Below, one piece after another: positions 1 to 64,000 of a DNA stretch of 64,000 nt (within the stretch, counting starts at the first letter, position 1; each line of letters opens with the position of its first letter). The stretch lies in assembly GCA_947493955.1 (NCBI GenBank), contig CANLSQ010000001.1:62001-126000 (forward strand), given 5' to 3'. Made by a program: the position numbers and the translations under genes. The notes under the pieces were generated by a model. It did no database searches and was not told the DNA's origin. It was given only the letters and a program-made list of their open reading frames with translations. Source of the stretch: an uncultured Sphingomonadaceae bacterium (GTDB taxonomy: Bacteria; Pseudomonadota; Alphaproteobacteria; Sphingomonadales; Sphingomonadaceae).

Positions 1-698
1 TGCTTGGTCCCGGCTGGCCCGGTATCATTCTGCACGAAGCCATTGGTCACGGCCTCGAGGGCGATTTCAACCGCAAGGGTACGAGCGCTTTTTCCGGCCG
101 GATCGGCGAGCGTGTCGCAGCTCCCGGTGTCACTGTTGTGGATGATGGTTCAATAAACGAACGACGCGGATCACTGAGCATTGATGATGAAGGCACACCG
201 ACACAGGAAAATGTCCTGATCGAGGACGGCATATTGAAATGTTACATGCAGGACCGGCTCAATGCACGCCTGATGGGTGTTCCCGCGACCGGCAATGGTC
301 GCCGTGAAAGCTATGCCCATGCGCCGATGCCGCGGATGACCAACACGTTTATGCGTGGCGGCAAGGATGATCCCGACGAGCTTATGGGCCGCGTGAAAAA
401 CGGTATCTATGCCAAGAGCTTCGGCGGCGGGCAGGTGGATATCGTGTCCGGCAAGTTCGTCTTCTCCTGCACCGAGGCCTATAAAATCGAAAATGGCAAA
501 CTCGGTGCGCCGATTAAGGGTGCGACGCTGATTGGTGATGGTCCAACGGCACTGACCAAGGTGACGGGTATTGGCAATGATATGGCGCTGGACGAAGGCA
601 TCGGCGTGTGCGGCAAGGGCGGACAGTCTGTGCCAGCTGGTGTTGGGCAGCCGACATTGCTGGTCGACGGCTTGACGGTTGGGGGAACGGCGGCCTGA
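1..698 (+). CDS. tldD: TldD metalloprotease, C-terminal part (cut by window edge)
   Basis: TldD pairs with TldE/PmbA to form a zinc-dependent protease that trims modified peptides. The gene enters from outside the window; the frame is open from base 3 and ends with TGA at 696-698. The first visible residues hold [11 protein letters not shown], the HExxxH zinc motif of the TldD subunit (TldE lacks it). The C-terminal half ends in the family's Gly-rich, Cys-containing segment ([17 protein letters not shown]). The next gene starts inside its stop codon. Only the N-terminal half is missing from view. Confidence 0.95.
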
Positions 699-1243
699 TG
701 GCCAATAGTTGGTCATCAGAAATCCTTCATTTCTGGTTTGAAGAGCTTGGCCCCGATGACTGGTTCGGCTCCGGCGCTGAGGTTGATGAGCAAATAACCG
801 AACGCTTTGCGGAGCTGTGGGAAGAGCAAAAGACCAGGGTTGCGGCAGATTTTCTGGCAACCCCAGAAGCAGCCCTTGCTGCGATAATATTGTTCGACCA
901 GTTTCCGCGAAACATGTTTCGGGACAGTGCAGAGGCCTTTGCTACCGATCATCTGGCGCTGCAAATCGCCAAAAAGGCGGCTGATGGGGAATTGGATCAT
1001 CAGTTGACCGAAGACCAAAGGATGTTTGTCTACATGCCTTTCATGCATAGTGAGGAGCTCGAGGATCAGACCCGCTCACTGGGCCTGTTTACGGCTTTGG
1101 GGATTGAGAATAATATCAAATTTGCGAAAGCGCATCGTGATGTAATCGTCAAATTTGGTCGCTTCCCCCATCGTAACAAAGTGCTGGGCCGGGAAACGCG
1201 TCCCGATGAACAGGTCGCGATTGATGAAGGTTCCAGTTGGTAG
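698..1243 (+). CDS. DUF924 family protein
   Basis: Predicted soluble protein of 181 residues. The start ATG at 698 overlaps the tldD stop (TGATG), implying translational coupling. The segments ILHFWFEELGPDDWF near the N-terminus, ILFDQFPRNMFRD near residue 70 and VYMPFMHSEELEDQ near residue 110 are the recognisable blocks of the DUF924 family, which has a TPR-like helical fold and no proven function. Length is normal for the family. An in-frame upstream ATG at 608 lies inside tldD and is unlikely to be used. Confidence 0.9.
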   Translation: MANSWSSEILHFWFEELGPDDWFGSGAEVDEQITERFAELWEEQKTRVAADFLATPEAALAAIILFDQFPRNMFRDSAEAFATDHLALQIAKKAADGELDHQLTEDQRMFVYMPFMHSEELEDQTRSLGLFTALGIENNIKFAKAHRDVIVKFGRFPHRNKVLGRETRPDEQVAIDEGSSW

Positions 1244-1253
1244 GACAGGCTTT

Positions 1254-1757
1254 GTGCGGATAATATTTCAAGAAACATGGACCGCACTCAAGACCTGGCC
1301 TGAGGCGAAACAGTGGATGGTCGCTCTGCGCCTGGCGGTTCCCACGCTGGCGATTATTGCCTTGATCGGATTTTTGGGCGGTTGGGCCTATTGGTATCCG
1401 GTAGATCGCTGGCAAGAGGCTGTCAGTGCCGTATTTATTGCGTTTTTGATTTCCGCCATTCCGACCGAATTGGTTTTCCGCGGAGTTCTGTTGTCGGCAC
1501 TTGTAAGATTAAGTCCGCGCTGGGGGGCTTGGCTGTCCACTTTGATGTTTGCTTTCTTCTACCCGGTTTACGCGACAATCAACCAGACCAAATGGAATGA
1601 TATGCTCGCGATGCCTTCGTTTTGCTTTGCCATGGTGATTTTTGGTATTATCCTGTCTCACATCCGCATTGTTTCGCGGTCGTTATGGCCAGTGATAATG
1701 ATTCACGGCGTCGCAGCTTTGGTATGGATGTTGGCGCTGGGACGACAGTTCAACTGA
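1254..1757 (+). CDS. CPBP-like membrane protein (degenerate intramembrane protease)
   Basis: Small membrane protein with about four hydrophobic segments. I chose the GTG at 1254 (167 residues) because AGGACAGG lies just upstream; earlier in-frame ATGs would overlap the DUF924 gene heavily. The block PTELVFRGVLLSAL resembles CPBP motif 1 (EExxxR), but the first Glu is Thr. The second motif normally has a His after Phe, and here reads FAFFYPVY without His. A late His (MIHGVAAL) could be motif 3. It therefore looks like a CPBP relative that may have lost peptidase activity. It is followed 13 bases later by the next gene. Confidence 0.75.
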   Translation: MRIIFQETWTALKTWPEAKQWMVALRLAVPTLAIIALIGFLGGWAYWYPVDRWQEAVSAVFIAFLISAIPTELVFRGVLLSALVRLSPRWGAWLSTLMFAFFYPVYATINQTKWNDMLAMPSFCFAMVIFGIILSHIRIVSRSLWPVIMIHGVAALVWMLALGRQFN

Positions 1758-1770
1758 ACAGGAAGAGATT

Positions 1771-2331
1771 ATGGCTGAATTTTTTGACGCACTGAATGAT
1801 GATCACACCGCTTTCATCGCGAAACAGCCGATATTTTTCGTCGCGACGGCGGCCCCGGATGCGCGGATCAACCTGTCGCCGAAAGGCTATGATGCTTTTC
1901 GGGTACTGGGTCCGAAGCGGGTTGCCTATCTGGACCTTGCAGGGTCGGGCAACGAAACCCATGCGCATCTGATTGCTGATGGCCGGGTTACCATCATGTT
2001 CAACAATTTTGCCAACCCTGCGCTGATCATGCGGCTTTATGGCACCGGTAAACCCGTGCTGCCACAGGATGATGGTTGGGAAGAGCTTGCTGCTCATTTC
2101 GAGATTTTGCCGGGGACGCGGCAGATATTCGATATCACCGTAGACAATGTGCAAACCAGCTGCGGCTGGGGCGTGCCGCAGATGGAATTGAAGGCCGAGC
2201 GCGAGACGCTGGTCAAATATCATCGTCAGTCTGATCCGGAAAAATGGATGGAGAAGACAGCGGGCCGGGTACAGAGTATTGACGGCCTGCCAACCCGTGC
2301 GACCGACCGTTATTTCAGCGGGAATGGCTGA
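1771..2331 (+). CDS. Pyridoxamine 5'-phosphate oxidase-like flavoprotein
   Basis: A 186-residue protein of the split-barrel FMN-binding PNPOx-like superfamily. The N-terminus (IFFVATAAPDARINLSPKGYDAFRVLGPKRVAYLDLAGSGNET, read as separate blocks) matches the common 'pyridoxamine 5-phosphate oxidase family' type that reduces or binds flavin-dependent substrates; it is shorter than true PdxH, so vitamin B6 synthesis is unlikely. AGGAAGAG precedes the ATG. The next gene overlaps its last codons, suggesting one operon with the genes from tldD to the patatin gene. Confidence 0.82.
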   Translation: MAEFFDALNDDHTAFIAKQPIFFVATAAPDARINLSPKGYDAFRVLGPKRVAYLDLAGSGNETHAHLIADGRVTIMFNNFANPALIMRLYGTGKPVLPQDDGWEELAAHFEILPGTRQIFDITVDNVQTSCGWGVPQMELKAERETLVKYHRQSDPEKWMEKTAGRVQSIDGLPTRATDRYFSGNG

Positions 2332-2548
2332 GACTATGAGCCTCGTCGAACTGTCCCGCCATATGCATGGTTATGAAGCGGAGATTATCCGTGGTCGGCT
2401 GGAGGCCGACGGCATCGGCGCGGTCTGTTTCGATAGCGGGGTGAATATTGTCGAGGGCGCAGGAATTGCCTTGCCCGCTCGCGTGATGGTGCTGAAAGAG
2501 GATCTGGATGAAGCCAAGGCGGTGCTGGCAGAGGATGTTTCGCTGTGA
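2324..2548 (+). CDS. DUF2007 domain protein
   Basis: Protein of 74 residues (70 if the ATG at 2336 is used). The pattern LVELSRHMHGYEAEIIRGRLEADGIG followed, after a short stretch, by LPARVMVLKEDLDEAKAVL (given here as two blocks) fits DUF2007, a small 'putative signal transducing' ferredoxin-like fold. The start overlaps the preceding gene, and its TGA overlaps the GTG of the patatin gene, so tight translational coupling is likely. Neither start has a strong ribosome binding site. Confidence 0.78.
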   Translation: MAETMSLVELSRHMHGYEAEIIRGRLEADGIGAVCFDSGVNIVEGAGIALPARVMVLKEDLDEAKAVLAEDVSL

Positions 2549-3363
2549 AGCTGTCCCTTGCCTTGGGCGGCGGCGCAGGTTTGGGCTGGACCCATATCGG
2601 TGTGCTGCGCGCGATTGAGGATTCACCTTTGGAGATAGCGGCCATATCCGGCACGTCCATCGGCGCAATTACCGGTGCCAGCTTTGCTGCCGGAAAGCTC
2701 GATTATCTCGAAGAGACCGCGCGCACGGCCAATTTGCGAACATTGATCCGTTTCATGGACCCGCACTTCAAGCGCGGCGCGGTCATGGGCGCGCGGATGA
2801 TCGAGAAAGAGCTGGAAGAACAGCTTGGCAGCCTTACTTTTTCCGACTTGTCTATTCCCGTGGCTGCCGTCGCGGCGGACCTTAGAACTGGCGATACCAT
2901 CATCATGAACAGCGGTAAGCTGGTCCCGGCCATCCGTGCCTCCATGTCTTTGCCGGGAATTTTCAAGCCAGTGGAATATGACGGCCGCCTGCTTGTCGAT
3001 GGCGGTGCGGCGCTGCCCGTGCCCGTGTCTCCAGCGCGCGATATGGCGCCTGATGCCCTGTGCCTGTCCGTCAACTTGCAGGATGACTTCATCAACCGCG
3101 CGGAAATGGCGGGGATCAGCCGGGATGATGGCAAATATCCCAATAGCATTGCGATTGTGAAAGCCTCTATCGGCCTGTCTCTGCGCAATCTGGGGCGCTA
3201 TTCGCTGGCGCTCGACCCGCCGGATTTTTCACTATCCCCGCCTGTCGGCCATATCGACATGCAGAATTTCACCAAGGCTGAAGAGTTGATCGAAATCGGC
3301 CACCGGGAGACCGCAGCGATCATTCCCGACATATTGGCGAGAATGGAAAAAGGCGCTGCCTAA
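2545..3363 (+). CDS. Patatin-like phospholipase
   Basis: Predicted acyl hydrolase of 272 residues starting with GTG that overlaps the preceding TGA. It shows the patatin elements in order: the oxyanion loop LGGGAGLGWTHIG (residues 7-19), the nucleophile elbow GTSIG with Ser38, and the catalytic Asp in VDGG (Asp152). No signal peptide is visible, so it is probably cytoplasmic or membrane-associated. Its TAA stop uses the first two bases of the target duplication of the IS element that follows, so the insertion landed exactly at the end of the gene without changing the protein. Confidence 0.9.
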   Translation: MKLSLALGGGAGLGWTHIGVLRAIEDSPLEIAAISGTSIGAITGASFAAGKLDYLEETARTANLRTLIRFMDPHFKRGAVMGARMIEKELEEQLGSLTFSDLSIPVAAVAADLRTGDTIIMNSGKLVPAIRASMSLPGIFKPVEYDGRLLVDGGAALPVPVSPARDMAPDALCLSVNLQDDFINRAEMAGISRDDGKYPNSIAIVKASIGLSLRNLGRYSLALDPPDFSLSPPVGHIDMQNFTKAEELIEIGHRETAAIIPDILARMEKGAA

Positions 3364-3394
3364 AATTTAGGGCACTGTATACTTGACAAAGCAG
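3362..3394. repeat. Left target duplication and left terminal inverted repeat of the IS
   Basis: Bases 3362-3369 read AAAATTTA and are repeated exactly at 5834-5841. Bases 3370-3394 (beginning GGGCACTGTATAC and ending GACAAAGCAG) match the reverse complement of 5809-5833 at 22 of 25 positions. This defines the left edge of the element. Confidence 0.93.
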
Positions 3395-3417
3395 AGGCCA
3401 TATGCCATTAAAATTGC

Positions 3418-4392
3418 ATGGAAAACGCAATCGACATCTTTGCCCCTCGCTTTCAAGACGAAGACGCTGCCCGTGAGCATTTAGAAGCTATTCATTGGCC
3501 TGACGGTCCCAATTGCCCTCACTGTGGATCAGTGAACGCTAAGCGGCTGCCACCACAGAAGCGCAAGCCTACCAAAGCGCACCCCGGCGGGACCGTTCGT
3601 AAAGGCGTTGTCCAGTGCAATGACTGCCGCCAGCAATATACTGTGACCGTTGGGACCGTGTTTGAACGCTCCAAAGTTCCTTTGAATAAATGGTTGCTGG
3701 TCAATCATCTGCTTTGCTCATCCAAAAAAGGTATGAGCGCGCATCAGATTGCCCGTATGATTGGTGTTTCCTATAAAACGGCTTGGTTCATGATGCACCG
3801 CATCCGTGAAGCCATGAAAGATACTGATCAAGAGCCTCTAGGCGGCTATGGTGTGACCGTAGAAGCCGATGAGACTTATGTTGGCGGTAAAGACAAGAAC
3901 CGTCATGCCAAGGACCGTAAAGGCTCTGGTTTTGGCGTTCATGTCAAAATGCCTGTTGTTTCCCTTGTTGAACGTGGTGGCCGTGTTCGTAGCCAGCATA
4001 TGGCGCGTGTTACCGGACCTAATCTGCGCCATGCCCTCGTTACCAATGCAGATCGCGGTAGCTGGCTTATGACCGACGATCACAATGGCTACAAAGCCGT
4101 TGGCAAAGAATATACTGGCCATGGTGTCGTTAAGCACAGCCTTGGCGAATATGTCCGCAAAGGTGTCTTCCATACCAATACGGTTGAAAGCTATTTCGCG
4201 ATCCTTAAGCGCGGTATCATTGGTGTTTATCACTCAGTCAGCGAAGCGCATCTAAATCGCTATCTGGGTGAGTTCGATTTTCGCTACAATACTCGCAAGC
4301 TGAATGACTTTGAACGTTCCACAGAAGCCCTAAAGGGCGCTCGTGGCAAGCGGTTGACATATCGGCGGACTGGCGAAACCAGTTACGCTTAA
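3418..4392 (+). CDS. IS1595 family transposase
   Basis: Transposase of 324 residues. The N-terminus has a zinc-ribbon with paired cysteines (CPHCG near residue 34 and CNDCRQQY near 69), as in the IS1595 N-terminal domain. A helix-turn-helix-like region follows (SAHQIARMIGVSYKTAWFMMHRIR). The catalytic core shows the first Asp in VEADETYVGG, the second in LMTDDHNGY, and the block HTNTVESYFAILKRGIIG, then the typical RYLGEFDFRYNTRK end. No frameshift is seen, so the enzyme is probably active. The ATG lies 24 bases inside the left inverted repeat. Confidence 0.96.
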   Translation: MENAIDIFAPRFQDEDAAREHLEAIHWPDGPNCPHCGSVNAKRLPPQKRKPTKAHPGGTVRKGVVQCNDCRQQYTVTVGTVFERSKVPLNKWLLVNHLLCSSKKGMSAHQIARMIGVSYKTAWFMMHRIREAMKDTDQEPLGGYGVTVEADETYVGGKDKNRHAKDRKGSGFGVHVKMPVVSLVERGGRVRSQHMARVTGPNLRHALVTNADRGSWLMTDDHNGYKAVGKEYTGHGVVKHSLGEYVRKGVFHTNTVESYFAILKRGIIGVYHSVSEAHLNRYLGEFDFRYNTRKLNDFERSTEALKGARGKRLTYRRTGETSYA

Positions 4393-4675
4393 ACAGCATG
4401 CTAAGCGGTTAAGACGTCACCGTGAACGAAAACGGAACGGTTAGCTTTGGTTCGCCGTCATATGACTCGGAATATAGTTAATTTTGTGTTACTTAAACGA
4501 ATCAGGCCCCATCCCTAGGGACAAGGCCTGATAGTTGAAGTTGGCAGTGTTTTCGAGAACGGTCCGCCAGCTCCAAAAGTGGAATTTTCATTCCGGCGTG
4601 AGAACTGGAATAATACATTTAATTTTCGCTTTTGCAAGGGCTGTTCTCACCACTCTATGGTGAAAGAACCAAACT

Positions 4676-4867
4676 ATGAAACGTAAAAGCAGTAAACCAG
4701 TAACCTCCGAAATGGCGGCTCATGTCCGCTACCTCATAAAAACCAAAGGCCTATACCAGCATCAAGTCGCCGCGCTTGTTGGCGTCAATCAAGGTCGCGT
4801 TAGCGAGATCATGCAGGGGAAACGCTTCCCTGATGTACCGCCAGCGCAGGGGTCATTTCCCTTTTAA
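4676..4867 (+). CDS. Small helix-turn-helix protein (IS passenger)
   Basis: Protein of 63 residues with a basic N-terminus (MKRKSSKPVT) and a clear helix-turn-helix: YQHQVAALVGVNQGRVSEIM followed by QGKRF. This resembles a small DNA-binding family common in alphaproteobacteria. Within the element it may regulate transposase or passenger expression; that role is inference. A strong intrinsic terminator follows seven bases after the stop, so it is an independent transcription unit from the next passenger gene. Confidence 0.72.
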   Translation: MKRKSSKPVTSEMAAHVRYLIKTKGLYQHQVAALVGVNQGRVSEIMQGKRFPDVPPAQGSFPF

Positions 4868-4873
4868 CTTTTC

Positions 4874-4903
4874 GGGAGCAGGCACAAGTCTGCTCCCTTT
4901 TTT
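4874..4903 (+). terminator. Intrinsic terminator after the passenger HTH gene
   Basis: Perfect stem GGGAGCAG (4874-4881) with CTGCTCCC (4890-4897), eight-base loop, followed by TTTTTT (4898-4903). Confidence 0.92.
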
Positions 4904-4979
4904 CTCTTTATGGGGCTTAGGCGGCGTTTTCAGCATCCGCTTTAGAACCTCGTCTTCTTTTTTTTGATTGGTATCCGTC

Positions 4980-5753
4980 ATGACAGCACCTTTAACATCA
5001 ATTGGGAGCCCACAGGAACCAGATATATCATTCGCTCACGCGGGGCTTAAGGTAAGATGGGCCCAACAACACATCAATTTTGTCATGGCGGTTGTGGCTG
5101 ATTTTATCAAAAAACAAGAAAAAGCCGGAATCGCAAGTGTCGATAATCACAGCGGGAATATTAACATCGGTACCGCCGCAGTCCCACCTGAAATCTCTCT
5201 CGCTGCTGGCGATGCTATTTTTAGTCTGAGGTCCGCTCTCGACTGCTGTTGGACAGGGTTGAAGAGGTCTATCGATGCTAACGTCAGTAAAGGGACTCTC
5301 CCAAGAGGGGTTAGCCTGCAAGAACTGATAGGAAGCGTCAAAAGCGCTTCGATGGAGGATACCTTCAAGGGGCTGGATGATTTCATCATCAATAAAATAA
5401 GACCCTACAAAGAGGGCAATGAGTTTCTTTGGGCCGCTGGGCAGATCGACAATTGGAACAAACACAATATGATCATCGTTAGCGCACACCTCGCTAATGT
5501 CAGTAGTTTTAGTGCACAGTTCGGGGATGGAACCGAAATCAATATCAGCGACTGCGAATTTATAGGCATAAACTTCCTTGAATGGGGTAGTGGGTCTATC
5601 AATTTTCACGACAAACCCAACGTCACCATGGACGTAATCCTCAAATCTCGGCAATCCGGTGACGAATGGCCGCTTGTACCATTTCTCACTAGCTTGCTCA
5701 AAGAAACGCAGGAGGCTGTCGAGCTGTTTTCCTCTACCTTTGGCAAGGGTTAA
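4980..5753 (+). CDS. Unknown IS passenger protein
   Basis: Predicted soluble protein of 257 residues that I do not recognise. The ATG at 4980 is preferred over an in-frame TTG at 4968; neither has a strong ribosome binding site. It begins with a low-complexity stretch, then an alpha-helical region (GLKVRWAQQHINFVMAVVAD, a segment rich in Trp/His), a His/Asn-rich turn (VDNHSGNINIGTAAVPPE), and a second half with IDNWNKHNMIIV and a C-terminal helix. No signal peptide or membrane span. It lies between the HTH terminator and the right inverted repeat (80 bases to the end of the element), so it moves with the transposon. A role in transposition, host defence or regulation is possible but unsupported. 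Confidence 0.72.
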   Translation: MTAPLTSIGSPQEPDISFAHAGLKVRWAQQHINFVMAVVADFIKKQEKAGIASVDNHSGNINIGTAAVPPEISLAAGDAIFSLRSALDCCWTGLKRSIDANVSKGTLPRGVSLQELIGSVKSASMEDTFKGLDDFIINKIRPYKEGNEFLWAAGQIDNWNKHNMIIVSAHLANVSSFSAQFGDGTEINISDCEFIGINFLEWGSGSINFHDKPNVTMDVILKSRQSGDEWPLVPFLTSLLKETQEAVELFSSTFGKG

Positions 5754-5808
5754 AAGAGCGTCATCAATAAAAGCACCGGCCTGTCTAGAATCATCTACCA
5801 CAACACAC

Positions 5809-5841
5809 CTGCTTTGTCATGTATATAATGCCCAAAATTTA
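5809..5841. repeat. Right terminal inverted repeat and right target duplication of the IS
   Basis: Bases 5809-5833 are the inverted partner of 3370-3394 (22 of 25 matches); 5834-5841 read AAAATTTA, identical to 3362-3369. Confidence 0.93.
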
Positions 5842-5927
5842 GGCAGCACTGCTGCGCTGCACAATATTTACACTTTCTTCAGAGTTCGAGAATCAGTTTT
5901 CTGTTTGAATCCAGTGGTTTGTGATTC

Positions 5928-5942
5928 TGGCACGCGCTTTGC
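5928..5942 (+). promoter_or_regulatory. Sigma-54 promoter of glnK-amtB
   Basis: TGGCACGCGCTTTGC matches the -24/-12 consensus TGGCAC-N5-TTGC, with GG at 5929-5930 and GC at 5941-5942. Transcription would start near 5954, 22 bases before glnK. RpoN control of glnK-amtB through NtrC is the standard arrangement in proteobacteria. I see no clear NtrC palindrome between the IS end (5833) and this promoter. Confidence 0.88.
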
Positions 5943-5975
5943 GATTATGACCTCCGTAACAAAAAAGGGGGCATA

Positions 5976-6314
5976 ATGAAATTTATCGTTGCCATAATAA
6001 AGCCATTCAAACTCGATGATGTGCGGGATGCGCTGACGGAAGTCGGCGTCGCGGGCATGACTGTGTCTGAAGTAAAAGGCTTTGGCCGTCAAAAAGGACA
6101 GACCGAGGTTTATCGCGGGGCTGAATATACCACCAACATGGTTCCGAAAGTGAAGCTGGAAATTGCTTGCGGCAGCGACGTAGCCGCGCAGGCGATCGAA
6201 GCCATCCAGAGCGCAGCGGGCACTGAATCCATCGGTGATGGAAAGATATTCGTCATGGGGCTGGAAAATGCCGTTCGTATTCGCACCGGCGAAACCGGCG
6301 ATACTGCGATTTAA
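5976..6314 (+). CDS. glnK: P-II nitrogen regulatory protein GlnK
   Basis: Trimeric P-II signal protein of 112 residues, the usual length. It senses ATP/ADP and 2-oxoglutarate, is uridylylated on the T-loop tyrosine and blocks the AmtB channel when nitrogen is plentiful. The T-loop block GFGRQKGQTEVYRGAEY contains Tyr51, the uridylylation site; the IRTGETGD end is the usual C-terminal signature. AAAAAAGGGGGC lies just before the ATG. Linkage to amtB, 32 bases downstream, and the sigma-54 promoter argue for GlnK rather than GlnB. Confidence 0.96.
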   Translation: MKFIVAIIKPFKLDDVRDALTEVGVAGMTVSEVKGFGRQKGQTEVYRGAEYTTNMVPKVKLEIACGSDVAAQAIEAIQSAAGTESIGDGKIFVMGLENAVRIRTGETGDTAI

Positions 6315-6346
6315 ACAGGCCAGATTTAGACAGGGAAGCGTATATA

Positions 6347-7681
6347 ATGAGAAAAATTCTAACACTATCTGCGGGATTGGTAGCCATAGGGATGGCATCG
6401 CCCGCGTTGGCACAGGAAGCAGCCGAAGTGGCTGATCCAAGTGCCAATGTCGCCTATATTTTCAACACGCTGCTCTTTTTGATCGGCGGTTTCCTGGTCA
6501 TGTGGATGGCCGCAGGCTTTGCGATGCTTGAGGCCGGGCTGGTACGCTCGAAAAATGTCTCCATGCAGTGCTTGAAAAATATCAGTTTGTATTCGCTTGC
6601 CGGGATCATGTTCTGGGTCACAGGTTATAACCTGATGTACACGGATGTGACGAGCTGGATCGGCACTTTCGGCCCCTATGGGATGCAGGCCGTGGGTGAA
6701 GCGGATGTCGAAACGGGTTACTCCGTCGCATCGGACTGGTTCTTCCAGATGGTATTCTGCGCGACAACAGCCTCGATCGTTTCGGGCACCATTGCAGAAC
6801 GCGTAAAATTCTGGCCCTTCATGATCTTTGTCCTGATACTGACCGGCTTTATCTATCCGATCACCGGTAGCTGGGAATGGGGTACAGGCTGGCTTGATCA
6901 GCGCGGCTTCAGTGACTTTGCCGGATCTACGCTGGTCCACTCTGTCGGCGGCTGGGCGGCATTGGCTGGTGCGCTTATCATCGGTCCCCGTCTCGGACGC
7001 TATGTGAATGGTAAGCTCACGGTGATGCCGGGTTCCAATATTCCGCTTGCTACACTGGGTACTTTCATCCTGTGGCTCGGCTGGTTCGGTTTCAACGGTG
7101 CGTCACAGCTTGCCATGGGTACGATTGGTGATGTCAGCGACGTGTCCAAGATTTTCGTGAACACCAACATGGCTGCTGCTGGCGGCGTGGTGACCGCGAT
7201 TATCCTGACGCAGATCCTCTATAAGAAGATTGATGTCACCATGGCGCTGAACGGCGCGCTGGCTGGCCTGGTGTCGATCACGGCGGAGCCACTTACGCCG
7301 TCCGTTCCGGCTTCGATCCTTATCGGTAGTGTTGGCGGACTGATTGTAGTGTTCGCAGTGCCACTGCTCGACAAGCTGAAAATTGACGATGTCGTGGGCG
7401 CTATTCCTGTCCACCTCTTGGCTGGTATCTGGGGCACATTGATCGTTGCCTGGAACACCCAGTCAGAAGTTGACGGTGTTACGCTGAGCGTAGGCGAGCA
7501 ACTGGGCGTACAGGCTCTGGGCGTGGTGTCGATCGGTGCCTTCACCTTCGTGCTTAGCGCCATCGTCTGGACTATTTTGAAATTCACCATTGGTGTTCGT
7601 CCTTCAGAAGAAGACGAGCGACTGGGTATGGATATCGCAGAAGTCGGTGTCGAAGCTTACCCGGAATTCGCCAAAGGTTAA
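6347..7681 (+). CDS. amtB: Ammonium transporter AmtB
   Basis: Inner-membrane ammonium channel of 444 residues. A cleavable signal peptide is visible (ends ASPALAQ near residue 23), as in other proteobacterial AmtB proteins. Conserved pore elements are present: the Asp/Gly-rich segment FAGSTLVHSVGGWAAL with the first pore His, and IPVHLLAGIWG with the second (twin-His). The order glnK-amtB with 32 bases between them is the classical operon. The message ends in a structured 3' UTR and a strong terminator at 7760-7794. Confidence 0.97.
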   Translation: MRKILTLSAGLVAIGMASPALAQEAAEVADPSANVAYIFNTLLFLIGGFLVMWMAAGFAMLEAGLVRSKNVSMQCLKNISLYSLAGIMFWVTGYNLMYTDVTSWIGTFGPYGMQAVGEADVETGYSVASDWFFQMVFCATTASIVSGTIAERVKFWPFMIFVLILTGFIYPITGSWEWGTGWLDQRGFSDFAGSTLVHSVGGWAALAGALIIGPRLGRYVNGKLTVMPGSNIPLATLGTFILWLGWFGFNGASQLAMGTIGDVSDVSKIFVNTNMAAAGGVVTAIILTQILYKKIDVTMALNGALAGLVSITAEPLTPSVPASILIGSVGGLIVVFAVPLLDKLKIDDVVGAIPVHLLAGIWGTLIVAWNTQSEVDGVTLSVGEQLGVQALGVVSIGAFTFVLSAIVWTILKFTIGVRPSEEDERLGMDIAEVGVEAYPEFAKG

Positions 7682-7688
7682 AAAGTTT

Positions 7689-7794
7689 GGTGCCGACCAT
7701 CTCCTCCCAAAACTGAGGTCGGCACCTCCACTTGTTCCTCCTGAGAACAACAACTTTATGGCCGGTGATGTGAAAACATCCCGGCCCTTTTTTT
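7689..7794 (+). ncRNA. Candidate 3'-UTR small RNA of amtB with an anti-Shine-Dalgarno loop
   Basis: Seven bases after the amtB stop there is a perfect 10-bp stem, GGTGCCGACC (7689-7698) with GGTCGGCACC (7717-7726). Its 18-base loop contains CTCCTCCC (7701-7708), complementary to a strong ribosome binding site. A single-stranded stretch with a further TTCCTCCTGAG follows, then the intrinsic terminator. Loop-exposed C-rich motifs in short hairpins are typical of the alphaproteobacterial 'cuckoo' RNA family. Whether a separate RNA is produced is inference. Confidence 0.45.
7760..7794 (+). terminator. Intrinsic terminator of glnK-amtB
   Basis: Stem GGCCGG(T)GATGT (7760-7771) with ACATCCCGGCC (7776-7786), GAAA loop, one bulged T, followed by CTTTTTTT (7787-7794). 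Confidence 0.95.
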
Positions 7795-7994
7795 GTCCAG
7801 ATCGGATGAATAGGTCCGATATGTGACCTATTCGACACAGAAAAACACCCCCTGTCAAAAATACTAGTGAAAACGCGAGTTTGGCCTTCACTTAATGTAA
7901 AATCGCATTTTAAAGCGGTTGTAGGCCACAGAGCCTCGGTTGTGAATTTGACCATAATGGTCATCGCAGCAGAACATTTTGAGAGGGTTTAGCT

Positions 7995-10373
7995 ATGAAA
8001 TCAGTAAAATTTGCAAGTCTGTCCGCGTTGGCTTTTGCCATGGCATCACAGCCTGCATTGGCTCAAGATGCTGAGGAAGCGGCAGAGGCGGATGACAATA
8101 TTATCATTGTCACGGCGACAAAACGCGACGCCAATCTTCAAGATATTCCATTTTCCATAAACGCACAGACAGCGGCGGATATTCAAAAGAGCGGGGCCAC
8201 CACGCTGGAAGATATTTCTCGAAACGTTGCGGGTCTTTCCATCCAAAATCTCGGCCCCGGTCAAAGCCAGGTCGCCATTCGCGGTGTATCGGCCGGACAG
8301 ATTGTCCGTGACCAGCCCGGCGTGAAAGAGCAGGTCGGTGTATATCTAGATGAGTCGGTCATCTCACTGTCCCTGTTTACGCCGGACCTTGATCTGTTCG
8401 ACCTCAACCGTGTGGAGACCTTGCGCGGTCCGCAGGGTACGCTGTTCGGTTCTGGCTCAATTGGCGGTACCATCCGGTACATCACCAACCAGCCTAATCT
8501 GAATGAGTTGGAAGGTGTTGCCGAGGGCGACGTCAATCTCGTCGATGGTGATGATCTGGGTTACAGTTTGAAAGGGGCGGTCAACGTCCCGCTGATCGAG
8601 GATAAACTGGCCCTTCGCGCGGTCGGCTACTACACTCAATTTGGCGGCTTCATTGAGGCTTTGGGTGAGGGCGGTGCGTCGGAGGAAGACGTCAATAGCG
8701 GTGAACGCTATGGCGGCCGCCTCGCGCTAACGCTGCAACCTGTCGAAGGGCTGACCATAACGCCGCGCGTTGTCTATCAGGAAATCAAATCCGATGGCTT
8801 TAACCGCCAGGAAGTCTTCAACGTGTTCGCCAATCCGTTCACAACGACCCGCCCTGCGATTGAGCTCGGTGAGCGCCAGCAATATTTGCTGCTGGATGAG
8901 GCTTTTGAAGACCAGACGTTGATCGCGGACCTGACGTTTAATGCTGATCTTGGCACTGTAAACTTTACTGCGGTCACCAGCTACACGGATCGGGAAATTC
9001 TGGTTAGTCGCGACGCAAGTGCTTTGACCGGATCGGTGTCTATCGATCTTGGCTTTCTTGAGGCTGATGCATTACTGCCCTCCAATCTGCGGGATACGAC
9101 TGACCTGTCACAATATTCTCAGGAAGTCCGGTTTGCGTCCGACAATGAAAGCCGGTTCCAGTGGGTCGTCGGCGGTTTCTATTCTTCGGTTACGCGTGAG
9201 TATCGTCAGCGCCTTCCAACGCCTGGTTATGATGCCGCAACTGATGCCGCATTGGGCGCAGGAACGGCTGCGGGTGCCGCCAATGGATTCGGCACTGACT
9301 CGCCGTTCAACTCCGATCTGGACTACGATATCGAGCAATTTGCCGCCTTTGCAGAAGCCAGTTTCGATCTCACCGACAGTCTGACCATTACGGCTGGCGG
9401 TCGCTATTATGATTTTGAAGAAACGCGGATGATCAGCACCGGCGGTCTGTTCGCAAATGGTGATAGCGGAGTGGTTGATGTGACATCATCCAACGGTTTC
9501 ACGCCGCGTTTGCTGGTCAACTATGACATTACCGATGATATTTCGGTCAATGCTCAGGCGTCTCAGGGTTTTCGATTGGGCGGGGTGAATGATCCACTGA
9601 ATATTCCGCTATGTTCACCACAAGATGCGGCCATTTTTGGTTCGTTCCAGGATTATGATGATGAATCGCTCTGGAACTATGAGCTCGGCGTGAAAGCGCA
9701 AAGCGGCGGTATCACCTTCAACGCTGCGGCCTTCTATACCGACATTAGTGATCTGCAGGTTACACTGGATGCGGGTTCCTGTTCGTCGCGGATCACCTTC
9801 AACGTACCGGAAGCCCATACTCTGGGTCTGGAATGGGAGCTGTCAGCAGAAGTGCTGACCGGTCTCGATATCGGATTGTCCGGTTCGATACTGGAAGCCG
9901 AGTTTGATTCTACCGTCGTCGATGGTGCGGGTAACGTGTTGGGCGGTGTGGAAGACGGAAACCGTCTGCCATCGGTGCCGAAATTCCAGATATCCGGTGA
10001 TGCAACTTACAGCTGGCCCATTGGTGCAGGTGAAGCCTTTATCAGCGCGTCAGCCCAGCATGTCGGTAGCCGGTTTACACAGCCCAGTGACCAGGTTGAT
10101 AATCCGCGCTCCTTTGTCTCCGGACTGCCTTTTGGCGGCGCCACCGGTAATGAAGCAACGGTCATCGATCTGAAATTGCCAGCCTATGAACTGGTCAATC
10201 TCAGCGCCGGGGTCAAGCTCGACAATCAGCTGGACGTCACAATCTATGTGAAGAATGTCTTTGATGAAAACGCGCTGTTGTCCTTTGACCGGGAACGTGG
10301 CGGGCGTGCCCGAACAGCATTTCGGGTTGGTCAGCCCAGAACATTTGGTTTGACCGTTCGCAAGGGCTTCTGA
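7995..10373 (+). CDS. TonB-dependent outer-membrane receptor
   Basis: Outer-membrane receptor of 792 residues. It has a signal peptide (ends PALAQ, residue 24), a TonB-box-like stretch IIIVTATKRDANLQDIPFSI, a plug domain with the conserved VETLRGPQGTLFGSGSIGG block and a 22-strand barrel ending in a terminal Phe (FGLTVRKGF). GAGAGGG lies before the ATG. The substrate cannot be read from the sequence; sphingomonads use many such receptors for polymers, siderophores and aromatic compounds. It is separated from amtB by a strong terminator, so co-regulation with nitrogen is not implied. A strong terminator follows it. Confidence 0.93.
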   Translation: MKSVKFASLSALAFAMASQPALAQDAEEAAEADDNIIIVTATKRDANLQDIPFSINAQTAADIQKSGATTLEDISRNVAGLSIQNLGPGQSQVAIRGVSAGQIVRDQPGVKEQVGVYLDESVISLSLFTPDLDLFDLNRVETLRGPQGTLFGSGSIGGTIRYITNQPNLNELEGVAEGDVNLVDGDDLGYSLKGAVNVPLIEDKLALRAVGYYTQFGGFIEALGEGGASEEDVNSGERYGGRLALTLQPVEGLTITPRVVYQEIKSDGFNRQEVFNVFANPFTTTRPAIELGERQQYLLLDEAFEDQTLIADLTFNADLGTVNFTAVTSYTDREILVSRDASALTGSVSIDLGFLEADALLPSNLRDTTDLSQYSQEVRFASDNESRFQWVVGGFYSSVTREYRQRLPTPGYDAATDAALGAGTAAGAANGFGTDSPFNSDLDYDIEQFAAFAEASFDLTDSLTITAGGRYYDFEETRMISTGGLFANGDSGVVDVTSSNGFTPRLLVNYDITDDISVNAQASQGFRLGGVNDPLNIPLCSPQDAAIFGSFQDYDDESLWNYELGVKAQSGGITFNAAAFYTDISDLQVTLDAGSCSSRITFNVPEAHTLGLEWELSAEVLTGLDIGLSGSILEAEFDSTVVDGAGNVLGGVEDGNRLPSVPKFQISGDATYSWPIGAGEAFISASAQHVGSRFTQPSDQVDNPRSFVSGLPFGGATGNEATVIDLKLPAYELVNLSAGVKLDNQLDVTIYVKNVFDENALLSFDRERGGRARTAFRVGQPRTFGLTVRKGF

Positions 10374-10391
10374 ACCTCCATATACTGAACG

Positions 10392-10427
10392 AAAAGGCCG
10401 GGGGTGGAAGCACCTTCGGCCTTTTTT
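10392..10427 (+). terminator. Intrinsic terminator of the TonB-dependent receptor
   Basis: Continuous 15-bp stem 10392-10406 with 10411-10425 (two G-T pairs), GAAG loop, ending in CTTTTTT. Confidence 0.95.
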
Positions 10428-10778
10428 GATTCCATGATAGTCATGGCCATTGACGGCTGTCCTACATGTTTCGGTTTGTGATATTGTGTGAAGCGGTTTT
10501 TGGATCGTGATACGATTCTGCGCGATTGATGAATCTCCAAAGGAGATTTTGCAATTTCACCTGATTCCGGTTTGTCATGAATGCCCATAAGGAGGGTGCT
10601 CACTTTGTAAACTTCGCATCTATTTGTTGGAAAAATGGTAATTATTGTGTTCATAAAAGTTGGTACTAACCTGAACGACTGCTGACAAGAGGGTTCAGTC
10701 TCCACTCAACAGCGATCCCCTAAAAAGGTTTCGCAAGCTCGAAAATAGTTCTCGAGTGGGAGTAAAAGGAACGTGGAG
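10428..10778. other. 351-bp gene-free leader region
   Basis: No convincing gene. It is A+T-richer than its surroundings and holds small hairpins: ATCTCC-AAA-GGAGAT (about 10534-10548), CTGAAC paired with GTTCAG (about 10670-10698) and CTCGA/TCGAG close to the next start. A possible 30-codon frame from the ATG at 10578 has no ribosome binding site, so I do not call it. It probably carries the promoter and a long 5' leader of the next gene. Confidence 0.4.
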
Positions 10779-11294
10779 ATGAACAGTCTTAAAACAGCAT
10801 TGGTCGGAACCGCTGCCGCAACTGCGATGGCCGTTTCTGCAACGCCTGCGATGGCGAAAGATTATGACCGGGGCGGTATCAGCGCCGGCGAAGTGATAGC
10901 CGGAGCGGTCGTGCTGGGCGGACTGGCCGCGATATTGTCTTCGGGAAAGAAGGATAAGTATAGCAACAGCTATTATGACGATGACTATCGGGATCGGCGC
11001 TATCGTGACAAGCGCTATGGCTATGGCGATCGCAAGCGTATTCGTCCGCGCCGGGCCGTGAACAAATGTGTTCGGGCTGCCGAGCGTAAGGCGAGCTATT
11101 ACGGCCGGGCTGATGTGACCCAAATTCGTGATGTGAAGCGGACCCGCTACGGCTATAAAATCAAGGGCCGGCTCGTGGTGAAAGACGGTTATCGCGGCTA
11201 TCGCCGCAGCTACGATCGCGGCAAGTTTACCTGCTATGTTGAAGGTCGCCGGGTGTCCGGAGTGCGCCTGAAAGACCTTAGACATCGTTACTAA
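10779..11294 (+). CDS. Exported Arg/Asp/Tyr-rich protein, first of two paralogs
   Basis: Protein of 171 residues with a signal peptide ending ATPAMA. After a hydrophobic glycine-rich stretch (GEVIAGAVVLGGLAAIL, resembling a membrane-inserting segment) comes a charged, low-complexity region of DYRDRRYRDKRYGYGDRKR type. The C-terminal domain begins NKCVRAAERKA and ends with a second Cys, so one disulfide is likely. AAAGGA lies eight bases before the ATG at 10779; a GTG at 10773 is too close to it. The C-terminal layout (C-x2-AAER...C) is shared with the next gene. Function unknown; a periplasmic or envelope role is inferred. Confidence 0.85.
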   Translation: MNSLKTALVGTAAATAMAVSATPAMAKDYDRGGISAGEVIAGAVVLGGLAAILSSGKKDKYSNSYYDDDYRDRRYRDKRYGYGDRKRIRPRRAVNKCVRAAERKASYYGRADVTQIRDVKRTRYGYKIKGRLVVKDGYRGYRRSYDRGKFTCYVEGRRVSGVRLKDLRHRY

Positions 11295-11315
11295 GGTCAC
11301 AGGATATAAGAATAT

Positions 11316-11341
11316 GGTTCAGCCTGGCGACAGGCTGGACC
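11316..11341 (+). other. Strong intergenic hairpin between the two paralogs
   Basis: GGTTCAGCCTG (11316-11326) pairs with CAGGCTGGACC (11331-11341) through a GCGA tetraloop with one G-T pair. No T-run follows, so it may be a weak terminator, an RNA-stability element or an attenuator between the two paralogs. Confidence 0.6.
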
Positions 11342-11407
11342 AACTATTTATGGTATATGACTGGAGTCTGGGGCACAGAATCTGGTAAATCTTTGGGGGT
11401 ATGAGTT

Positions 11408-12079
11408 ATGCGTTTTCATAAGAAAGTTTCCGCCGCCGTCGCATCGACGGCCTTGGTATTCACCGGATTTGCGCCTGCGATGGCAGCACCGGTCAATCCT
11501 GCACCGGCACCGGTAAATGTTCTGGATCTGGATAGCCTTGGGTGGACAGCTGATAGCGACAAAGCAGAAGGCTGGCGCGGATATCGCGGTTACCGTGGGT
11601 ATCGCGGCTATGGCTATGGCCGTGGTTATCGGCGGCATCGGAACCGGGTGGATGCTGGCGATGTATTGGCTGGTGTTTTGATCATCGGTGGTATTGCGGC
11701 AATTGCCAGTGCAGCCTCAAAAAACAAGCGGGATCGCCGTTATGAGGATCGCGATTATCGCTATGATCGCCGCAATGACGACCGGCGCTATGATAATCGT
11801 CGGGATGATCGTCGCTCAGACAGTCGCAGAGATGGTAGCAGGGATCGTGGTACAAGTTCGATGGATACGGCCATCAACGTCTGCTCCAACGCTGCCGAGC
11901 GTCAGGCGGGAGACGACGCCCGTGTTTCTCAAATTCAATCAGTTGCCCGTGATGGGGCAGGCTGGCGCGTTGAAGGCAATCTGTCCGGCAAAGCGCAAAC
12001 AAGTTTCTTGTGTGGGACAACAAATGGCCGGGTTGATTTTGTGCAACTTGGTGACGGTGAGCTCGCTTTCGCGAACTAG
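11408..12079 (+). CDS. Exported Arg/Asp/Tyr-rich protein, second paralog
   Basis: Protein of 223 residues with a signal peptide ending APAMA. It repeats the layout of its neighbour: a Gly/Tyr/Arg repeat (GYRGYRGYRGYGYG), a glycine-rich hydrophobic segment (VLAGVLIIGGIAAIASAAS), a long D/R/Y low-complexity tract (residues about 105-150) and a C-terminal domain with INVCSNAAERQA and a second Cys in SFLCGT. GGGGGT lies before the ATG. The stop is three bases from the end of the convergent next gene. Function unknown. Confidence 0.85.
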   Translation: MRFHKKVSAAVASTALVFTGFAPAMAAPVNPAPAPVNVLDLDSLGWTADSDKAEGWRGYRGYRGYRGYGYGRGYRRHRNRVDAGDVLAGVLIIGGIAAIASAASKNKRDRRYEDRDYRYDRRNDDRRYDNRRDDRRSDSRRDGSRDRGTSSMDTAINVCSNAAERQAGDDARVSQIQSVARDGAGWRVEGNLSGKAQTSFLCGTTNGRVDFVQLGDGELAFAN

Positions 12080-12082
12080 TCG

Positions 12083-12877
12083 CTAAACGGCAGTACGGCC
12101 AAATTCCTGACGGGTAACAGGATGCGAAGCACTTAGCCCTCCGTCTACGGCAATCGCCTGTCCATTGACATAGGATGACCTGTCGGATGCCAAAAATAAG
12201 GCAACTTCCGCCATCTCGATCGGATTGGCTCCGCGGCGCAAGGGATTGAGGTAACCAAGTCGGTCCTCTTTGCCTTTTTCCCGCGCTTTGTCATAGATGA
12301 ACTGGGTCATACCGGTTTCCGTGATACCGGGGCAAATGGCGTTACAGCGGACATTGGCTGTAGCAAATTGTTGCGCGGCAACTTTGACCAGATTGATAAC
12401 GCCCGCCTTGGACGCCGAATAAGCCGGGCCGCCTGCACCAGACCGGATACCGGCCACACTGGCGGTACAGATGATCGAACCGCCATGCCCACTGTCGGCA
12501 ATGACCTTGCCGGCATATTTCGCCGCCAGAAACGGTCCAATCAGATTGACGCGCAGCACCTCTTGCCATTCGGCGACACTGCTGTCGAAAATGCCTTCAA
12601 AACCGCCGCCTATGCCAGCATTGGCGAAAAAAACGTGCAGGTCGCCAAATTTCTGCTCGGCCGCATCGACGAGCATTTCAATATCGCCTTCCGATCCAGC
12701 GTCGGCCTTGATCGCGATGATATCGCCATTCGAGCCCTTGGCAGTTTCTTCCACCGCATCTGTCACATCGCTGGCAATCACTTTTGCGCCATGCTCGGCA
12801 AATAACAGCGCCGAGGCCCTGCCAATACCGCTGCCTGCGCCGGTTACGATGGCTACTTTATCCTGGAGATCCGCCAT
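12083..12877 (-). CDS. SDR family oxidoreductase
   Basis: NAD(P)-dependent short-chain dehydrogenase of 264 residues. Cofactor motif TGAGSGIG (residues 12-19), NAGIG, and the catalytic YSASK with Ser upstream are all present. It is the last gene of a five-gene minus-strand block (MFS, acyl-CoA dehydrogenase, alcohol dehydrogenase, APH kinase, SDR), so it likely oxidises a hydroxy intermediate of that pathway, for example a 3-hydroxyacyl-CoA. AGGAG precedes the ATG. Substrate not determinable. Confidence 0.92.
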
Positions 12878-12901
12878 GTTCGTGCTCCTGTTAGCTTGTT
12901 T

Positions 12902-13963
12902 TCAGGCGCCAGCGCGCTTTGCCGCTTCCCATCCGGCTTGGGCCAGGGGTGTTACGCGGTCAGACATCTCGGCCGCGGCAGCGCTGTTCGCCGTACCATC
13001 TACTACACGCTTCTGGATGCCTTGCAAAATTGCAGCAATCCGGAACAGGTTATAAGCGAGATACCAATCCATTGGCGGCAGATCCTCGATACCCGATTTT
13101 TCACAGTAACGGGCGATGGCTTCTTCCCGCGACGGGATACCAAGGGCTTCCAGATCAACGCCCTTCAAACCGCTGCGACCCTCAGGCTCCATCTCATAGG
13201 CCATCAGCCAGTAAGCAAAATCGGCAATCGGATCGCCTAGCGTGGATAACTCCCAGTCAAGCACAGCTATAACTTTCGGTTCGTCATGAGCAAAGATCAT
13301 ATTGTCGAGACGGTAATCGCCATGGACAATGCCAAAGCTCTTTTGCTCCGGTATCGTCTTTGTCAGCCATTCGATAAGCTGATCCATCTCCGGAATGGTT
13401 TCGAGTTCGGACAATCTATACTGCTGCGTCCAGCGTGAAATCTGACGTTCACAGTAATTTCCGGGCTTGCCATGTTTTTCCAAGCCCAGATTGGCAGGAT
13501 CATAGCTGTGGAGTAAGGCGAGCGTATCGATCATCTCATGATAAATCGCCCGTCGCTCATCTGGCTCCATGCCTGGCAGTGTGCCATCCCAAAGCGTCCG
13601 GCCGTCAGCCATGCCCATGATATAGAACATCGTGCCAATGACATTATCATCTTCGCAAAGGCCATAGGGTTTTGCGACGGGAAAGCCTGCGGGGTGAAGT
13701 CCGGCAATAACTCTGAACTCGCGGTCGACGGCGTGAGCCGATGGCAATAACTTGCCAAATGGCTTCTTGCGCAAGACATAGTCGGTGCCGGGAGTTTCAA
13801 TTTTGTAGGTTGGATTAGACTGGCCGCCCTTGAACTTGGTAATCGTCATGGGGCCAGCAAAGGCTTCAACATTAGCCTCCATCCATTTGGTGAGGCTTGC
13901 CTCGTCCAGCTTGTCTTTCTCTGGCACAGCCATCGTACCAGTCATGTCTTCTTGTGGATTCAT
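12902..13963 (-). CDS. APH-family phosphotransferase (ACAD10/11 kinase-domain-like)
   Basis: Protein of 353 residues with an aminoglycoside-phosphotransferase fold. It shows the nucleotide-binding [17 protein letters not shown] block, the catalytic loop [11 protein letters not shown] and the metal-binding [11 protein letters not shown]. This type is the N-terminal kinase domain of animal ACAD10/ACAD11 and relates to LvaA of bacterial levulinate catabolism, which phosphorylates 4-hydroxyacyl-CoA. The neighbouring acyl-CoA dehydrogenase at 15084-16391 is ACAD11-like, so both halves are present as separate genes. The 4-hydroxyacyl-CoA role is inference from this pairing. Confidence 0.88.
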
Positions 13964-13982
13964 GGAAGTTCCTTCTTCCTAT

Positions 13983-15068
13983 TCAGTTGAATGTGATAAC
14001 GGAACGTGCCGCATCACCCTTTTTCATTTTTTCAAAGCCGTCATTAATCTGCTCAAGTGGAATCGTCTCAGCAACAATACTATCCAAATCCAGCAAGCCG
14101 CGCAGGTAGAAATCGACCAAGCGCGGAATATCGACCGGAAACCGGTTTTCGCCCATGAGCACGCCCTGCAATTTCTTGCCAGATAGCAAGTCCATGGCGC
14201 TGAGGCCTACTTGATGATCCAGGGGCATCATGCCGAGGATTGTTGCGGTGCCGCCTCGTTTTAGCGAGCCAACTGCGAGTTCGCCGGATGCCGGACGCCC
14301 GACTGCCTCGATTGCATGATCGACGCCTCCCTTGGTAAGGTCCAAAATTTGTTCTGCAGCGTCATCAGCCATGGCGTCGACAGTATCAGTCGCTCCGAGC
14401 TTCATTGCGAGGTCCCGTTTTTCCGGAACAGGGTCGGCAGCAATGATACGCCCTGCACCGGCAATTTTGGCCGCATTAATTGTTGCCAATCCGACACCAC
14501 CGCAGCCGACTACTGCAACAGTTTCTCCGGGTGTGACAGCGCAAGCATTAAATATGGTTCCTGCTCCGGTCGTAACCGCGCAACCAATAACTGCGGCACG
14601 ATCAAGCGGCATGTCGGGATCAATCCGCGTACAGGCATGCTCATGTATCAGCATCTGCTCGGCAAAAGCTGATAGATTGAGCATTTGCGCAACTGTTGAA
14701 CCATCAGGGCGTGTAATACGCGGCGCTTCGCCTTCCGCTCGCCGTGTATCGGCCCCAAGGCAGAGTGACATGCGGCCAGAAACACAGAATTCGCAATGGC
14801 CGCAAAAAGCAGACAAGCAGGAAACCACGGCATCACCGACCGCAACGGTTCTCACTTCACTGCCAATTGCTTCGACAATACCAGCCGCTTCATGACCCGG
14901 TATGGCGGGCAGAGGATGCGGGTAGTTGCCATCAATGAAATGAAGATCCGAATGGCACAACCCGCAGGCGGCCGTTCGGATCAGCACTTCGTGCGGTCCC
15001 GGCTTGGAGATGGTTACATCTTCGATTTCGAGCGGTTTTCCCGCTTCAACCAGGACTGCTGCTTTCAT
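13983..15068 (-). CDS. Zinc-dependent alcohol dehydrogenase (MDR family)
   Basis: Protein of 361 residues. The catalytic zinc ligands are in CGLCHSD and GHEAAG; four cysteines in CGHCEFCVSGRMSLC form the structural zinc site; the Rossmann motif VVGCGGVGLATINAAKIAGA binds NAD. Length and motifs fit the class III-like or aryl-alcohol dehydrogenase group. It sits between the APH kinase and the ACAD11-like dehydrogenase with gaps of 15-20 bases, implying one operon. Its substrate is probably an alcohol precursor of the acid degraded by the cluster. Confidence 0.93.
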   Translation of the reverse strand: MKAAVLVEAGKPLEIEDVTISKPGPHEVLIRTAACGLCHSDLHFIDGNYPHPLPAIPGHEAAGIVEAIGSEVRTVAVGDAVVSCLSAFCGHCEFCVSGRMSLCLGADTRRAEGEAPRITRPDGSTVAQMLNLSAFAEQMLIHEHACTRIDPDMPLDRAAVIGCAVTTGAGTIFNACAVTPGETVAVVGCGGVGLATINAAKIAGAGRIIAADPVPEKRDLAMKLGATDTVDAMADDAAEQILDLTKGGVDHAIEAVGRPASGELAVGSLKRGGTATILGMMPLDHQVGLSAMDLLSGKKLQGVLMGENRFPVDIPRLVDFYLRGLLDLDSIVAETIPLEQINDGFEKMKKGDAARSVITFN

Positions 15069-15083
15069 CTAATTGGTCCTCTC

Positions 15084-16391
15084 TTATCGCGTGACGGCAA
15101 GGTCGCCGGATGATATTTCTTCCTTCATTTTGCTGCCATCAGCGGTTTCGGCATATTTGCCATATTCCATTTTCGCGATCGTTCGGTTGTGAACCTCATC
15201 AGGGCCGTCCGCAAGACGCAGGGTGCGTTGATGCGCATAAGCACTGGCCAATCCGAAGTCATTGCTGACACCGCCTCCGCCATGCGCCTGAATGGCATCA
15301 TCAATGATTTTCAATGCCATCGTTGGGGCTTGAACCTTGATCATTGCGATCTCCGCTTTTGCGTATTTGTTACCGACCTTGTCCATCATATCTGCAGCTT
15401 TCAGGCAAAGAAGACGGCTCATATCAATATCGATACGTGCCCGAGCAACGCGTTCATCCCAAACGCTGTGCTCGGAAATACGTTTGCCGAAGGCGATACG
15501 CGATTGCAGACGCTTAACCATTTTCTCAAGCGCTTCTTCCGCAACACCGATGGTACGCATGCAGTGATGAATACGGCCAGGTCCAAGGCGGCCCTGAGCG
15601 ATCTCAAAACCACGTCCTTCACCCAAGATGATATTGGACGCAGGAACACGCACATCTTTCATCTCGACTTCCATATGCCCATGCGGGGCATCGTCATAAC
15701 CAAAGACAGGCAGATGACGGATGACGTTCACGCCGGGCGCGTCTGTGGGCATCAGAATCTGGGATTGCTGTGTGTAACGACTGCCCTCGAAGGAGGTTTT
15801 ACCCATTACGATCGCTATTTTGCAGCGCGGATCGCCGAGGCCGGAAGACCACCATTTGCGGCCATTTATTACATATTCATCGCCATCGCGAACGATAGCG
15901 GTTTCGATGTTGGTTGCATCGGATGAAGCCACAGCCGGTTCTGTCATCAAAAAGGCTGAACGAATCTCACCATTCATCAACGGACGAAGATACTGCTCTT
16001 TCTGTTCCAGCGTGCCATAGCGATGGAAGACTTCCATATTGCCGGTATCCGGTGCGGAGCAGTTGAAAACTTCAGACGAAAAACCGACGCGGCCCATTTC
16101 TTCAGCGCAAAGAGCATATTCGAGGTTCGTCAGGCCGGGGCCTTCGAATTCAAAACTATCATCAATATGAGGAAGGTTCGGATTGGAGGGCGGCATGAAA
16201 AGATTCCAGATGCCCTTTTCTTTCGCTTTGGCTTTTTCTTCTTCCACGACTTGAAGGACTTTCCAGCGATCTCCGGATTCGTCTTCAGCCTGATAATCAG
16301 CAACGCGGGGGCGCACATGATTCTCGATATGCTCACGCACCTGATTGCGCCAATATTCCTGTTTCTCCGTGAGATCAAAATCCATGCTCAT
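15084..16391 (-). CDS. Acyl-CoA dehydrogenase, ACAD10/11-like
   Basis: FAD enzyme of 435 residues. Characteristic blocks are [61 protein letters not shown] and [13 protein letters not shown], which closely resemble the dehydrogenase half of ACAD11. The catalytic Glu is in ADGPDEVH. In ACAD10/11 this half acts on a phosphorylated 4-hydroxyacyl-CoA made by the kinase half; here the kinase is the gene at 12902-13963. AGGACATG lies around the start. First enzyme gene of the minus-strand catabolic block. Confidence 0.93.
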
Positions 16392-16488
16392 GTCCTTTTT
16401 TGAAAGATTTTCGATTTAACTATGCAATTAACTTATCAGAGCCGTGACGGCTTTGCCACAGGGAAACGTGTCCGAATTCGGAAAAATT

Positions 16489-17904
16489 CTACTCCGCCGC
16501 GCGGGCAGACATCCGTTCTTCATGATCCTTTTCGCCCAGCGGAAACAATGTGTAGGCCCAAGCCCCGATCAACGCGATCACTGTGGCAAGAACCACATAG
16601 AAAAGTGCCAGATTGTCGACTATTTCTGGATCGACCGTGCCACTCGCGGCACCCTGTGGCAGGCCGACCAGAGCGATGATCAATCCAGATAGCAGAATGC
16701 CTAGTCCATTGACGACTTTTTGCATGAAAAACATGCCGGAAGAGAACAGTCCCTCGGTCCGTTTTCCGGTGTCATGCTCATATTGGTCCGACACATCGGC
16801 GATCATCGACATGGTCAAAATCATCGCCGAGATTCCGGCAGCAGTCGAACTGATGAGGAAAGCGAAGAGCACAGGCACCATCACGGGATCCCCGGGTTCA
16901 GGAAACAGGTCGACAAAACGCAACCAATAGGGGAGCGTACCGAGAAGGAGAGTTACGAGGGCGAGCCAGGAGGCCGCATGTGCCTTACCGAGCTTTTTCG
17001 AAATCGGGGTGACCATGATGAAGGCCACGATAGCGGCGACAAGCAGCAAGACCGAATAGGCGGTGAAATTGGCCTGGTTAAACTCCCAAACATGGGTGAA
17101 CAGATAGATAGAGAGCGCGAAAATCAGCCACTGGTTGGTAAAGGCAAAAACGCCTGCGAACATCAAGAGTAGAAAAGGTCGGTAGCGGAAAGCCTGCAGG
17201 ATCTCTCCGAAGCTCTCGGCGGATTGTGGATATTCGGTGGCTGCCCGATACTGGCCGACAATCCTCTTGTGGGTGCCAATGGCAGATGACAGTGCGGCAA
17301 TGATCATGATGCACGCCCCGAAAAGCGCATAAATGCTGTATCCTTCCGGATTGAGTTGTCCATCTGCATATGCCGCGGTGGGAGTGAGGAAAAAGGCATA
17401 AGCCAGGAACATCACAAAAATGCCGCCGCCCCAGCCAAAAAGAAATCGGTATCGCATGATGGCCGTCCGGTCATGATAATCTCGGCTCAGTTCGGGTAGC
17501 AGGGCCAGCGCCGGCACCTCATAGGCCGAAAACGCCATGCGGACGGCCATGGCGATGAAAAACAGATAGGCAAATGTGCCCCATTCACTGAGTTCCGGGG
17601 GGTGCCAGAGGGCGATCCAGATGAGGGCAATGGGAATGACCGCGCCGTATAGCCACGGGTGGCGCCGGCCAATCTTGGTCCGGGTGCGATCACTCATCTG
17701 TCCAACCGCCGGATCGATAAAGGCGTCGGCAATAAGAGCGAGCGCGATGGCCAGGCTGACGAGATCGGCGCGCAGTCCGACAACCTGATTATAGTAGAAC
17801 AGCAGGAAGGTAGCGAAGCCATTATCCTTGATGCCATAGGCAACGGATCCGAATCCGTAGGCCAGTTTCGATTTCAATGGCAATGTTTCCGAAGCGGCGT
17901 TCAT
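16489..17904 (-). CDS. MFS transporter of the glycoside-pentoside-hexuronide (MelB) type
   Basis: Twelve-helix permease of 471 residues. The N-terminus KLAYGFGSVAYGIKDNGFATFLLFYYNQVVGL and the loop DRTRTKIGRRHPWLY (listed as separate blocks) are typical of the GPH cation-symporter family. Sphingomonad members of this group often occur with lipid, steroid or terpenoid catabolic genes rather than sugars. It is divergent from the acyl-CoA dehydrogenase at 18203 and upstream of the minus-strand catabolic block, with 97 bases to the next gene, so it may import the block's substrate. Confidence 0.88.
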   Translation of the reverse strand: MNAASETLPLKSKLAYGFGSVAYGIKDNGFATFLLFYYNQVVGLRADLVSLAIALALIADAFIDPAVGQMSDRTRTKIGRRHPWLYGAVIPIALIWIALWHPPELSEWGTFAYLFFIAMAVRMAFSAYEVPALALLPELSRDYHDRTAIMRYRFLFGWGGGIFVMFLAYAFFLTPTAAYADGQLNPEGYSIYALFGACIMIIAALSSAIGTHKRIVGQYRAATEYPQSAESFGEILQAFRYRPFLLLMFAGVFAFTNQWLIFALSIYLFTHVWEFNQANFTAYSVLLLVAAIVAFIMVTPISKKLGKAHAASWLALVTLLLGTLPYWLRFVDLFPEPGDPVMVPVLFAFLISSTAAGISAMILTMSMIADVSDQYEHDTGKRTEGLFSSGMFFMQKVVNGLGILLSGLIIALVGLPQGAASGTVDPEIVDNLALFYVVLATVIALIGAWAYTLFPLGEKDHEERMSARAAE

Positions 17905-18202
17905 GGACGTTTCCCCTTAAGATGGTGGGCTATACGCTGTATCAGCGGGAAAACTGATTCGGGTTTCGCCTCCCAATTCCGGTCATTTTCACACATCCAG
18001 TCCTGCTCCCATTTTGTCTCTTGCATAGGCTGCGCACGAAAAGTTCGTCAATCGATTCCGTGGCGTCGTCTTGTTTACGTTACGGAATCCGATGGCGGGT
18101 TTGGCTGGAAAAATTTCTGTCGGGAAATGCGAGGCGATCGTTGAACCTTGGGGCTGTCCTATGTTAGTTTGCTCTTAATCAATCAATTAAAGGAACACAA
18201 TC
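17905..18202. promoter_or_regulatory. Divergent promoter region between the two catabolic blocks
   Basis: About 300 bases between the minus-strand MFS gene and the plus-strand acyl-CoA dehydrogenase; promoters for both must lie here. AAAGGAAC gives the ribosome binding site for 18203. No clear operator palindrome or regulator gene was seen. Confidence 0.5.
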
Positions 18203-19396
18203 ATGTCCGATCTTGAAAGCTTCCGCGTAGAGACAGCTGCTTGGCTCGAAGCCAACTGTCCGCCAGAAATGCGCCAGCCCGTTGTCGATGAAAGTGACAT
18301 TTGCTGGGGTGGGAAAAATCCGACCTTCAAACCCGGTCAGAAAGAATGGATGGACAAGATGGCGGCGAAAGGTTGGACCGTTCCTGATTGGCCGAAGGAA
18401 TATGGTGGTGGGGGGCTGTCACGCGCTGAAACCAAAATCTTGCTTCAGGAAATGGGTCGGCTGAAAATTCGTTCACCATTGTCGAGCTTTGGGATCTGGA
18501 TGCTTGGCCCCGCATTGCTGCATTTTGGTACCGAAGAACAGAAGTTGCATTTCCTGCCGCCGATCGCTCGCGGTGAAGTGCGCTGGTGTCAGGGGTATTC
18601 GGAGCCCGGATCCGGCTCAGACTTGGCTTCGCTGCAAACTTCCGCCGAAGACAAAGGCGATCATTACCTGATCAATGGACAGAAGATCTGGACGAGTTAC
18701 GCTGACAAGGCAGACTGGATTTTCTGTCTGACCCGGACTGACAAATCGACCAAGCATAAAGGCATTAGCTTCATGTTGTTCGATATGACGAGCAAGGGCG
18801 TGGAGACGAAACCTATCGTCTTGATCTCTGGCCAGTCGGCATTTTGCGAAACGTTTTTCACAGACGTGGAAGTGCCAAAAACTTATGGTGATGACGTTTC
18901 ATCCGTGGTGGGTGAAGTAAACCGCGGCTGGGATGTAGCGAAATATCTGCTGGGGCATGAGCGCAGTATGATTTCCGGTGACGGCTCCTCCGGGGCAACG
19001 TCGCTCGGCTCTAAATTTGCCGATCAATATGGCCGCGATGAAATGGGTCGGCTGGATGATCCAATACTTCGCGCCCAGATGGCGGAGATGGACATCGATG
19101 TGCTGGCCTTCCGAGCGATGGCAGAACGATTTGGCGACACTTTCAAGGCCAATCTTTGCCATCCAGCACAGCCGAATATGATGAAATATGCCGGTACTGA
19201 GATCAACAAGCGCCGCCACGAATTGATTATGTCTGCTGGCGGCAGTGAGGTGCTGGAATGGGAAAGTGATGCCTCCAATGGCGGGCTCACCGCACGTGGC
19301 TGGCTCAGGACCAAGGCCAACAGCATTGAAGGCGGAACCAGCGAAGTCATGCTGAACGTCGTTTCCAAACAGATATTGCAATTGCCCAACGCCTAA
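18203..19396 (+). CDS. Acyl-CoA dehydrogenase (catalytic subunit of a likely pair)
   Basis: Protein of 397 residues with the family blocks WPKEYGGGGLSRAE, QGYSEPGSGSDLASLQT, ITNGQK-like LINGQKIWTSYAD and the catalytic Glu in IEGGTSEVMLNVV. A second acyl-CoA dehydrogenase gene, lacking this Glu, follows 42 bases downstream. Such pairs form alpha2beta2 enzymes in steroid side-chain and related ring-acid degradation (FadE28/FadE29 type), which makes a heteromer likely here. First gene of the plus-strand block. Confidence 0.93.
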   Translation: MSDLESFRVETAAWLEANCPPEMRQPVVDESDICWGGKNPTFKPGQKEWMDKMAAKGWTVPDWPKEYGGGGLSRAETKILLQEMGRLKIRSPLSSFGIWMLGPALLHFGTEEQKLHFLPPIARGEVRWCQGYSEPGSGSDLASLQTSAEDKGDHYLINGQKIWTSYADKADWIFCLTRTDKSTKHKGISFMLFDMTSKGVETKPIVLISGQSAFCETFFTDVEVPKTYGDDVSSVVGEVNRGWDVAKYLLGHERSMISGDGSSGATSLGSKFADQYGRDEMGRLDDPILRAQMAEMDIDVLAFRAMAERFGDTFKANLCHPAQPNMMKYAGTEINKRRHELIMSAGGSEVLEWESDASNGGLTARGWLRTKANSIEGGTSEVMLNVVSKQILQLPNA

Positions 19397-19438
19397 CCGC
19401 GCAGGCAGTTAAACAACCATATTAGAAGGATGAAAGCG

Positions 19439-20575
19439 ATGCCGCTTTACTTGAATGACGACCAGAAAATGCTGCAGGACAGCGCAGCTGACTTTATGAA
19501 GGGCGAAGGCAATGTTGCTCATTTCCGTGAGTTCCGTGACAAAAACTGCAAGGATGGTTTTTCCCATGCACTTTGGAAACAGTTCGCCGAAATGGGTTTC
19601 ACGGGGATATTGGTTTCTGAAGACGAAGGCGGATTGGGCCTTGGTCACACTGAGGCTGGTGTTGTTCTAGAAGAGATCGGCCGCAATCTTACGCCCTCAC
19701 CCTTTCTTACGACCGCGGTTGCCGGTGTAGAGGCGCTGAATGCTGGCGGTAAGGCACTACGCGACAAATATTTCCCAGGGATATTGTCAGGTGACAGCGT
19801 GTTGGCGCTCGCAATCGACGAAGGTCCGAAACACCGGCCGGATCAGATAGCCATGGCCGCGACCCGTGAAGGCAATGGCTTTAAGCTTGATGGCAAGAAG
19901 CAGTTTGTTGTCCAAGGCGGCTCGGCCGATACGCTTGTCGTGGTAGCGCGGACAAGCGGCAGTGCTGGTGAAGATAAAGGCCTGACCCTTTTCGCTGTTG
20001 ATACCAACGCTAGCGGATTGTCGAGAGACAGCGTTCGCCTGGTAGACAGCGCAATGGCAGCGCATGTCGAATTTGACGGCGTAGTTGTCGACGCTGATGC
20101 GGTTATCGGTGAAGTGGATGAAGGCAGCGCAGTGCTTCAACGGATGCTGAATGCCGGTCGAGCAGGTTCGGCTGCAGAGACGTTGGGTGTTGGCGCAGGC
20201 GCGATGGATATTACCGTTGAGTATATCAAAGGCCGCAAGCAGTTCGATACGATCATTGGAACATTTCAGGCGCTACAACACCGCGCAGCGCATTTATATA
20301 GCGAGATGGAGATCGCCCGCGCCACAGTGTTGAAAGCACAACAGATGCTCGATGAAGGTTCATCGAAAGCTGAGATGATGGTTTCTGTCGCCAAGGCCAA
20401 GGCCAGCAAAGCGACGTCGCTCTCGGTCAAAGAGGGCGTGCAAATGCATGGCGGTGTTGGGATGACCGATGAATATGATATCGGTCTCTATATGAAGCGC
20501 GATCGCGCACTGGCGGAATTTATGGGTGACGCCAATTATCACACCAATCTCGTTGCGGAAATGCACGGTTACTAA
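19439..20575 (+). CDS. Acyl-CoA dehydrogenase-like subunit lacking the catalytic Glu
   Basis: Protein of 378 residues. I start at the ATG at 19439, eight bases after AGAAGG, rather than 19430. It has the family layout (GLGHTEAGVVLEEIGRNL, DGKKQFVVQGGSADTLVVVA, IKGRKQFDTIIGTFQALQHR, QMHGGVGMTDEYDIGLYMKR) but the region of the active-site Glu reads AEFMGDANYHTNLVAEM. This is the pattern of the non-catalytic partner in heteromeric acyl-CoA dehydrogenases. It follows its presumed partner and precedes an SDR gene with a short gap. Confidence 0.9.
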   Translation: MPLYLNDDQKMLQDSAADFMKGEGNVAHFREFRDKNCKDGFSHALWKQFAEMGFTGILVSEDEGGLGLGHTEAGVVLEEIGRNLTPSPFLTTAVAGVEALNAGGKALRDKYFPGILSGDSVLALAIDEGPKHRPDQIAMAATREGNGFKLDGKKQFVVQGGSADTLVVVARTSGSAGEDKGLTLFAVDTNASGLSRDSVRLVDSAMAAHVEFDGVVVDADAVIGEVDEGSAVLQRMLNAGRAGSAAETLGVGAGAMDITVEYIKGRKQFDTIIGTFQALQHRAAHLYSEMEIARATVLKAQQMLDEGSSKAEMMVSVAKAKASKATSLSVKEGVQMHGGVGMTDEYDIGLYMKRDRALAEFMGDANYHTNLVAEMHGY

Positions 20576-20587
20576 AAGGATTTCATG

Positions 20588-21379
20588 ATGGATTTTAACA
20601 AGCTATTCTCGCTTGAAGGCCGGGTTGCGCTGGTAACCGGCGGGCATCGGGGCATTGGCCGGATGATCTCCGAAGGTTTTCTGGCTCAAGGTGCCAAGGT
20701 TTACATTTCCGGGCGCAAGGCCGAAGCATGTGACGCTGCGGCCGCTGAAATGGGCGATAACTGTATATCTGTGCCCGGTGATGTCAGCACGGTCGAGGGT
20801 TGTAAGGCCCTCGCTGCAGAGCTTGCAAAGCACGAAGAGAAGCTCGACATATTGATCAACAATGCCGGCGTTGCCTGGGGCGAGGAATATCTCAGCTTTC
20901 CCGAAGCAGGCTGGGACAAGGTCATGGATACCAATGTCAAAGGGCTGTTTTTCCTCACCCAGGCATTGCATCCGCAATTGAAAGCCGCGGCCAGTTTTGA
21001 TCGCCCGGCCAAGGTCGTGAATATTGCTTCGATCGATGGCTTCAAGGTCAACCCATGGGAGACCTACAGCTATCAGGCATCAAAAGCGGCTGTGGTTCAC
21101 TTGACCCGCAAGATGGCATCCAAGCTGGTTTCCGACGACATCATCATGTCCGGCATCGCACCGGGTGCTTTTGCATCCAACATGAATAAAGCGGCGCGCG
21201 ATCATGAAGGTGCGGTCGAGAAAGGTATCCCGGCAAAACGCATCGGCCGACCTGAGGATATGGCAGCTGCGGCGATATATCTGTCGAGCAGCGCAGGCGA
21301 CTATGTCGTGGGTACGACCCTCATCGTTGACGGGGGCGTCGTCAATGCGGCGAATCCCGGAGCAACCATAGAGCCTTAA
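20588..21379 (+). CDS. SDR family oxidoreductase
   Basis: Short-chain dehydrogenase of 263 residues (264 from the ATG at 20585). AAAAGGA lies seven bases before 20588. Cofactor loop TGGHRGIG, NNAGVAWG, catalytic Ser in NIASIDG and the YQASK motif are present. The substrate loop and the C-terminal IVDGGVVNAA fit the 3-oxoacyl/2-dehydro type. It closes the plus-strand block after the two acyl-CoA dehydrogenases, so a hydroxyacyl-CoA step is a reasonable guess. Confidence 0.92.
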   Translation: MDFNKLFSLEGRVALVTGGHRGIGRMISEGFLAQGAKVYISGRKAEACDAAAAEMGDNCISVPGDVSTVEGCKALAAELAKHEEKLDILINNAGVAWGEEYLSFPEAGWDKVMDTNVKGLFFLTQALHPQLKAAASFDRPAKVVNIASIDGFKVNPWETYSYQASKAAVVHLTRKMASKLVSDDIIMSGIAPGAFASNMNKAARDHEGAVEKGIPAKRIGRPEDMAAAAIYLSSSAGDYVVGTTLIVDGGVVNAANPGATIEP

Positions 21380-21400
21380 ACCTCCGCCTTGACCTGATGG

Positions 21401-21436
21401 CTCCATACTGTATTATTACAACAATACAGTATGGAG
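21401..21436 (+). promoter_or_regulatory. 14-bp perfect inverted repeat covering the lipoprotein ribosome binding site
   Basis: CTCCATACTGTATT (21401-21414) and AATACAGTATGGAG (21423-21436) are perfect inverted copies with an eight-base spacer. GGAG in the right arm is the ribosome binding site of the gene starting at 21444. It could be a protein operator (core TGTATT-N8-AATACA, also found at 36095-36114) or an RNA hairpin hiding the ribosome binding site. Confidence 0.75.
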
Positions 21437-21443
21437 AATCCCG

Positions 21444-21977
21444 ATGACCAACAAATATCTTGTCGCGCTTGCAGCCGTTCCGTTGATCTTGACTGCCTGT
21501 TCTGGCGGCGGCGAGAGTGAGCAGGGCGACGGCTTTGAAATGTCAATCGAAACCGATGGTGAGGGAACCGGTGGATCGGACAAAGTGTCAATCGGTGGAA
21601 AAGACGGCGATAGCAAATTCTCGATCAAGACAGACGGTTTTTCCATGGACGTCGATTTGCCTCGGATATCTCTCGACAGCGATGATTTCGATCTGAACAA
21701 TGTCTCCCTTTACCCGGGTTCGAAAGTGACGGGCCTGAATGTCGAAGACAAGGACGGACAGGGCGGCAAGGTCATTTTAAGTTTCGACGCGCCGACCAAT
21801 ACCGATGATCTCGTATCCTGGTTCGAACAAAAAATGACCGACGAGAATTTCGTTGTGCAAAAGGATGGTAACAAGCTTTCGGGGCAAACCGATGAAGGGG
21901 ATCCGTTTATGCTCGAACTGACCGAAAAGGGCGCAGAGGAAACCAGTGGCAAGCTTGAATTCTCTGAGAGTAAATAA
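21444..21977 (+). CDS. Putative lipoprotein
   Basis: Protein of 177 residues with a lipoprotein signal: hydrophobic stretch then LTAC, lipidation at Cys19, followed by GGGESEQGDG. The mature part is acidic and Gly-rich, with a C-terminal domain (LYPGSKVTGLNVEDKDGQGG, then FDAPTNTDDLVSWFEQKM) that resembles the small fold seen in sphingomonad lipoproteins near envelope-stress genes. I do not recognise a named family with certainty. The inverted repeat at 21401-21436 covers its ribosome binding site, so expression is probably controlled. Confidence 0.82.
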   Translation: MTNKYLVALAAVPLILTACSGGGESEQGDGFEMSIETDGEGTGGSDKVSIGGKDGDSKFSIKTDGFSMDVDLPRISLDSDDFDLNNVSLYPGSKVTGLNVEDKDGQGGKVILSFDAPTNTDDLVSWFEQKMTDENFVVQKDGNKLSGQTDEGDPFMLELTEKGAEETSGKLEFSESK

Positions 21978-22050
21978 CCGGCAGCTGTTGGCCCATCGCG
22001 GTACAACTATTTACAAAATTTGGTGAACCTGTTCAGCTTCCCGGCAAAAT

Positions 22051-22081
22051 GCTATGCTATTGTCGTCTGACATAACATAGC
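22051..22081 (+). promoter_or_regulatory. Imperfect palindrome upstream of the DUF4197 gene
   Basis: GCTATGCTATTGTC (22051-22064) pairs imperfectly with GACATAACATAGC (22069-22081); the outer six bases are exact. It ends directly before AGGAG, the ribosome binding site. Likely an operator or leader hairpin. Confidence 0.5.
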
Positions 22082-22093
22082 AGGAGCGGGAAA

Positions 22094-22780
22094 ATGCGGA
22101 ACACAGCCAAGACATTGAAACTGACGTTGGCAGCGGCCATACTGACGGCCCCATTATCCATAACCCCGCTATTTTCGGCCCCGGCTCATGCACAATCTAC
22201 CGGTGTTAAAAGCCTGCTCGGGGATGCCTCGGATGGGGCGCTCGATAAATTATCTCAGCCCGGTGCCTTTTATGCAGATAAAGCGGTCCGGGTATTATTG
22301 CCTGGTCCATTGAAAAACGCGACCAAGATATTGCGTTTTACCAGCAAGGCGGGCTTGACCAAGGATATTACCAAAAGCCTCAATGATGCGGCGGGCAAGG
22401 CGGCACTCGAAGCCAAGCCGATATTCCGCTCTGCCATAGATAATCTGACGTTGACTGACGGTGTCGGCATCGTGACCGGCGGCGGCACTGGTGGTACTGA
22501 CTATCTACGCAAAACGTCGGGCGAGGAGCTGGCTGTGAAAATCCGGCCGTTGGTTGAAAAGGCTCTGGGTGAGGTTGGTGCCTACAAACAGGTAGAAAGC
22601 CTTGGTTCGCTATCGGCCCTTTCGTCAATTGGTGGCTTGGATCTCTCTCGCGACGGATTAACCGATAGTGTTACCGAGCAAGCGATGGACGGCATCTTCT
22701 CCTATATCGGTGCGGAAGAAACCAAATTTCGCAAAAACCCCTTGAAAAAGGGCAAAAAACTCCTCGATGGTATCTTCTAG
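22094..22780 (+). CDS. DUF4197 domain-containing exported protein
   Basis: Protein of 228 residues with a signal peptide (ends APAHAQ). The central region fits DUF4197: VRVLLPGPLKNATKIL, AAGKAALEAKPIFRSAIDNL, GIVTGGGTGGTDYLRKTSGEEL, LGEVGAYKQV and C-terminal VTEQAMDGIFSYIGAEETKFRKNP. Family members are periplasmic and of unknown function. AGGAG lies seven bases before the ATG. It follows the lipoprotein gene in the same direction but has its own upstream palindrome. Confidence 0.9.
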   Translation: MRNTAKTLKLTLAAAILTAPLSITPLFSAPAHAQSTGVKSLLGDASDGALDKLSQPGAFYADKAVRVLLPGPLKNATKILRFTSKAGLTKDITKSLNDAAGKAALEAKPIFRSAIDNLTLTDGVGIVTGGGTGGTDYLRKTSGEELAVKIRPLVEKALGEVGAYKQVESLGSLSALSSIGGLDLSRDGLTDSVTEQAMDGIFSYIGAEETKFRKNPLKKGKKLLDGIF

Positions 22781-22877
22781 GAGCCGTCATTTGGTTGCAA
22801 AATATGCAACTAATCAATCTCCGTTTTCAATTGAAACTTAACCGTTTGAGGACCATTTCCTGACTATCAGTTAGACA

Positions 22878-22902
22878 GGAAAAGTGATGTTTGATCGGCG
22901 TT
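22878..22902 (+). promoter_or_regulatory. Possible EcfG (general stress) promoter
   Basis: GGAAA (22878-22882), 16 bases, CGTT (22899-22902) resembles the alphaproteobacterial EcfG promoter GGAAC-N16/17-CGTT; the last base of the -35 box deviates. It lies 24 bases before the 24-codon gene. Confidence 0.35.
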
Positions 22903-22926
22903 TTTAACAAAACAGGAGTTTGTCCC

Positions 22927-23001
22927 ATGAAAACGCTTTTCAATATAGTAGCCGCCTTGACCGTTGGCAGCATCATAATGATGACTACCGTTCAGGTTTA
23001 A
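22927..23001 (+). CDS. 24-residue hydrophobic peptide
   Basis: A very short gene: ATG at 22927 with AGGAG eight bases upstream, TAA at 22999-23001. The product begins MKTLFNIVAALTVGSIIMMT and ends TVQV: a Lys start then one membrane-length hydrophobic helix, like a signal peptide or small membrane peptide. It is followed directly by two hairpins with C-rich loops and a terminator. The arrangement of a small gene with downstream anti-Shine-Dalgarno hairpins resembles the CcaF1/CcsR locus of Rhodobacter, although the peptide is different. Confidence 0.55.
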   Translation: MKTLFNIVAALTVGSIIMMTTVQV

Positions 23002-23016
23002 TCGCTACAGTTTTTT

Positions 23017-23121
23017 CAGTCCCGGTTGCCGCCTCTCCTCCCGATAGGCACCGGGATTGTACCGACGGTCCGGCCCTTTCATAATATCCCCCTCCCGAAA
23101 GGCCGGACCAACGGATTTTTT
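23017..23121 (+). ncRNA. Tandem C-loop hairpins and terminator after the 24-codon gene
   Basis: Hairpin A: 23017-23030 with 23047-23059, about 13 bp with one bulge; its loop contains CTCCTCCC (23035-23042). Hairpin B: GGTCCGGCCC (23067-23076) plus TTTC with GAAAGGCCGGACC (23097-23109); its loop contains CCCCCTCCC (23088-23096). TTTTTT (23116-23121) follows, so hairpin B doubles as terminator. The loop motif CTCCTCCC is identical to that after amtB. Candidate small RNAs acting on ribosome binding sites; type and processing are inference. Confidence 0.55.
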
Positions 23122-23737
23122 GCTTCTGGATCGTCATTCAAAACTGAGAAATAGCCAACACAGAAATATCACAGCGCGTCCTTTGTAGGAAAGCGGCTTC
23201 TTTCTGCCCTTGTCCACAATCCGGCAACTGTTTTTCCACAAGAAAGATCGACATCTGTGGATAACTGGACCGGATCCGTTTGGAGCGACTCGCAAACTCG
23301 TGGCATATCCAATTCATCGGACGGAGTTTGAATGGAACCGGCGACCAGTCAGCAATGACCCGCTGGAACGATCTAAAACCTGAAGATAGTCGAAACGAGC
23401 ATATTGTTTTTCGCAAGAAAGATAGAATGATCTTTCGATTGATGATTGGAAAAAACCCGCGAAGCGGAGGCGCAAGCCAAAGCGGAGCAGATGGACAACA
23501 ATCATCGGGTGACTGGACCAATATCGGGTTTGAAACCGAAGCATGAACGCGCAAGCGGAAATGCGGACAACCGACAACCGCTAACGATATTGGCCCGGAA
23601 ACCGGACGCCGGAAAAGCGGACATTGAAATCGCAAGAGGACAATGACCCAGATCAGGCGCAGTGGGAGCCGAAATCCGAACTTGTTCGGAGATCGACTCC
23701 CATTTTTTTGCCAGTTATCATGTTGCGGTCCGGCGGA
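23122..23737. other. 616-bp gene-free region with three DnaA-box-like sites
   Basis: No gene is supported in any frame. Three nonamers close to the DnaA box TTATCCACA lie within 55 bases: TTGTCCACA (23210-23218), TTTTCCACA (23232-23240) and TGTGGATAA (23256-23264, a perfect box on the minus strand). Further on, the sequence is rich in GCGGA/CGGA words. It may be a DnaA-titration or replication-related site, or chance. Confidence 0.4.
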
Positions 23738-24328
23738 TCATTCCGTCGCGCCCATATGGTCTTCAATCATTATTTCGACATCCTCGATCGAAGCGCAGCG
23801 TTTGGCGAAATCGTCACACATGGCAACAAACGCATCTTCATCGATCTGCCGCCGCTGCCAAATAGTAACCTCTGGTCGCTCGATCTGCTCGATTGCTGCC
23901 AGTGCGCTTTGATCCAGACTATAGGTTTTCGCAGCAACAGTGTCGGCCAGCTCAGCATCATAATTCGCTACAATGTCCCAGCGCGGGCCGGCATAATAGA
24001 CCGCCGCGTACATGATCCGCGCCTTTGCCCCGCTGACTTTCGATGTGCGCATGGCTTCGTAAAACATCCGGTGCGTCGCTTTCCATTCGCGAGTTCTGAT
24101 ATCGCAATACCAGTCATGCACGACCGATGCCTTGCGATACCGACCGACAAAGGGACTACCGAGGATCGACCAGGCAAATTTCGGTATCGACGCGCCGTCC
24201 ACCCGCACCATTGCCGGTACGCTCCATACCAGCTGTGCATCATCGACAAAGGCGAACCGGTTGAGCAGGGTCATGATCCGGCCATCCTCATCCCATTCAA
24301 ATCGCGGTCGTCCGGTATAATGCGCCAT
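23738..24328 (-). CDS. DUF1353 domain-containing protein
   Basis: Protein of 196 residues. I start at the ATG at 24328, preceded by AAAGGA; an ATG at 24385 has no ribosome binding site. The blocks VDGASIPKFAWSILGSPF, RYRKASVVHDWYCDIR and ATHRMFYEAM define DUF1353, whose members occur in phages and bacterial chromosomes and carry conserved His/Asp residues of unknown purpose. The C-terminal 60 residues are acidic and poorly recognisable. No neighbouring phage genes were seen. Confidence 0.85.
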   Translation of the reverse strand: MAHYTGRPRFEWDEDGRIMTLLNRFAFVDDAQLVWSVPAMVRVDGASIPKFAWSILGSPFVGRYRKASVVHDWYCDIRTREWKATHRMFYEAMRTSKVSGAKARIMYAAVYYAGPRWDIVANYDAELADTVAAKTYSLDQSALAAIEQIERPEVTIWQRRQIDEDAFVAMCDDFAKRCASIEDVEIMIEDHMGATE

Positions 24329-24581
24329 GACTGTCCTTTCTGCCGCGTTTTCAGAGATCCCGCGGCCTGTATCGCGGTCTATCATAACATATTTGTCCTT
24401 TTCTTTGCCGATCAGTGACCGTCGTCACAAAAGGCTATGGAATCAGCCGCTACCACGATGAAGCGATGCCGCTAATTCACAAAAAATTGTGGGGGGCGGC
24501 GGTGTCGCACCCCTACGGGAGCTCCGGCCTCGTGGTGGTTCTTCCCTTTTGGGAGCGCCCCAGTAAATGGGCATTCCTCTG

Positions 24582-24617
24582 GAAGTCCGATGGTATTGCG
24601 ACCCGGCCATCGGCTTC
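24582..24617 (+). repeat. Structured RNA-like repeat, copy 1
   Basis: GAAG(T)CCGATGG pairs with CCATCGG(C)TTC around a loop containing GCGACCCG. Copy 2 lies 124 bases downstream with the same loop and compensating stem changes. Confidence 0.6.
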
Positions 24618-24705
24618 CTAGGGGAAGTGCCGTAACATCCTGAAATTTTTTTTATTATGATACTCGGCACCTTAAGCTTTGAGCCATAATGCCGTAGATT
24701 TAATC

Positions 24706-24741
24706 GAAGTCCGGTGGTTGGCGACCCGACCGCCGGGCTTC
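24706..24741 (+). repeat. Structured RNA-like repeat, copy 2
   Basis: GAAG(T)CCGGTGG pairs with CCGCCGG(G)CTTC around a loop containing GCGACCCG. Relative to copy 1, one A-T pair becomes G-C and another pair becomes G-T. CTTTTTATTT follows, so this copy may also terminate transcription. Confidence 0.6.
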
Positions 24742-24982
24742 TTTTTATTTCCCTCAAGCGCCGGGCGCGGGTATCCACCCGCTTGGCTTTCCTCGCATAA
24801 GCTCGGGCGCGCGGTCGCGCTTGCCGACCCAATGCGTCGGATCGGCGTGACCTTCTGCGCAACGCCCGAGGGCATTGTCCGAGCGTAGCGATGCAAGGGC
24901 GCCAAAATCAAATGGCGTCCGCCGCGCCTTATGGCGCTCTTCATCGGGTAGAGAATGGTGGAATTTTCGAGCAGTGCCCGCT

Positions 24983-25705
24983 CTACAGGCTGACCTTACC
25001 GGTCGATACGCCCGCCAACACTGCCCCGATCTTGTTATGGACGCCAAATTTAGCGTAGATACGCCGCGTATAGCTGTCGATGGTCGTGGGCTGTACGCCC
25101 AATATGGTGGAAATGTCCGTAATGCTTTTGCCGAAGGCAAGCCATTGCAGTACCTCTGTTTCCCGTTTTGAAAGTTCAATTCTTTCCATCTTGTCCGCAA
25201 AGCAAGCCACAATTTTGATGTGCGAGACGCTGGCGAGAGCCTCCAGCTGGCAAGTAATGCCCGGTTCTAGGGAATGAACGTCCTGTTCAAACCCGAAACA
25301 CATGCAACCTTCGATTTTATACGGTCCATAAACCGGGATGATATATTCATCGACAATCCCGTTGCTTGCCACCCTCGTCTGAATTTTTTCTGCGAATTTT
25401 TTGTTTATGATGCTTTCTCCCGCCATGAGCGAAAGATAGTTGGAGGGCGTCCCTAGTGATATTATCAGATCGTGGATATTCTCGATCTGCTTTTGTAGCC
25501 CTATATTTTGCGAAGCGGTTTTATTGGGCCAGGCATTGCTGAATAACAGCCGTGGTATTTTGGTTGTCGGTGAGTGCACGGACGGTGCAATATGATAGGT
25601 AAAGGACACAGATCCCAGGGATTGCGAAACTCTCAGGATGCGTTTTATCATACTGAATGGAGAACGGGCAGATTTTGTCGTCGCGATTTTGGGTTCGAAC
25701 TTCAT
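24983..25705 (-). CDS. LuxR-family transcriptional regulator (solo)
   Basis: Protein of 240 residues from the ATG at 25705. The C-terminus is a GerE/LuxR helix-turn-helix (LSKRETEVLQWLAFGKSITD, then TTIDSYTRRIYAKFGVHNK). The N-terminal domain has the length and weak pattern of an autoinducer-binding domain, but the usual Trp/Tyr/Asp ligand residues are hard to place. No luxI-type synthase is in the window, so it looks like a LuxR solo. The N-terminal start is uncertain; an alternative ATG is at 25744. It is surrounded by long gene-free stretches. Confidence 0.82.
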   Translation of the reverse strand: MKFEPKIATTKSARSPFSMIKRILRVSQSLGSVSFTYHIAPSVHSPTTKIPRLLFSNAWPNKTASQNIGLQKQIENIHDLIISLGTPSNYLSLMAGESIINKKFAEKIQTRVASNGIVDEYIIPVYGPYKIEGCMCFGFEQDVHSLEPGITCQLEALASVSHIKIVACFADKMERIELSKRETEVLQWLAFGKSITDISTILGVQPTTIDSYTRRIYAKFGVHNKIGAVLAGVSTGKVSL

Positions 25706-25958
25706 CGCGGGCCCCGCTCTCCGTAATTGTTCAACATTGCACATTCAATATACTGATTATGATTTTTGCCGCTGTCACGCGAATGCGCGACAGGGTTAAT
25801 TTTTACAAAGGGATATATGTCCAAGCAGCGCAAAACTCGCTTGTGGATCAACAATAATCGCACCAGAAACGATATTGTTACGGCTCCGTTCCACGAACCC
25901 TTTGCCATCGTCCGATCATTGATGATACAAAGAGAAGAATCCCAACGAAAGGTAAGTT

Positions 25959-26531
25959 ATGAATACCCCCATGAAATTGCTTCTAGCGACCGCTGCATTG
26001 GCAACTGTCACCGCCTGTTCCTCTGAAATGAGTGAGGACGAACAAGCCATTTATGACGCACGATTGGAAGAAGAAGCCAAAAAACCAACCAACCTTACTG
26101 CCATTGTACAGGGCAATCCTGACCTGTCCACGGCCAGCACCATGGTCGCAATATCGGGTATTGCCGTCGATCTTAAAGATGACGGGCCATTCACAGTATT
26201 TATCGCCAATAATGATGCGTTCAACAAGATGGATCCGGATGAACTTAACGGCCTGATGACGGCCGAAGACAAGACCGAACTTGCTAGCATGGCACGATTT
26301 GGTCTGGTCGAAGGCGATATGAAGAGTGCCGATATTGCGAAGGCGATCGCCGATGGCGGCGGGACAGCGAGCCTGACCACTTTGCAAGGTGGAGCCATCA
26401 AGGCGAGTCTGGAAGGTGAAAAACTTGTTCTGGAAGATGGTGCGGGCAACAAGGTCAATGTGGTTGAAGCTGATATTGATTCAAGCAACGGCACCGTTCA
26501 CATCATCGACACCGTGTTGAGACCAAAATAG
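25959..26531 (+). CDS. Fasciclin-domain lipoprotein
   Basis: Protein of 190 residues with a lipobox (TVTAC, lipidation at Cys20). A single fasciclin (FAS1) domain follows: GPFTVFIANNDAFNKM near residue 85 and, at the end, SSNGTVHIIDTVLRPK, the two hallmark blocks of FAS1. AAAGG lies six bases before the ATG. FAS1 proteins act in surface adhesion or matrix binding; anchoring here would be to the outer membrane. It stands alone, with no neighbouring gene within 250 bases on either side. Confidence 0.9.
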   Translation: MNTPMKLLLATAALATVTACSSEMSEDEQAIYDARLEEEAKKPTNLTAIVQGNPDLSTASTMVAISGIAVDLKDDGPFTVFIANNDAFNKMDPDELNGLMTAEDKTELASMARFGLVEGDMKSADIAKAIADGGGTASLTTLQGGAIKASLEGEKLVLEDGAGNKVNVVEADIDSSNGTVHIIDTVLRPK

Positions 26532-26565
26532 TCGATATCTATCTGATTTGAAATTCGTACTTTTT

Positions 26566-26596
26566 GAACGGGCACCCATTTTCCGGGCGCCCGTTC
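26566..26596. other. Hairpin downstream of the fasciclin gene
   Basis: GAACGGGCACCC (26566-26577) pairs with GGGCGCCCGTTC (26585-26596) with one mismatch. No T-run follows on either strand; possibly a weak or factor-assisted terminator. Confidence 0.5.
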
Positions 26597-26783
26597 ACTA
26601 GACACTTTTCGGCCAGCCATAGCTGAACAGGCATGTTGCTGCGTGCCATAAGCAATTTTTCGGAAACGGGTCTCGCGAACCAATTGTCGACCACAGAGAG
26701 GTGGACGATCTGCATCATATTCCGGATAGTTTGTGCAGTCTTTCGCAATTGATGGCGGGAATGCAAAACTGTAGGCTTGTTTC

Positions 26784-27710
26784 ATGGATATCCTCAACGA
26801 CATTCTCGACACGCTCGATCTGAACGGCGCCCTGTATTTCCGTACCGACTTTTCAGGCCCCTGGTCGGTAACGGTACCGGTGCTTGAGGGCGCGGCTCGT
26901 TTTCACCTTGTGGTTCAAGGACAGTGTACGGTCACTTTGCCCGGTGATCGGGTGATGACGCTTAACCCGGGTGACCTGATTCTGATACCGCGAGGACAGA
27001 CACATATGTTGTCGGACAGGCCGGTAGAAAACGCGCCTCCGCTCGAAACGGTGCTTGAGCAAGCCGAATATGATGGCGAAGGCGTACTTGTTGTCGGCGA
27101 TGGTGATCAGGTTGCCAATACCCAGTTAATCTGTGGCCATTTCACATTTCGCAAGAATGCCGACCATCCAATGCTTCGTGCATTGCCAGACTATCTGCTG
27201 ACTACCTCTTCCATGCGGGCGCAGAACCCCTGGCTTGATGAAATTCTGCGCCTGATTTCGCGGCAGATGTTTTCCGAACATGTCGGCTCAGATGCTTCGG
27301 TGCGGCGGCTGTCCGAGGTCATGTTTATCGAATTGCTTAGGATGGGCATCGAGGAACAGGAGCAGATGGAGCCTTTGCTCCTGGGTTTTCAGGATCCTCA
27401 TGTCGGTCAGGCGCTGGAGCTTTTGCACAAGCAGCCGTCGTCCCCCTGGACCGTTCAAAGTCTGGCCCGTGAAGTGGGAATGTCGCGGAGCAGTTTTGCC
27501 GACCGCTTTGCCGAGCTTATTGGGCAAGGCCCCATGTCTTATCTTTCCGACTGGAGGCTCCAGAAAGCGCTCTCCCTGCTGGATGAAAGCAGCATCACCG
27601 TTCAGCAGGTTGCCGCTCAAACCGGATATCAATCTCCTGCGGCTTTCACACGCGCCTTTGCGGGAAAATTCGGTGTTGCGCCTACAAAATATCGACAAGA
27701 ATTGATATAA
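26784..27710 (+). CDS. AraC-family transcriptional regulator with cupin sensor
   Basis: Protein of 308 residues. The N-terminal half is a cupin-type sensor (AraC_binding_2/Cupin_6 like: FHLVVQGQCTVTLPGDRVM, LNPGDLILIPRGQTHML). The C-terminal half holds two helix-turn-helices (SLAREVGMSRSSFADRFAEL and VAAQTGYQSPAAFTRAFAGK). Regulators of this type typically sit next to the oxidoreductase or hydrolase genes they control; here carboxymuconolactone decarboxylase-like, YHS and MAPEG genes follow in the same direction. The start has no strong ribosome binding site. Confidence 0.92.
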   Translation: MDILNDILDTLDLNGALYFRTDFSGPWSVTVPVLEGAARFHLVVQGQCTVTLPGDRVMTLNPGDLILIPRGQTHMLSDRPVENAPPLETVLEQAEYDGEGVLVVGDGDQVANTQLICGHFTFRKNADHPMLRALPDYLLTTSSMRAQNPWLDEILRLISRQMFSEHVGSDASVRRLSEVMFIELLRMGIEEQEQMEPLLLGFQDPHVGQALELLHKQPSSPWTVQSLAREVGMSRSSFADRFAELIGQGPMSYLSDWRLQKALSLLDESSITVQQVAAQTGYQSPAAFTRAFAGKFGVAPTKYRQELI

Positions 27711-27717
27711 ATCTTGC

Positions 27718-27779
27718 ATATCGTCCAGGTATATTTGCAGAAAGTCGCTATATAACCTAGCCATATTGCTATATCGTCC
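27718..27779 (+). promoter_or_regulatory. Direct repeat ATATCGTCC in the AraC/CMD intergenic region
   Basis: ATATCGTCC occurs at 27718-27726 and 27771-27779, 53 bases apart start to start, about five helical turns. AraC-type proteins bind direct repeats on one helix face, so these are candidate sites for the regulator encoded just upstream. Confidence 0.4.
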
Positions 27780-27827
27780 GAAACGCATATTCATTGCTCC
27801 CACGGTAAATTTGTCAAAGGAGCAAAC

Positions 27828-28379
27828 ATGCAACGTATCAATATCATCGACCCTTCTGTCACCTCTGCTGAAACAGCAGAGGTATTGGCGGGCGTAAAAT
27901 CCGGCATGGGGATGATCCCCAACATCATCGCCACGATGGCCAATTCAAAGACTTTGCTGAAAGGCTATCTTGATCTCTCCGGCACACTGGCCGGCGGAAC
28001 ATTATCCAATGGCCTGACGGAACAAATTGCACTTGCTGTCGCGGGTGCAAATCAATGTGACTATTGCGCCTCGGCGCATACAGCGCTGGGTTCAATGGCC
28101 GGTATCGATGCAGAAGAACTGGCTGACAATCTTCGTGGTGGCTCCAGCGATCCCAAAACTAAACTGGTTCTGGATTTCGCCAATGAAGTGGTGCGCACCA
28201 AAGGCAGGGTCAGCGATACCAGCCTGGTGCTCATGCACAGCAACGGATTCTCCGACGAGGAGATACTCGAGATATTCGGTCATGTGATGCTGAATATCTT
28301 CACCAACTATTTCAACCATCTGGTTGGAACAGAAATCGACTTCCCAGTCGTGAATTCCCGGGACGCTTTGGCGGCCTGA
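27828..28379 (+). CDS. Carboxymuconolactone decarboxylase (AhpD-like) family protein
   Basis: Protein of 183 residues of the AhpD-like superfamily. The signature CDYCASAH (Cys77, Cys80, His84) is the redox CxxC with the proton-relay His of alkylhydroperoxidase D-type enzymes. The N-terminal MGMIPNIIATMANS and LTEQIALAVAGANQCDYC fit the peroxidase-related subgroup. AAAGGAGC lies before the ATG. It heads the likely operon controlled by the AraC regulator, with the YHS-domain protein next; antioxidant or reactive-electrophile detoxification is inferred. Confidence 0.92.
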   Translation: MQRINIIDPSVTSAETAEVLAGVKSGMGMIPNIIATMANSKTLLKGYLDLSGTLAGGTLSNGLTEQIALAVAGANQCDYCASAHTALGSMAGIDAEELADNLRGGSSDPKTKLVLDFANEVVRTKGRVSDTSLVLMHSNGFSDEEILEIFGHVMLNIFTNYFNHLVGTEIDFPVVNSRDALAA

Positions 28380-28412
28380 TTCCCTAAAATAGTAAACTCA
28401 AAGGAAATATTT

Positions 28413-28892
28413 ATGTTTAAACAAATCACTCTTGTATCTGCTGTTGCTCTGGCTGCTCTGGCCACTCCTGCAATGGCTGCCGATGAATATAACGTCTCAT
28501 CGGGCCTGACCGCCGCCAGCGCTCCGCTTGCTTTGCATGGCGTTGACACTGTTGCCTTCATCAATACCGGCAACCGTATCCAGGGCACCGCAAAATTCAC
28601 GGCGGTCCACGACGGCGTTGCTTATTATTTCTCTACCCAGGAGAATCTGGATGCTTTCAAGGCCGCTCCTGCGCGGTACATGCCTCAAAATGGTGGCTTT
28701 TGTACCTTTGGTGTTTCGGTTGGCAAAAAATTTGATGGCGACCCACGCTGGGCTGATGTTCGCAATGGCAAGCTCTATGTCTTCCTGAGTGAGGCTATTT
28801 TCAATGCCTATCAGAAAGACCCTGAAGGCGCGATCGCGAAAGCCGATGCCCAGTGGAAGAGCATCCGGCACACCGCTGCGACGGAACTTTAA
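28413..28892 (+). CDS. Exported YHS-domain protein
   Basis: Protein of 159 residues with a signal peptide (ends TPAMA, residue 22). The pattern LALHGVDTVAFINTGNRIQG, FTAVHDGVAYYFSTQENLDAF, then APARYMPQNGGFCTFGVSVG (separate blocks) is the YHS-domain family seen in periplasmic proteins thought to bind metal ions; the usual motif YDPV is replaced by HGVDTV. AAAGGAAAT precedes the ATG. It follows the AhpD-like gene by 33 bases and precedes MAPEG, so all three are probably co-transcribed. Confidence 0.9.
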   Translation: MFKQITLVSAVALAALATPAMAADEYNVSSGLTAASAPLALHGVDTVAFINTGNRIQGTAKFTAVHDGVAYYFSTQENLDAFKAAPARYMPQNGGFCTFGVSVGKKFDGDPRWADVRNGKLYVFLSEAIFNAYQKDPEGAIAKADAQWKSIRHTAATEL

Positions 28893-28951
28893 TACTTGCG
28901 GGAGCGGAGTTTGCGCTCTGTTCCCCATTATCCTGACAAAAAGAGGAAATC

Positions 28952-29362
28952 ATGGAAACCGCATATTATTATCTTGCCCTGAGCGGCATTCTCACCGTCC
29001 TGTTGTGGACACCCTATATTGTTGGGCGGTTATTTGTCTGGGGTCTACCGACATTTCTGACCAACTATCCGGAAGGCTTTCCCAAGCAGGAACCGGAAAC
29101 CCCGCTTTGGATGGACCGCGCAAAACGTGCGCATCTCAACATGGTGGAAACCATGCCAGCTTTTGTCGCCGTGGTCGTTGCCGCTGGCCTGATGGGTGAT
29201 GGCAGCAATGCGGCTAGCGTCGCGCAATGGGCTCAGATATTTTTCTTCGCCCGGATCGTGCATGCTATTGTCTACATCCTCGCCATCCCGGCGTTGCGGA
29301 CACCGGTATATCTTGTTTCATGGGCAGCAATACTAGTTATCGGAGCGCAAGTCGTTCTGTAG
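28952..29362 (+). CDS. MAPEG family membrane protein
   Basis: Integral membrane protein of 136 residues with about four helices. The loop ERAKRAHLN-type sequence (MDRAKRAHLNMVETMPAFVAVV) and FFFARIVHAIVYILAIPALRT are the family signatures of membrane-associated eicosanoid/glutathione enzymes. AAAGAGGAA lies before the ATG. Bacterial members may have glutathione transferase or peroxidase activity, which fits the redox theme of the two preceding genes. Confidence 0.92.
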   Translation: METAYYYLALSGILTVLLWTPYIVGRLFVWGLPTFLTNYPEGFPKQEPETPLWMDRAKRAHLNMVETMPAFVAVVVAAGLMGDGSNAASVAQWAQIFFFARIVHAIVYILAIPALRTPVYLVSWAAILVIGAQVVL

Positions 29363-29753
29363 CAATCCGCGTGTGAAACCACCAGTTGAGGTTCGTAAAG
29401 CTGCCCGATACGCCTTCATCGGAATCGGCCTTGCGAACCTCATTCCGTTTTTCACTCGCCGTTAAGCCAATCGTTATCCGGTGGAGCGGTATCGAGCAGC
29501 TTGATATCTTCGGGGAATATAAAACATTTCTGGGCGCTCCGGGCAAAGATGTGGTTGGCTCATGTCATTTCTCCGATCTGCTGAGCCCGGACGTGTCCGG
29601 ATTTTTGCATATCTCTATATCATATCTGCAATTGTTGCAGAGAACGGGCCTGTGTTACGCCTTGCGACCTTAGCTTATCCGGTCTGGCATCACCGGAGCA
29701 ATAGGGGAGTTGCAAGTGTCTAATATCAGCCGTGATTTCGGGTATATCAAGCG
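29363..29753. other. 391-bp gene-free region with a long-range stem
   Basis: No gene supported. GAGGTTCG (29388-29395) and CGAACCTC (29434-29441) form a perfect 8-bp stem enclosing a smaller one (CCGAT with ATCGG). It begins 25 bases after the MAPEG stop and lacks a T-run. The rest of the region shows nothing I can interpret. Confidence 0.45.
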
Positions 29754-30635
29754 ATGAATAGTCTCAGCGAACTGGGCTCGCTTGTTGGATTGTCAGGGCC
29801 CGTTTCGCCGCCGGAAAGTCTTTCGCTCAAAAGAGCAGATGGTGGTCATCTCCATGCGCAGCGATGGAGCAAGGCCGGGCCACCGGTACTCCTTTTGCAT
29901 GGTGGCGGACAATCGAGTCAGACCTGGACGCTTTGCGCCATGCTTCTGAAAGACGATTATCAATGCGTTGCCCTTGATTTGCGCGGACATGGCGACAGCG
30001 ACTGGGCTGATGATTATTCGATTCCGGCCCATGTTGAGGATATTGGTCGTGCTATGGCGCAGCTCGGTTGGTCGGGGGCGCATCTGGTGGGCATGTCGCT
30101 TGGCGGTGTGGTCGCGGCGCATTACGCTCTGTCAAATGGAAAACCGGCAACCAGGTCTCTTGCGCTGGTTGATGTTGCACCTGGCGTGTCCTTCTCGGAC
30201 ATTAGCAAGCTGCGCGAATTTATGGGCGCGGATACGGTGACCCAAGGTGTGGATGCGCTGGTAGCCGAGGCACGGCGGCTTGGCGCCCATCAGTCTGATG
30301 CAGAGCTGCATTATCGCTATGCGTCGTTGACGCTTAGGACCAAAAGTGGAGCGTGGCGCTGGAAAAGGGACGAGCGGAAGCCCGTCGACTACGCCCATAT
30401 CCTCAATCATATTGAGCTGCTGCGCGAGAAGGCATCAAGTTTCGATTGCCCATGTCTGATTGCGCGCGGCGGTCGCAGCCGGATTCTCAGCGATAAGGCC
30501 GCAACCGAATTTGCGGATCTATGTACAAGGGCATCAGTGGTTACAATCGAACGTGCAGGACATTCGGTGCAGGAGGATAACCCGATCCGCTTGACCCATG
30601 AATTGCGAAGGTTCTGGAAAGAGCTGGATGAGTGA
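29754..30635 (+). CDS. Alpha/beta hydrolase
   Basis: Protein of 293 residues with the alpha/beta hydrolase fold. The oxyanion loop LLLHGGGQSSQTW, the DLRGHGDSDW turn, the nucleophile elbow GMSLGGVVA and the C-terminal His in ERAGHSVQED are present; the acid is probably Asp or Glu before that. No signal peptide. Substrate not predictable; members of this type include epoxide hydrolase- and esterase-like enzymes. It converges with the DUF3592 gene at a distance of 44 bases. Confidence 0.92.
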   Translation: MNSLSELGSLVGLSGPVSPPESLSLKRADGGHLHAQRWSKAGPPVLLLHGGGQSSQTWTLCAMLLKDDYQCVALDLRGHGDSDWADDYSIPAHVEDIGRAMAQLGWSGAHLVGMSLGGVVAAHYALSNGKPATRSLALVDVAPGVSFSDISKLREFMGADTVTQGVDALVAEARRLGAHQSDAELHYRYASLTLRTKSGAWRWKRDERKPVDYAHILNHIELLREKASSFDCPCLIARGGRSRILSDKAATEFADLCTRASVVTIERAGHSVQEDNPIRLTHELRRFWKELDE

Positions 30636-30679
30636 GAACAGGGCTGAACCACGGCTCGCGCCTGCAACGGCCTGAGCAG

Positions 30680-31082
30680 TTACCACCACCCGGTAAGCTC
30701 CATCCCCAGCACCACAAAGGCATAGCCCAGCGCCCCGTATATCAGTGCGCGGAACACCGGATAGGGGATGCGCGCCTTTTCGGGATGACCTTCGGGGTAG
30801 ATAATTTCGATCATTTCGCCAATGACCGGCTTGGGAAAGGGCAAGTAAACAGAGTCGCGCACTTCAACAAATGTGCCGCGCTCGTCGGCGAAACGAAAGA
30901 CCGGTTGATAGACAGGTGCGCCGTCTTCATAGCGGCGGTCGTGGCGGACAATTTTGGCGGATGTACGGCGGACCGGATTACGCAGAAACGGCAGATCGCT
31001 GCGCAGCGTGAGCGCCAGTCCTGTTGCCGCCAGGGCCAGGCAAATCGAGAGAATGAAGGTTTCGATTTCGCGGGGCTAGCAT
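30680..31082 (-). pseudogene. DUF3592 membrane protein with a probable frameshift near the start
   Basis: The frame closing at 30680 encodes a convincing DUF3592 protein: a hydrophobic helix (FILSICLALAATGLAL), then ASAKIVRHDRRYEDG-like text (TSAKIVRHDRRYEDGAPVYQ), FRFADERGTFVEVRDS, IIYPEGHPEKARI and a second helix near the end. But this frame has no ATG/GTG/TTG before GTG at 30862, and a TAG stands at 31078-31076. An ATG at 31082 is one base out of phase: removing one base near 31077 would give MLPREIE joined to the helix. Either the gene is frameshifted (real or a sequence error) or it uses an unusual start codon. Confidence 0.65.
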
Positions 31083-31160
31083 TGTTTCTCGGGCTTGTTA
31101 AGATGATCAACATCAAGCCCTCTGTCGGTTCGGGAGAAGGGGCCAAGGGGGAGTATCATC

Positions 31161-31535
31161 ATGACCTTATTTCGTATCGCCATCTATGTTTTTGGCCTTA
31201 TCCCGCTCTATTTCGGGGTGACCGGGATCGCACTCGGTGCAGCGCAACTCATGGACGGGGAGCCGTTTACCAACGCGATGGACAACCAGTTTCGTTATCT
31301 TTCCGGCGTCTATATCGGCATTGCCGCGATGCTGTTCTATTCGGCCGGCGATATTGTCGGACGGGCGCAGGTATTCCGGATGGCCGTGCTGGCGGTATTT
31401 ATCGGCGGTCTCGGCCGGGTGGTGTCCTATTTCAGCGTCGGCACGCCGCCAGCGGAGATGGTCGCCGGCATGGTGCTAGAGCTAATCGCGCCGGTCTTCA
31501 TCCTGTGGCAGGCCAAGGTAATCGGCAAGGCCTGA
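31161..31535 (+). CDS. DUF4345 membrane protein
   Basis: Membrane protein of 124 residues with four hydrophobic segments. The blocks LIPLYFGVTGIALG, NQFRYLSGVYIGIAAML and RVVSYFSVGTPPAEMV match DUF4345, an uncharacterised family common in sphingomonads. GGGGGAGT precedes the ATG at good distance. It is divergent from the damaged DUF3592 gene. Confidence 0.87.
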   Translation: MTLFRIAIYVFGLIPLYFGVTGIALGAAQLMDGEPFTNAMDNQFRYLSGVYIGIAAMLFYSAGDIVGRAQVFRMAVLAVFIGGLGRVVSYFSVGTPPAEMVAGMVLELIAPVFILWQAKVIGKA

Positions 31536-31687
31536 CCCGCCGCTCCTTCCACCCTTACGCAAACGCTTTAAATGGAAGGTGGGATTTGACGGCGACAGTC
31601 GAAAGGCGCATTGTCTTTCCTGCCGCTGCAACAGGGATTGGAGGCAGGGCGGCATTTTCCAAGGGGGCTAACCCAAAGGAGAGTGTA

Positions 31688-31891
31688 ATGGCTGTAGCAA
31701 GAGTGACCGAAATTATTTCGGCATCAACCAGTTCGATCGAGGATGCGGTAAAGGAAGGCGTTGCCCGGGCGTCGCAGACGTTAACCAACGTCCAGTCCGC
31801 CTGGGTCAAGGATATCAAGACTGTGGTGACTGATGGCAAAGTGACTGAATGGCGCACGACGCTGGCGATAACTTTCTTGTTGGAAGAATAA
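31688..31891 (+). CDS. Dodecin
   Basis: Flavin-storage protein of 67 residues. The sequence ARVTEIISASTSSIEDAVKE, with TNVQSAWVKDIKTVV and a C-terminal beta strand TEWRTTLAITFLLEE, fits the dodecin family, whose dodecamers bind riboflavin/FMN or CoA; a Trp in the middle strand (SAWVKD) matches the flavin-stacking position. AAAGGAG lies six to seven bases before the ATG. Converges with the M15 peptidase. Confidence 0.9.
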   Translation: MAVARVTEIISASTSSIEDAVKEGVARASQTLTNVQSAWVKDIKTVVTDGKVTEWRTTLAITFLLEE

Positions 31892-31913
31892 CCGAAGCTA
31901 CCGATGAACGGGG

Positions 31914-32387
31914 CTAACCGACAATCCCGTTCTGATAAACGGTCGTGCGCCGGCCATTGCGGACGACGCGCTTGGCGGTCAGTTCCTGATTGCGATAGGG
32001 TTCACGGTAGGAAACGTGAACCCATCCGCTGGCGGGCACGCCGCGCTCGTAAAATTCCAGGATCAGCTGGTCATAATTGAGCCGCCGTTCCATCCATTGG
32101 CAGATGCGCAGATTGTCGACGCCGGCAATTTCAAAATCCGCCGCCTCGCCTTTGGCATGCTGTGACGTGCGCGATCCGCGAATGGCACGATTGACGGCCG
32201 GCGAGCGATAACCCGAGGAGATCAGCACCGGGCGACCGTAGTTTTCGCGCACCGGCTCGAGTACTTTTTCACACAATAGTTTCAGCGCCGCGATCTCCGA
32301 AGGTCCGGGCGTGTTGTCGAGCATTAGTCGCGTCGCCGTCTGCGATTGCGTAAACTCGCTGAGATGGAAATTCGGGCTGAGTTTCAT
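31914..32387 (-). CDS. M15-family D-Ala-D-Ala carboxypeptidase-like protein
   Basis: Protein of 157 residues of the peptidase M15A (M15_3) family. Zinc ligands are visible in SRTSQHAKGEAADFE (His and Asp) and GWVHVSY (His). It opens with MKLSPNFHLSEFTQSQTA, typical for this family in phage and bacterial genomes; no signal peptide, so export is unclear. It may cleave cell-wall peptides. It sits alone between dodecin (convergent) and uvrA (same strand); no phage genes are close. Confidence 0.9.
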   Translation of the reverse strand: MKLSPNFHLSEFTQSQTATRLMLDNTPGPSEIAALKLLCEKVLEPVRENYGRPVLISSGYRSPAVNRAIRGSRTSQHAKGEAADFEIAGVDNLRICQWMERRLNYDQLILEFYERGVPASGWVHVSYREPYRNQELTAKRVVRNGRRTTVYQNGIVG

Positions 32388-32491
32388 GGCCGCGAGTTTG
32401 CGAGCGGAGTGAGGGCGGTGTCAAGAGGACGGCCACCAAGACCCGCCATGCTGAAAGGCATTCAGGATGATGCGGGGTCTTGATTCCGTAT

Positions 32492-35386
32492 CTATTTCGC
32501 CAGCATATCCTTCAGATATTGTCCAGTGAAGCTGCCCTTTACCTTGGCAACCTCTTCCGGTGTACCCTCGGCAACAATCTTGCCACCGCGTACGCCGCCT
32601 TCGGGGCCGAGGTCGAGAATGTGATCGGCGGTCTTGATGACGTCGAGATTGTGCTCGATCACCACGACGCTGTTGCCTTGCTCGACCAGCTGGTGGAGCA
32701 CTTGCAGCAATTTTCGGACATCCTCGAAATGCAGTCCGGTGGTCGGTTCATCGAGGATATAGAGCGTCTGACCGGTTGATCGTTTGGAGAGCTCCTTGGC
32801 CAGTTTGACACGTTGCGCCTCGCCGCCCGACAGTGTCGTCGCCTGTTGGCCGACCTTGATATAGCCGAGGCCGACTTCGTAAAGCATCGCCATCTTGTCG
32901 CGGATTGGGGGTACGGCCTTGAAGAAGCTGACCGCATCCTCGACCGTCATGTCGAGTATATCGGCAATGGACTTGCCCTTGAACTTCACCTCCAGCGTCT
33001 CGCGATTATAGCGTTTGCCTCCGCATTCCTCGCAGGTGACATAGACATCGGGCAGGAAGTGCATCTCGATCTTGATCAGCCCGTCACCGCGACACACTTC
33101 GCAGCGCCCGCCTTTGACGTTGAATGAAAAGCGCCCCGGTTTATAGCCGCGCGCCTCGGCCTCGGGCAGGCCGGCAAACCAGTCGCGGATGTTGGTGAAA
33201 GCGCCGGTATAAGTTGCCGGGTTCGATCGCGGTGTCCGGCCAATGGGGGACTGGTCGATATCGATGACCTTGTCGCAATATTGCAGGCCGGTAATTTTAT
33301 CATGCTTGCCCGCAATCACCCGCGCGCCATTGAGCGCCCGCGCGGCGGAAGCATAAAGCGTGTCGATGGTCAGCGATGATTTGCCGGAACCCGACAGGCC
33401 GGTAATGCAGGTAAATGTGCCCAGCGGAATGGATGCGGTAACATTCTGCAGGTTGTTCGCGGTCGCGCCATGCACGGTCAGCTTCTTGCCATTACCCTTG
33501 CGGCGCTTGGCAGGAACCTCGATTTCCCGCGAACCATTTAGGTACGCTGCAGTCAGCGATTTCTTCGATTTCAGAATTTGCTTGAGCGTACCTGTGGCGA
33601 CGACATCACCGCCATGGACGCCCGCGCCGGGTCCCATGTCGACAACATGGTCCGCTGTACGTATAGCATCTTCGTCATGTTCAACGACAATCACGGTATT
33701 GCCAAGATCACGCAGCCGTTTGAGCGTGGTCAGCAAACGGTCATTGTCTCGCTGATGCAGGCCGATGCTCGGTTCGTCCAGCACATAGAGAACACCGCTT
33801 AATCCTGAACCTATTTGGCTCGCCAAACGGATGCGCTGGCTCTCGCCGCCGGACAAGGTACCGCTGGTCCGGTCGAGATTGAGATAATCGAGGCCAACAT
33901 TGTTCAAAAAACCAAGTCGTTCGATAATTTCCTTCAGGATCGGTTCGGCAATCTGCCGCTGGGTCTTGTCGAGCTGATCGGCGAGGCCGTTGAAAAAGTC
34001 CAGCGCGTCGCCCACGCTGCGGCGGGTCGGGATGCTGATATCCTCGCCCGCAATCTTGACGGCCAGCGCTTCTGGCTTCAGCCGCGCGCCGTGACAGACT
34101 TCGCAAGGAGCCGCCGCCTGGAACTTAGCGAGCTCCTCGCGCATCCAGTTGCTTTCGGTTTGCAGCATCCGGCGAGTCAGATTGCCTACCACACCTTCAA
34201 ACGGCTTCTTCACCTCATAGCTCTTGCGCCCGTCCTGAAACCGCAGCGTCACCGGCAGGCCCTGCGTACCGTTCAGGATGATATCGCGGTGATGCTCGGA
34301 CAGATCCTGCCACGGCGTATCGAGCGAAAATTCAAAATGCTTCGCCAGACTGCCCAGCACCTGCATATAATAGGGGCTCGGCGGATTGGACTTGGCCCAG
34401 GGCACGACCGCGCCTTTTTTGATCGAGAGCTCAGGATTGGGTACGACCAATTGCGTATCGAAATGCAGCTTCTCTCCCAAGCCGTCACAGGCGGGGCAGG
34501 CCCCTTGCGGTGCGTTGAACGAAAAGAGCCGCGGCGCGATCTCCTCGATCGTGAAGCCGCTCACCGGACAGGCAAAGCGTTCGGAAAAGACAATGCGGTT
34601 ATCGGGCAGGCCGGTTCCCTTCATCTTGGTTCCGGTCTCCGCTTCCTCGCGGCCCGGGACAACGCCGTCGGCCAGATCAACAAAGGCCAGCCCGTCGGCC
34701 AGCCTCAGCGCCGTCTCGAAACTGTCCGCCAGCCGGGTTTCCATACCATCGCGAACTACCAGCCGGTCGATGACCACTTCAATGTCATGTTTCAGCTTCT
34801 TGTCGAGCTTTGGCGTTTCTTCAATGTCGTAAAATTCGCCGTCAACCCGCACCCGGGTAAAGCCGGCTTTCTGCCATTCGGCAAGCTCCTTGCGATACTC
34901 ACCCTTGCGTCCACGCACAACCGGCGCGAGCAGATAGAAACGGGTTTTCTCTGGTAGCGCCATGACCCGGTCAACCATCTGGCTGACGGTCTGCGCGGTA
35001 ATCGGCTCTCCCGTCGCAGGCGAGTAAGGCACACCGGCACGGGCCCATAACAGGCGCATATAGTCGTAAATCTCGGTGACCGTCGCGACGGTTGAACGCG
35101 GATTGCGCGAGGTCGTCTTCTGCTCGATCGAGATTGCGGGGGACAGGCCCTCGATATGCTCGACATCCGGCTTTTGCATCATCTCCAGAAACTGGCGCGC
35201 ATATGCGGAAAGGGACTCGACATAGCGCCGCTGCCCCTCGGCATAGATGGTATCAAACGCAAGGCTCGACTTGCCGCTGCCGGAAAGGCCGGTAATGACG
35301 ATCAGCTTGTCGCGGGGAAGGTCGATATCAACGCCTTTGAGATTATGCTCCCTGGCGCCTTTGACTTTAATATGGGTAAGACTCAT
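32492..35386 (-). CDS. uvrA: UvrABC excinuclease subunit UvrA
   Basis: DNA-damage recognition ATPase of nucleotide excision repair, 964 residues (normal length 940-970). It has two ABC ATPase modules: Walker [10 protein letters not shown] near residues 33-41 and again in the second half, two LSGGE signatures and the large zinc modules (CPVSG...CPACDG and CEVCRGDG...CEECGGKRY). An SOS box lies upstream at 35444-35458, so LexA control is expected. A long open frame on the other strand (33815-34957) is a shadow of this gene. Confidence 0.98.
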
Positions 35387-35443
35387 GCGCGTGCTTTGCC
35401 GAAGATGTTGAAGAGAGTCCAGCGGGTCATAAGACCATATTAT

Positions 35444-35458
35444 GTTCTATATATGTTC
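35444..35458 (-). promoter_or_regulatory. LexA (SOS) box upstream of uvrA
   Basis: GTTC-TATATAT-GTTC on the plus strand (GAAC-N7-GAAC on the coding strand) matches the alphaproteobacterial LexA operator, which is a direct repeat. It is 58 bases upstream of the uvrA start. Confidence 0.88.
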
Positions 35459-35638
35459 TTTTTGCAAGCGGGTTTTCGATGTACATTTATCAGAGAGGAA
35501 CGGGAGAAAAAACCCACTATCACCGTAGTTTACCGTAATTGTATGGAGCACTGCCAGCTTTTATCCGATGCGAAGGCAATCTATGAAGTGGATCAACGCG
35601 GGTGGGGATCCATGGTTTAACTCAAAGGAATCTGATTC

Positions 35639-36031
35639 ATGCGTCAATTGTCCCCGGGAATTTTTCTTTCGCTCGTGACAATCGGATGCACGACAATGCC
35701 CGCCGGGCAGACTGCATCGGACAATGAAAGCCGCAATATTGTCGCAGCTGAAGATGGTAGGGTGAGGCAGGGATTGGCATTTGCCGAGGCGCATTGTGCC
35801 GCCTGTCATAATGTCGCGGATGGACAGGCATCTTCAAATCCGCAAGCGCCGCCGTTTATTGCAATAGCTAACACCCGCGGACTGACGGATGGAACGCTGA
35901 CCAGTTGGCTCAGCGACTCCCATAATTATCCCGAGTTGATGGATTTCGAGATTGCAAGCGCGGATATTGACGATCTTGCCGCCTATATTCTGACGCTGCA
36001 AAGCGCTGACTATAAACCGCCCATTCAATAA
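35639..36031 (+). CDS. Cytochrome c family lipoprotein
   Basis: Protein of 130 residues. A lipobox (TIGC, lipidation at Cys17) suggests membrane anchoring. One heme-binding motif CAACH (Cys53-His57) and a Met in YPELMDFEI that could be the distal ligand are visible; the rest fits a small monoheme c-type cytochrome. AAAGGA lies nine bases before the ATG. Redox partner unknown. It precedes a serine hydrolase gene by 100 bases, with a palindrome between them. Confidence 0.9.
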   Translation: MRQLSPGIFLSLVTIGCTTMPAGQTASDNESRNIVAAEDGRVRQGLAFAEAHCAACHNVADGQASSNPQAPPFIAIANTRGLTDGTLTSWLSDSHNYPELMDFEIASADIDDLAAYILTLQSADYKPPIQ

Positions 36032-36094
36032 ACGGATATTTTTGGTCACCGGTCTTGCCAGCGCGATATCACCGTTGCACTTCTTCAGTATTGC

Positions 36095-36114
36095 TGTATT
36101 AATATGGTAATACA
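36095..36114 (+). promoter_or_regulatory. Palindrome upstream of the serine hydrolase
   Basis: TGTATT-N8-AATACA, the same core and spacing as the longer repeat at 21401-21436. It lies 16 bases before the GTG start and may be an operator for one shared regulator. Confidence 0.5.
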
Positions 36115-36130
36115 ATATCGGGAGTTGGTC

Positions 36131-37285
36131 GTGAAACATATTCTATCATTTGGTCCTGCACTATGCGCAATGGCGGTAATATCGGGGCCGGCGATAGCAG
36201 GAGCGGGTCAGGAAGACCCTGCTTCCCAAGCCCAGCCCGCAATTACGAAACAGGATGACGGCGCAACTGTTCTAAAAAACAAAATCATTGCCAAACTCCC
36301 GACCTGGCTCGCAGAATATGACGTTCCAAGCGCGGCCATTGCCTATATCTCCGATGGCCAAGTGGCATGGACCCATGTCGCGGGTGAGGCGGAACCCGGC
36401 AAGGCCGCGACGGCGGATACGCTTTACAATATCGCCTCCATGACCAAGCCCTTGGTGGCGGAAACCGTTGTGCGACTAGCGAAGGGTAAGGCCTTTACGC
36501 TGGATGGGAGTATGGCCGGCAGCTGGGTTGATCCGGATATCAAATCCGACCCGCGTCACAAGCTTCTGACGCCGCGCATGGCTCTGGTTCACCGCACCGG
36601 CTTTCCCAACTGGCGTTACCAGACCAAGGATGTTCTGACCTTTAAAGATGATCCGGATACCAAATTCGGATATTCGGGCGAAGGCTTTCAATATATGGCC
36701 CGCTTCGCCGAAAAGAAGATGAGCATGCCTCTGGAGAAACTGGTGGCCCAACAGATATTTGAACCGGCGGGCATGACTCGGACCAGCTTTACCGAAAAAC
36801 CCTGGTTTGCCGGCCGGATCGCAATGTCACGCAATGGCAAGGGTGAGCATGCTCATGCCACGGTGCGCAAGGACTGGAATGCAGCGGACGATGTCTGGTC
36901 CACCATTGGCGACTATGCGCGTTTTCTGACCTGGATGATGGCCAATCCGGTGAGCGATAAGCCAGCAGAGAACTATTGGACCGCCGAGGAAAATCTCGGT
37001 GGACAGATTTGCGGCGAGGGGCGGCTGGCGGCAGAGGTTTGTCCGAAAATCCTTGGCTTTGTTGGTGGCTGGAATGTTTATCATACCGCGGATAATGTCA
37101 TCGTCATGCATGGCGGCGGGGATGTCGGCGAGAGGACTTTGGGTTTTTTTGATCCGGTTAATAAAACCGGTGCAGTGATCTTCACCAATGGAGCCAAGGG
37201 TCAGAAAGTCATCCGCGACACTGTGAAAATTTTATATCCTGACCCCAGTTTGGTGGCGTTTATGGAATTGCAGGCGGGACGATAG
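36131..37285 (+). CDS. Serine hydrolase (class C beta-lactamase-like)
   Basis: Protein of 384 residues. I choose GTG at 36131, eight bases after GGGAG; an ATG at 36104 is inside the palindrome. A signal peptide is visible (ends SGPAIAGA), so it is exported. The active-site SMTK (Ser103, Lys106) and the SGEGFQYMAR region with the Tyr of the YxN-like motif are present; a HGGGD block near the end replaces KTG. This fits the esterase/beta-lactamase class C family (EstB type) rather than a classical AmpC. Confidence 0.9.
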   Translation: MKHILSFGPALCAMAVISGPAIAGAGQEDPASQAQPAITKQDDGATVLKNKIIAKLPTWLAEYDVPSAAIAYISDGQVAWTHVAGEAEPGKAATADTLYNIASMTKPLVAETVVRLAKGKAFTLDGSMAGSWVDPDIKSDPRHKLLTPRMALVHRTGFPNWRYQTKDVLTFKDDPDTKFGYSGEGFQYMARFAEKKMSMPLEKLVAQQIFEPAGMTRTSFTEKPWFAGRIAMSRNGKGEHAHATVRKDWNAADDVWSTIGDYARFLTWMMANPVSDKPAENYWTAEENLGGQICGEGRLAAEVCPKILGFVGGWNVYHTADNVIVMHGGGDVGERTLGFFDPVNKTGAVIFTNGAKGQKVIRDTVKILYPDPSLVAFMELQAGR

Positions 37286-37293
37286 GCGTAGGC

Positions 37294-37671
37294 TTATCCG
37301 TTCGCCAGCAATCCCCACAAACCCAACAGGGTGATGGGCGCAAATAACCAGCCTTGCGGCGCTTTGCGATGGCTCTGGCCGATAGCAGAAACCAGGCCGA
37401 TACCTGTGAGTGTGAAGCCTGCTGCCAAAATGGTTCCAGCAACGGCATAGGGTTGCTGCCCCAAAAAATAGGAGAGGAAAAAGAACAGCGACATCGCGGC
37501 GATGGAAACGGTCGTGAAATGCCAGCAGAGATACTGGACATCGCGTACAAGCGGATCAAGTTCAACCGATTGCCGCAACGGACGCGCTATTTCGCGTCCG
37601 CCCATAAATAAATGCACGGCAAACCAGATTGCAGAGATTATCGCTGCCAGGGCATAAAGATAGCTGGTCAC
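37294..37671 (-). CDS. Conserved membrane protein of unknown function
   Basis: Protein of 125 residues with four hydrophobic segments, first MTSYLYALAAIISAIWFAVH and last ITLLGLWGLLA. The blocks LFMGGREIARPLRQ and VQYLCWHFTTVSIA suggest a conserved small membrane family I cannot name. It ends eight bases after the convergent serine hydrolase. Confidence 0.8.
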   Translation of the reverse strand: MTSYLYALAAIISAIWFAVHLFMGGREIARPLRQSVELDPLVRDVQYLCWHFTTVSIAAMSLFFFLSYFLGQQPYAVAGTILAAGFTLTGIGLVSAIGQSHRKAPQGWLFAPITLLGLWGLLANG

Positions 37672-37745
37672 GTCTATTCTCCTGTCAGTTTTTGCATCAA
37701 TGCTGATGCCCGGTTTTTTTGGAGCTGCAATGATTTAACCGGCTT

Positions 37746-39356
37746 TTAGCGGCCTGGGAAGTGTTCGCCGCTCCACACATCAATTGTCCCGCCATCTTTG
37801 ACAGGCACCACACCGCGGCCGAACCAGACAAAACGGGCGGTTGGCACTGTCAGAGCATTGTCATAATTTTCGGTCGCATAGGCTGCCTCATAGCCCATCA
37901 GGCCCAGGCTGGTCGGGAATAGCTGGCTTAGACTGCGGCCACCGGGTTCAGCAACACCATAAACCTCATGCATCCCGGCAGGCAGAAAGGCGATGAGCGG
38001 AACAGAGAATTCCTCTTGTACCGGGTCTCCGCTGCAATGGGGCGTGACGCCGTCCCTGATATTCTGGCCATGATCGGATGTATAAAAAATCGCGACTCTC
38101 GATCGGTCGACGCCATCGAGCAGCGCGTCGAAAAACCCGGCTTTGGAATAGGATATCGCCTTGTCATATTGCGCCTGTGTGCTGCTGCCATCGGGCAGGG
38201 CGCCTTTGGGATAATGGTCGCGATATTGGAAATGCACACCGCGCAGCAGGGCATAGGTGAATTGTTTCCCCTCGCTTTTCAGATCGGCGTTGAGCATGCG
38301 GGCGATGGCGAGATCGGTTCTCTGACCGTTGTCAACATTGCGATAGCTGCCGATCAGTGCCCGCTCCGGTACCAGTAACAGGTTTTGCGGTGGACCGGTT
38401 ACCTGTCCGTCGATCATTGTCGTGGCATAACCAGCCCTGGCCGCGTAACTCCAGATGGATGGTGTGCGGCGCAGGTCAGTGGTGCCATTGACCCGGCGGA
38501 CATTGACACCGGAGCGCAACGCGACATTGGAAGGCGTGCTGCAATGGCCCATGGATGCCGCTTCGCCAAAATCAATGTGCTGGATTCCGGCAATTTTCGG
38601 AGCGATAATCCGGTTGAAACCGTCATGGGAAACGCTTTCGTCGATCAGCCAGATGATCTTGTCAATCTCTGTATCTTGTCCGGGGATGGCCGACACTTCG
38701 GCGCGGGCCGGAGGCGGATCGGCGGTGACGATGGCTGCAGCAAAATTATAGATATTGCGCTCTGCGGCAAGCGGGTAGAGGCCAAGCGGCGGCCATAAAA
38801 ACGAAGGAGCGATGAGCAAGGCGATCAACGCTGAGGCAGTTTTTCCTCCGGCAAACCGGTTCACGGTCAGCTGACGCACCGGATCGCGCAGCGCTCTTCT
38901 GGCACCGATCATCAGGATGATGGAGATGAGCAATTTGCCTAGCGCTAGTCCCAATGGAGCGGCAAACTCACCGGCCGCCGCGCCGGCCTGCCGCGCTTCT
39001 GTCAGCAGCCAGCCGCTTTTTTGCAGATCAAGCGTATCGCCGACAATCTGGCTGTAAATGCCATTGATACCGGCGGATATGCCGACAAAGGCAATGCAGA
39101 CTAAAAACCATTTGCGCGGCAACAGGATGGTGGCTGCGAACAGCAGCAAGGCCTGCGCTGCAAAGGATAGCAACGCCCAGCTGGCATTGACATAGTCATA
39201 GGCCGCCGCTCGATACAGGACCGAATGTGTCAGCAAGACCTGGTTGATCAGCGCGTAAGCTCCGCAGAATAGCAGAAAACCGGTCAGAATCCGGACAACA
39301 GGCCATTTGGCACTGGAATCGACGCCAGAAAGACTATCGGAAAGGCCATTGTTCAC
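37746..39356 (-). CDS. Sulfatase-like membrane hydrolase/transferase
   Basis: Protein of 536 residues with GTG start. About five hydrophobic helices occupy the first 210 residues; an alkaline-phosphatase-superfamily domain follows. LWLIDESVSHDGF resembles the metal-binding start, GHCSTPSNVALRSG holds the probable catalytic Thr/Ser, and FYTSDHGQNIRDG is a metal site. This layout is close to phosphoethanolamine transferases (EptA/CptA type) and LtaS-like enzymes acting on lipids or polysaccharides at the periplasmic face. The substrate cannot be stated. Confidence 0.85.
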   Translation of the reverse strand: MNNGLSDSLSGVDSSAKWPVVRILTGFLLFCGAYALINQVLLTHSVLYRAAAYDYVNASWALLSFAAQALLLFAATILLPRKWFLVCIAFVGISAGINGIYSQIVGDTLDLQKSGWLLTEARQAGAAAGEFAAPLGLALGKLLISIILMIGARRALRDPVRQLTVNRFAGGKTASALIALLIAPSFLWPPLGLYPLAAERNIYNFAAAIVTADPPPARAEVSAIPGQDTEIDKIIWLIDESVSHDGFNRIIAPKIAGIQHIDFGEAASMGHCSTPSNVALRSGVNVRRVNGTTDLRRTPSIWSYAARAGYATTMIDGQVTGPPQNLLLVPERALIGSYRNVDNGQRTDLAIARMLNADLKSEGKQFTYALLRGVHFQYRDHYPKGALPDGSSTQAQYDKAISYSKAGFFDALLDGVDRSRVAIFYTSDHGQNIRDGVTPHCSGDPVQEEFSVPLIAFLPAGMHEVYGVAEPGGRSLSQLFPTSLGLMGYEAAYATENYDNALTVPTARFVWFGRGVVPVKDGGTIDVWSGEHFPGR

Positions 39357-39622
39357 GCGCTGCTTCTCACATCAAAAAGCTGGTAATCAGGAGATTTACT
39401 ATGGCGCAAAGCCCTTAAGAATAGGTGACCTTGAGCCATTTTGTGATATTTTGGCGGTTTCTGTCAGGGCCCGGCAAACGGTTGTCGAAGCCTGTTCTCT
39501 TTTCGTCGAAAGCGGCTGCCCTGTCGAACTGCGTTGACATATTACGGACAAGAGCCACAATGTGATCCTGTTTGGTTACGCATCGGGATCGCCACGGCTT
39601 GAACACAGGGGGATGGTGCCAC

Positions 39623-40303
39623 ATGACAAAAGTGGTTCGTAATTTGGTATTTCGGGAATTTATGCCCTCCGCATGGGCAAGCTCCTTTTCCCGTTCTGGT
39701 ATCCCCGGATCCGATACCCGAAGCGCCCAACCCCTATTCTGCGCTTTGTTTGCGACTTTATTGGCATCATCCCCTATTTTCTCGTCGTCTGCTATTGCGC
39801 AATCGACCCCTTCCACAGCACCGACGGCAAAAACACCGCCACCACCGTGTGCCAGTGCCGATCATCGCGCCTTCGATTTCTGGATCGGAACCTGGGATGT
39901 CACGCCGGCTGGCAAGGATGCACCGACAGCAATTAACAGTATCAGTGCCCAACATGGCGGTTGTGTCATTCGCGAAGAATATCAGACACAAGGCGGTTAC
40001 ACGGGAATGAGCATGAGCTTTTATGATGCGGCTCGCAAAAACTGGCACCAGACCTGGATGGGGGCGGACGGCACGGCCCTGTTCATCGCAGGCGGTCTTA
40101 ATGACAAGGGCGAAATGCTGCTCAGCAACGCCAACTGGCCGGGTTATGTCAAAGGCTCACCGGTCAACCGCGTCACTTGGACCCCGAACCGCAAGGACGG
40201 GGCTGTCGAAAGCGTGCGCCAGCATTGGCAAAGTTCGGCCGATGGCGGTCAGAGTTGGACGACGGTTTTTGACGGACTTTACGTCAAGCGGACCGAAAAC
40301 TGA
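39623..40303 (+). CDS. Exported protein with a FDFWIGTWDV-type domain
   Basis: Protein of 226 residues. I use the ATG at 39623, eight bases after AGGGGGAT; alternatives are 39572 and 39662. A hydrophobic segment (LFCALFATLLASSPIF, then SSSAIAQ) near residue 60 looks like a late signal peptide, so the true start may be the ATG at 39662. The mature part begins RAFDFWIGTWDVTPAGKDA and runs as a beta-rich domain (TGMSMSFYDAARKNWHQTWM). I recognise it as a conserved DUF1579-like hypothetical; function unknown. Confidence 0.78.
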   Translation: MTKVVRNLVFREFMPSAWASSFSRSGIPGSDTRSAQPLFCALFATLLASSPIFSSSAIAQSTPSTAPTAKTPPPPCASADHRAFDFWIGTWDVTPAGKDAPTAINSISAQHGGCVIREEYQTQGGYTGMSMSFYDAARKNWHQTWMGADGTALFIAGGLNDKGEMLLSNANWPGYVKGSPVNRVTWTPNRKDGAVESVRQHWQSSADGGQSWTTVFDGLYVKRTEN

Positions 40304-40310
40304 TCAAAGA

Positions 40311-40976
40311 CTAACCGCGCTCTTGCGCAACCAGATCCCGGACAAAGCCGATCAATCCCGTTTGCCGCGATCGTCGCATCCGTTCCGTGGCGAGTATTTG
40401 TTTGACCTTTGCGAAACAGGCGTCGAGATCGTCGTTGATCAGGACATAGTCATAGCCGTCCCAATGGCTGATCTCACTGGCTGCACGCTGCATTCGGCTG
40501 TCGATAATTTCATTGCTGTCGGTCGCTCTGGCTTCCAACCGCTCACGTAATTCAGCGAGTGAGGGGGGCAGGATGAAGATACGGACGACATCTTCGCCGC
40601 CGCGTTGATACAGTTGCTGTGTGCCCTGCCAGTCGATATCAAACAGAACGTCTTGTCCGTCTTCGAGATTTTTCTGAACCGGAGCCGCAGGGGTTGCATA
40701 GCGGTTGCCAAAAACGGTGGCATATTCCAGGAAGGCATGATCGGCGACCATTTCTTCAAACTCGTCGCCACTGACGAAATAATAGTCCTTGCCATGTTCT
40801 TCGCCGGGGCGTTGCGGCCGGGTGGTGACAGACACCGACATGGCAATCTGGTCATCTGCTTCGAGCAGCATGCGCGCGAGTGTCGATTTGCCAGCACCAG
40901 AGGGCGAAGAGAGAACAAACAGAAGGCCGCGGCGGCTCAGTTCGTCATGCGGAAGGGAAGAAATATCGTCGGCCAT
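40311..40976 (-). CDS. gmk: Guanylate kinase
   Basis: GMP kinase of 221 residues from the ATG at 40976 (230 from 41003). P-loop SSPSGAGKSTL, the GMP-binding VSVTTRPQRPGEEHGKDYYF block, and the IDWQGTQQL segment are all present. Neither start has a clear ribosome binding site; I prefer 40976 because the added residues of the longer form are not conserved in type. An essential enzyme of guanine nucleotide synthesis. Confidence 0.96.
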   Translation of the reverse strand: MADDISSLPHDELSRRGLLFVLSSPSGAGKSTLARMLLEADDQIAMSVSVTTRPQRPGEEHGKDYYFVSGDEFEEMVADHAFLEYATVFGNRYATPAAPVQKNLEDGQDVLFDIDWQGTQQLYQRGGEDVVRIFILPPSLAELRERLEARATDSNEIIDSRMQRAASEISHWDGYDYVLINDDLDACFAKVKQILATERMRRSRQTGLIGFVRDLVAQERG

Positions 40977-41142
40977 AGCGGCTATTGGCCGAGAAGGGGG
41001 CATGCCGTCAAGATGCTAGTCGCGATTGCTGGCAGATGTTACAGGACTGGCTGTCGCACTGATCGGATGACAGGTCGGAATTTTATGTTTATCAAGCGGT
41101 TGCAAGAGCTTTCGTCCGCTAAAAAAATGGTGATCTAGAATT

Positions 41143-42261
41143 ATGTTTCAGGGCCGCGTCAGCACGATATTCTTCTCGGTCGGCATAACGATCATGATCG
41201 GCTGGCTGTTCTATGTCGGCAAGGATATCATCCTGCCGATCGTGACCGCGATCATCTTGCTTCAGATACTCTATTCCGCCAGCGCAGCGGTCGCCCGCAT
41301 TCCCGGGCTGGGTCGCTCACCGATGTGGCTGCGTGCTACGCTCGCTTTGTTCGGGGTCGTCTTGCTTCTATTCGCGATGACCCGGATGCTGGTGGCGTCA
41401 CTGCAGACTTTGGTGCCATCACTGCCCACTTATCAGAGCAATCTGGAAAACCTGTTCGCGGCCTGGTTCCCCGCGCCGCAAGAGACCGCAGCGGTCAAAA
41501 CCGACATGGGTGAGATGATGGCATCGCCTGGCCTGATGATTGATCGCGGCAGCGAAGCCGTGGTGAAAGCGGTTAGCGAGTTTGCCACCAGGTTGCTGAC
41601 TGAGGTTGATATTGCGGCCATAGCGCAATCGGTATTGTCTTCGCTGACCAGTTTTGGCGGATTTGTTTTTATTACAATTCTCTATGCCTCTTTCATGCTC
41701 AGCGAAATTACCGGCTTTCCGGCAAAAGTGCAGCGCGCCTTTGGTAATGCAAGTGACTCAAAAGACACGATGAACATGATTGCGCGGATCAACCACGATA
41801 TTGGCAGCTATCTGGCGACCAAGACCCTGATCAACATCATGCTGGGCGTGATTTGCTGGGTCATCATGGTGGCGCTTGGTATCGAATATGCGGCGCTGTG
41901 GGCGATCATTATCGGCTTGCTCAACTATATCCCCTATATCGGCTCGATTGTCGGCGTCGCTTTTCCCGCGCTGTTCGCGGTTGCCCAGTTCGGTACGCTG
42001 ACCATACCTCTGGTCGCTACCGGCCTCATGACGGCCGCACAGGTCATCATCGGCAATGTGGTGGAGCCGCGCATGCTTAGCAAATCGGTCAATCTGAGCC
42101 CAATGGTCGTACTCGTAGCGCTTTCGGTCTGGAGCACCCTGTGGGGCATTCCCGGCGCGATATTGGCGGTGCCCTTCACGACTATTTTGATGATCATATT
42201 GGCTGGCCGCAAAGGCACCAAACCTATTGCTGCTCTTTTGTCGAGTGACGGTAAGGTCTAG
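41143..42261 (+). CDS. AI-2E family transporter
   Basis: Inner-membrane protein of 372 residues with about seven to eight hydrophobic segments. The C-terminal half (IEYAALWAIIIGLLNYIPYIG, GNVVEPRMLSKSVNLSP, WGIPGAILAVPFT) is the AI-2E/PerM family signature. Members include export proteins of unknown substrate, some linked to Na+/H+ exchange; the autoinducer name is historical. Its stop overlaps the stop of the convergent MFS gene by four bases. Confidence 0.93.
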   Translation: MFQGRVSTIFFSVGITIMIGWLFYVGKDIILPIVTAIILLQILYSASAAVARIPGLGRSPMWLRATLALFGVVLLLFAMTRMLVASLQTLVPSLPTYQSNLENLFAAWFPAPQETAAVKTDMGEMMASPGLMIDRGSEAVVKAVSEFATRLLTEVDIAAIAQSVLSSLTSFGGFVFITILYASFMLSEITGFPAKVQRAFGNASDSKDTMNMIARINHDIGSYLATKTLINIMLGVICWVIMVALGIEYAALWAIIIGLLNYIPYIGSIVGVAFPALFAVAQFGTLTIPLVATGLMTAAQVIIGNVVEPRMLSKSVNLSPMVVLVALSVWSTLWGIPGAILAVPFTTILMIILAGRKGTKPIAALLSSDGKV

Positions 42262-43610
42262 GCTGCTTGAGTCGCTGTCTTATGCTTGGGCGGCGTCAAA
42301 CAAATGGCTGAGATGAGCGACAGGCCCAGCAGTATCGAGCCGATTAAAAATGCCAGATCATAGCTGCCATAAATATCGAATATATAGCCCGCGCCCGCCG
42401 GTGCCGTTGCCACGAACGGCAATAGCAGCGGCGCAAATACTGAGTTGATTTTCGCAAAGCTCTCCTGACCGAAAAAATTACTGGTGAGGGCAGGGGACAG
42501 AGCAAAAAACCCGCCATAGCATAGCCCCAGAAGGAAGGCTGCAAAGCCAAGACCCATAAGACTCGCCATGGTCCAAAGCATGATGAAGGCTAATAGCATA
42601 GCCGCCATCATGGCCGCCATCAGCCAGCGCAATTCGAAACGGTCGCCGAGCCACCCCGCCGGCATTCGGCCGAGCCCGCTGCCGATGATGAAGATGCTGA
42701 CGATGGAAGCCGTCTGGATTTTCGAGATACCGATATCGGACAGGTATAGCGAACCATGGGTGAGCAGAAACGTGCCAATGGACAGATAGGTCACGTTGAT
42801 GATCATGATGAAATATACCGCACGGGTGTGAAAAACCTCTCTGACAGTCCAGTTTTTCTCGCTGCGATAGGTGCGCGGTTTGGGCGCAGGCTTTTGTGTG
42901 TCCGCACGGGCCGCGAGTGGATCAAAATTGTCCGGATGCTGCTCAATATCTTTGGGCCGGTTGACGATAAACTGGGTCAGCAGCAGCGCGCCGACAACGG
43001 CAGCCGCGCTCACCAGCCAGCCGGACTGCCAGGTTCCGAAGGTTTCCATGACCCGGATGAGTATCGGCTGGGCAAAAAAGCCGCCCAGCGCATTGCCGGT
43101 GAGGATGATGCCAAGAACCGTCGCGCGTTTGGCGTTGAACCAGTTGATGACAACGGTCTGTCCGCACAAGGGGCCGGCCAGCGCATTGGCTGCACCCATC
43201 ACAAAACCCCAGATCAGGGTCCAGTGCCAGATTTCAGTCACGAAAAAAACGGTCATCAAAAGACTGATGAGCATCAATATCAAACCGACTGTCAAAGTGA
43301 ATCGGACACCCCGTTTCCCGATCATCCAGGCGGTTAACGGATAGCTCAGTCCCAAGACCAGAAAGCTGAGGCTATGGGCAATCGAGGCATCACCGCGGTT
43401 CCAGTCCATATCCTCAACCATCGCCGGGAAAATCGCGGCATAGGCAAAATAGACAAAGCCGGAGGCGGCAAACTGGATGAAAAACAATAGCGCGGCATTG
43501 TTCCAGCCATAAAATTTGCGAGCGGATTTTGCGTCAGATGACGCGCGCTCTGTTTCGCTGGCTGGTGTCGCTGCCAAAGCCTCGTCTTGCGCCATCTCTT
43601 CTCCTGACAC
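42258..43610 (-). CDS. MFS transporter (oxalate/formate antiporter-like)
   Basis: Twelve-helix permease of 450 residues. The N-terminal segment YGWNNAALLFFIQFAASGFVYF and the RNGDA-like sequence after helix 2 (EDMDWNRGDASIAHSL) match the OFA subfamily that often moves organic acids (monocarboxylates). A central loop of about 50 residues is charged. No substrate enzyme gene lies next to it. Confidence 0.88.
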   Translation of the reverse strand: MSGEEMAQDEALAATPASETERASSDAKSARKFYGWNNAALLFFIQFAASGFVYFAYAAIFPAMVEDMDWNRGDASIAHSLSFLVLGLSYPLTAWMIGKRGVRFTLTVGLILMLISLLMTVFFVTEIWHWTLIWGFVMGAANALAGPLCGQTVVINWFNAKRATVLGIILTGNALGGFFAQPILIRVMETFGTWQSGWLVSAAAVVGALLLTQFIVNRPKDIEQHPDNFDPLAARADTQKPAPKPRTYRSEKNWTVREVFHTRAVYFIMIINVTYLSIGTFLLTHGSLYLSDIGISKIQTASIVSIFIIGSGLGRMPAGWLGDRFELRWLMAAMMAAMLLAFIMLWTMASLMGLGFAAFLLGLCYGGFFALSPALTSNFFGQESFAKINSVFAPLLLPFVATAPAGAGYIFDIYGSYDLAFLIGSILLGLSLISAICLTPPKHKTATQAA

Positions 43611-43738
43611 GGATGTTAGCAGGACAAATGGTTTCTAGGAAAGCGGTTTGTGCAGCGGTCGTTGATAGATCGGTTTCAGAAGGGTTATTGATCGCACTGA
43701 CCGGTGCTGTTTTTGAATGCGGTTGTCTTGGCTTTAGG

Positions 43739-43763
43739 GTCCGCTTTGGGCGCAAAAGCGGAC
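43739..43763. repeat. Hairpin repeat, copy 1 (left border of the zincin cassette)
   Basis: GTCCGCTTT (43739-43747) pairs with AAAGCGGAC (43755-43763), loop GGGCGCA. The right side and flank (AAAGCGGACATTAGAATA, 43755-43772) is an exact inverted copy of 44627-44644. Confidence 0.85.
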
Positions 43764-43906
43764 ATTAGAATAGGAGTGCAATAAGCAAGCTCTCGCGATA
43801 TTAAGGCATCGCAATGAAAGGTTCTTAATTGAGAGCAGGTCGAAATCCCACTCGCCGAAATCGAAATATTGGTACTGCCAAACAAGGTCATGGGCAGGAT
43901 AATGAG

Positions 43907-44683
43907 ATGGTTGTGCCACAGTCTTGGCATACGGACCGATTGGCTCAGGAGACGATTGGGAACTTTAAGAAAGTTGAAAAACGTTTAGCTGGCCGTAGCC
44001 TCACTTTCTTCGTTGAAGAGAATAGCGGTGGATGCGAGCATTCCTGCAGCGTTGCAGATGTCTGTCGAATTTTCGAAAACATACCGTTTGCGGACTGGGC
44101 TGGACTAGAAACAGTGGTGTTCCGCCAGCCGACCAAGAAACAGCGGTTACTAAACCCAGTTTGGGGGCGAATGTATTACTTCGCTCAAATTGGACAAAGA
44201 GTTGGAAAGCACATTGCCGAAGGGCCTGCGATTTTTTTGGAAGCAATGCCGACAGAAAGTAAAATTGTTTGGTCGACATCCCTTGATCCAGAACGAGCGT
44301 CTGAGCTTCAAAGACTTGAGGAGGATGGCCACGCATTAGAACGTGTGGGCAAGAAGCAGTTTATTTGTACAAATGCAGCCGCCATTCGGCAGACACAACT
44401 GTTTCGAACTGTAATCCATGAAGTAGGGCATTGGGTCGATTATCTAGAAAAGGTTGAACGGCCTGGAGACAAAGGCGTTGAGACATATGATATTCTCGAA
44501 GATAGGTATTTCGCTCGACCCAAACAGGAACGGGAAGCGTTTGCTCATCGCTATGCGGATAAGTTGGGAGACAAGCTAAAAGCCATCGGCATTATCCCGT
44601 TCGATAGAATTGAAGACAATGATGATTATTCTAATGTCCGCTTTCGGGATAAAGCGGACATAAGGACCATTGCCAGAAATTGA
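43907..44683 (+). CDS. Unknown protein with HExxH zinc motif
   Basis: Protein of 258 residues, probably starting at 43907 with AGGA upstream (43829 is an earlier in-frame ATG). It has VIHEVGHWVDYLEK (HExxH) and an acidic residue downstream (EREAFAHRYADK) that could be the third ligand, so a metallopeptidase-type zincin is likely. I do not recognise the family. The last about 17 residues (SNVRFRDKADIRTIARN) are encoded by the second hairpin repeat, so the C-terminus was probably changed by repeat insertion. Codon use is A+T-richer than the neighbours, suggesting foreign origin. Confidence 0.72.
   Translation: MVVPQSWHTDRLAQETIGNFKKVEKRLAGRSLTFFVEENSGGCEHSCSVADVCRIFENIPFADWAGLETVVFRQPTKKQRLLNPVWGRMYYFAQIGQRVGKHIAEGPAIFLEAMPTESKIVWSTSLDPERASELQRLEEDGHALERVGKKQFICTNAAAIRQTQLFRTVIHEVGHWVDYLEKVERPGDKGVETYDILEDRYFARPKQEREAFAHRYADKLGDKLKAIGIIPFDRIEDNDDYSNVRFRDKADIRTIARN
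44634..44661. repeat. Hairpin repeat, copy 2 (right border of the zincin cassette)
   Basis: ATGTCCGCTTT (44634-44644) pairs perfectly with AAAGCGGACAT (44651-44661), loop CGGGAT. It is inside the 3' end of the zincin gene and inverted relative to copy 1. Confidence 0.88.
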
Positions 44684-44711
44684 GGTCGTCATTGCGGCAA
44701 GGATTGGCTCG

Positions 44712-45449
44712 TTACGCACAATCCCCAACAACCAGGCGATATCCGATATCCAGATACTCTTCCTGCAACAAATGACCATATTGTGCTTCCCAGGCACCGG
44801 AGGCAAGATCATCCTCCAGCCGTTTCATGGACTCCGTCACGTCATCCAGTTTCGCAAAGGTCGATATGGCGGACCGAACAGCTTTATCGAGATAGGCTTG
44901 CGGTCGCCGCCAATAGGCGCCCAAAAAACCATCTGTGCAGTCGCGGGGGATCGCGACAGGCTCAATGGTCACGTCACCAAGAACACCTTCAAAGGCGCTC
45001 AGCCTTGGCATGATCGGCTGGTCGAGAGCAATGATCTCCGGGATATAGTCGGCCAGCCAGAAATAGTCGGATTCCGGATCAAAGGTCAGTATCACCACCC
45101 GGTCTTTGGCAACGCGGCGCATCTCGCGCAACCCGGCGTCAAAATCCGTCCAGTGGTGGACGGTCAGGACAGCCATTGCTGCGTCAAACTGTCGGTCTGC
45201 AAAAGGGAGATCTTCGGCAACGCCCTGATACGCCTTTGCCGCCTCTGGTGGGCGTTGGCGGATCATTTCGGCGGAAGGTTCCAGCGCGGTGACTTGCCTG
45301 TCGGTTGGTTCATAGGACCCGGTTCCGGCCCCGACATTCAAAACCGATTGCGCCTTGCCCAGTGCATCATGGATGATCTTGGCAATCCGCGGGTCCGGCT
45401 GACGACGCCGGGCATAGCCTTTGCCGATTTGATCATAGAGCGCTGTCAT
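44712..45449 (-). CDS. Class I SAM-dependent methyltransferase
   Basis: Protein of 245 residues. The SAM-binding block VLNVGAGTGSYEP (motif I), VTALEPSAEM (motif II), LPFADRQFDAAMAVLTVHHW (motif IV) are clear. It belongs to the methyltransferase type 11 group. The substrate cannot be predicted. It is convergent with the zincin gene and followed on the same strand, upstream, by a GFA-family gene. Confidence 0.92.
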   Translation of the reverse strand: MTALYDQIGKGYARRRQPDPRIAKIIHDALGKAQSVLNVGAGTGSYEPTDRQVTALEPSAEMIRQRPPEAAKAYQGVAEDLPFADRQFDAAMAVLTVHHWTDFDAGLREMRRVAKDRVVILTFDPESDYFWLADYIPEIIALDQPIMPRLSAFEGVLGDVTIEPVAIPRDCTDGFLGAYWRRPQAYLDKAVRSAISTFAKLDDVTESMKRLEDDLASGAWEAQYGHLLQEEYLDIGYRLVVGDCA

Positions 45450-45488
45450 TGGAGCAGTTTAGGCAGGGTTTTCATATAAGTTAACATG

Positions 45489-45890
45489 CTAGCCCTGAAA
45501 TTCCCTTTTATGTTGTTTGCCTTTGTCGCAAATCGTGTCCCAAGCAGCTTTCGAATCCACCCATATATGATGGGAAACTTCCAGGCTTTTTGCATCTTCC
45601 GACAGCAGGCCCACGGGAATAAACATATTCAATTCGTCATTGCTTCCGGGCAACGCTGACCCGCAATTCCGGCAGAACCAGCTTTCCCAGTCGGCATCCG
45701 GTTTTTTCCAGCTTGCAACCTTTTCCTGTCCGGAAGACCATCTGAACCGGTCTTTCGGAACAATGGAAACCGCAACGCCGTTATTTCCCGACCATCTGCG
45801 ACAAATTGAGCAGTGGCAGACATAAATGTCTTTGAGGTCTATAGCGATTTCAAAAGATACCGCACCGCAATTGCAATGCCCTTTCAACAT
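45489..45890 (-). CDS. GFA (glutathione-dependent formaldehyde-activating-like) protein
   Basis: Protein of 133 residues from the ATG at 45890, preceded by AGGAG. The zinc-binding cysteines are in CNCGAVSFEI, CHCSICRRWSG and WFCRNCGSALP, the GFA/CENP-V family pattern. Despite the family name most members have no shown formaldehyde activity. A longer form from 45947 lacks a ribosome binding site. Confidence 0.9.
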   Translation of the reverse strand: MLKGHCNCGAVSFEIAIDLKDIYVCHCSICRRWSGNNGVAVSIVPKDRFRWSSGQEKVASWKKPDADWESWFCRNCGSALPGSNDELNMFIPVGLLSEDAKSLEVSHHIWVDSKAAWDTICDKGKQHKREFQG

Positions 45891-46110
45891 GGCTGATATT
45901 CTCCTCTGAAGAACCTGATATATGTCGGTCAAATCGGACGTACACAATTGGTATCATGTTTTCAAAGCCCGCCTTGGCAGTGTTTCGGATAGCGTTTCCA
46001 AACTGCGATTTTGAACAAATTTGGTCGAAGAGTCTATTTCGTACAATGCAGATGATGTGCGTTGCGCTAAAGATATTTTTGGAACGGCAAATGCGACCCA
46101 CTGTTCCAAC

Positions 46111-46149
46111 GCCCCGCTCGGCTCCTCAAGTCGGCGGGGCTTTTCTTTT
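46111..46149 (+). terminator. Intrinsic terminator with no plus-strand gene upstream
   Basis: GCCCCGC (46111-46117) pairs with GCGGGGC (46134-46140), extended by a bulged inner stem, loop TCCTCAA, followed by TTTTCTTTT. The plus strand has no supported gene for over 1.4 kb upstream, so it may end a small RNA beginning somewhere after 45950. Confidence 0.8.
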
Positions 46150-46185
46150 ACGTGTGCTATGGTGCCGTCATGGCAATTGCAATCA

Positions 46186-46632
46186 TCATCCGTGAGAGCG
46201 TTTTGCCTTGCCGCGCAGAATGATTTTTCCGAAAACCCAGCCGCCAAATGCCCCGGCGACAACTTGCGAGATAAAGCCGAGCGTGGAGCGGGCGCCGCTA
46301 ATGGGTACAGTCTGGAACATGATATACATGAGTCCAAGCGCCGTTCCCATCGCTGCGGCTCCGGCTATCGGATAGGCGATGTTTGACAGTTTTGGCAAAA
46401 AGCGTTTCAGAATCGCGGCGATCAGGAAGGCGATCAGAAAAGCAGCGAGAATGATCACCAGATATAGTCCCATGTTCGAGATATCGAACATCGTCATGTT
46501 GAAACGGTCACCAAAGCTGATCGGGACACCATGGGCATTCATGACAAACTGCGAGTTCAGGATGGATGCCAGCAGATAGGCCGCGATGCCGCCGCCGAGC
46601 AGTCCGAGCAAAAACCTGATTGTTGCCGCCAT
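46186..46632 (-). CDS. Membrane protein of unknown function
   Basis: Protein of 148 residues with four hydrophobic segments (IRFLLGLLGGGIAAYLLASI, LYLVIILAAFLIAFLIAAIL, then IAGAAAMGTALGLMYIMF and a Gly-rich segment). It resembles small membrane proteins of sphingomonads without a named family. AGGAGG lies near the start. Divergent from the sugar dehydrogenase gene. Confidence 0.82.
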   Translation of the reverse strand: MAATIRFLLGLLGGGIAAYLLASILNSQFVMNAHGVPISFGDRFNMTMFDISNMGLYLVIILAAFLIAFLIAAILKRFLPKLSNIAYPIAGAAAMGTALGLMYIMFQTVPISGARSTLGFISQVVAGAFGGWVFGKIILRGKAKRSHG

Positions 46633-46756
46633 TTCCAGTCCTCCTGTTTCGGGTAAAGTCTAGCCGCTTTTGTAACCCGATCAAGTCCAATGAAGACAGT
46701 GGACAAACGCGATATGATATTTGATAGATTGCGATTATCTCTTGGGGGACTTTTCT

Positions 46757-47953
46757 ATGCGCAATGCTCTTTACCTTCTGGCCATGGGTCTGGTGGTCGC
46801 ATCCTGTTCCAATCAGGGGGCTTCTACATCGGGTGAGAAAACCAGCCAGCTTGCAGGGCGGGTGGATGCCGCGCCGGTCAATTACCGGTTCGAAACCGTT
46901 GCCGATGGTCTGGATCATCCATGGTCGCTGGCATTCCTGCCGGACGGTGACATGCTGGTGACCCAGCGGACCGGAAAGCTCCTGCACATTGGCAAAGACG
47001 GAAAAAAGCAGACAGTCTATGATTTCAATCTTGGTGAGAAATTCCCCAAGGTCCATTTCGGCGATGGCATGCAGGCCGGTCTGTTTGACGTCGTTTTGCA
47101 TCCGCAATTTGAAACCAACCGGTTTGTCTATATTTCCTATGCGGCAAAACAGGGTGATGATGAAAACACCTTGCTATTGATGCGGTTTGAACTTGCAGAT
47201 GATGGTGCTGTGCCAAAGCTTGCCAATGGCAAACAGCTTTTCGCCGCTGCGCCTGCCCGGATACAGGGCAATCATTATGGTGCTCGCATCGCTTTTCAAC
47301 CGGATGGCACGCTGCTGATGCCGGTCGGGGACGCATTTCATTTCCGCGAAGAGGCGCAAAATCTGGATAATCATTTCGGCAAAATCGTCCGCCTTAATGA
47401 CGATGGGTCGGTGCCGGAAGATAATCCCTTTGTCGGCAAGCCGGGCGCGAGGGCCGAAATATGGTCCTATGGTCACCGCAATCCGCAAGGCATTATTGTC
47501 GGCAGCGACGGCCGTGTGCTGGAGAATGAGCATGGCCCGGCTGGCGGTGATGAAATTAACGAGATTAAACGCGGCGCCAATTACGGCTGGCCCACGGTCA
47601 CCTATGCGCTTGACTATTCCGGCGGCCGGGTATCGCCGTTTGAAGCGCTGGAGGGGACAGAGCAGCCGCTGGTACATTTCACGCCCTCCATCGCACCTTC
47701 CGGTTTTGCGCAATATGCAGGCGAGGCTTTTCCCGATTGGCAGGGCGACCTGTTCCTCTCTGCATTGGTGCTCAAACATGTTCGTCATGTCGAGATGAAT
47801 GCGGATGGATCGCTCGGGAAGCAGCAGGAGCTGTTCGGAGAGCTAAATGCACGCTTCCGCGATGTCCGCACCGGGCCGGACGGCCATCTTTATTTGCTCA
47901 CCGAAGATCAAAGCGGTCTCAACAGCAAAATTTTGCGGGTTGTGCCGAAATAG
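46757..47953 (+). CDS. PQQ-dependent sugar dehydrogenase-like lipoprotein
   Basis: Beta-propeller protein of 398 residues, starting at the ATG at 46757 with GGGGGA seven bases upstream. Lipobox VASC gives lipidation at Cys17. Blocks DGLDHPWSLAFLPDGDMLVT, GLFDVVLHPQF, YGHRNPQGI, GGDEINEIKRGANYGWP and LTEDQSGLNSKILRV are those of soluble glucose/sorbosone dehydrogenase (YliI/Asd type). Bacterial members are periplasmic aldose dehydrogenases using PQQ. PQQ synthesis genes are not in this window. Confidence 0.93.
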   Translation: MRNALYLLAMGLVVASCSNQGASTSGEKTSQLAGRVDAAPVNYRFETVADGLDHPWSLAFLPDGDMLVTQRTGKLLHIGKDGKKQTVYDFNLGEKFPKVHFGDGMQAGLFDVVLHPQFETNRFVYISYAAKQGDDENTLLLMRFELADDGAVPKLANGKQLFAAAPARIQGNHYGARIAFQPDGTLLMPVGDAFHFREEAQNLDNHFGKIVRLNDDGSVPEDNPFVGKPGARAEIWSYGHRNPQGIIVGSDGRVLENEHGPAGGDEINEIKRGANYGWPTVTYALDYSGGRVSPFEALEGTEQPLVHFTPSIAPSGFAQYAGEAFPDWQGDLFLSALVLKHVRHVEMNADGSLGKQQELFGELNARFRDVRTGPDGHLYLLTEDQSGLNSKILRVVPK

Positions 47954-47996
47954 ATCACCATTGTTGTCTGGTCGCTCGCAGAGGAGACAGTGGTGA

Positions 47997-48026
47997 GCCA
48001 GACTATGGTAAGCGGTATAGTCTGGC
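47997..48026. other. Perfect hairpin after the sugar dehydrogenase gene
   Basis: GCCAGACTAT (47997-48006) and ATAGTCTGGC (48017-48026) pair perfectly over a ten-base loop. A weaker stem (TCACCA with TGGTGA) encloses 47954-47995. No T-run; possible message-end structure. Confidence 0.55.
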
Positions 48027-48191
48027 GTACACCTGATCCGAATGGCGACTCCCAGAATCAGAACCTTAATAGTCCGTCATATTTGATTTAGTTTCGTATC
48101 ATACACTGAGCGGCAAGGAGAGCTGTTGAGTTATGATTTTTTTTGAGTAATTTTAGATACTTGGGACATCACAAGCAGCGAGGTTACAAGG

Positions 48192-49046
48192 ATGCGAAAT
48201 TTTCGATCAAGAGCCATATTCACCGCTACAATGGCCTATTGCCTTTCTGGCCCTGCATTGGCGCAAAGCCGTGATCTGCCAGACTGGCAATCGCTGACGT
48301 CAGAGGAAGCAATTGCTGGCTGTGATAAATATGCGGCCCATCCTTCCGATCCCATGAAGCCAGACAATGTTCCGGGTGTCGCTTCGGATGCCGATGTCGC
48401 CCATGATACCGCCCATGTTTATTGTAGCCGTGCCTTCGCGCTCAATCCGAAAAATCCACGCTTGGCCTTCCAAAACGGCAGGGTAAATCATGCCCGCAAC
48501 CCTTATTTGACAGGCCAACCGCTCCAAATGTTCAAAATTGCCCAACGGGGTGGTTCCGAGATTGCAGGAAAATACATAGCAAAGCTGTTCCCGAAGGAAG
48601 GGCGCAAGCAGATCGCTCAGGCCAATCAGCGCCGCCCGACTACTCAGCGATCAGGCCTCTCCAGCTGGTTCAATGGATTGGCAATGGAGATCGGCCGACT
48701 TGAAGCATCCTATAACCGAGTGGCTGGCGGAATCAGCTGTTGCGCTGATACGAAGCAACAGGTGGTTAAGAAGTTTCCATCCATTAGAACCAGCATCCAA
48801 AAAGCAAATCGCCGTACTGGAAGAGGCAAGCTATTCTGCAGTAGCATGGATCTACTTGAGTTGGAGGTTGGATATCTCAAGTCATGGCTCGGCATACTCT
48901 CTCTGGAAAGCAAGGAACCAAAAAATCGAGGTTCAATCAAGGCAGCAGGTGCAGCGTCACTTAAGGCATTAATTGGAGAGGCTGATCAGAATATGGCATC
49001 AATCAAGGTCAGAGCTGCGCAGGCCGGATGCGGCGCTAAGCGTTAG
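48192..49046 (+). CDS. Exported protein of unknown function
   Basis: Protein of 284 residues with a signal peptide (ends GPALAQ). The first 120 residues (AIAGCDKYAAHPSDPMKPDN, then CSRAFALNPKNPRLAFQNGR) look like the beginning of SEL1/TPR-repeat proteins, but no repeat array follows. The middle has a Cys pair (ISCCAD) and the C-terminal half is helical with further Cys residues. I cannot name a family. ACAAGG lies before the ATG. A 238-base gene-free stretch lies upstream. Confidence 0.7.
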   Translation: MRNFRSRAIFTATMAYCLSGPALAQSRDLPDWQSLTSEEAIAGCDKYAAHPSDPMKPDNVPGVASDADVAHDTAHVYCSRAFALNPKNPRLAFQNGRVNHARNPYLTGQPLQMFKIAQRGGSEIAGKYIAKLFPKEGRKQIAQANQRRPTTQRSGLSSWFNGLAMEIGRLEASYNRVAGGISCCADTKQQVVKKFPSIRTSIQKANRRTGRGKLFCSSMDLLELEVGYLKSWLGILSLESKEPKNRGSIKAAGAASLKALIGEADQNMASIKVRAAQAGCGAKR

Positions 49047-49135
49047 CCCCAAGAGATATGCCTTCCGGTAATCTGAATCAGGAACCCAGAATTCTCTAAT
49101 TACCTGATGTCAGACTTGCGATGTGGTTTAAGCTA

Positions 49136-49163
49136 ATGTCCGCCTTCGGGACATTGCGGACAT
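49136..49163. repeat. Hairpin repeat, copy 3
   Basis: ATGTCCGC (49136-49143) pairs with GCGGACAT (49156-49163) and shares TAATGTCCGC and CGGGA loop sequence with copies 1 and 2. It lies in the intergenic stretch after the 48192-49046 gene. Confidence 0.75.
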
Positions 49164-49282
49164 GACGCCGATGTCCACAACAGGCGCGTCAGCGGAAGTT
49201 CTTTATACTATCGATCCTCGTCATACCTTTGGCCAATGGCTTATTGCGCTGATGTAGTGCAAAATGCGTTGAGGAGGTCTCC

Positions 49283-51154
49283 GTGGAAATTGACGAGGTC
49301 ATTGCATTTCTGGGTCAGCATGCACCGTTTGATGCGCTTTCGGTAGACGTAATCAACGCACTCGCGCGGAGGATCGAGGTCCGCTATTTCCCGCGAGAGG
49401 CAATGATTATAGATGCGGGCAAGGAAAATCACGCGCTCGGCATTGTCCGGTCAGGGGCAGTGGAATTGCGGTTGGGCGGCACGGAGCTGAACCACCGGCT
49501 GGGGGAGGGCGGCGTCTTTGGCTATCCCTCGTTGCTCCACCACGAACGCACGCGCAATCAGGTGATCGCGCATGAAGACAGCCTGATCTACCAGCTTCCC
49601 AAGCCGGATTTTCTGGCATTGCTTGATAGCCATGAAACGCTGAGGGGTTTTTTCGCCAAGGATGAGGCCGAACGCTTGCGCCTGGCCGTTGAAGGCTTGC
49701 GGCGATCTGAGACAGGGCATGGCGAAGCCGCGATGATCGGCGTCAAGCTGGGCAGCCTTATGCGCCGGAATGAGGTGGTTACGGCCGGTCCGGGCGATAG
49801 CATCAGCGATGCGGCGAAGCTGATGGCCCGCGCCGATGTGTCCACCCTGCCGCTGACCGAAAAGGGCGGGTTGGTGGGGATCATCACCGACAAGGATTTG
49901 CGCCGCCGGGTGCTGGGACAGGATGTGCCGCTCGACAAGCCTGTGTCTCGGGTGATGACGCCGGATCCGATCACGATGTCGCTTGATGACGATTTGTTGT
50001 CCGCGATGCTGGTCATGTCACAGCATAACATCCATCACCTTCCGATCGTAAACGAGAGCGACGAGATTGTCGGCGTTGTCAGTTCCAGCGATTTGCTCAA
50101 CCGGTTTGGCATGAACGCGCTGCAGGTGGTGGCTGAGATCAAGGCTGCCGGTGATGCCGCGGCGGTGGCGAGGGCGGCACGGCGTGTGGACGGGGTATTG
50201 GCGCATCTGATTGAATCAGGCGTCGATGCCGATCATGTCGCGCGTTTCGTTTCCAATATCGGTGAGGCAACCCATCGCCAATTGCTGAAACTGGGCGAGG
50301 AGCAGTTAGGGCCACCGCCGGTTCCCTATGCGCTGGTGGTATTCGGTTCGCTGGCGAGACAGGAACAGGCTGGCGGGTCGGATCAGGATAACGGATTTAT
50401 CCTGGATGACAGTTATGATGCGCAGACCCATGGCGCTTATTTTGAGAGGCTTGCGACCTTCCTGTGTGATGGTCTGAACAGTGCTGGCTATATCTATTGC
50501 CCCGGCGATATCATGGCGACCAATGACAAGTGGAGACAGCCCTTAGCGGTCTGGAAAGAGCGTTACCGTGGCTGGATTGACAATCCTGATCCGGAAAATG
50601 TGCTTAACACCACCATCTTCTTCGACATGCGACGTGTGGCGGGTGAGGAAATACTAGTGGACAGCTTGCGCGAGCACATTTTTGCGTGGAGCAGCGCCAA
50701 CAGGATATTCCTTTCGTTCATTGCAAGGGCAGCAGCTCATACCAAGGTTCCACTTGGTTTTTTCCGCAATTTCCTGTTGCAGCATGACGAGAAAGAGGGA
50801 GATGTGCTGGATTTGAAGCATCAGGCGATTGCGCCGGTGGTTGACATTGCCCGGGTCTATGCGCTGGCACTAGGATTGAGCGAAGTGAATAGCGAAGAGC
50901 GCCTTAAGAAGGCAGCGGAGCTTGGTGAAATCAGCGACGAAGCGGTTTCGGATATTGTCGACTCTTTCGAGTTTATCCGCAGCGTCCGGTTTCGCCATCA
51001 GTCCGGACAGATAAAACGGGGCGAGGCGCCCACCAACAATCTTTCTCCCGCACTGTTGTCCCGGTTTGAGCGAGAGCATCTCAAGGACGCGTTTCGCGTG
51101 ATCCGCGATCATATGGATATTGTCAGCCGCAAATATGCTGGCAACATCCAGTGA
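49283..51154 (+). CDS. cNMP-binding/CBS/DUF294 nucleotidyltransferase-like protein
   Basis: Soluble protein of 623 residues starting with GTG, GAGGAGG upstream. Domains in order: cyclic-nucleotide-binding (about 10-125), two CBS domains (about 155-275, including VSRVMTPDPITM and GVVSSSDLLNRFG), DUF294 putative nucleotidyltransferase (FGSLARQEQAGGSDQDNGF, with SD-x-D metal residues) and DUF294_C. This protein is regularly found beside acetate symporter genes. It may sense cAMP/adenylates and act on a neighbour; unproven. The exonuclease gene overlaps its stop by four bases. Confidence 0.95.
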   Translation: MEIDEVIAFLGQHAPFDALSVDVINALARRIEVRYFPREAMIIDAGKENHALGIVRSGAVELRLGGTELNHRLGEGGVFGYPSLLHHERTRNQVIAHEDSLIYQLPKPDFLALLDSHETLRGFFAKDEAERLRLAVEGLRRSETGHGEAAMIGVKLGSLMRRNEVVTAGPGDSISDAAKLMARADVSTLPLTEKGGLVGIITDKDLRRRVLGQDVPLDKPVSRVMTPDPITMSLDDDLLSAMLVMSQHNIHHLPIVNESDEIVGVVSSSDLLNRFGMNALQVVAEIKAAGDAAAVARAARRVDGVLAHLIESGVDADHVARFVSNIGEATHRQLLKLGEEQLGPPPVPYALVVFGSLARQEQAGGSDQDNGFILDDSYDAQTHGAYFERLATFLCDGLNSAGYIYCPGDIMATNDKWRQPLAVWKERYRGWIDNPDPENVLNTTIFFDMRRVAGEEILVDSLREHIFAWSSANRIFLSFIARAAAHTKVPLGFFRNFLLQHDEKEGDVLDLKHQAIAPVVDIARVYALALGLSEVNSEERLKKAAELGEISDEAVSDIVDSFEFIRSVRFRHQSGQIKRGEAPTNNLSPALLSRFEREHLKDAFRVIRDHMDIVSRKYAGNIQ

Positions 51155-51843
51155 AACTCGGCTGGCAAAACTGGTTTCAGGAGAAACGCTTTGCGGCGCA
51201 TTGGGACCGCGCCAAGGAAGCGGCGCAGTCGACCCCGATGGCGGACTATTACAGCGCCCCTGTACAGGCCGATCAGTTGCTGAACGACGCGCCGTTGATC
51301 GCGCTCGATTTTGAAAGCGACGGGCTGGAGGAAGATGCCCAGCTACTCGAAGCGGGATGGGTTGCCGTTGAGGGCGGCGCTGTGAAATTGAACAGTGCCC
51401 GGCGGCTGCGTATCCGTGCGGAAAGCAGGCTTCAGGGATCAGCCGTGATCATTCATCGGATTACCGACGATGCAGCGGCCGAAGGGCAGTCGGAGCAGGA
51501 TGTGTTGCTGGCGCTGCTGGCTGATCTTAAAGGAGCGGCGATCCTTGCCCATGCGGCATTTATCGAGCAGTCTTTTCTGAATGCCGCCTGCCTGCGCTGT
51601 TTCGGCGTGCCTTTTGTCGGTCGCTTCATCTGCACCATGCAGCTGGAGGAGCGGTGGTTTCCGAGAGAACGGACGGCAGATGGCCTGAGATTGGGCAAAT
51701 TGCGAGCGCAATATGGCCTGCCTTATTACCGGGCGCATGATGGCCTGACAGACGCGATGGCCTGCGCCGAGCTGTTTCTGGTCCAGTGCGCGCGGCGACG
51801 GACGGAAAATCTGTTGTTAGAAGATGTACTTATGCGCGGCTGA
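51151..51843 (+). CDS. DEDDh 3'-5' exonuclease (PolC epsilon-like)
   Basis: Protein of 230 residues; the GTG overlaps the preceding TGA. Exo I is ALDFESDGL (Asp, Glu), Exo II AHAAFIEQSF (the usual Asp reads Glu here), Exo III HDGLTDAMACAELF (His, Asp). This matches the DNA polymerase III epsilon-type exonuclease that travels with the CBS/DUF294 gene in acetate loci. Its target nucleic acid or nucleotide is unknown. Confidence 0.93.
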   Translation: MKLGWQNWFQEKRFAAHWDRAKEAAQSTPMADYYSAPVQADQLLNDAPLIALDFESDGLEEDAQLLEAGWVAVEGGAVKLNSARRLRIRAESRLQGSAVIIHRITDDAAAEGQSEQDVLLALLADLKGAAILAHAAFIEQSFLNAACLRCFGVPFVGRFICTMQLEERWFPRERTADGLRLGKLRAQYGLPYYRAHDGLTDAMACAELFLVQCARRRTENLLLEDVLMRG

Positions 51844-51974
51844 AAGGCATATCCGGGTTTATTGGACCCCCATATTAGACCAAAGTCTCTCTATCAAAAT
51901 TCTCCATCTCCTCTAGCCTTATTGATAATGGCCAGAAACCGGTCATGATATGAAATAAGCAAGGGGAGGATATA

Positions 51975-52301
51975 ATGACTGACAATGATCCATCGGTCCC
52001 GGAACCGAATGACGGCACTAATGTCGGCGGGCCGGAAACAGAGACTGAAACAAACTCCAATGAAAAGGCCTATTGGTCAGAAAATATCCGGCTGCTCTGG
52101 ACATTGATGGCGATCTGGTTCGTTGTGTCTTTTGGCGCGGGCATCCTGTTCCGTGATTTCCTCGATCAGTTTTCGCTGGGCGGTTATCCGCTCGGTTTCT
52201 GGTTTGCCCAACAGGGCTCCATCTACGTCTTCGTTCTGCTGATCTTCTACTACACGTGGAAGATGAAAAGGATCGAACGCAAATATGATCTTGATGACTG
52301 A
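51975..52301 (+). CDS. DUF4212 small subunit of a sodium/solute symporter
   Basis: Membrane protein of 108 residues with an acidic N-terminus, KAYWSENIRLLWTLMAIWFV and a second helix followed by KMKRIERKYDLDD. This is the small partner (TIGR03647 type) of the large SSS symporter that starts 12 bases downstream. Together they form a two-part transporter, usually for acetate or similar organic acids. GGGGAGGA precedes the ATG. Confidence 0.93.
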   Translation: MTDNDPSVPEPNDGTNVGGPETETETNSNEKAYWSENIRLLWTLMAIWFVVSFGAGILFRDFLDQFSLGGYPLGFWFAQQGSIYVFVLLIFYYTWKMKRIERKYDLDD

Positions 52302-52312
52302 GGGAGGCTGAC

Positions 52313-54088
52313 ATGGATACGCAAACACTCATCTATATTTTCGTCGGCCTTTCCTTCTCGCTCTATATCGGCATCGCGATATGGTCGCGGGCCGGATCGA
52401 CGAAGGAATTTTATGTCGCTGGCGGCGGGGTCAATCCGGTCGTCAACGGCATGGCAACCGCAGCCGACTGGATGTCGGCGGCAAGTTTCATCTCGATGGC
52501 GGGTATCATTGCCTTTTCCGGCTATGACGGCTCGGTCTATCTGATGGGCTGGACCGGCGGCTATGTGTTGCTGGCGCTATTACTCGCGCCCTATTTGCGC
52601 AAGTTCGGGCAGTTTACGGTGCCTGACTTTATCGGCACGCGTTACTATTCCAAGGCCGCACGTGTGGTGGCGGTGATTTGTCTGATTTTTATCAGCTTCA
52701 CCTATATTGCCGGACAGATGCGCGGGGTCGGCATTGTCTTTTCCCGCTTCCTTGATGTGCCCATCACCATGGGCGTGATCATCGGTATGGCAATTGTTTT
52801 TTTCTACGCCGTGCTGGGCGGGATGAAGGGCATTACCTATACGCAGGTCGCGCAATATTGCGTGCTGATCTTCGCTTATATGGTGCCAGCTTTCTTCATC
52901 AGCTTCCTGGTTACCGGCAATCCAATCCCGCAGCTGGGGCTGGGGTCCACCGTCAATGACGGGTCGGGCTTATATGTCTTGCAGAAACTGGATCTGGTGC
53001 TGCAGGACATGGGCTTTGGCGCCTATACGGACGGGTCGAAATCGATGATCGACGTGTTCTGTATTACGGCGGCGCTGATGGTCGGCACGGCAGGATTACC
53101 GCATGTGATCGTGCGCTTCTTCACCGTGCCCAAGGCTTCGGATGCCCGCAAGTCGGCAGGCTGGGCACTGATCTTCATCGCTTTGCTTTACACCACGGCT
53201 CCTGCGGTTGGCGCTTTTGCCCGGATCAACTTTATCGAAACGGTTGACCAGACAGAATATGCCAAGGCACCCGCCTGGTTTAAAAACTGGGAAAATAATG
53301 ACCTGATCGCTTTCTATGACAAGAATGATGACGGTGTTATGCAGCTCAGCAGCGGCGATGCCTTCAAGGGCAGCCCATCCTATGCCGACACAACCGGTAC
53401 CGCTGGACAGCGGATGGTGACCAACCCTCCCAATGAGGAAAGCGCCAACGAAGTCTATGTTGATCGCGACATCATGGTGCTCGCCAATCCGGAAATTGCC
53501 AATCTGCCCGGCTGGGTGATTGCTCTGGTCGCGGCTGGCGGTCTGGCGGCGGCGCTGTCAACGGCGGCGGGCTTGCTGCTGGTGATCTCGTCATCGATCA
53601 GTCATGATCTGCTGAAGAGCACGTTCCGTCCGCAAATCACGGAAAAAGGTGAGTTACTGGCGGCAAGGATAGCGGCGACGGCGGCGATTGTCGTGGCGGG
53701 CTATCTTGGCATTTATCCTCCGGGATGGGTTGCGCAGGTGGTCGCCTTTGCCTTCGGTCTGGCGGCAGCATCTTTGTTCCCTGCCATCTTCATGGGCATC
53801 TTCTCAAAGTCGATGAACAAGGAAGGGGCGATTGCCGGCATGGTGACGGGACTGGTGTTCACCTTCAGCTACATCGCTTACTTCAAGCTGGTCGCGCCCG
53901 ATGCCAATATCGCGGCCAACTGGCTGTTCGGCATCTCGCCGGAAGGCATTGGCGTCGTTGGAATGATCCTCAATTTCACGATTGCGATCATCGTGTCGAA
54001 GATGACGGATTCACCGCCTGTTGAAGTGCGCAAGCTGATCGACTCGATCCGCGTACCGCGCGGGGCCGGAGATGCGGCAGCGCATTGA
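52313..54088 (+). CDS. Sodium:solute symporter, VC_2705/ActP-like large subunit
   Basis: SSS-family permease of 591 residues, 13 or so helices. The N-terminal helix 1 region, RSAGSTKEFYVAGGGVNPV-like text (SRAGSTKEFYVAGGGVN) and AGQMRGVGIVFSRFLDVPI are characteristic. Between two helices lies an unusual soluble insert with FYDKNDDGVMQLSSGDAF, an EF-hand-like loop at residues 336-347. This subgroup is coupled to DUF4212 proteins and CrbS/R-acs loci; acetate is the best substrate guess. Followed by a terminator at 54122-54155. Confidence 0.93.
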   Translation: MDTQTLIYIFVGLSFSLYIGIAIWSRAGSTKEFYVAGGGVNPVVNGMATAADWMSAASFISMAGIIAFSGYDGSVYLMGWTGGYVLLALLLAPYLRKFGQFTVPDFIGTRYYSKAARVVAVICLIFISFTYIAGQMRGVGIVFSRFLDVPITMGVIIGMAIVFFYAVLGGMKGITYTQVAQYCVLIFAYMVPAFFISFLVTGNPIPQLGLGSTVNDGSGLYVLQKLDLVLQDMGFGAYTDGSKSMIDVFCITAALMVGTAGLPHVIVRFFTVPKASDARKSAGWALIFIALLYTTAPAVGAFARINFIETVDQTEYAKAPAWFKNWENNDLIAFYDKNDDGVMQLSSGDAFKGSPSYADTTGTAGQRMVTNPPNEESANEVYVDRDIMVLANPEIANLPGWVIALVAAGGLAAALSTAAGLLLVISSSISHDLLKSTFRPQITEKGELLAARIAATAAIVVAGYLGIYPPGWVAQVVAFAFGLAAASLFPAIFMGIFSKSMNKEGAIAGMVTGLVFTFSYIAYFKLVAPDANIAANWLFGISPEGIGVVGMILNFTIAIIVSKMTDSPPVEVRKLIDSIRVPRGAGDAAAH

Positions 54089-54090
54089 TA

Positions 54091-54155
54091 CTCTCTGGTG
54101 ATATTCTCCCCTCCCGAGAGGAAAAGGGCGGCGCTTGGCGTCGCCCTTTTTATTT
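54091..54155 (+). ncRNA. Candidate 3'-UTR hairpin with C-rich loop after the symporter
   Basis: CTCTC (54091-54095) pairs with GAGAG (54116-54120); the 20-base loop ends CTCCCCTCCC (54106-54115). An intrinsic terminator follows at once. The stem is only five base pairs, so this is the weakest of the three C-loop cases in the window. Confidence 0.35.
54122..54155 (+). terminator. Intrinsic terminator between symporter and kinase genes
   Basis: AAAAGGGCGGCG (54122-54133) pairs with CGTCGCCCTTTT (54139-54150) with one G-T pair, loop CTTGG, T-rich end. Confidence 0.92.
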
Positions 54156-54180
54156 GCTTTAAGCGGCGCAGGAGAGAATT

Positions 54181-57100
54181 ATGATCTTGTGGATCGCGCT
54201 GGCCGTTTCGGTGCTCTATTCCGTCGGCCTTTTCTGGCTGGCGTTAAAGGGCGATGGCGGACGTATCTCTCTTGGGCCGCGCGCAAAATCCTGGATCTAT
54301 GGATTGTCGCTGGCGGTCTATTGCACCAGCTGGACATTTTACGGCGCGGTCGGAACGGCCTTGTCCAGTGGATGGCATTTTTTTCCCATCTATCTCGGTC
54401 CGATACTGTTATTCACGCTGGGCTACGGCATTGTCGCGCGGACGTTGCAGCTCGGCAAATCGCATCACAGCACATCGATCGCCGACTTTCTCTCCACGCG
54501 TTACGGGAAAAGCGGAGCCGTGGCCGCGCTGGTCACGATTATCGCAACCGTAGGCCTTTTGCCTTATGTTGCGCTGCAGCTGAAATCTGTCGGCCAGACC
54601 CTGTTCGCTCTGTCACCGAATATTGGAGCAGCGGTAAATCCCGACGATGTCGTCCTGGGCGTCGCAGCCATCATGGCGCTATTCTCCATATTGTTCGGCG
54701 CGCGCCAGATTGATCTGACGCAGCATAATCGCGGGATGGTTTTGACCATCGCTGTCGAAGCGATCGTGAAGATGCTGGCGCTGTTAGCAGTCGCGCTGTT
54801 TGCATTGTTTCTGTTCGCCGGGAAAGATACCGTTCAAACCGGCGCATCGAGCGGTTTCAATCAGATTTTCCACGCCGATCAATTCGACAACCGTTTTGTT
54901 GTCCTGACCCTGATCTCCGCCTGCGCTGCGCTATGTTTGCCGCGACAGTTTCACATGACTATTGTCGAAGCACAGAAGGACAGGCCGGATCGTTTGATGC
55001 GCTACGTATTTCCGGCCTATCTGGTCCTGATCGCTCTGGTGGTTTTCCCGATCACCGTGGCGGGCACATCACTCCTGTCCAGCGGTCAGACAAGCCCGGA
55101 TATGCTGATGCTGGCGCTGCCGCTCAGCACCGGTGCTGACTGGCTCGCCATATTTGTGTTTATCGGCGGTTTTTCGGCCGCGACCGGCATGGTGATTGTG
55201 ACAACTGTCGCACTATCAGGCATGATTACCAATGACCTGATTGTCCCTCTTTTCTATCGCCGCAAGACCAATCATGCGGCGCTTGGCCAGTCATTATTGT
55301 GGATCCGCCGGCTGACCATCATCGGGCTGCTGTTTTTTGCCTATCTCTATTACCGCACGATCAGCAGCGCCTCGACTCTCGCCGGACTGGGCACCGTTTC
55401 CTTTGCTGCGGTTTCGCAATTTGCCCCCGGATTGATTGGCGGATTGTTCTGGAAACAGGGTAACCGGACCGGGATGATAGCCGGGCTGATACTGGGTTTT
55501 GCCGCGTGGCTGGCTTTGCTGATTGTTCCGACCTATCTGGATGCCAGTCCAATCATTCAGATTGCCGAGGACAGGCTGGTGTCGGCGGTCATTATCAGTC
55601 TGGCCCTCAACATTGCCGCTTACATCCTGTTCTCGCTCAACAGCCAGACGAATATCATCGACAAAGCGCAGTCGGCCGCTTTCGTAACGATGGAATATCG
55701 GTCCGCAGATGGCAGCCGACCGCCGGAGAAAATGCGCGTTGCGGATTACCGCTTGCTACTCCGTCAGTTTGTCGGCGATGAGCGCAGCCGTACGGCCATG
55801 CAGCATCTGGGGCATCAGATGGACCGGACTTACTCTGATTTGGACCCAGCCGATAACAGCCTGATTGAAATGGTCGAGCGGCAGCTTTCCGGCGTACTCG
55901 GTGCCTCGTCGGCCCGGGCGATTATCGGTTCGACTATGGAGGGCGACCCGATACCACTGGAACAGGTGGTTGCGATGTTTGATGAAACCTCTCAGCGCCT
56001 GCAGTTTAGCGGAGAACTGCTGCAAACGGCGATTGAGAATATTGATCAGGGCGTCGCGGTCGTGGACAATGACATGCAGCTAGTTGCCTGGAACAGCCGC
56101 TATGTTGACATGTTTTCACTGCCAAATGATCTGGTTACCATTGGGCGGCCTATATCTGACCTGATCGGGTATAATTTACGCCGCAACGGCATGGCGCCTG
56201 ATCAGGTTTCTTTGGCGGTGGCCAAACGGCTCGATCATATGCGCGCAGGCCGAAAACATGCTCAGGAGCGCGAGCAGGCGGATGGCCGGATATTGCGGAT
56301 ATCGGGCAATCCCACGCCGACCGGCGGTTATGTCACGAGCTATTCCGATATCACGGCAGACAGGCGATCAGAACAGGCGCTGGAGGCCAAGGTTGAGGAA
56401 CGCACCAAACAGCTGACCGATGCCAATAGCGCGCTGGAAAAGGCGACCCGGTCCAAAACCCGTTTTCTGGCAGCTGCCAGCCATGATCTTGTCCAGCCCC
56501 TGAACGCAGCCAGACTGTTTACCTCCGCGCTCGACGAGGAAATCGGCACGCAGCAGCCCAGGGCCAAAAAACTGGCGCATGATATTGATCGGTCGATCGA
56601 GATGGCGGATCGTTTGCTTCGCGCTTTGCTCGACATCTCCCGGCTGGATGGTGGCGGCCTGCAACCGAAAATATCCAGATTTTCTCTGGGCCCGTTATTT
56701 GATGACCTGCGTTCGGAATTTAACCGTGCGGCAAAAGAAAAGGGTCTGGCGCTGAATGTCGATGACACCGATCTTTGGGTTGAAACGGATCGCAATCTAC
56801 TGCTCAGCATCCTCCAGAATCTTGTCTCCAACGCCGTGCGCTATACTGAAAATGGCTCTGTATCCCTTGAGGCAAAAGCAGAGCCCGATGCTGTCAGTAT
56901 TCGTGTGACAGATACGGGAGTGGGGATCGAGGAAGCACAGCACGAAAAGATTTTCGAAGAGTTTCAGCAAGTAGGATCGCATATCAAGCGGGAAGGGGCG
57001 GGCCTGGGGCTGTCCATCTCTCAACGTATTGCCGTTTTGCTTGATACCGCCATCGCGGTTGAATCCACACCGGGCCAAGGCAGCAGATTTTCTCTGCGCG

Positions 57101-57537
57101 TCCGTCAGATTGAGCCGCAATCCGGTGTCAGCAAGCCGGTTAAAAGTGGAAAGTCGAATACTTCGGAACTTGCTGGCAGGACCGTGCTCTATATCGATAA
57201 TGATCAGGATGCGCTGGATGCGCTATCTGCATTACTGGAGCGCTGGGGTTGTGACATCAAAACGGCTCTGGGACCGGACGAAGCCCTTCAGGCTTTCGAC
57301 CAGCCGCCTGACTTGGTGATTTTCGACTATCAGCTGGATGGCGGCTGGACCGGCGACCGATTGTTCGAAAAGCTGATCGACAAATGGCAACAGCGTCCGC
57401 CGGGCATTTTGGTAACGGCGGAAGATACTGATCGCACCAGTCAGGCAGCAGACACGTTGAATGTGGAACGCCTGATCAAGCCCGCTCCGCCAGCGGCGCT
57501 CCGCGCGCTGGTCAGCCAGTTGTTAAGAAAAGCCTAG
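54181..57537 (+). CDS. CrbS-like hybrid: SSS transporter domain, PAS, histidine kinase, receiver
   Basis: Protein of 1118 residues. Residues 1 to about 490 form an SSS symporter-like membrane domain; a PAS domain follows (VAVVDNDMQLVAWNSRYVDM), then HisKA with phospho-His768 (AAASHDLVQPLNA), HATPase (NLVSNAVRYTENG, GAGLGLSISQRIA) and a receiver with Asp1049 (IFDYQLDGG). This is the CrbS/MxtR architecture; with CrbR it switches on acetate use in Vibrio and Pseudomonas. AGGAG precedes the ATG. It converges with the regulator gene, one base between the stops. Confidence 0.95.
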   Translation: MILWIALAVSVLYSVGLFWLALKGDGGRISLGPRAKSWIYGLSLAVYCTSWTFYGAVGTALSSGWHFFPIYLGPILLFTLGYGIVARTLQLGKSHHSTSIADFLSTRYGKSGAVAALVTIIATVGLLPYVALQLKSVGQTLFALSPNIGAAVNPDDVVLGVAAIMALFSILFGARQIDLTQHNRGMVLTIAVEAIVKMLALLAVALFALFLFAGKDTVQTGASSGFNQIFHADQFDNRFVVLTLISACAALCLPRQFHMTIVEAQKDRPDRLMRYVFPAYLVLIALVVFPITVAGTSLLSSGQTSPDMLMLALPLSTGADWLAIFVFIGGFSAATGMVIVTTVALSGMITNDLIVPLFYRRKTNHAALGQSLLWIRRLTIIGLLFFAYLYYRTISSASTLAGLGTVSFAAVSQFAPGLIGGLFWKQGNRTGMIAGLILGFAAWLALLIVPTYLDASPIIQIAEDRLVSAVIISLALNIAAYILFSLNSQTNIIDKAQSAAFVTMEYRSADGSRPPEKMRVADYRLLLRQFVGDERSRTAMQHLGHQMDRTYSDLDPADNSLIEMVERQLSGVLGASSARAIIGSTMEGDPIPLEQVVAMFDETSQRLQFSGELLQTAIENIDQGVAVVDNDMQLVAWNSRYVDMFSLPNDLVTIGRPISDLIGYNLRRNGMAPDQVSLAVAKRLDHMRAGRKHAQEREQADGRILRISGNPTPTGGYVTSYSDITADRRSEQALEAKVEERTKQLTDANSALEKATRSKTRFLAAASHDLVQPLNAARLFTSALDEEIGTQQPRAKKLAHDIDRSIEMADRLLRALLDISRLDGGGLQPKISRFSLGPLFDDLRSEFNRAAKEKGLALNVDDTDLWVETDRNLLLSILQNLVSNAVRYTENGSVSLEAKAEPDAVSIRVTDTGVGIEEAQHEKIFEEFQQVGSHIKREGAGLGLSISQRIAVLLDTAIAVESTPGQGSRFSLRVRQIEPQSGVSKPVKSGKSNTSELAGRTVLYIDNDQDALDALSALLERWGCDIKTALGPDEALQAFDQPPDLVIFDYQLDGGWTGDRLFEKLIDKWQQRPPGILVTAEDTDRTSQAADTLNVERLIKPAPPAALRALVSQLLRKA

Positions 57538-57538
57538 G

Positions 57539-58177
57539 TCAGACCGATTTTACTTCGGGCAGCTCCACATCAAGCTGTTTGGCGACGAGCACAGCCTGGG
57601 TCCGGTTGACCACATCCAGTTTGCGGAAAATCGCCGTGATATGGGCCTTCACCGTCGCCTCGCTAATTTCCATCTGATAGGCGATCTGCTTGTTCAGCAT
57701 CCCTTCACTGACCAGATTCAAAATCCGCCTTTGTGCCGGGGTCAGGCTGGCCAGCTTCTCGAACAGCATGGCGTCCTCGTCATTGTCGATAACGTCCGCA
57801 TCAAACCAGACATCGCCATCCCTGATTTGGGCGAGGGCTTCGCGCATGACATCCAGATCAACAGATTTGGGGATGAAACCCGATGCCCCCAGGCTTTGGC
57901 AGGCACGGACAACACGGCTTTCTTCGCTGGCCGACACCACGACGACAGGAAGCGCAGGAAAATCGTGGCGGAAATCCAGCAGGGCGGTCAGTCCGTCGCT
58001 ATCTTCCATATGCAGATCGAGCAGAAGCAGGTCGGCGGGTTCTGCATTCACCGCATCGCGGGCCGCGGCCACGGTTTCCGCTTCCACCAGTTCAGCTTGC
58101 GGCCACAATTTCAGCACCGCCTGACAGAGCGCGCCCCTGAAGAGGGGGTGATCATCAGCGATAATGATGCGGGCCAT
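57539..58177 (-). CDS. CrbR/ErdR-like LuxR-type response regulator
   Basis: Protein of 212 residues: receiver domain with Asp54 as phosphorylation site (LLLDLHMEDSDG), acidic pocket DD (residues 8-9), and a GerE/LuxR helix-turn-helix (LTPAQRRILNLVSEGMLNKQ, ATVKAHITAIFRKLD). It lies three bases downstream of acs on the same strand and beside the CrbS-like kinase, so it is the likely partner that activates acs and perhaps the symporter operon. Confidence 0.93.
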   Translation of the reverse strand: MARIIIADDHPLFRGALCQAVLKLWPQAELVEAETVAAARDAVNAEPADLLLLDLHMEDSDGLTALLDFRHDFPALPVVVVSASEESRVVRACQSLGASGFIPKSVDLDVMREALAQIRDGDVWFDADVIDNDEDAMLFEKLASLTPAQRRILNLVSEGMLNKQIAYQMEISEATVKAHITAIFRKLDVVNRTQAVLVAKQLDVELPEVKSV

Positions 58178-58180
58178 AGC

Positions 58181-60145
58181 CTATCTGTTCATCCTGCCTT
58201 CGATAAGTGTGTCGACGACCGAAGGATCGGCAAGTGTCGAGGTGTCGCCAAGTGTGCCGAAGTCGTTTTCTGCTATCTTGCGCAAGATGCGGCGCATGAT
58301 TTTGCCAGAGCGTGTCTTGGGAAGACCCGGAGTGAAGTGGAGATGATCGGGGGTCGCAATGGGGCCGATCTCGGTACGCACATGGTTCCTGAGTTCGGCG
58401 GTGAAGGCATCATCCGCTTCCTCACCGGCATTCAGCGTAACATAGCAGTAAATGCCCTGACCCTTGATATCGTGGGGATAGCCGACCACGGCTGCCTCGG
58501 CGACCTTGGGGTGAGAAACCAGCGCGCTTTCGACTTCGGCTGTGCCCATACGGTGGCCGGAGACATTGATCACATCATCGACCCGGCCGGTAATCCAGTA
58601 ATATTCGTCTGCGTCGCGGCGGCAGCCGTCACCTGTGAAATATTTACCCTTATAGGTGGCGAAATAGGTTTGAATGAAGCGTTCGTGATCACCATAGACG
58701 CTGCGCGCCTGACCCGGCCAGCTGGCGGTAATGCACAAGTTTCCATCTGTGGCGCCATCCAGTACAGCGCCTTCATTGTCGACCAGCTGTGGCTTGATGC
58801 CGAAGAAGGGCTTGCCGGCACTACCGGGCTTCATCCCATGGGCACCGGGCAGGGTGGTGATCATCACACCGCCGGTTTCGGTTTGCCACCAGGTATCGAT
58901 AATCGGTGATTTGGCTTCACCCACCACATCATAATACCAGCGCCACGCTTCCGGATTAATCGGCTCTCCAACTGTGCCCAGCAGGCGAATGGAAGAACGG
59001 TCATGGGCTTCAACCGGTCCATCGCCTTCGCGCATCAGCGCGCGGATGGCTGTCGGTGCGGTGTAGAAGATATTGACCTTGTGCTTGGCGACCACTTCCC
59101 AGAAACGGCCGTGGTCGGGATAGTTGGGCACGCCTTCAAACATGACCTCGGTCGCGCCATTGATCAGCGGTCCGTAAACGATATAGCTATGTCCCGTGAC
59201 CCAGCCGATATCCGCAGAACACCAGAAGACCTCGCCCGGTTTATAGTCAAAGACATAGTGGAAGGTAGTGGCCACCCATACGGCATAGCCGCCGGTAGTA
59301 TGGAGCACGCCTTTGGGTTTTCCGGTCGAGCCGGACGTATAAAGAATGAACAGAGGATCTTCCGCATTCATCGGTTCGCACGGGCAGTCTGATGGTACAT
59401 CAGCAACCAATTCATGATACCAGTGGTCGCGGCCCTCGGCCATCGCGATATCGCTGCCGGTATGATTGATGACCAGCACCGCATCTACATCCGCACCGTC
59501 CTTCTCCAGCGCAGCATCAACATTGCTTTTCAGAGGCACCGGCTTGCCGCCGCGTAGCCCGGCATCAGCGCAAACGACAAACTTGCTCTGACAATCTTCA
59601 ATTCGCCCGGCCAGCGCATCGGGAGAGAAGCCGCCAAATACCACCGAATGGATTGCACCAATGCGCGCGCAGGCCAGCATGGCTACCGCGCCTTCGACGA
59701 TCATCGGCATGTAGATGGTTACCCGGTCGCCTTTTTTCACGCCTAGTTTTTTGAGCGCGCCTGCCATGCGAATGACTTCAGCCAGCAGTTCGGCATAGCT
59801 CAGCGTCCGGCCAGCCCCGGCAGGATCATCCGGTTCAAAGATCAAGGCTGTTACATCTCCCCGGCCGGCTGCTACATGCCGGTCCACCGCATTGTGGCAG
59901 ATGTTGAGAACCCCGTCTTCAAACCACTTGATATCGACAGGATCATAAGACCAGTTTGCTATCTTCGCGGGGGACTGCATCCAGTCTAGACGTTCGGACT
60001 GCTTGGACCAAAAAGTGTCTGGATCAGAGAGACTCTGGGCGTACAGGTGATCATATTCTGCGGCTGTACAATGGGTCTCGGCATCCTGCCGCGGAGAAGC
60101 AATGATTTCAGGCTCATCCTTTGTTGCTTCCAAACTGTCTGACAT
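58181..60145 (-). CDS. acs: Acetyl-CoA synthetase
   Basis: AMP-forming acetate-CoA ligase, 654 residues from the ATG at 60145 (GGGAGG six bases upstream; ATG at 60148 or an upstream in-frame ATG at 60232 are less likely). It has the ATP loop [11 protein letters not shown], the acetyl-specific [25 protein letters not shown] and C-terminal [11 protein letters not shown] containing the acetylation-site Lys. Central to acetate assimilation; cotranscribed with the CrbR-like regulator. Confidence 0.97.
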
Positions 60146-60216
60146 CATCGTCCTCCCGCTTATATGGTTTTCCACGCGATTATATTCGAAATAGCTATCC
60201 GTATTGAATGCGACAT

Positions 60217-60231
60217 TGGTCGTATAGACCA
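60217..60231. promoter_or_regulatory. Palindrome in the acs/porin divergent region
   Basis: TGGTC-GTATA-GACCA lies between acs and the divergent porin gene. It may be an operator of the CrbR-like regulator or of another acetate regulator; no binding motif from literature was matched. Confidence 0.4.
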
Positions 60232-60295
60232 TTGGCTAATTTTCTTCTCCCTGATCGCCTGACATCCTCAATCAAAATAACAGAGAGGATGGATC

Positions 60296-61708
60296 ATGGC
60301 GCAAGCTGGAAAGAATGTCATCAGGGGGATGTTATTATCTGCGACGATATTGAGCGCTTCTCCTGCATGGGCGCAAAATAGCGATGTGGATGCCAGGCTG
60401 GACCGACTGGAGGCTTTGGTTACGGGGCTGATTGAACGAATGGACGCAAAGGAACAGGCCGGCTCTGCCAGCGATGTCGCTGCGGCCGAGCAGGCAAGGC
60501 TAGCCATTGACGAGACGAGAGCGCTGGCCGAACGGACGACGGCGGTGGAAAGCAAGATTGCTGAGCAGGCCGCGGTTACGCAGAAAGTCGCCGAGCAATC
60601 CGACGATGCCAATGGCTTTAACGTTGGCAAAACAAGGGTAACTTATGGTGGCTATGTGAAGCTGGATGTGATTACGGAGCGGACCAGCGGCGGCCAAGTG
60701 CCATCGGGCAGCATCGCAAGAGATTTTCTGATTCCCGGAGCAATCCCGGTTGGCGGCGAAGCTTCTGGCTTTGACACCGATTTCAGCGCACGTCAGACCC
60801 GTTTTTTCCTGATAACGGAGACCGACGTCGGGGATGATCACAAGATCGGTTCCCATATCGAGCTGGATTTCATGGTCACGGCTGGCGGAAACGAACGCGT
60901 ATCCAACAGCTTCGCTCCGCGTGTTCGACAGGCCTATATAACCTTTGATAACTGGCTCTTCGGCCAAACCTGGTCGACTTTTCAGGATGTCAGCGCCTTG
61001 CCGGAAGCGATGGACTTTATTGGCCCCACGCCGGGCACCGTTTTCGACCGGCAGCCTATGATACGCTATACAGATGGCGGTCTCCAGATCGCTCTCGAAC
61101 AGCCCGAAACCACGATTACGACTCCAACGGGTGCCCGCATTGTTGCCGGTGATGACAGCGTGCCGGATATCGTGGTGCGCTATAATCACAAAGGCGAATT
61201 TGGTCATCTGACTGCGGCTGCGATCGGGCGTGTTCTTCGTGTTAACGAGGATGATTTTGGTCTGATCAATGACAGCAGCTTTGGATATGGCATCAGCCTG
61301 TCCGGTAAGTTAAACGTCGGCGAGCGTGATGATTTCAAATTCATGGCAACAGCTGGAGAGGGGTTGGGCCGCTATATCGGGCTTAACATAGTCAATGACG
61401 CGGCCGTGCGCGCAGACGGCTCACTGGCTCCGATTGCTACCTATTCCGGTTTTGCTGCCTATCGCCATTTCTGGAACGACAAGTGGCGCTCCACTCTCTC
61501 CGGGTCTTATTTCAAAGCGGACAACCCGGTTTTGCTGACGACAGGTCTTGTCACCGATGAAAGCTGGAATGTTTTTGGCAATCTGGTCTACTCTCCCGTA
61601 GCACCGCTCGATATCGGCATCGAATATATGTACGCCAAACGGCGGATCGAAGATGGCGCTTCGGGCAATTTGCAGAAAGTTCAGATGTCGGCAAAATACA
61701 AGTTCTGA
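60296..61708 (+). CDS. DcaP-type trimeric porin
   Basis: Outer-membrane porin of 470 residues with a signal peptide (ends PAWAQ). The N-terminal mature part is a coiled coil (DVDARLDRLEALVTGLIERM) as in DcaP. The barrel follows (TYGGYVKLDVITERTSGGQV, FGQTWSTFQDVSALPEAMDF), ending in a terminal Phe (KYKF). DcaP porins take up dicarboxylates and related small anions. It is divergent from acs, so it may feed organic acids into the same pathway. AGAGGA precedes the ATG. Confidence 0.9.
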   Translation: MAQAGKNVIRGMLLSATILSASPAWAQNSDVDARLDRLEALVTGLIERMDAKEQAGSASDVAAAEQARLAIDETRALAERTTAVESKIAEQAAVTQKVAEQSDDANGFNVGKTRVTYGGYVKLDVITERTSGGQVPSGSIARDFLIPGAIPVGGEASGFDTDFSARQTRFFLITETDVGDDHKIGSHIELDFMVTAGGNERVSNSFAPRVRQAYITFDNWLFGQTWSTFQDVSALPEAMDFIGPTPGTVFDRQPMIRYTDGGLQIALEQPETTITTPTGARIVAGDDSVPDIVVRYNHKGEFGHLTAAAIGRVLRVNEDDFGLINDSSFGYGISLSGKLNVGERDDFKFMATAGEGLGRYIGLNIVNDAAVRADGSLAPIATYSGFAAYRHFWNDKWRSTLSGSYFKADNPVLLTTGLVTDESWNVFGNLVYSPVAPLDIGIEYMYAKRRIEDGASGNLQKVQMSAKYKF

Positions 61709-61908
61709 GATTTACTGCTTCGCTACAAATCAAGTTAGCGTGGCTCAGCCTAAAAATGCACATATGGCTTCTGTGGACTCTTTTGAGGTCGCACCGGCAG
61801 AGTAGGCAATTCAACTAAGAGGCCAGCTGTTTACACGAATATGGATTGAATCAGACTTGCATTTTACTGGCGATGCTGCTGCATAGGCTTGCAAGCTTGA
61901 GGGGGCAT

Positions 61909-62484
61909 ATGACGATCATATCACGCAACCATGCGTTGGCCGCTGGCGGCCTTGTTCTTCTTACTCTGGTGATATTGTTCGGCATGGACCGCCCACCGAT
62001 TTGCGAGTGTGGCAATGTGAAATTGTGGCATGGGGCAGTGCAATCGGCGGAAAACAGTCAACATCTTTCGGACTGGTACACGTTCAGCCATATCATTCAT
62101 GGTTTTCTGTTCTATGGTCTTGGTTATTGGCTGTTCCGCAAGCGACCGGAGGCGGCAAGGCTCGGTCTGGCCTTGTGCCTCGCGATATTCATTGAAGGTT
62201 TCTGGGAAATCCTTGAAAACTCACCGATTATCATCAATCGCTATCGTGAGGCGACTTTTGCTTTTGGCTATGCGGGAGACAGTATTGTCAACTCGATGGC
62301 GGATATCGGCTGGATGACATTGGGTTTCATCGCGGCCCGCCGGATGCCGGTAGTGGCCACCGTTACCGTCGCCGTGATTTTTGAACTGCTTGCGCTCTAT
62401 GCGATTCGGGACAATCTGACACTGAACGTGCTGATGCTGACCTTTCCGGTTGAAGCAATCAAGGTCTGGCAGGGCGCGGCTTAG
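61909..62484 (+). CDS. DUF2585 (UPF0314) membrane protein
   Basis: Membrane protein of 191 residues from the ATG at 61909 with GAGGGGG upstream (a longer form from 61846 is less likely). Conserved blocks [37 protein letters not shown] and [20 protein letters not shown] match DUF2585. Function unknown. Its stop overlaps that of the convergent next gene. Confidence 0.92.
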
Positions 62485-62753
62485 TCTTCTGGTTTTGCAG
62501 TCTCCGTGGGAGCAGGTGTGCCTTCGATATCGATAACCTGTTCTGATGCCGGAAGCTCTTCTTCTGTTTCCCTGGACCGGTCATAAAGTGCTTTGGCGAC
62601 CATAGCACCGCCGACGAGCAACGCACCGGGCAGGGAGCGGGTCGCGATACGCGCTGCCAGTACGCCTACACCAAAGCCGAGCAAGCCGCTCCCCTGGCCA
62701 CGCTTTCGAGCTTCATTGCCAATAAGAACAGAGACGATTTCACGCACCGCCAT
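62481..62753 (-). CDS. Small protein with one hydrophobic segment, overlapping fumC
   Basis: Protein of 90 residues from the ATG at 62753, AGGAG upstream. A Gly/Ala-rich hydrophobic stretch ([20 protein letters not shown], then [14 protein letters not shown]) and an acidic C-terminus ([20 protein letters not shown]). Its start lies 14 bases inside the fumC 3' end, so it is translationally coupled to fumC. No family recognised. Confidence 0.78.
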
Positions 62754-64000
62754 GGGATGCTCCTGAGCTGTTACCAATCATGTTTTCAGCCTTAACATGG
62801 GCATCATAGGTTTTCCCGTCAACAAGCCCAAGGTCCAGAGCCGCCGCGCGGAGGGTCATTCCGGTATCATGGGCATGTTTCGCTATTTTGGAGGCGTCGT
62901 CATAGCCGATGACCGGGGCCAGCGCTGTGACTAGCATCAGCGAATTTTCAACAAGCTCGGCGATGCGTTTCTCATTGGCGTCCAGTCCATCGACGCAGCG
63001 TGTGGCAAAGCTCGACATGCCGATGGATACGATTTCAATCGATCGCAGGACGTTTGCGGCTATCATAGGTTTGAAAACGTTTAGTTCCAGATGTCCCTGC
63101 ATAGCGCCGACCGTCACTGCCTGATGATTACCGATAATCTGCGCGGCCACCATGGTCAGCATTTCGCACTGTGTCGGATTGACTTTGCCGGGCATGATGG
63201 AGCTGCCCGGTTCATTGGCGGGCAGACTGAGTTCGCCAAGGCCGGACCGCGGGCCGGAACCGAGCAGGCGAATATCATTGGCGATTTTGGTGAGTGAAAC
63301 GGCGAGAACATTCAGCGCACCCGATAGCTCGACCATCGTATCATGCGCTGCCAGTTCGGCAAATTTGTTATGAGCTGAGGTGAATTTCAGGCCGGTAATC
63401 TTGGCAATTTCTCGCGCCATATGGTCGCCAAAATTTTCTGGTGCATTCAGACCAGTACCTACCGCGGTACCGCCCTGTGCGAGTTGATAGAGGCGCGGCA
63501 GGACCGCTTCTATTCGGTCGCGGGCAGCCAGTAACTGCGCGGCATAGCCGGAAAATTCCTGCCCCAGCGTCAGCGGTGTCGCGTCCTGCAAATGGGTCCG
63601 CCCGATTTTGACAATGGTTTTCCAATCCTGCGCTTTTTGGGCTAGCGCGTCATGCAATTGTTCCAGCGCCGGAAACAGTTCGACCTCCAGTGCGCGCGCC
63701 GCCGCGACATGCATGGCGGTCGGGAAGCTGTCGTTCGACGACTGGCCGCGATTTACATGGTCGTTGGGATGGACAGGGTCCTTACCGCCGCGGGTGCCGG
63801 TCAGGCTTTCGTTGGCGATGCCCGCGATGACCTCGTTGACGTTCATATTCGTCTGGGTACCCGATCCGGTTTGCCAGATGGTGAGCGGAAATTGCGTATC
63901 AAAAGCGCCGGAACGCACTTCTTCGGCGGCTTTTGCAATGGCACCGGCAATTTCCGGGTCGAGTCCGTGAATGCCATTTACCCGCGCTGCGGCCTCTTTG
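62740..64000 (-). CDS. fumC: Class II fumarate hydratase, C-terminal part (cut by window edge)
   Basis: TCA-cycle fumarase; the visible frame is open to the window end and the N-terminal part lies outside. Blocks [49 protein letters not shown] and the lyase signature [13 protein letters not shown] are clear. Together with acs it serves acetate oxidation. A small gene overlaps its stop by 14 bases. Confidence 0.96.

Follow-up and report, generated by a model that had tools for sequence, protein, structure and literature searches.

A probable cargo-swapping transposon of the IS1595 family in an uncultured Sphingomonadaceae bacterium

Passenger genes are known from insertion sequences of the IS1595 family (PMC11891212, citing Siguier 2009), and PMC8101967 gives a zinc finger as a trait of that family. 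In transposons of the Tn3 family, toxin-antitoxin (TA) modules are described as occupying a fixed location and being exchanged at the res site (PMC7157771). Here we analyzed a window of 64,000 nucleotides from an uncultured Sphingomonadaceae bacterium (contig CANLSQ010000001.1), containing an IS1595-family element that we take, with a probability of about 0.7, to be a cargo-swapping transposon. By sequence, the element divides into a chassis and two variable slots, in the order terminal inverted repeat (TIR) and transposase, slot A, a conserved microprotein gene on the minus strand, slot B and a second TIR.

The element is complete and spans positions 3370–5833 (2,464 bp). Its TIRs (3370–3394, plus strand; 5809–5833, minus strand) match at 22 of 25 positions and are flanked by an exact 8-bp target-site duplication (TSD), AAAATTTA, at 3362–3369 and again at 5834–5841, confirming the intact ends described by the first-pass annotation. 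An inward-facing TTGACA can be read in the left TIR and an outward-facing TATAAT in the right. The 324-aa transposase (3418–4392, plus strand) matched DDE_Tnp_IS1595 (PF12762, 1e-34) and a zinc ribbon (PF12760, 2.5e-9) in Pfam, and IS1595 (NF033547, 5e-61) in NCBIfam. The DDE_Tnp_IS1595 domain, the N-terminal position of the zinc ribbon, the 8-bp duplication and the TIRs place the element in the IS1595 family, and the passenger genes within the TIRs make it a transporter IS (tIS). Transposase and TIRs define the unit, and the 8-bp duplications bound it. We looked for other copies in the same genome and found the element in single copy; an Rfam scan gave no match.

The left TSD lies directly behind a patatin-like gene, inside the palindrome CTGCC-TAAAATTTA-GGCAG, which is present without an insertion in relatives (for example, CTGCCTAAAATTTAGGCA). 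At 24 of 29 same-genus loci, a count that includes the element's own locus among the 29, the site was unoccupied, with an unbroken patatin-glnK spacer of 140–156 bp. These empty sites fit the recent movement suggested earlier, yet a sister genome, G938, carries an insertion at the same point with the same TSD, so that the insertion either predates the split from G938 or happened again there.

Slot A holds a gene for a 63-aa helix-turn-helix (HTH) protein (4676–4867, plus strand) resembling HTH_37 (26.9 bits against a cut-off of 27). Behind this open reading frame (ORF), and within that of the microprotein, lies an intrinsic-terminator-like stem (4874–4897, plus strand; 10 pairs followed by a T tract), which agrees, as a consensus match only, with the terminator assigned to the gene before. 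Slot B of the window encodes a 257-aa protein (4980–5753, plus strand). The first-pass annotation had presented the two genes as a pair; both are indeed passengers, but G938 keeps the HTH gene (98% identical) and has another slot B gene in place of the 257-aa one. Because one is kept and the other replaced, the genes lie in different slots and form no unit, and we rejected them as a functional pair.

No match at E <= 1 to the 257-aa protein, which could not be placed from the sequence alone, was found in Pfam, NCBIfam, PHROGs, PADLOC and PDB sequences, and none in IMG/VR and phages. Homologs occupy the same slot in five further elements (L038, L039, L040, L058 and L197), the family falls on five separate tips of the transposase tree, and its invariant residues are G77, R84, L87, D88, P108, K161 and H162. 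The first-pass annotation had held that passengers kept without the transposase would speak against the unit. This was seen for the 257-aa family in three homologs that stand alone (L007, L157 and L158, with no transposase match in the fetched flanks); because these are distant (22–40% identity), they do not refute it.

To place the element among its relatives we used 50 bounded elements out of 64 transposase places; the other 14 (L048, L054, L097, L098, L105, L109–L112, L114–L116, L121 and L128) had no acceptable TIR pair, met a contig end or were degraded. Ends were placed by hand in seven elements (L039, L040, L045, L046, L056, L057 and L059), of which L040 has no TSD and the other six have a duplication of 8 or 9 bp; TSD copies match at 6 of 8 positions in L050 and L100 and at 7 of 8 in L108 and L119. 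All 50 elements (1.7–4.3 kb) carry ORFs beyond the transposase. Main cargo ORFs were chosen automatically, and some minus-strand picks may be wrong, such as that of L102 (RNxxxH in the tree); L108 and L120 were given the class 'other' by hand.

The slot B genes of these elements belong to a few recurrent families, foremost HEPN-like proteins with an RNxxxH motif, found in 29 of the 50. The HEPN superfamily is marked by the motif R-x4-6-H, which many cargos of the relatives contain. R[NHDK]x3H occurs in 29/50 main cargo ORFs against a shuffled mean of 4.4, and RNx3H in 21/50 against a shuffled mean of 0.9 (maximum 5) and 2/90 flank ORFs. The RNxxxH proteins are highly divergent (11–24% identity to the first row of an alignment, A2, of 29 rows selected by the motif; a structure alignment, A3, covers 27 of the 29), and an RNxxxH cargo is predicted to fold as a helical bundle. 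Pfam HEPN matches were weak and confined to 2 of the 29 members (best, HEPN_Cthe2314 at 0.0038), PF18730 gave one sub-threshold match across 76 genomes, and sequence searches of the PDB yielded no lead. A search for known defense families among 27 RNxxxH cargos gave one weak match, to LmuA. The window's 257-aa protein lacks the R-x4-6-H motif, and at an hhalign probability of 0.1 we rejected any detectable membership in the RNxxxH family; Foldseek searches of the PDB with both cargo models gave nothing at E <= 0.001. The remaining cargos include DUF1828, GmrSD, RelA/SpoT, NYN and DUF3800 proteins, and the 257-aa family recurs among them; the Pfam matches include GmrSD_N, RelA_SpoT and NYN.

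Between the slots lies a gene that the first-pass annotation overlooked, encoding a 42-aa microprotein that begins MTDTNQKKEDEVLKRMLKTPPKPHK (4853–4981, minus strand) and has the motif VL[KR]RMLxTPPKPH. Its start codon overlaps that of the divergent 257-aa gene in a CATG at 4979–4982. A microprotein profile matched 41 of the 50 bounded elements, 24 of which had built it, leaving nine without a match; the control, 289,639 bp of flanks, gave three matches, two of them from a neighboring element. The microprotein ATG lies within a CATG in 30 of the 41, the other 11 having different starts. In 18 of 24 elements tested, the longest ORF on the plus strand can be read in frame from the ATG that the CATG supplies at -1. 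P0004 was found at 17 places in 15 of 149 genomes; 13 of these places lie behind sampled transposases, and three of the other four have relatives of the transposase, intact or broken, next to them.

We considered whether cargo and microprotein form a putative TA pair with the microprotein as antitoxin. The genes are divergent and adjacent, many cargos bear the HEPN-like motif, and among the TA pairs described on Tn3 transposons is one whose toxin is a HEPN protein (PMC7157771). A single conserved microprotein, however, accompanies many unrelated cargos, including the non-RNxxxH cargos of L057, L058, L060, L093 and the window, unlike a specific antitoxin, and we regard this explanation as improbable, though the best placed of the alternatives. 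Somewhat less probable is that the conserved block, which is about 85 bp long, corresponds to the 5' part of the microprotein gene and divides the two variable slots, is a recombination site or promoter and no protein gene. Its shortness and its position at the exchange boundary would suit a DNA site; against this, 1,721 of 2,181 single-base codon differences fall at third positions, and an ATG-started ORF is present in all 24 rows found by regular expression. A test on synonymous changes gave 72.5% for the microprotein strand and 71.4% for the wobble-aligned antisense frame and did not tell the two apart; the strand was chosen on ORF integrity.

Sequence comparison shows that slot B, which begins at the start-codon junction and extends as far as the right TIR, varies between elements with nearly equal chassis. 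Among 37 pairs with transposase DNA at least 75% identical, slot B sharing did not exceed 28 bp, and none of 1,275 element pairs had more than 200 bp of slot B in common. Of 224 block alignments, 111 end at 0 to +5 of the junction, 83 stop short of it and three extend more than 15 nt past it. Cargo class changes 18 times on the transposase tree (built without L059, whose transposase is short), against a shuffled mean of 18.3, that is, at random. The elements are also mosaic: L039 and L123 share a 102-bp block at 97% identity, with transposase DNA at 75%. An ordinary tIS, with two randomly acquired passengers and unsystematic cargo, would accord with the passengers on record in IS1595 elements (PMC11891212, citing Siguier 2009), but the cargo slots are fixed, the microprotein profile recurs in most elements and the cargo families reappear on separate branches; the fixed junction and recurrent families already disfavor this explanation, and we think it quite unlikely.

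G938 and the window share a chassis at 95.0% identity across 1,619 bp; identity breaks off 4 nt beyond the junction and resumes at the right TIR. Both cargos are members of the 257-aa family (24% amino acid identity), and two independent insertions of related chassis could account for the difference in place of a swap in situ. That slot B is a single fast-diverging gene under diversifying selection, with no cassette swap, is the least likely explanation. The shared family of these two cargos and the strong differences among RNxxxH proteins would suit it. Against it, DNA identity of 95% is lost entirely over a few bases, and pairs with 79–92% transposase identity have cargos without detectable similarity and include different families (RNxxxH, 257-aa, DUF1828).

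For a cargo-swapping transposon, we infer both the mechanism of the swap and the function of the cargo. Cargo would be replaced by recombination between elements, anchored on the left by the transposase/microprotein block and on the right by the TIR or the chromosomal flank. Transcripts of cargo and microprotein would be mutually antisense around their common start codons, and the microprotein locus may therefore control cargo expression. The cargo products are putative RNase- or nuclease-like effectors, toxin- or defense-like, that would favor retention of the element; the 257-aa protein is a candidate effector by its slot only. More tentatively, at somewhat worse than even odds, the element may belong to a widespread alphaproteobacterial transposon family that acts as an integrase-free platform for cassette exchange. 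In it the conserved microprotein gene, whose start codon and that of the cargo overlap head-to-head, would be docking block and expression switch at once, and mostly undescribed RNase-like effectors would move among genomes and phages. If so, a simple transposon, with no known integrase or resolvase, retains its engine and changes its payload at a defined base, and many uncharacterized effector-like proteins could be found from position alone. Elements with one site, one chassis and differing cargo would be natural replicates for studying cassette exchange and regulation by overlapping start codons.

The cargos resemble the HEPN RNase superfamily in the R-x4-H of many members and the helical bundle of the model, and differ from it in having no significant fold or family match and, in the window, no motif. 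The arrangement resembles integron gene cassettes in working like one cassette slot with a fixed boundary; most elements here hold a single main cargo gene at any one time, and no integrase was noticed. TA modules of Tn3 transposons, as described in PMC7157771, are similar in their fixed location and repeated acquisition and exchange, and they include HTH_37 antitoxins and a HEPN toxin; they differ in using a resolvase and res site, whereas no resolvase stood out among the ORFs listed here, and in consisting of pairs that belong by assignment to type II TA families already known. In the literature searched we found no description of the junction, the microprotein or cargo swapping in IS1595 elements, some of which the 2009 IS1595 paper, known through papers that cite it, may mention. 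With IS1595 tIS such as ISNha5, known likewise through citing papers (PMC11891212, PMC3129680), the elements have in common an IS1595-type transposase, TIRs, an 8-bp TSD and passengers, to which they add the divergent microprotein, the CATG junction, two variable slots and cargo turnover across the chassis.

The element is bounded by terminal inverted repeats (TIRs; 3370-3394 and 5809-5833, 22 of 25 positions matching) and an exact 8-bp target-site duplication (TSD), AAAATTTA, repeated directly at 3362-3369 and 5834-5841. It carries an IS1595 transposase gene (3418-4392), which bears out the first-pass annotation of a complete IS1595-family element. Behind the transposase lie a helix-turn-helix (HTH) ORF (slot A, 4676-4867) with a terminator-like stem directly following it, and a 257-aa ORF (slot B, 4980-5753) that had no family match in the databases searched. 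A minus-strand gene (4981-4853) encodes a 42-aa microprotein beginning MTDTNQKKEDEVLKRMLKTPPKPHK, and its ATG overlaps that of the 257-aa gene inside a CATG (4979-4982), hereafter the junction. We refer to everything except slot B as the chassis. The element is present once in its own genome.

Relatives of the transposase were found in 39 of 397 family genomes with a DNA query and in 34 of 337 class genomes with a protein query (E ≤ 1e-60), own genome included in both. The 64 transposase places yielded 50 bounded elements, 43 by an automatic TIR and TSD rule and 7 by hand, which range from 1.7 to 4.3 kb and all hold ORFs besides the transposase. Their TIR ends contain inward TTGAC (59/100) and outward TATAAT (42/100) and may therefore include parts of promoters. 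IMG/VR contigs provided seven loci with such elements; two of the five examined (L162, L164) show a TIR pair and exact TSD. At one locus (L104), two complete elements lie back to back, with transposases 84% identical and no detectable cargo similarity. Two larger elements (L060, L119) hold minus-strand cargo resembling, by eye, DNA methyltransferases along with ParB-like or other genes.

Cargo did not track the transposase. For the 25 closest transposase pairs (79-92% amino acid identity), blastp at 1e-3 detected no common cargo, and the 42 cargo-similar pairs mostly joined diverged transposases, the exception being our element and L038 (76% transposase, 29% cargo). Cargo class required 18 changes on a transposase tree with 49 rows versus 18.3 when shuffled, and 107 of 200 shuffles were as low. 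In 37 pairs whose transposase-part DNA was at least 75% identical over 800 bp, slot B shared at most 28 bp; among 54 elements (the 50 plus G938, G945, G931 and G947, from same-genus genomes), none of 1,275 pairs had more than 200 bp of common slot B. Alignments that run through the microprotein block numbered 224: 83 stopped short of the junction, 111 ended 0 to +5 nt past it, 27 reached +6 to +15 nt and 3 went beyond that. One pair (L039, L123) has a 102-bp block 97% identical and transposase DNA 75% identical, the pattern that recombination at the block would leave.

A single insertion site allowed a direct comparison. Searching 30 same-genus genomes (own included) gave 29 loci with a patatin-like gene; the patatin-glnK spacer was uninterrupted in 24 and occupied in five (ours, G938, G945, G931, G947). 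All five insertions show an exact 8-bp duplication. G938 has our element's duplication, and its chassis is 95% identical to ours (98% for HTH, 91% for the microprotein); identity ends 4 nt past the junction and resumes at the right TIR. The two passengers had been proposed to form a pair, but behind its near-identical HTH gene G938 carries a different gene from the 257-aa family, 24% identical to ours over 164 aa. The cargo of G945 and G947 has an RNxxxH motif, and that of G931 weakly matches the 257-aa family (E 0.004). Because the duplication in G945, G931 and G947 is offset by one base from that in our element and G938, the palindrome has probably been targeted two or more times. G931 and G947 are inverted relative to our element; inversion between the TIRs could account for part of this difference. 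The patatin-glnK palindrome (L197-L200) is an insertion hotspot within one genus, in both orientations. Palindromic target sites (at least 5/6 complementary flanking bases) occurred in 12 of 50 elements versus 0.8% of controls; our own site (3357-3369) is off by one and outside these 12. Several target sites lie in CCCCGGATCAAGTCCGGGG-type repeats.

The microprotein belongs to the chassis. Its profile matched 41 of 50 bounded elements (the 24 that built it plus 17 more) and not the other nine, the best match always on the strand opposite the transposase; host flanks totalling 289,639 bp gave three matches, two of them in a neighbouring element. A search with P0004 found 17 places in 15 of 149 family genomes searched: 13 (own counted) behind sampled transposases and three adjoining intact or broken transposase relatives. 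The last, L151, has no transposase beside it and is possibly a remnant; the weak microprotein-like match there (E 0.007) has an RNFYIH protein nearby, as well as a HicAB-like pair (labelled by eye). Third codon positions hold 1,721 of 2,181 single-base codon differences in the block, and the synonymous share is about equal in the microprotein frame (72.5%) and the wobble-aligned plus frame (71.4%). In 9 of 18 CATG rows, however, the plus frame has a stop codon that closes it 14 nt upstream of the junction, the minus ORF staying intact. The microprotein ATG lies within CATG in 30 of 41 elements. Among 24 rows, 18 have a CATG whose plus-strand ATG is in frame with the longest cargo ORF on that strand. 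Five loci (L043, L045, L047, L049, L162) have another small minus-strand ORF close to the right TIR.

The main cargo class carries R[NHDK]x3H, found in the main ORF beyond the transposase in 29 of 50 elements (shuffled mean 4.4, maximum 11) and in 14 of 90 flanking ORFs, which are longer; for RNx3H the counts were 21 of 50 (shuffled 0.9, maximum 5) and 2 of 90. Most of the 29 aligned proteins, themselves selected by the motif, share an upstream W-x3-E region. An AlphaFold model (pLDDT 90) confidently predicts a bundle of helices plus three strands. We call this class HEPN-like on motif and predicted topology, because Foldseek found no PDB match at E ≤ 0.001 and Pfam gave weak HEPN hints at most. 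Ten other slot B genes scanned included DUF1828 (L057, L091), NYN (L092), RelA/SpoT (L099), GmrSD_N (L108, L127) and DUF3800 (L113), with no family for three. Slot A holds DUF3892 (n=2) or GIY-YIG (n=1) among relatives, the remaining seven of ten scanned having no match above cut-off.

Homologs of the 257-aa protein occupy slot B of L038, L039, L040, L058 and G938; those at L109, L159 and L041, where the element or contig lacks an end, follow a transposase or precede a right TIR. Passengers kept without a transposase in closely related genomes had been named as evidence against the unit; three further homologs (L007, L157, L158), whose retrieved flanks gave no hit to a transposase, are distant (22-40% identity) and do not refute it. 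Seven residues are invariant over eight rows (G77, R84, L87, D88, P108, K161, H162, our numbering). The predicted fold (pLDDT 79.9) comprises helices with a beta insertion ahead of the last helix and had no PDB match; slot position alone marks the protein as a putative effector.

At the level of sequence, these comparisons establish the steps up to modular exchange. Recombination would be the route of cargo exchange, the overlapping starts at CATG may impose mutual antisense control, and the cargo may bring a toxin- or defence-like benefit. IS1595 elements with passenger genes are already described (PMC11891212, PMC3129680), so the present element varies a known theme; the nearest published parallel we found is the exchange of toxin-antitoxin modules among Tn3 transposons (PMC7157771).
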